DNA of 12,717 nucleotides from Chloroflexota bacterium (GTDB taxonomy: Bacteria; Chloroflexota; Limnocylindria; Limnocylindrales; CSP1-4): contig JAKAMV010000193.1 of assembly GCA_021812735.1 (NCBI GenBank), positions 1-12,717 on the forward strand, given 5' to 3'. Position 1 is the first letter of the stretch. The number at the start of each line of letters is the position of its first letter. The position numbers and the translations under genes are program-made. Shown in pieces: positions 1 to 12,717 of this stretch. The notes beneath the pieces are model-generated. The model was not told the DNA's origin. It was given only the letters and a program-made list of their open reading frames with translations, and ran no database searches.

Positions 1-105
1 TGGCGTCTCGCGCCCCCTCGGGAGGCGCCGGGCACGACCCTCCCCCACCCCGCACCCAGCGAGGCACGGCCGCCGAGACCGGCGGCGGCACCGAGGCATC
101 AATGA
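1..105 (+). other. Left-edge stretch; possible 3' end of an upstream gene
   Basis: One frame is open from the left edge and ends in a TGA at 103-105 that overlaps the ATG of the next gene in an ATGA arrangement, the same 4-bp coupling used between the next two genes. Its 34 visible codons read as a Pro/Arg/Ala-rich tail with no recognisable motif, and other frames are also open here, so it may be chance in GC-rich DNA. A GAGG at 93-96, 5 nt before the ATG at 102, is a plausible ribosome binding site for the phosphodiesterase gene. No promoter could be identified. Confidence 0.25.
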
Positions 106-899
106 CCGCGATCATCGCCCACCGAGGCGCACGGAGCCTCGCGCCGGAGAACACCCTCGCCGCGGCCAGGAGGGCGCACGCGCTCGGCGCGGACCTGTGG
201 GAGACCGACACGGCGGTCGCCGCGGACGGCGGGCTGTTCCTGATGCACGACGACTCGATGATGCGGACCACTGACGTCGCGGCCAGGTTCCCCGACCGCG
301 TCCCGGCGCCGTTCTCGACGTACACGCTGGCGGAGATCCGCACGCTCGACGCGGGCTCGTTCTTCGAGCGCGACGACCCCTTCGGGCAGGTGGCCGCGGG
401 CGCGGTCACCGCCGCGGAGCTGGCGTCCTACCGCGGCGAGCGGGTGCCGACCCTCCGCGAGGCCCTCGAGCTCACGATGGAGCTCGGCTGGCGCATGAAC
501 CTCGAGCTCAAGGCGCAGCCCAGGCCGAACGACACGTTCGACGTGGTCGGCGCCGTGCTGGCGCTGGTCCGCGAGGTGGGGATCGGGCCCGAGCACCTGC
601 TGTTCTCGTCGGCGCGGCACGAATGGCTCAAGGCGCTCAAGGGCGCCCGGCCCGAATTCGAGGTCCAGGCCCTGCTGGGCCTGTTCCCGGACGACCCCAT
701 CGACTTCTCCGACCCGTTCTTCGACGCGTTCAACCCGCGGATCACGCGCGTCACCGACGAGCAGCTCGCGGAGCAGCTCGCGCGTGGGATCCGGCTCAAC
801 CCCTACACCGTCAACGAACCCGAGAACATGGCCCGGCTGACCCGGATGGGCATCACCGGCCTGATCACCGACTTCCCACAGCGCGGAGCCCGAGCATGA
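102..899 (+). CDS. Glycerophosphodiester phosphodiesterase family protein (GDPD, UgpQ-like)
   Basis: The 265-residue product is a single GDPD domain of normal family length. It has HRGAR at residues 7-11 with the catalytic His7, ENT at 16-18, the metal-binding pair E34 and D36 in WETD, the second catalytic histidine in MHDD (H49), and the ELK motif near residues 135-137. The C-terminal NPYTVNEPENM...GITGLITDFP is the typical closing block of the TIM barrel. The family hydrolyses glycerophosphodiesters to glycerol 3-phosphate and an alcohol using a divalent metal. No signal peptide is seen, so it is probably cytoplasmic. The ATG at 102 is preferred because the HRGA motif lies six residues later, as in relatives, and GAGG lies 5 nt upstream. 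Its stop overlaps the next ATG, which argues for translational coupling. The exact substrate cannot be read from sequence. Confidence 0.92.
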   Translation: MTAIIAHRGARSLAPENTLAAARRAHALGADLWETDTAVAADGGLFLMHDDSMMRTTDVAARFPDRVPAPFSTYTLAEIRTLDAGSFFERDDPFGQVAAGAVTAAELASYRGERVPTLREALELTMELGWRMNLELKAQPRPNDTFDVVGAVLALVREVGIGPEHLLFSSARHEWLKALKGARPEFEVQALLGLFPDDPIDFSDPFFDAFNPRITRVTDEQLAEQLARGIRLNPYTVNEPENMARLTRMGITGLITDFPQRGARA

Positions 900-1768
900 C
901 GTCGCCCACCACCACCGCAGCGCACCGGATCCTGATCGTCAACTGCTACCCGGCGGCCAGCCGCGAGAACTTCGACCGCTCCGACGTCGGGCATCCGCAC
1001 GACCTCTTCCGGGCCTTCCTGGCGAAGGAGGCCCCCAACGCGACCACCGAGATCGTCTACATCGCCGACCCGGACTTCGGGCTCCCGGCCGGCACCACGA
1101 TCGACGACTTCGACGGGTTCATCTGGACCGGCTCGGACCTCACCGTCTACCACACCGACGACCCGCGGGTGGCGCCCCAGATCGCCTTCGCCCGCCAGCT
1201 GCTCGACGCGGGCAAGGTGTGCTGGGGCAGCTGCTGGGGGATCCAGCTGGCGTCCCTGGTGGCGGGCGGCGAGGTGGCCGCCAACCCGCGTGGCCGCGAG
1301 TGGGGCATCGCCCGGGGCATCGTCCTGACCGACGCCGCGGCGACCAAGCCGATGCACGCGGGCAAGCCCGCCAGGTTCGACGCCTTCATCATGCACCTCG
1401 ACGAGGTGGTGCGGCTCCCCGACGGCACCCCGCTGCTGGCCACCAACGAGCACAGCCGCGTCCAGGCCGCGATCGTCGAGTCCGCTGCGGGCGGCGCCTT
1501 CTGGGCCACCCAGTACCACCCCGAGTACAACCTCCACGAGATGGGCCGCCTGATCGCGGCCCGGGCCAAGGCCCTCGTGCGCGAGGGCTTCTTCCCGGAC
1601 GAGGAGTCGGTCGCGGCCTACGCCGCCAACATGAAGGAGCTCGCCGCCCACCCCGATTCGGCGGCGCTGCGCGCGGAGCTCAACGTGGGCGACGACATCA
1701 TCGACCCGCAGATCCGCCAGGTCGAGCTGCGCAACTGGCTGCGGTCGGTCGACTCGCGCGCGGGCTAG
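896..1768 (+). CDS. Class-I glutamine amidotransferase-like protein (GMP synthase-type GATase domain)
   Basis: Starting at the ATG at 896, which overlaps the preceding stop by 4 bp, this encodes 290 residues. The same frame is open further upstream, but that part lies inside the phosphodiesterase gene and is a shadow. A class-I GATase triad is intact: nucleophile Cys113 in GSCWGIQ, and His208 and Glu210 in QYHPEYN. FIWTGSD near residues 75-81 matches the oxyanion-side segment of these domains. No synthetase domain is attached. Many stand-alone members of this fold are annotated as GMP synthase-like amidotransferases, and some act as gamma-glutamyl hydrolases or on other amides. The C-terminal 70 or so residues extend past the core, are mostly helical in character and have no motif I know. 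Its coupling to a phosphodiesterase suggests a joint pathway, but the acceptor is unknown. Confidence 0.85.
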   Translation: MTSPTTTAAHRILIVNCYPAASRENFDRSDVGHPHDLFRAFLAKEAPNATTEIVYIADPDFGLPAGTTIDDFDGFIWTGSDLTVYHTDDPRVAPQIAFARQLLDAGKVCWGSCWGIQLASLVAGGEVAANPRGREWGIARGIVLTDAAATKPMHAGKPARFDAFIMHLDEVVRLPDGTPLLATNEHSRVQAAIVESAAGGAFWATQYHPEYNLHEMGRLIAARAKALVREGFFPDEESVAAYAANMKELAAHPDSAALRAELNVGDDIIDPQIRQVELRNWLRSVDSRAG

Positions 1769-1796
1769 GTCTTTGGGGGGAGTCCCCGAGGCGGCT
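1769..1796. terminator. Convergent gene junction with a short G/C palindrome
   Basis: Only 28 bp separate the stop codons of the converging amidotransferase and UroD-A genes. They contain the odd palindrome GGGGAGTCCCC at 1777-1787, which could form a 4-bp GC stem in either transcript. There is no T-tract on the plus side, and on the minus side only a short non-T run follows. A bidirectional terminator is plausible from position but structurally weak. Confidence 0.25.
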
Positions 1797-3104
1797 TCAG
1801 GCCCGCCAGTGCCGGTCGATCACCTCGAGGGCGATCGACGCCGCCCGGCGGGCGTTGTCGAGGTTGTGGTGCAGCGTGTACACGTCGCGCACGAGGAACT
1901 CCACTGAGCAGCCCTGCGTCGCCTCGAGCGTCCTGCGGATGTGGCCGGCCCATGCGTCCCCGTCGAGCACCTCGTCGACCGAGAGGTAGTTGGGGTTCGG
2001 CTTGCGCGAGTAGACGATGTCGTGCCCGCGCAGGGCCTCGCCCATGAACGCCTCGTCGGTCCACTGGCTGATGGACACCTTCTTGAGGTTGGGCAGCGTC
2101 CGGATGTCGTCCCAGCTCTGGTGGACCGCCTCGCAGCAGCCGTAGTACAGCAGGCCCACCGGCTTCGCGATCTCGTGGACGTACGGGTAGAGGAACTCCG
2201 ACGCCATCGCCGGGCGCATGCCCGTCGCCTCCTGGAGGTTCGTCGCCTGCCAGCGGTCCTTCCAGGTCACGTGCGCAGGGTCGTAGCCCGCCGGCGGCAG
2301 CTGGTGCGTGTAGTTGTGCCCCGACCACCAGACCTCCTGGTGGTCGTTGTTGAGCCCCAGGATCCCGGCCTCCTCCTGCTGGCGCATGATCGAGAGCGCG
2401 TTGTCGCGCAAGTAGGCCATGACGGCGTGGACCGCGTCCGGCTCCTCGTGGCAGGCGATGAAGAAGCTCTCCATCCCCATCAGGTGCACGAGCCGCTGGG
2501 TCAGGGTGTTGAAGTCGTGCCACGCCACCACGAGCCGCACGGGGAGCAGGTCGCCCAGCAGGTCCTCGACGAACGCCTTCCAGGCGAGGGAGCGCTCCTT
2601 GTCGACGGTCATCCTGGCGGGCCGGAGCCGGTGCAGGTCCTCGGTGAGGTTCGTGATCGGGTGGTCGAAGCCGTAGCCGACCGCGTTGCCCTCGGCGTCA
2701 AGAGCGTGCTCGGTGCTGACCCTGACGTCGGGGCCGAACTCGTCGTAGTCGATGGACCACGGGAGGTCGAGGACCGGCGGGACGACGCGGTCGTCCTGCC
2801 ACACCTCGTGGGGCCGCGTGTGGCGGAAGAGCTCCTTCTCGATGGCCAGCCCCGCCTCGGACAAGCAGCGGTAGCGCCTGTCGGGGAGCAGCTCGAATAT
2901 GAAGTTGGTCGCCTCGAGGATGAACGGCGGGCGCACGCTGGCCCTGCCGTCGTTGAGGTCGAACCACTGCTGGCGACGCTCCGCCATCACCGGCAGCGCC
3001 GCGTACTCGGCCTGCCGCGCCGCGAGCTCGCGGAGGTGGGCGCGCTCGTCGGGCGGGACCGTCCAGTCCGCCCCGACCCGACCTCGGGTCGTGGTGCCCG
3101 ACAC
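1797..3104 (-). CDS. UroD-superfamily methyltransferase-like protein, paralogue A
   Basis: The 435-residue product belongs to the uroporphyrinogen decarboxylase/methylcobamide methyltransferase fold and is longer than HemE (about 350). The C-terminal half is diagnostic: LYYGCCE at 319-325, KKVSISQW at 341-348 and SRKPNP at 366-371, followed by a closing helix-rich region. In MtaA/MtbA-type enzymes the strand matching YYGCC carries a His-X-Cys zinc site. Here Tyr-Tyr-Gly-Cys-Cys is found instead, so metal binding must differ or use other residues. The N-terminal LRELAARQAEYAALPV recurs in the second UroD gene of this window. The start is a GTG 13 nt after the stop of the corrinoid protein gene, with GGGGCGGGG just upstream. 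The adjacent corrinoid protein makes a corrinoid-dependent methyl transfer much more likely than haem synthesis. Substrate unknown. Confidence 0.82.
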   Translation of the reverse strand: MSGTTTRGRVGADWTVPPDERAHLRELAARQAEYAALPVMAERRQQWFDLNDGRASVRPPFILEATNFIFELLPDRRYRCLSEAGLAIEKELFRHTRPHEVWQDDRVVPPVLDLPWSIDYDEFGPDVRVSTEHALDAEGNAVGYGFDHPITNLTEDLHRLRPARMTVDKERSLAWKAFVEDLLGDLLPVRLVVAWHDFNTLTQRLVHLMGMESFFIACHEEPDAVHAVMAYLRDNALSIMRQQEEAGILGLNNDHQEVWWSGHNYTHQLPPAGYDPAHVTWKDRWQATNLQEATGMRPAMASEFLYPYVHEIAKPVGLLYYGCCEAVHQSWDDIRTLPNLKKVSISQWTDEAFMGEALRGHDIVYSRKPNPNYLSVDEVLDGDAWAGHIRRTLEATQGCSVEFLVRDVYTLHHNLDNARRAASIALEVIDRHWRA

Positions 3105-3117
3105 GACGCCCCGCCCC

Positions 3118-3747
3118 TCAGCCGCCCAGCAGGCGGCGGGCGAGGTCGACGGCCGCTCCGGCGTCGGGGGCGTGGCCGTCGGCGCCGACCTGGGCGGCGA
3201 ACTCGGGGGTGGTGGGGGCGCCGCCGATCACGACCTTCGCCGGCAGGCCAGAGGCCCTGAGCGCCTCGACCACGCCGCGCATGTTGGGCATGGTGGTGGT
3301 CAGCAGGGCCGAGAGCCCGACGAGGCGGGCCCCGCGCTCCCGGGCGGCCTCGACGAACCGGGCGGCCGGCACGTTGACGCCCAGGTCCACCACCTCGAGC
3401 CCGGCGCCCCGCCACATCATCCCGACCAGGCTCTTGCCGATGTCGTGGAGGTCGCCCTCCACGGTGCCCACCACGGCGGTGAACTCGGGGGCCACCCCCG
3501 CCGCCGCGAGGGCGGGCTCGAGGACCGCGGCGCCGGCCTTCATCGCCCGGGCGGCGATGAGCATCTCGGGCACGAACAGCTCGCCGTCCTGGAACCGCCG
3601 GCCGACGGCGTCCATGGCGGCGGTCATGGCGGCCAGGACCGACCTGGGGTCGAGGCCCTCGTCGAGCGCGGCCCGCGTGAGCTCGGCCGCGGCGGCGCGG
3701 TCGCCCGCCTCCACGGCGGCGGTCAGGGCGGCGAGGTCGGCGGCCAT
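3118..3747 (-). CDS. Corrinoid (B12)-binding methyltransferase-partner protein
   Basis: The 209-residue product has the two-part layout of MtaC/MtbC/MetH-type corrinoid proteins. A helical cap domain spans roughly residues 1-85, with RRFQDGELFVPEML at 50-63 as its signature. A Rossmann-like B12 domain follows. The base-off/His-on motif DxHxxG is complete as D99-L-H101-D-I-G104, so His101 is the predicted lower cobalt ligand. SAL at 146-148 and GGAPTT at 175-180 are the matching nucleotide-loop contacts. Length is normal for a stand-alone carrier. The protein should shuttle a methyl group between a substrate-specific methyltransferase and an acceptor methyltransferase in the cytoplasm. The ATG at 3747 follows an AGGGAG ribosome binding site by about 9 nt. 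UroD-A follows after 13 bp as an operon partner. No reductive activator (RamA-like) gene is in the window. Confidence 0.93.
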   Translation of the reverse strand: MAADLAALTAAVEAGDRAAAAELTRAALDEGLDPRSVLAAMTAAMDAVGRRFQDGELFVPEMLIAARAMKAGAAVLEPALAAAGVAPEFTAVVGTVEGDLHDIGKSLVGMMWRGAGLEVVDLGVNVPAARFVEAARERGARLVGLSALLTTTMPNMRGVVEALRASGLPAKVVIGGAPTTPEFAAQVGADGHAPDAGAAVDLARRLLGG

Positions 3748-3770
3748 GGGTCGGGTCTCCCTGGGGGCTG

Positions 3771-3805
3771 CGGCCGGCGGGGCGGAGGAGGCGCCCCGCC
3801 GGCCG
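3771..3805 (-). promoter_or_regulatory. Strong leader hairpin upstream of the corrinoid protein start codon
   Basis: Arms at 3771-3784 and 3792-3805 are perfectly complementary over 14 bp, nearly all G-C, closing a 7-nt loop. Read on the minus strand as RNA, the loop is CCUCCUC, which resembles the anti-Shine-Dalgarno end of 16S rRNA and can pair with part of the AGGGAG ribosome binding site about 10 nt downstream. The hairpin ends about 23 nt before the start codon. It may control translation or simply protect the 5' end. As it sits between operons it could instead act as a terminator, but no U-tract follows. Confidence 0.5.
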
Positions 3806-3858
3806 GGAGTTCGAGAACATTGATTGATGGTCCTGTCCAGTGCTCAGCGCGTCTCGTG

Positions 3859-3877
3859 CGCCGCCTCCGAGGCGGCG
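3859..3877 (-). terminator. Candidate terminator stem-loop after the oxidoreductase gene
   Basis: CGCCGCCT at 3859-3866 and AGGCGGCG at 3870-3877 form an 8-bp GC stem with a 3-nt loop, about 50 nt past the oxidoreductase stop on the minus strand. A second, weaker stem, GTGGCA (3894-3899) with TGCCAC (3908-3913), lies 13 nt past the stop. Neither has a U-tract, which is common for terminators of GC-rich actinobacteria, so the call rests on stem quality and position. Confidence 0.4.
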
Positions 3878-3925
3878 AGATGCCATCGGGTGGGTGGCAG
3901 ACTGGAGTGCCACTGCCGTGGGTCT

Positions 3926-5071
3926 TCAGCAGCCCTCCGTGCGGATGGAGATTCCGTCACCGGCGGCGACTGCGGCGACCAGCTGCTGCAGACACGCGAG
4001 ATCAGCCGCTGCGCCGGAGGCTGTCGACCGGACGGTCGCACCAGCCTGGATCGAGTCGGCAAAGGCCTCGAGCGAGCGACGGAAGCCGGTCGTGCGGCTG
4101 GCGCGCAGCGTCGTGTCCGACCGCGTCCCGTCCGGCTCCAGGCGCTCGACTCGAAGGGCTGCGCGCGCGTCTCCGAGGTACGGGGCCGGCATGGATAGGT
4201 GCACCCGGCCAGCCGTCCCGTACACGGCGAGCTCCTCGAAGTACTCAGGGTAGTCGGGCAGCCAGGCCCAGACCAGACTCAGGACGGTGCCGCTGCCGAT
4301 GTCCGCAAGAGCCTCGATCGTGGGCGGCTCGTCCCCCGGACGCGACGGATCGAATGGCCAGGCCCGCGCCGCGAGGAAGCGGGACGGGAGCGGGATCTCG
4401 AGTGCGCGGAGCACCGACAGCTCATGGCAGACCGACGTCAGGAGTGGCGACAGGTAGAGCCGCTGGAGGCCCGTCGGCGCATCTCCCAATACCGCGGTGA
4501 CGCGGTCCCAAGCCTCACGTTCGGCGGCCCGCGCAGCCCCGCGATCGACGTCCTCGGCGCGCTCGAGGGCAAGATGCTCCGTCTGCCAGGAGTCGGCCGG
4601 GTGCAGAACCGTCACCCGGACGAGCCGCCGGGCGCCGACTGTCGCCAGCGCGCCCCTCGCGCGCTCAATGATGGGGTCGTACATCTTCATGTAGGAGACC
4701 TGGAGCACGCGGTTGCGCTCGACGGCGACGCGCTCCAGGTCCTTGGCGGCACCGACCGTGAACGAGAGGGGCTTCTCCACGAGCACGTGCTTGTCCGCCT
4801 CGAGTGCACCCCGCACCTGCGGCGTGTGATCGCCGGGCGTCAGCAGGAGGATCGCATCGACCTCCGGATCGGCGCACACGGCGCGCCAGTCCGTGGATGC
4901 CCGGACGTCCCCGAGCAGCGCGCTCGCGCTCGACCTGGCAAGCGCCGGAGACAGGTCGCAGACGTGGACGACTCGGAAGCGATCAGACAGCGCTGCCAAG
5001 TTCGGCCGGTGTTGAGCCTGCCAGATCAGGCCCAACCCGATCACCCCCAGCCTGACCCGCTCGCCTGCCAC
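3926..5071 (-). CDS. Gfo/Idh/MocA-family NAD(P)-dependent oxidoreductase
   Basis: From a GTG at 5071 this encodes 381 residues. The N-terminal Rossmann fold shows RLGVIGLGLIW at about residues 7-17 as the dinucleotide loop, and CDLSP at 38-42 ends strand two. The family motif EKP is at residues 99-101 and supplies the usual catalytic lysine (K100). SYMKMYDP at 126-133 marks the start of the substrate domain, and CHELSVLRAL supplies the conserved histidine region. Members oxidise, reduce or epimerise sugars, inositols and related polyols. The open frame reaches back to 5164, but the in-frame ATG at 5131 lies inside the operator. The GTG at 5071 has an AGGGAGGG box 6 nt upstream, which decides the start. 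The gene has its own promoter and LacI-type site, so it is part of the transporter regulon. Substrate and direction of reaction are not visible. Confidence 0.9.
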   Translation of the reverse strand: MAGERVRLGVIGLGLIWQAQHRPNLAALSDRFRVVHVCDLSPALARSSASALLGDVRASTDWRAVCADPEVDAILLLTPGDHTPQVRGALEADKHVLVEKPLSFTVGAAKDLERVAVERNRVLQVSYMKMYDPIIERARGALATVGARRLVRVTVLHPADSWQTEHLALERAEDVDRGAARAAEREAWDRVTAVLGDAPTGLQRLYLSPLLTSVCHELSVLRALEIPLPSRFLAARAWPFDPSRPGDEPPTIEALADIGSGTVLSLVWAWLPDYPEYFEELAVYGTAGRVHLSMPAPYLGDARAALRVERLEPDGTRSDTTLRASRTTGFRRSLEAFADSIQAGATVRSTASGAAADLACLQQLVAAVAAGDGISIRTEGC

Positions 5072-5128
5072 CCGACGCCCTCCCTGTCTCGTGCCGGCAG
5101 GTGCGGCGGATGCTGCCCCGTCTCCCGA

Positions 5129-5146
5129 CATGGTATCGATCACATG
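5129..5146. promoter_or_regulatory. Putative LacI-family operator, site 1 (oxidoreductase promoter)
   Basis: CATGGTATCGATCACATG is an imperfect palindrome: both CATG arms and the central ATCGAT are exactly symmetric, and only the two intervening base pairs on each side differ. The centre is a CpG step, as in most LacI-family operators. It begins 3 bp downstream of the -10 box. Near-identical copies occur at 9817-9834 (one mismatch) and 6412-6429 (two mismatches), with a LacI-type gene between them. Confidence 0.8.
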
Positions 5147-5149
5147 GTG

Positions 5150-5178
5150 ACTATAGCCTCGCATCGTCCCGGTGGCAA
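5150..5178 (-). promoter_or_regulatory. Sigma70-type promoter of the oxidoreductase gene
   Basis: On the minus strand TTGCCA (5178-5173) and TATAGT (5155-5150) each match the consensus -35 and -10 boxes at five of six positions and are separated by exactly 17 bp. Transcription would begin near 5143, inside the palindromic operator 5129-5146, which is a classic repressor position. The 5' leader would be about 70 nt. Confidence 0.75.
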
Positions 5179-5221
5179 GGGACGGCAGAGGGCCAGCGCA
5201 GTGCCGAGGAGCGACGCGGTT

Positions 5222-6256
5222 CTACCGGCGGCGCGCCAGGGCAGCGGTCTGGCGAGCCCCTGCCCCGGCGGCTGGGCCCGTGGACCCCCGGACGACGAGC
5301 CGCACCGGCAGGACGTAGTTGCCGCGGATCGCCTCGCCGGCCCTCAGGCGGGAGATGATCTCGACGGCCAGGCGGCCCATGCCGAACTTGTCCTGGGCGA
5401 TGGTCGTGAGGCCCGGGTTGACGTACGCGGCCAGCGCGATGTCGTCGAATCCCACCACGCTCACGTCCTGCGACACGCGAATGCCGAGGTCGAAGAGTGC
5501 GTGCATCACCCCGACCGCGATGAGATCGTTGTGGGCGGTGATGGCATATGGAGGACGGAGTCGGGCGGCCACCTGCCGCGCGGCAGCGCCGCCGGCGCTG
5601 TACCCGTCACCCTCCAAGACCTCGAGCGTGACCTCCCCCGGTGCGGCGGCAACGGCGGCGCGAACGCCGGCCAACCGTTCTGAGGTCGAGCCGCTGGCCG
5701 GTCCGCAGATGTGCACCAGCTGACGGTGGCCCAAGCCGATCAGGTGCTGCGCCGCCGCGCGGCCCCCGGCCTCGTCGTCGCTCAGGATGGCCGGGACCAG
5801 ACCTCGGCCCAGGCTCGCATTGATGAGCACGAGCGGAGCCGGAAAGGCCGCCAGCAGGTCTTCGTGCCGCTTGGTGAGGCCACCGGCCGCCACGATGATG
5901 CCGTCGACGCGCCGCTCCAGCAGCAGGTCGAGATAGGCGATCTCGCGCTCCGGATCCTCGGCCGCATTGCACAGGATGATCGAGTCGCCGAGCTCGCGCG
6001 CCGTGTCCTCTGCGCCGCGCACGATCTCCGGGTAGAAGGGGTTGTTCACGTCGGTGACGATGAGCCCAAGCGTCCCCGTGCGCTGCTGGCGGAGTGACCG
6101 GGCCACGCTCGAGGGCCGGTAGTCCAGTTCGGCCATGGCCGCCTTGACCCGCTCCAGCGTATCCGGGCTGACGCGAGGCGAGCCCTGCAGGACGCGGGTC
6201 ACGGTGGCAGGCGACACGCCGGCGAGGGTCGCGACATCGGTGATCGTGGCGGGCAT
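5222..6256 (-). CDS. LacI-family transcriptional regulator
   Basis: The 344-residue product is a full-length LacI-type repressor. The N-terminal helix-turn-helix ITDVATLAGVSPATVTRVLQG is followed by the hinge segment YRPSSVARSLR, whose leucine normally inserts at the central CpG of the operator. The rest is a periplasmic-binding-protein-like effector domain: GLIVTDVNNPFY, LINASLGRG, SDDEAGGRAAAQHL, SERLAGVRAA and VVGFDDIALAAYVNPGLTTIAQD are all standard blocks. Effectors of this family are usually sugars or their phosphates. The ATG at 6256 gives the canonical start a few residues before the helix-turn-helix, and the ribosome binding site is weak. A minus-strand TATGAT at 6300-6295 is a likely -10 box giving a leader of roughly 30 nt. 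Three matching palindromes around this gene are its probable targets, and the one at 6412 suggests autoregulation or looping. Confidence 0.95.
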   Translation of the reverse strand: MPATITDVATLAGVSPATVTRVLQGSPRVSPDTLERVKAAMAELDYRPSSVARSLRQQRTGTLGLIVTDVNNPFYPEIVRGAEDTARELGDSIILCNAAEDPEREIAYLDLLLERRVDGIIVAAGGLTKRHEDLLAAFPAPLVLINASLGRGLVPAILSDDEAGGRAAAQHLIGLGHRQLVHICGPASGSTSERLAGVRAAVAAAPGEVTLEVLEGDGYSAGGAAARQVAARLRPPYAITAHNDLIAVGVMHALFDLGIRVSQDVSVVGFDDIALAAYVNPGLTTIAQDKFGMGRLAVEIISRLRAGEAIRGNYVLPVRLVVRGSTGPAAGAGARQTAALARRR

Positions 6257-6543
6257 GGTGATCGTCGATCTCAGGCTCTGGGGACTCGCTTCCGATCATA
6301 TTCGGTCCGACGGCTGGCATAGCGCCGGTTCCGTGGCGGCGGACCGCTCAGGGATTGCCGCCAGCGGCTCCCTTGGCGGCGACGTGCCGTTCCTCCGGGA
6401 CCTCCGTTCCTCATGGTATCGCTCACACGACCACTGCTTCCGGGCGGGGCTGCGCTGCCCCCTTGCGTGGGGCGCTGTGTCGTCGGCAACCCCGTCGGCA
6501 CGGCAACCCGGGCTCGTGTTCGGTGCGTCGGACGTCGGATCTG
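6257..6543. promoter_or_regulatory. Intergenic region between the permease and the LacI-type gene
   Basis: This 287-bp gap lies between two minus-strand genes. It holds the third operator copy (6412-6429), a 7-bp stem GCCGCCA/TGGCGGC at 6357-6363 and 6374-6380 with a 10-nt loop, and the -10-like TATGAT (minus strand, 6300-6295), without a good -35 box. A 47-codon Arg-rich open frame starts at the ATG inside the operator and stops just before the regulator. It has no family resemblance and is left uncalled. Confidence 0.5.
6412..6429. promoter_or_regulatory. Putative LacI-family operator, site 2 (upstream of the regulator gene)
   Basis: CATGGTATCGCTCACACG differs from site 1 at two positions, one in the central hexamer and one in the right arm. 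It lies about 155 bp before the regulator start and about 110 bp before its -10-like box. No good promoter abuts it, unlike the other two sites. It may serve negative autoregulation, an auxiliary looping site, or a weak promoter not recognisable by eye. Confidence 0.6.
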
Positions 6544-7371
6544 CTACTCCTTGAGGGCACCGCCCAGCAGACCGCTGACGAACCTCCGCTGCGTGACGAC
6601 ATAGGCGATCAGAACTGGAGCCGCCACCATCAGCGCCGCCGCTGCGATGTTGCCCGGCGAGGTGTTGTAGTCCGAACCAGCGAAGAACGACAGCGCCAGC
6701 GGAGTCGTGTGCGCTGCCGGGTTGGCCGCCAGCAGCACGAGCGACAGCAGGAACTCGTTCCAGGTGTAGAGGAAGAGCAGCGTCGCCAGTGTGCCGATCG
6801 CGGGAGACGCCATCGGGGCGAGGATCCAGACGAGGATCTGCACCGTGTTGGCCCCGTCGATCGCTGCGGCCTCGCGGAGCGAGGTCGGAAGGCTGCCGAA
6901 GTACCCCCGCATCCAGACGGTTCCGAGGGCGACCGAGAAGGCCGTGCACGGCAGGATCACCGAGACATAGCTGCCGAGCAGGCCGATCTGCTTCATGGTC
7001 TGGTAGATCGGCACGACGGTCGCCTCGTACGGCACGACCAGCCCCAGGATGAAGAGGCCGAGGATTGCCGCCTGCAGCGGGAACCGAAGCACGCCCAGCG
7101 CATAGCCGGCCAGGGTCGAGAGGATCACCGAGAGCACGACAACCGATGTGGTCACGATGGCGCTCGAGAGCAGCGCGTGGGCGAAGTCGCCGCGGACCCA
7201 GGCATTCTCGAAGTTCGTGAGGCTGATCGCCGTCGGGATGTAGAAGCCCTGCGGAGGTGCTGCCGACGGGTTCACCGCCAGGAGGACGATCGACAGCAAC
7301 GGGTACACCGCGATGATCGAGGCGATGGCGAGGAGCGCGTGGGTGATGATGACGCCGCGCCTGGACTCCAC
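6544..7371 (-). CDS. Carbohydrate-type ABC transporter permease, MalG-like
   Basis: The product is a 275-residue inner-membrane permease of the CUT1 type with about six hydrophobic segments. The first follows a short charged N-terminus, and the cytoplasmic EAA loop EAAAIDGAN is at about residues 167-175, followed by the conserved P-x-x-x-P region that contacts the ATPase. The C-terminus RRFVSGLLGGALKE is the usual MalG-type ending. The frame is open up to 7422, but the GTG at 7371 lies 1 nt after the stop of the preceding permease and is preceded by an AGAGAGAGG ribosome binding site, so it is the likely start. It should form a heterodimer with the other permease. No ABC ATPase gene is in the window. 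Confidence 0.93.
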   Translation of the reverse strand: MESRRGVIITHALLAIASIIAVYPLLSIVLLAVNPSAAPPQGFYIPTAISLTNFENAWVRGDFAHALLSSAIVTTSVVVLSVILSTLAGYALGVLRFPLQAAILGLFILGLVVPYEATVVPIYQTMKQIGLLGSYVSVILPCTAFSVALGTVWMRGYFGSLPTSLREAAAIDGANTVQILVWILAPMASPAIGTLATLLFLYTWNEFLLSLVLLAANPAAHTTPLALSFFAGSDYNTSPGNIAAAALMVAAPVLIAYVVTQRRFVSGLLGGALKE

Positions 7372-7372
7372 G

Positions 7373-8320
7373 TCAGGCCTCTCTCTCTCGGAGCGCGGCC
7401 ATGATGATCGAGACCACGACAAGGATGAACAGCGTGAGGATCACAGCGAACGCCGCGGCCGCTCCGACCTGGTGGCTGACGAACGCGTTCTGGTAGACGT
7501 ACACGCTGGGCACCATGGTCTGCGCGCCCGGGCCGCCCTGCGTGGTGTTCCAGATGATGTCGAAGTTCCGCAGGGCGAAGATCGTCGTCAGCAGCAGGAC
7601 GACGCGAAGTTCGGCGCGCAGGTGGGGGACCGTCACCACGAAGAACTCCCGGACCGCGCCTGCACCATCGACGCGGGCAGCCTCGTACAGCTCGCGCGGG
7701 ATCCGCTGCGCGCCTGCGAGGAACAGCATCATGCAGAGTCCGAACTCGACCCAGGTGCCGATGACGCCGATGGCGGGGAGGGCGGTGCCGAAGTCGCCGA
7801 GCCACGGCCGGGCGAGCGACCCGAGGCCGATGAAGCGCAGGAGCGCGTTCAGCGGACCGTTGTAGTCGAAGATGCCGCGCCACGCGATCGCGACCACGAC
7901 CGACGACAGGATCTGCGGCAGGAACAGGAGGGCTCGGAATCCGGTCAGCCAGCGCACGCGGATGCGAGTCATCATCCCAGCGAGCACCAGACCGATGGTG
8001 GCCGGGATCCACGAGTAGAAGATGAGGAGGACGCAGGAGTGCAGGACGGCGCTCAGGAGGTTCTTGCTCTGGAGGAGCTGAACGTAGTTCGACCATCCGA
8101 CCCACGTCGAGGGGCCGATGCCGTCCCACTCAAACAGTGAGTACCAGACGGTCTCGCCGATGGGCTTGAGCGCGAAGAGGATGTAGACGAGGAGCGCGGG
8201 CGCGACGAAGAGGTAACCCGAGAGGTCCCAGCGGCGCAGTGCCCGCACCCGGCGCCAAGGTCGGGGGCGGGCACTGCCGGGAAGGACGCGGGTCGGCCCG
8301 CTGTCCTTCTTCAATGTCAC
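7373..8320 (-). CDS. Carbohydrate-type ABC transporter permease, MalF-like
   Basis: The 315-residue inner-membrane protein starts with a basic cytoplasmic tail of about 33 residues. The first hydrophobic segment (GYLFVAPALLVYILFAL) and NGPLNALL near residue 155 are typical of MalF/UgpA-type permeases. The EAA loop reads EAARVDGAG at 213-221 and is followed by an F/V-rich helix and P-H-L. TQGGPG near residue 270 is the characteristic extracytoplasmic segment of CUT1 MalF-type subunits. The start is a GTG at 8320, 7 nt after the binding-protein stop. The ribosome binding site is poor, suggesting translational coupling to the upstream gene. It forms the membrane channel with the next permease and receives substrate from the lipoprotein encoded just upstream. 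Confidence 0.93.
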   Translation of the reverse strand: MTLKKDSGPTRVLPGSARPRPWRRVRALRRWDLSGYLFVAPALLVYILFALKPIGETVWYSLFEWDGIGPSTWVGWSNYVQLLQSKNLLSAVLHSCVLLIFYSWIPATIGLVLAGMMTRIRVRWLTGFRALLFLPQILSSVVVAIAWRGIFDYNGPLNALLRFIGLGSLARPWLGDFGTALPAIGVIGTWVEFGLCMMLFLAGAQRIPRELYEAARVDGAGAVREFFVVTVPHLRAELRVVLLLTTIFALRNFDIIWNTTQGGPGAQTMVPSVYVYQNAFVSHQVGAAAAFAVILTLFILVVVSIIMAALREREA

Positions 8321-8327
8321 TTATGGG

Positions 8328-9746
8328 TCACTTGCGGCTGCTCTGGAATGCAGCCCAGTCGTCCTGAATCTCCTGGAGGGCCGCAGACGGCTGGGTGTGA
8401 CCCGCCATGACGGCCTGGATGGCGCCGCCCATGGTCTGGTCCATCGTGCTCGTCGCCCAGTCGAAGGAGTAGGTGTTGCCGCCGGACGACAGGATCTGCC
8501 CCGACGCGGTGATGGTGTCCTGGGCCAGCGGATTGCTCGCCTGGACGCCCTCGCTCAGCGCGGGCACCCGGCCGTCGTCGACGAACACGCTGGCGTTCTT
8601 CTGGTCGAGCAGCATGGCGATCCAGGCCACGTCGGCCGCGAGCTTCTTGGACGACGCGGTGATGTGCCACCCCATCCCCATCGAGCCCTGCGCGACGTAC
8701 TTGCCGGAGGCACCCTTGGGCATCGCGAAGAAGCCGAAGCCGGACGGGTTGGTCTTGATGACCGGCGGGGCCTCCCAGGTGCCCTCCACCATGAACACGC
8801 CGGTGCCGTTCGCGAACATCGAGACCGCGTCGTCACGTGCGACGCCGCTGACGCCAGGCTCGAAGTAGCCCTTCGTCGCCCAGTCCTGCATGGTCGTCAT
8901 GGCGTCCTGATTGATCGAGTTGACGAATGTCGTCCCGCTCTTCCCCGCGATCCAATCGCGGACATCCTGAGGGTTCACGGATGCACCCTGGATGGCGCCG
9001 AACAGGTGATAGAGGTCGCTCGTGGACGATCCGCCAGTCACGAGGGCCACCTCGCCTGCGGCCTTGGCCGCGGCGAGATCGTTGACGAATTCACTGTAGC
9101 TGGTCGGCACGTTCAGGCCGAGCTTCTGCAGCTTCGCCTTGTTGTAGTAGACACCCACCATCGAACTGACCGGCGCCATGCCGTAGATGTCGCCGGAGCC
9201 GAAGCTCTTTCCGTCGGCCGTCCAGCTGAACTCGCTGAGCGTGGAGCTGCCGTAGGTGTCCTGCCACCCATAGGCACTCGCCACGTCGTCGAGCGGGCGG
9301 ATGAGCTTGTCCTTCACCAGGACGCTGTCGAGGGTGTATCCCTGGGCTCCCTGGAAGACGTCGGGCGCGTTGGGCCCGGCCGCCGTGTTGGCATCGGTCT
9401 TGAGCTCGTCGTTCCAGTCGAGGAACTGGATGTCGACTTTGACGTTCGGGTAGATCCCCTCGTACATTGGCACGAAGGTCTTCATCACGTCCTCCTCGCC
9501 AGTGTCGGCGAGGACGTTCAGCGTGACCTGCCCCAGCCCGGCGACGTCGGCGGCAGTGACCTTCGCGGTGATCTGACCGGATCCGCTGCTGCTGACGCTG
9601 CTCCCGGGTGCGCTGCTGCTGACGCTGCTGCCGGGTGCGGTGCTGCTCCCGGGTGCGGTGCTGCTGCCGGGTGCGCTGCACCCGACGAGAGCGACGACCG
9701 CGCACATCGCAACAGCTGCTGCCCCCATCGTTCGCCGAACCTTCAT
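8328..9746 (-). CDS. Extracellular solute-binding lipoprotein, family 1 (sugar ABC type)
   Basis: The 472-residue product has a lipoprotein signal: basic MKVRR, a hydrophobic core, and the lipobox LVGC with the lipidated cysteine at about residue 23. A low-complexity linker of Ser/Gly/Pro/Ala repeats follows for roughly 35 residues. The mature domain has the features of family-1 binding proteins: LADTGEED, DWNDELKTD, APDVFQGAQG near the first lobe, GVYYNKAKLQKLG, and VFMVEGTWE. The ligand is probably a sugar, polyol or related compound. Two ATGs are adjacent, at 9749 and 9746. The GAGGG box lies only 3 nt before the first but 6 nt before the second, so 9746 is favoured. It is the first gene of the transporter operon and has a clear promoter with an overlapping operator. 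Confidence 0.93.
   Translation of the reverse strand: MKVRRTMGAAAVAMCAVVALVGCSAPGSSTAPGSSTAPGSSVSSSAPGSSVSSSGSGQITAKVTAADVAGLGQVTLNVLADTGEEDVMKTFVPMYEGIYPNVKVDIQFLDWNDELKTDANTAAGPNAPDVFQGAQGYTLDSVLVKDKLIRPLDDVASAYGWQDTYGSSTLSEFSWTADGKSFGSGDIYGMAPVSSMVGVYYNKAKLQKLGLNVPTSYSEFVNDLAAAKAAGEVALVTGGSSTSDLYHLFGAIQGASVNPQDVRDWIAGKSGTTFVNSINQDAMTTMQDWATKGYFEPGVSGVARDDAVSMFANGTGVFMVEGTWEAPPVIKTNPSGFGFFAMPKGASGKYVAQGSMGMGWHITASSKKLAADVAWIAMLLDQKNASVFVDDGRVPALSEGVQASNPLAQDTITASGQILSSGGNTYSFDWATSTMDQTMGGAIQAVMAGHTQPSAALQEIQDDWAAFQSSRK
9585..9674. repeat. In-frame tandem repeats coding the lipoprotein linker
   Basis: Two 27-bp units (9585-9611 and 9612-9638, one mismatch) are followed by two 18-bp units (9639-9656 and 9657-9674, one mismatch). 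All four are built on a CCGGGTGC and CTGCT theme and keep the reading frame. They encode Ser/Gly/Pro-rich peptides on the minus strand, forming a flexible tether between the lipid anchor and the binding domain. The number of units is likely to vary between relatives by slippage. Confidence 0.85.
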
Positions 9747-9816
9747 CATCGTCCCTCTTTCACCGACTCCGCTGAGGCGAGGATCCCCGATCGGCTACCA
9801 GACGTGACGTCCCGCA

Positions 9817-9834
9817 CGTGGTATCGATCACATG
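9817..9834. promoter_or_regulatory. Putative LacI-family operator, site 3 (divergent transporter/UroD-B region)
   Basis: CGTGGTATCGATCACATG matches site 1 at 17 of 18 positions and keeps the central ATCGAT palindrome. It begins 2 bp downstream of the -10 box of the binding-protein promoter, almost the same geometry as at site 1. It lies about 130 bp before the UroD-B start on the other strand, so a single bound repressor could control both directions. Confidence 0.8.
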
Positions 9835-9836
9835 GC

Positions 9837-9865
9837 ATACTAACGGAGCGTCGGCCGGCTGTAAA
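9837..9865 (-). promoter_or_regulatory. Sigma70-type promoter of the transporter operon
   Basis: On the minus strand TTTACA (9865-9860, five of six to consensus) and TAGTAT (9842-9837, four of six) are spaced by 17 bp. The predicted transcription start falls inside the operator 9817-9834, leaving a leader of about 85 nt before the lipoprotein gene. A promoter for the divergent UroD-B gene must also lie in 9750-9964 but has no clear boxes. Confidence 0.65.
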
Positions 9866-9964
9866 TACCGCCGGTTGGGTGGCCAGCGTCCTCCTGCCCG
9901 GCCCGTGGCCGGCCCTTGCTGCAGCGAATGCCAGAGGACAGCGGCAGTGGCGGAGGTTCGGACC

Positions 9965-11284
9965 GTGGGCAACAGAGATCGCGCGGAACTCCGGGAGCTG
10001 GGGTTCAGGGTCGCCGAGCTGGCGGCCCTGCCGGTGCAGCAGGAGGCAATCGCGAACTGGAAGGCCCTCAACGGGCTCCGGCCTGTGCGACCGATGGTCT
10101 TTCTCGACCAGCTGCCCTGGAACGAGATGGACGACGACCCGGCGCTCGTCAACCGCTGCGAGGACCCATTCCTCCGCGGCCTCGAGACCGATCTGCGTCG
10201 CACCCTCTTCCGGTGGGACCACTTCCGGGCGGACATGGTGGTCGAGCCCGAGCTCCTGATCCCCAAGGTCCTCCGCCTCGACGGCTTTGGCGTTGAGATG
10301 CGGGAGGAGACGCGGGCGACCGACTCCGCCAACGCGATCGTCTCCCACCACTTCTTCGACCAGCTCGCCGATGAGGCGGACGTGGAGAGGATCCGGACGC
10401 CGAACGTATGGCTGGACGAGGCACGAACCGCGGAGCTCGAGGCGCGGGCGCACGAGGCCTTCGACGGCGTCCTGCCGGTCCGGATGCAGGGCTGGGTGCC
10501 GAGCGCGCAGCAGTGGCCAGGCCTCTTCTCGCAGCCCGAGACCAAGCCGCTCGTCGCCGGCTGGCCCGACGAGGTCCTCTCCGCTGGCGGCGACTTCTGG
10601 GACATCATCTCATTCTGGCGGGGCGTGGACGCCGTCCTGCTCGATCTCGCCGATCGGCCCGAGCACATGCACCGCATCATCGACCGGCTGGTCACGGCCT
10701 ACCTCGGCATGCTCGACCAGATGGAGGCGAAGGGCCTGCTCGGCTACTCGGCGCCGCTGATCCACTGCACGCCCGCCTGGACCGACGAGCTCCCGCACGA
10801 TGGCTTCGACCCGGAGCGGCCTCGGGCCGAGGACCTCTGGACGATGGGCATGGCCCAGGTCTTCACCTCGGCATCGCCCGCCATGTTCCGGGAGTTCGAA
10901 GTCGAGTACACCAAGCGCTGGTACGCGCGCTTCGGCCTCGGCTACTACGGCTGCTGCGACGTCCTGGACCGGAACATCGACAACATCAGGCTGATCCCCA
11001 ACGTGCGGAAGGTCTCGATCAGCCCGTGGGCCAACCCGGTGGTCAGCGCCGAGCGCCTGGGCGGCGACTACGTGATGTCGCGCAAGCCCAACCCGGCCCG
11101 CCTGGCGATGGACGCCTGGGAGCCCGAGGGCGTCGAGCGCGAGCTGCGTGAGACGGTGGAGGCCTGCCGCCGCACCGGCACGCCTGTCGAGCTGATCCTC
11201 AAGGACGTCAGCACCGTCCGGCGGAGGCGGGACCGGCTGGAGGAGTGGGTGGCCATCGCGATGAAGGTGGCCCTCGATGGCTGA
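9965..11284 (+). CDS. UroD-superfamily methyltransferase-like protein, paralogue B
   Basis: From a GTG at 9965 this encodes 439 residues. It shares with UroD-A an N-terminal LREL...AALPV segment and, in the C-terminal half, GYYGCCD (YYGCC at about 327-331), RKVSISPW and SRKPNP (372-377), so the two are paralogues, though the middle regions differ a lot. It also carries an IHC pair near residue 267 (IHCTPAWTDELP) that UroD-A lacks and that could help bind metal. The start is chosen for the GGAGGT box 7 nt upstream. A GTG at 9947 with AGAGGA 8 nt upstream is an alternative adding six residues, and the frame further upstream runs through the operator and is not coding. It is transcribed away from the transporter operon across a shared operator. 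The expected role is corrinoid-dependent methyl transfer, but no activity is proven by sequence. Confidence 0.82.
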   Translation: MGNRDRAELRELGFRVAELAALPVQQEAIANWKALNGLRPVRPMVFLDQLPWNEMDDDPALVNRCEDPFLRGLETDLRRTLFRWDHFRADMVVEPELLIPKVLRLDGFGVEMREETRATDSANAIVSHHFFDQLADEADVERIRTPNVWLDEARTAELEARAHEAFDGVLPVRMQGWVPSAQQWPGLFSQPETKPLVAGWPDEVLSAGGDFWDIISFWRGVDAVLLDLADRPEHMHRIIDRLVTAYLGMLDQMEAKGLLGYSAPLIHCTPAWTDELPHDGFDPERPRAEDLWTMGMAQVFTSASPAMFREFEVEYTKRWYARFGLGYYGCCDVLDRNIDNIRLIPNVRKVSISPWANPVVSAERLGGDYVMSRKPNPARLAMDAWEPEGVERELRETVEACRRTGTPVELILKDVSTVRRRRDRLEEWVAIAMKVALDG

Positions 11285-11287
11285 GCG

Positions 11288-11307
11288 GGGGCACTGGGCC
11301 ATGCCCC
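11288..11307 (+). terminator. Candidate terminator after UroD-B
   Basis: GGGGCA (11288-11293) and TGCCCC (11302-11307) form a 6-bp stem with an 8-nt loop, starting 3 nt past the stop codon. No T-tract follows. A second small palindrome, GCGGCTCAGCCGC, lies about 15 nt further on. The position is right for a terminator, but the evidence is structural only. Confidence 0.35.
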
Positions 11308-11507
11308 GAGAGTCTCCGCCGGAGCGGCTCAGCCGCGAGCCGTGAGGGTCATGGGAACATGCACGAGGCCGCAGGGCGGCGGCTGGCGGTTCCCGGGCAC
11401 GGACCTCGCGAGCGGATCGGCAAGGGCCTCGTCCGAGTCGGCACCGCGCAGCCTGGAGGCCTCGTGATGGCCCTGGGCGCGATGGCGCTACCCCCGAAAT
11501 GACACAT

Positions 11508-11552
11508 GGACGAGTCCCCGGCGCGCGGCGTGCCGGCTCGGGACGAGTCCCC
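11508..11552. repeat. Pair of 12-bp direct repeats, each a palindrome
   Basis: GGACGAGTCCCC occurs at 11508-11519 and again at 11541-11552. Each contains the dyad GGAC-GA-GTCC. Starts are 33 bp apart, about three helical turns, so a bound protein would sit on the same face. They lie just upstream of the -35-like box of the ATPase gene and may be binding sites for a regulator. Confidence 0.5.
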
Positions 11553-11562
11553 CCGGCGGCGC

Positions 11563-11623
11563 TTGACGAGGGGCTTCGCCTGGATACTGTAATGGTCATA
11601 CAGTGTAACGCCATGACAGTATC
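11563..11623 (+). promoter_or_regulatory. ATPase promoter region with nested inverted repeats
   Basis: TTGACG at 11563-11568 is a good -35 box, and TACTGT at 11585-11590, 16 bp later, is a possible -10 box. Overlapping it is an inverted repeat: 11583-11595 (GATACTGTAATGG) against 11611-11623, whose reverse complement is GATACTGTCATGG (12 of 13). Inside it a second pair, ACTGTA (11586-11591) and TACAGT (11599-11604), is perfect. The layout suggests repression at the -10 box. The GAGGGA at 11626-11631 is the ribosome binding site. Confidence 0.6.
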
Positions 11624-11637
11624 GCGAGGGACCGTTG

Positions 11638-12717
11638 ATGAGGCAGTTCATCGGACGGAGTGACCTGCTCGCACGGATCGAGAGCGAGTGGGCAGCTGCG
11701 CGCGACCAGGGCGAGGGGCGGATGATCACCATCCGCGGTCGTCGACGGGTGGGCAAGACGTGGCTCGTCGAGGAGTTCATCGACCGGACCAAGCCGCCCA
11801 GCATCTTCTTCGCGGCGAGCCGGCAGACCGACGAGCGCGAACTCGCGCTGTTCGCTCAGACGCTCGTGCAGTCCACACTGCCGTCGAGCGACCGGGCCGA
11901 AGGCGTGACGTTTGCAACGTGGCAGGCAGCCCTCACGAGTGCGGCCAGCGGGGCTGACCCCGCCCGTCCGAGCGTGATCGTCCTTGACGAGTTCCCGTAC
12001 CTCCTCGGTGACACGAAGGCATCGCGCGACGCCGTCTTGGGCGCCGTTCAGACCGCCTGGGACCGAACGCTCTCCAAGCAGCCGGTCCTCCTCATTCTCG
12101 TCGGGTCCGACCAGGCGATGATGGAGATGATCACGGCCCCCAGGCAGCCCCTCCACCAGCGGCCGAGTCGGGAGATGTTCGTCCCGCCGCTCAACCCGGC
12201 AGAGGCCGCGGCGCTGTCCGGCCTCACGGGCGCCGATGCACTGGACTCGTATCTCGTCACCGGCGGGTTTCCGAAGGTGGTCCGAGCGAAGATGAGTCGA
12301 TCGCTCAAGGACTTCCTCGGCGACCAGCTCGCCGACGACGGCACCGCACTCGTAACGACGGGGCGGCTCATACTCGACTCCGAGTTTGGGACGAACACGC
12401 AGGCGCGCAGCATCCTGTCTGTCCTCGGTGATGGACTCCGCAAGCGCGGCGACATCTCCGGCGAGACTGGGATCGATGCGGCCAACATCAAGCGGCCGCT
12501 CGACTTCCTGATCGTCGAGAAGCGCGTGGCGGAGGCCCGGCGGCCGCTCTCGACTGCCGCCTCGCGCGATACCCGGTACGAGATCGTCGACCCGTTCCTT
12601 CGCTTCTACATGCGCTTCGTCGACCGCTACCGCGGCGAGATCGAGCGGGGCCGAGGGCGCGTCGCCGCCTCCCTCATCCTGCGCGACTGGTCGACGTATC
12701 GCGGCAAGGCCATCGAG
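11638..12717 (+). CDS. AAA-type ATPase of the archaeal ATPase/DUF234 family (3' end outside window)
   Basis: The frame is open from an ATG at 11638 to the right edge (360 codons, no stop), so the gene is cut by the window. The N-terminal FIGR block is followed by the Walker A GRRRVGKT (about residues 34-41), Walker B VIVLDEFPYL (about 113-122, D and E present) and a sensor-like LLILVGSD. LVTGGFPKV near residue 210 and a winged-helix-like region follow, and YEIVDPFLRFYMRFV near residue 320 marks the C-terminal DUF234-type nuclease-like domain. Members occur widely in archaea and bacteria, often in accessory regions. Their function is not settled, and toxin-like or mobile-DNA-linked roles have been suggested. 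The start has GAGGGA 6 nt upstream. Codons such as ATA, GTA and TTG appear more often than in the neighbouring genes, hinting at separate origin. Confidence 0.88.
   Translation, partial: MRQFIGRSDLLARIESEWAAARDQGEGRMITIRGRRRVGKTWLVEEFIDRTKPPSIFFAASRQTDERELALFAQTLVQSTLPSSDRAEGVTFATWQAALTSAASGADPARPSVIVLDEFPYLLGDTKASRDAVLGAVQTAWDRTLSKQPVLLILVGSDQAMMEMITAPRQPLHQRPSREMFVPPLNPAEAAALSGLTGADALDSYLVTGGFPKVVRAKMSRSLKDFLGDQLADDGTALVTTGRLILDSEFGTNTQARSILSVLGDGLRKRGDISGETGIDAANIKRPLDFLIVEKRVAEARRPLSTAASRDTRYEIVDPFLRFYMRFVDRYRGEIERGRGRVAASLILRDWSTYRGKAIE

Follow-up and report, generated by a model that had tools for sequence, protein, structure and literature searches.

The 12,717-nucleotide stretch of Chloroflexota DNA analysed here (the window) carries what we read, on balance, as a LacI-controlled catabolic cluster, in which an O-methylated cyclitol or sugar would be imported and its methyl group removed by a corrinoid route. 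The corrinoid part of this reading is well supported by sequence. Methylated cyclitols and sugars are common plant compounds; should the reading be true, many proteins that have no family name would gain a testable role in plant-carbon turnover.

Gene content and operator of the locus

All the named genes are present with open reading frames, and 10.48 kb of the window recurs at 99.9–100% identity in the nearest whole genome (G001). The features are as follows.

1797–3104, minus strand: UroD-A, UroD-fold putative methyltransferase (MTI), 435 aa, YYGCC
3118–3747, minus strand: corrinoid protein (CP), 209 aa, DLHDIGK; PF02310 1.6e-26, PF02607 5.1e-18
3926–5071, minus strand: Gfo/Idh/MocA dehydrogenase, about 381 aa; PF01408 1.6e-18
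5131–5146, no strand: LacI-type operator 1, exact, 3 bases behind the promoter-like −10, before MocA
5150–5178, minus strand: promoter-like TTGCCA-17-TATAGT, before MocA–CP–UroD-A
5222–6256, minus strand: LacI/RbsR-type regulator, 344 aa; PF00356, PF13377
6414–6429, no strand: two-mismatch copy of the operator, before lacI
6544–7422, minus strand: CUT1-type permease (UgpE/GlcU-like); PF00528
7373–8320, minus strand: CUT1-type permease (UgpA/GlcT-like); PF00528
8328–9749, minus strand: CUT1-type solute-binding protein (SBP), 473 aa; PF01547 2.1e-22
9819–9834, no strand: LacI-type operator 2, exact, in the gap between SBP (minus) and UroD-B (plus), 2 bases behind the promoter-like −10
9837–9865, minus strand: promoter-like TTTACA-17-TAGTAT, before SBP and the permeases
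9965–11284, plus strand: UroD-B, UroD-A homologue, 439 aa, YYGCC

Because UroD-A starts 13 bases past CP, the unit extends beyond position 3118, where the initial annotation had drawn its boundary. Two starts were corrected: UroD-B begins at 9965 (439 aa, the same as P0001) and MocA at about 5071 (GTG), a MocA start at 5164 being rejected since it lies upstream of the promoter-like −10. The gene assignments of that annotation were borne out: its corrinoid carrier matched PF02310 and PF02607 with the DxHxxG motif intact (DLHDIGK), and the Gfo/Idh/MocA dehydrogenase, the LacI regulator and the CUT1-type importer (two permeases and an SBP_bac_1 protein) had Pfam and NCBIfam matches. The best NCBIfam models fell below cut-off for CP (MtgC, MtbC and TIGR02370), MocA (IolG, 6.4e-19) and LacI (RbsR). 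Pfam scanning of 10 window proteins (ORF 102–899 left out) yielded no MTII or RACE, and Rfam returned nothing in the window at gathering score, hence no cobalamin riboswitch at that level.

The operator TGGTATCGATCACATG occurs exactly at 9819–9834 and 5131–5146 and with two mismatches at 6414–6429; the first of these copies, between SBP and UroD-B, confirms that UroD-B and the importer have an operator in common, as had been proposed. Three sites with up to three mismatches lie in the window, against 0.06 expected in shuffles. In the nearest whole genome, three sites match with two mismatches or fewer, all of them inside the locus, and the reversed operator, used as a control, gave none there. 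One operator, unique to the locus in that genome, stands before importer/UroD-B, MocA–CP–UroD-A and LacI. Promoter-like sites number four in the window, against 0.5 expected. MocA and CP are 178 bases apart, with a GC hairpin in the gap, so that CP–UroD-A may escape operator control, and GC3 steps from 0.99 in CP to 0.85 in MocA, so that the two halves may differ in history.

UroD-A, UroD-B and their relatives

The window had been described as encoding two paralogous UroD-fold proteins, and our comparisons agree. The predicted structure of UroD-A has a UroD/MtaA-type fold, and UroD-B aligned with UroD-A by hhalign (Prob 100, 30% identity, 426 columns); a UroD fold for UroD-B is supported, solely through this homology. 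Neither protein had a Pfam or NCBIfam match at 1e-3 or reached the curated cut-off of PF01208, and we rejected HemE as their identity for want of such a family match. Genomes G302–G305 each encode a distinct PF01208 protein, matched at 1e-120 or better; in G001, which is 88% complete, there is no clear HemE (best PF01208 match, 5.5e-20). UroD-fold zinc methyltransferases of the MtaA type bind zinc through HxC...C ligands. A weak alignment of profiles (Prob 49.5) places the YYGCC motif common to UroD-A and UroD-B on the HxC strand of these enzymes. Searching PDB sequences with both profiles gave no UroD, even at E values up to 1. At 1e-3, UroD-B had 2136 homologues and UroD-A 1492, in overlapping sets (7996 candidates scored for each).

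UroD-A, which adjoins CP, would be the MTI. The expected association of the UroD genes with corrinoid proteins in other genomes holds for UroD-A: CP lies alongside in four of the five UroD-A genomes (the window lineage, L004, L005 and L007, not L006). At all four UroD-A loci long enough to tell, LacI and a sugar importer are also encoded. The importer is of CUT1 type in the window and CUT2 type in L004, L006 and L007, and this variation argues against a single inherited block. The order in L006, on one strand, is SBP–permease–ATPase–ADH–MocA–UroD-A. In L004 (L103), genes 2–7 kb from UroD-A encode a formate–tetrahydrofolate ligase that exceeds its cut-off (815 bits), as well as FolD and an MTII relative (NF005719, 2.2e-52) that both stay below their NCBIfam cut-offs; a Cys/Met PLP enzyme adjoins the MTII, and the locus also carries an AP_endonuc_2 protein. 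G001 has a further MTII (PF00809) candidate, on C35. RACE (PF14574) was found in all nine UroD-bearing genomes, compared with 108 of 301 Chloroflexota; for the five of the nine inside the 301-genome sample (5/5), Fisher P was 0.006.

In four other Chloroflexota genomes, one plasmid and three contigs from the viral collection, the UroD-A/B-like genes had no neighbouring CP, and away from the UroD-A loci no CP was found next to YGCC-type UroD genes. Of the initial proposal of corrinoid methyl transfer under carbohydrate-type control, a CP–UroD-A pair within a carbohydrate-type regulon is supported; a CP partner for UroD-B is hypothetical. The UroD-A/B-like genes of the four genomes had CUT1 within 5 kb in 3/9 cases (1.0 expected) and within 10 kb in 4/9 (2.0 expected); we rejected this tie as weak and little above chance. 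The viral loci (four on three contigs, with L116 and L119 overlapping; two scans) had no CP, CUT1, CUT2, MTII or RACE by tblastn at 1e-6. Among plasmids, each of three queries returned the same single record, from Subdoligranulum variabile, where the stretch encodes GH2, rhamnosidase, ROK, further UroDs, RACE and DUF2284, with no CP match.

These results bear on an explanation that we consider unlikely, in which UroD-B and the wide family are non-corrinoid barrel enzymes of sugar catabolism (a lyase, for example) and CP–UroD-A is a separate corrinoid system, adjacent by chance. The lack of a CP match beside UroD-A/B-like genes elsewhere fits such an arrangement, as do the GC3 step between CP and MocA and the hairpin and gap before CP. 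Against it, the operator also precedes MocA–CP–UroD-A, YYGCC is common to both UroD proteins, CP–UroD-A is accompanied by sugar importers in both L004 and L007, and a RACE gene lies on the opposite strand at 2.7 kb from the Subdoligranulum relative.

Two further UroD+CP clusters with CUT2 importers occur in G302, on C15 (L139, with ROK and SIS proteins) and C13 (L140, with the permease about 10 kb off and a MocA). Counted post hoc over five genomes, CP had a CUT2 permease within 5 kb in 5/27 cases (0.57 expected, P 3e-4; G302 3/6, G303 0/3, G304 1/7, G305 1/8, G001 0/3) and within 10 kb in 6/27 (1.09 expected, P 9e-4). Two of the five places at 5 kb (C90, C77) had been preselected for UroD-A and one of them supplied the query permease; some PF02607 matches may be regulators, neighbouring permease matches were merged, and a MetH-like match in G001 was dropped.

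In these G302 clusters, two (L139) and three (L140) PF01208 proteins accompany one CP, and L026 has two PF01208 proteins and one A/B-like protein in a row. Like the two UroD paralogues and one CP of the window, such sets would suit a single chain in which one UroD protein methylates CP, as first methyltransferase, and the other, as second, transfers the methyl to a small thiol or another non-folate acceptor, like UroD-fold coenzyme-M methyltransferases; the substrate could then be a methylthio- or methylamino-sugar. The clusters described in the available text of PMC10418091 also pair several UroD homologues with CP and an activase, with no folate methyltransferase, and the window has no MTII, while that of L004 adjoins the Cys/Met PLP enzyme. 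We nevertheless regard this chain as quite improbable, given the MTII relative, FolD and formate–folate ligase within 7 kb of UroD-A in L004, the MTII candidate of G001, and the absence of UroD-B from the four stretches round UroD-A relatives (L004–L007).

Substrate evidence

Among NCBIfam models, the rhizopine SBP ranked first for the SBPs of L004 (1.6e-44) and L007 (1.3e-49), in both cases below cut-off; their best solved structure was 4ru1 (1.7e-46 and 1.5e-31, respectively), a verified myo-inositol transporter according to the available text of PMC10747050. Scores for NF052284 (rhizopine/inositol SBP) were 152 bits (L004), 169 (L007) and 74 (L139), short of its 420-bit cut-off. The SBPs of two relatives thus lean towards inositol-type compounds, and the relatives' MocAs lean equally towards levoglucosan-type sugars: levoglucosan dehydrogenase was the top NCBIfam model for those of L004 and L006, below cut-off, with IolG second or third. 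For the L004 ADH, a phosphonate-linked model (4.3e-55) outscored the second-best, IolM (1.9e-48), with both below cut-off. The window MocA shares 25–32% identity with the MocAs of L004, L006, L029 and L033, in alignments that cover part of its length.

The window SBP had no NF052284 match at 1e-3 and matched no inositol-type protein; its nearest solved structure was 7eho (1.8e-14), which pointed to no ligand or substrate. The earlier suggestion of an imported O-methylated sugar or cyclitol draws its inositol lean from relatives only, and not from the window importer, whose SBP yields no substrate.

Proposed mechanism and known systems

The methyl compounds used by known corrinoid methyltransferases are activated or small, and our literature searches turned up no corrinoid enzyme assigned to demethylation of methylated cyclitols or sugars. 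In the demethylation that we favour, the importer would bring in a methyl ether, and LacI would release the operator on binding this ether or its product. UroD-A would hold the ether in its barrel while Co(I) of CP takes the methyl; UroD-B would perhaps serve another position or substrate, and the invariant Cys pair may be a metal site. A folate methyltransferase encoded elsewhere in the genome would pass the methyl to tetrahydrofolate, an activase, also encoded elsewhere, would keep cobalt reduced, and the dehydrogenase would oxidise a ring hydroxyl to degrade the freed polyol. As a bolder option, this oxidation might precede demethylation, making the leaving group an enolate. A tentative extension, possible rather than probable, is a LacI-controlled family in which a MocA/IolM-like dehydrogenase would first make the ketone beside the methoxy group and Co(I) would attack the methyl with an enolate leaving; importer class would be exchangeable, UroD–CP would be the constant core, and related UroD sets would reach gut-bacterial carbohydrate loci. 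Biosynthetic use of CP, with the system methylating instead of demethylating, is highly improbable: corrinoid methyl transfer can in principle run in either direction, but importer, LacI and dehydrogenase are marks of a catabolic locus, and L004 carries folate-linked C1 genes.

The cluster resembles three-component corrinoid systems (Cdm, aryl O-demethylases, MtgBC, MtaBC) in its UroD-fold candidate MTI and stand-alone CP with DxHxxG, with an MTII candidate and RACE present in the genome. It differs in that MTII and RACE lie outside the cluster, that a sugar importer, LacI and a dehydrogenase lie inside, and that UroD-A/B are too remote for Pfam and NCBIfam models. UroD is the closest structural homologue of CdmB in the available text of PMC13222342. 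Type 1 mlp clusters, as far as described in the available part of Kountz and Balskus (PMC10418091), likewise combine several UroD-superfamily proteins with CP, and methyl-sulfur or -selenide metabolism is proposed for them; they have RACE in the cluster and belong to obligate anaerobes, whereas the 10 window proteins scanned include no RACE, and the window encodes LacI and an importer of CUT1 type. Rhizopine and inositol catabolism (moc, iol) is echoed by the L004 and L007 SBPs, by IolM for the L004 ADH and by IolG for the MocAs, although the window importer is of CUT1 type and no ADH is present in the window. We know of no corrinoid gene in moc or iol systems. In the Cmu chloromethane system, CmuA has UroD and CP domains fused, whereas UroD and CP are separate genes in the window.

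Operator sites and probable co-regulation in the window

The operator TGGTATCGATCACATG, with a chance expectation of 0.06 in the window, occurs there at three positions:

5131-5146, exact copy
9819-9834, exact copy
6414-6429, copy with two mismatches

In the nearest whole genome (G001; 3.5 Mb, 88% complete), allowing up to two mismatches yielded three sites, all at the window locus, and a reversed control of the pattern gave none. Within its 14-base core, 10 positions are unchanged in the reverse complement. Of the window's four promoter-like sites (0.5 expected), two stop 2-3 bases ahead of the exact copies and share the strand of the solute-binding protein (SBP) gene and mocA. One operator is thus common to the importer, UroD-B, mocA and lacI; the initial annotation's claim that UroD-B and the importer share an operator is borne out by the exact copy at 9819-9834. 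The corrinoid protein (CP)–UroD-A pair is likely, but not certainly, co-regulated with mocA, because a 178-base gap containing a GC hairpin (identified by eye) follows mocA. Located at ~3771-3806, just ahead of the CP start and by eye devoid of a T run, this hairpin is a possible attenuator. GC3 is 0.99 for CP and 0.98 for UroD-A versus 0.85 for MocA, 0.88 for LacI and 0.89-0.90 for the importer; this step within 3118-5071 may reflect a later joining of two halves of the cluster.

UroD-A relatives and their sugar modules

Scanning genome contigs revealed UroD-A relatives at four loci in Chloroflexi MAGs. At 1e-60, UroD-A was present in 5 of 177 genomes of the same class, namely those four loci plus G375:C261, which belongs to the window's lineage because its coordinates equal those of G001:C261. 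CP adjoins UroD-A in four of the five (exception, L006). Apart from L005, which begins at a contig end within CP, the UroD-A loci (four of four) all include lacI as well as a sugar importer. The gene content of the other relatives is:

L006: LacI divergent from SBP, permease, ATPase, ADH, MocA, UroD-A
L007: LacI divergent from SBP, permease, ATPase, CP, UroD-A; no MocA match at the locus
L004: SBP, permease, ATPase; ADH, LacI, short MocA frame (206 aa), CP, UroD-A
L004, 2-7 kb further on: formate-THF ligase (over cut-off), FolD, AP_endonuc_2 protein, relative of the folate methyltransferase MTII (below cut-off)

Genome G303 encodes an MTII of the L004 type (81% identical) on a contig other than that of UroD-A. 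The relatives' LacI proteins are 34-36% identical to that of the window and their MocAs about 30%, and their importers are CUT2, whereas the window's is CUT1. The constant core is thus UroD-A, mostly with CP, and the sugar module is swapped between loci, which favours a sugar-like substrate more than a single inherited block would.

Further UroD-CP clusters occur in genome G302:

L139 (G302:C15:1-19000): two PF01208 proteins by CP, ROK, SIS sugar-isomerase-domain protein (over its model cut-off), CUT2 importer
L140 (G302:C13:28000-47900): three PF01208 proteins, CP, IolG-like MocA, CUT2 permease ~10 kb off

L142 (G302:C110) has its genes arranged as in L007 (LacI, SBP, permease, ATPase, CP) until its contig stops inside CP. 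This contig and L143 (G304:C47), over bases 1-213, end at the same point of the CP gene, as if a repeated CP copy had stopped assembly. G001 C90 carries a UroD-CP pair, with no sugar genes recognised nearby by eye.

The rhizopine SBP model was the top match of the L004 and L007 SBPs (152 and 169 bits; cut-off 420). Among solved structures, both came closest to 4ru1, termed a verified myo-inositol transporter in PMC10747050, at 1.7e-46 (next, 4e-12) and 1.5e-31 (next, 4e-16), respectively. The L004 ADH, 88% identical to that of L006, matched the phosphonate-linked ADH model (4.3e-55) ahead of scyllo-inosose 3-dehydrogenase IolM (1.9e-48), both below cut-off. Levoglucosan dehydrogenase was the top model for both MocAs, with IolG third for L004 and second for L006. 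Judged by these similarities, the relatives' proteins lean towards cyclitols or anhydro/keto sugars, with no single compound named. Comparisons of the window SBP gave no substrate clue, and the window MocA is distant kin of several sugar and inositol dehydrogenases.

The UroD-B family and its neighbourhoods

UroD-B homologues at 1e-3 numbered 2136 among 7996 candidates scored, and UroD-A/B-like genes at 1e-20 were found in 5 of 301 Chloroflexota genomes. CUT1 permeases adjoin such genes in L026, L028 and L029 and lie 6 kb away in L031. Other neighbours are an alpha-L-fucosidase and an acetylxylan esterase (L025), a methyltransferase-domain protein and, by eye, a TRAP-like set (L030), an apiosidase-like gene (L032) and MocA (L033); L027 is a short stretch. 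Three of nine genes lie within 5 kb of a CUT1 permease versus 1.0 expected, such permeases being many in these genomes, so that CUT1 proximity outside the window's lineage is weak. No CP match was found beside A/B-like genes in L025-L033. The association of UroD genes with corrinoid proteins and sugar genes anticipated by the initial annotation stands for UroD-A and was not seen, as regards CP, for the A/B-like genes of these loci. In L028 (2094-7628), the UroD-type gene immediately follows two CUT1 permeases; gluconolactonase-like, AP_endonuc_2 and sulfatase genes are also present.

A Subdoligranulum variabile plasmid encodes a protein 42% identical to UroD-B, with a reductive activase (RACE) 2.7 kb off. 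Its record is without annotation for the stretch, a possible methylated-sugar locus:

L034 (OY725838.1), 1-19181: GH2, ROK, alpha-L-rhamnosidase, several UroD-superfamily genes, PocR-AraC regulator, RACE, DUF2284

UroD-B could plausibly be a second corrinoid methyltransferase. Downstream of it, an AAA ATPase (11635-12717) is cut by the window end, with no link to the cluster seen.

Chemistry and corrinoid machinery

Corrinoid methyl transfer is known from methanol and aryl methyl ethers; removal of an alkyl ether methyl requires activation. This could be provided by a metal bound by the Cys pair; alternatively, the dehydrogenase would oxidise the adjacent carbon, giving an enolate leaving group. 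Among the matches listed from titles and abstract openings of the open-access literature, there was no report of corrinoid demethylation of sugars or cyclitols, an absence that is weak evidence because coverage was open-access only.

RACE was detected in all nine UroD-bearing genomes, in 108 of 301 Chloroflexota and in 1 of 14 control genomes; within the 301-genome sample, UroD genomes had it in 5/5 cases versus 103/296 for the others (Fisher P 0.006). As MTII candidates, G001 has two PF00809 matches: the first belongs to a 1619-aa MetH-like frame, and the second is at C35, a contig that also has a CP and a RACE end. Judged by eye, this contig and C336 resemble a betaine cluster.
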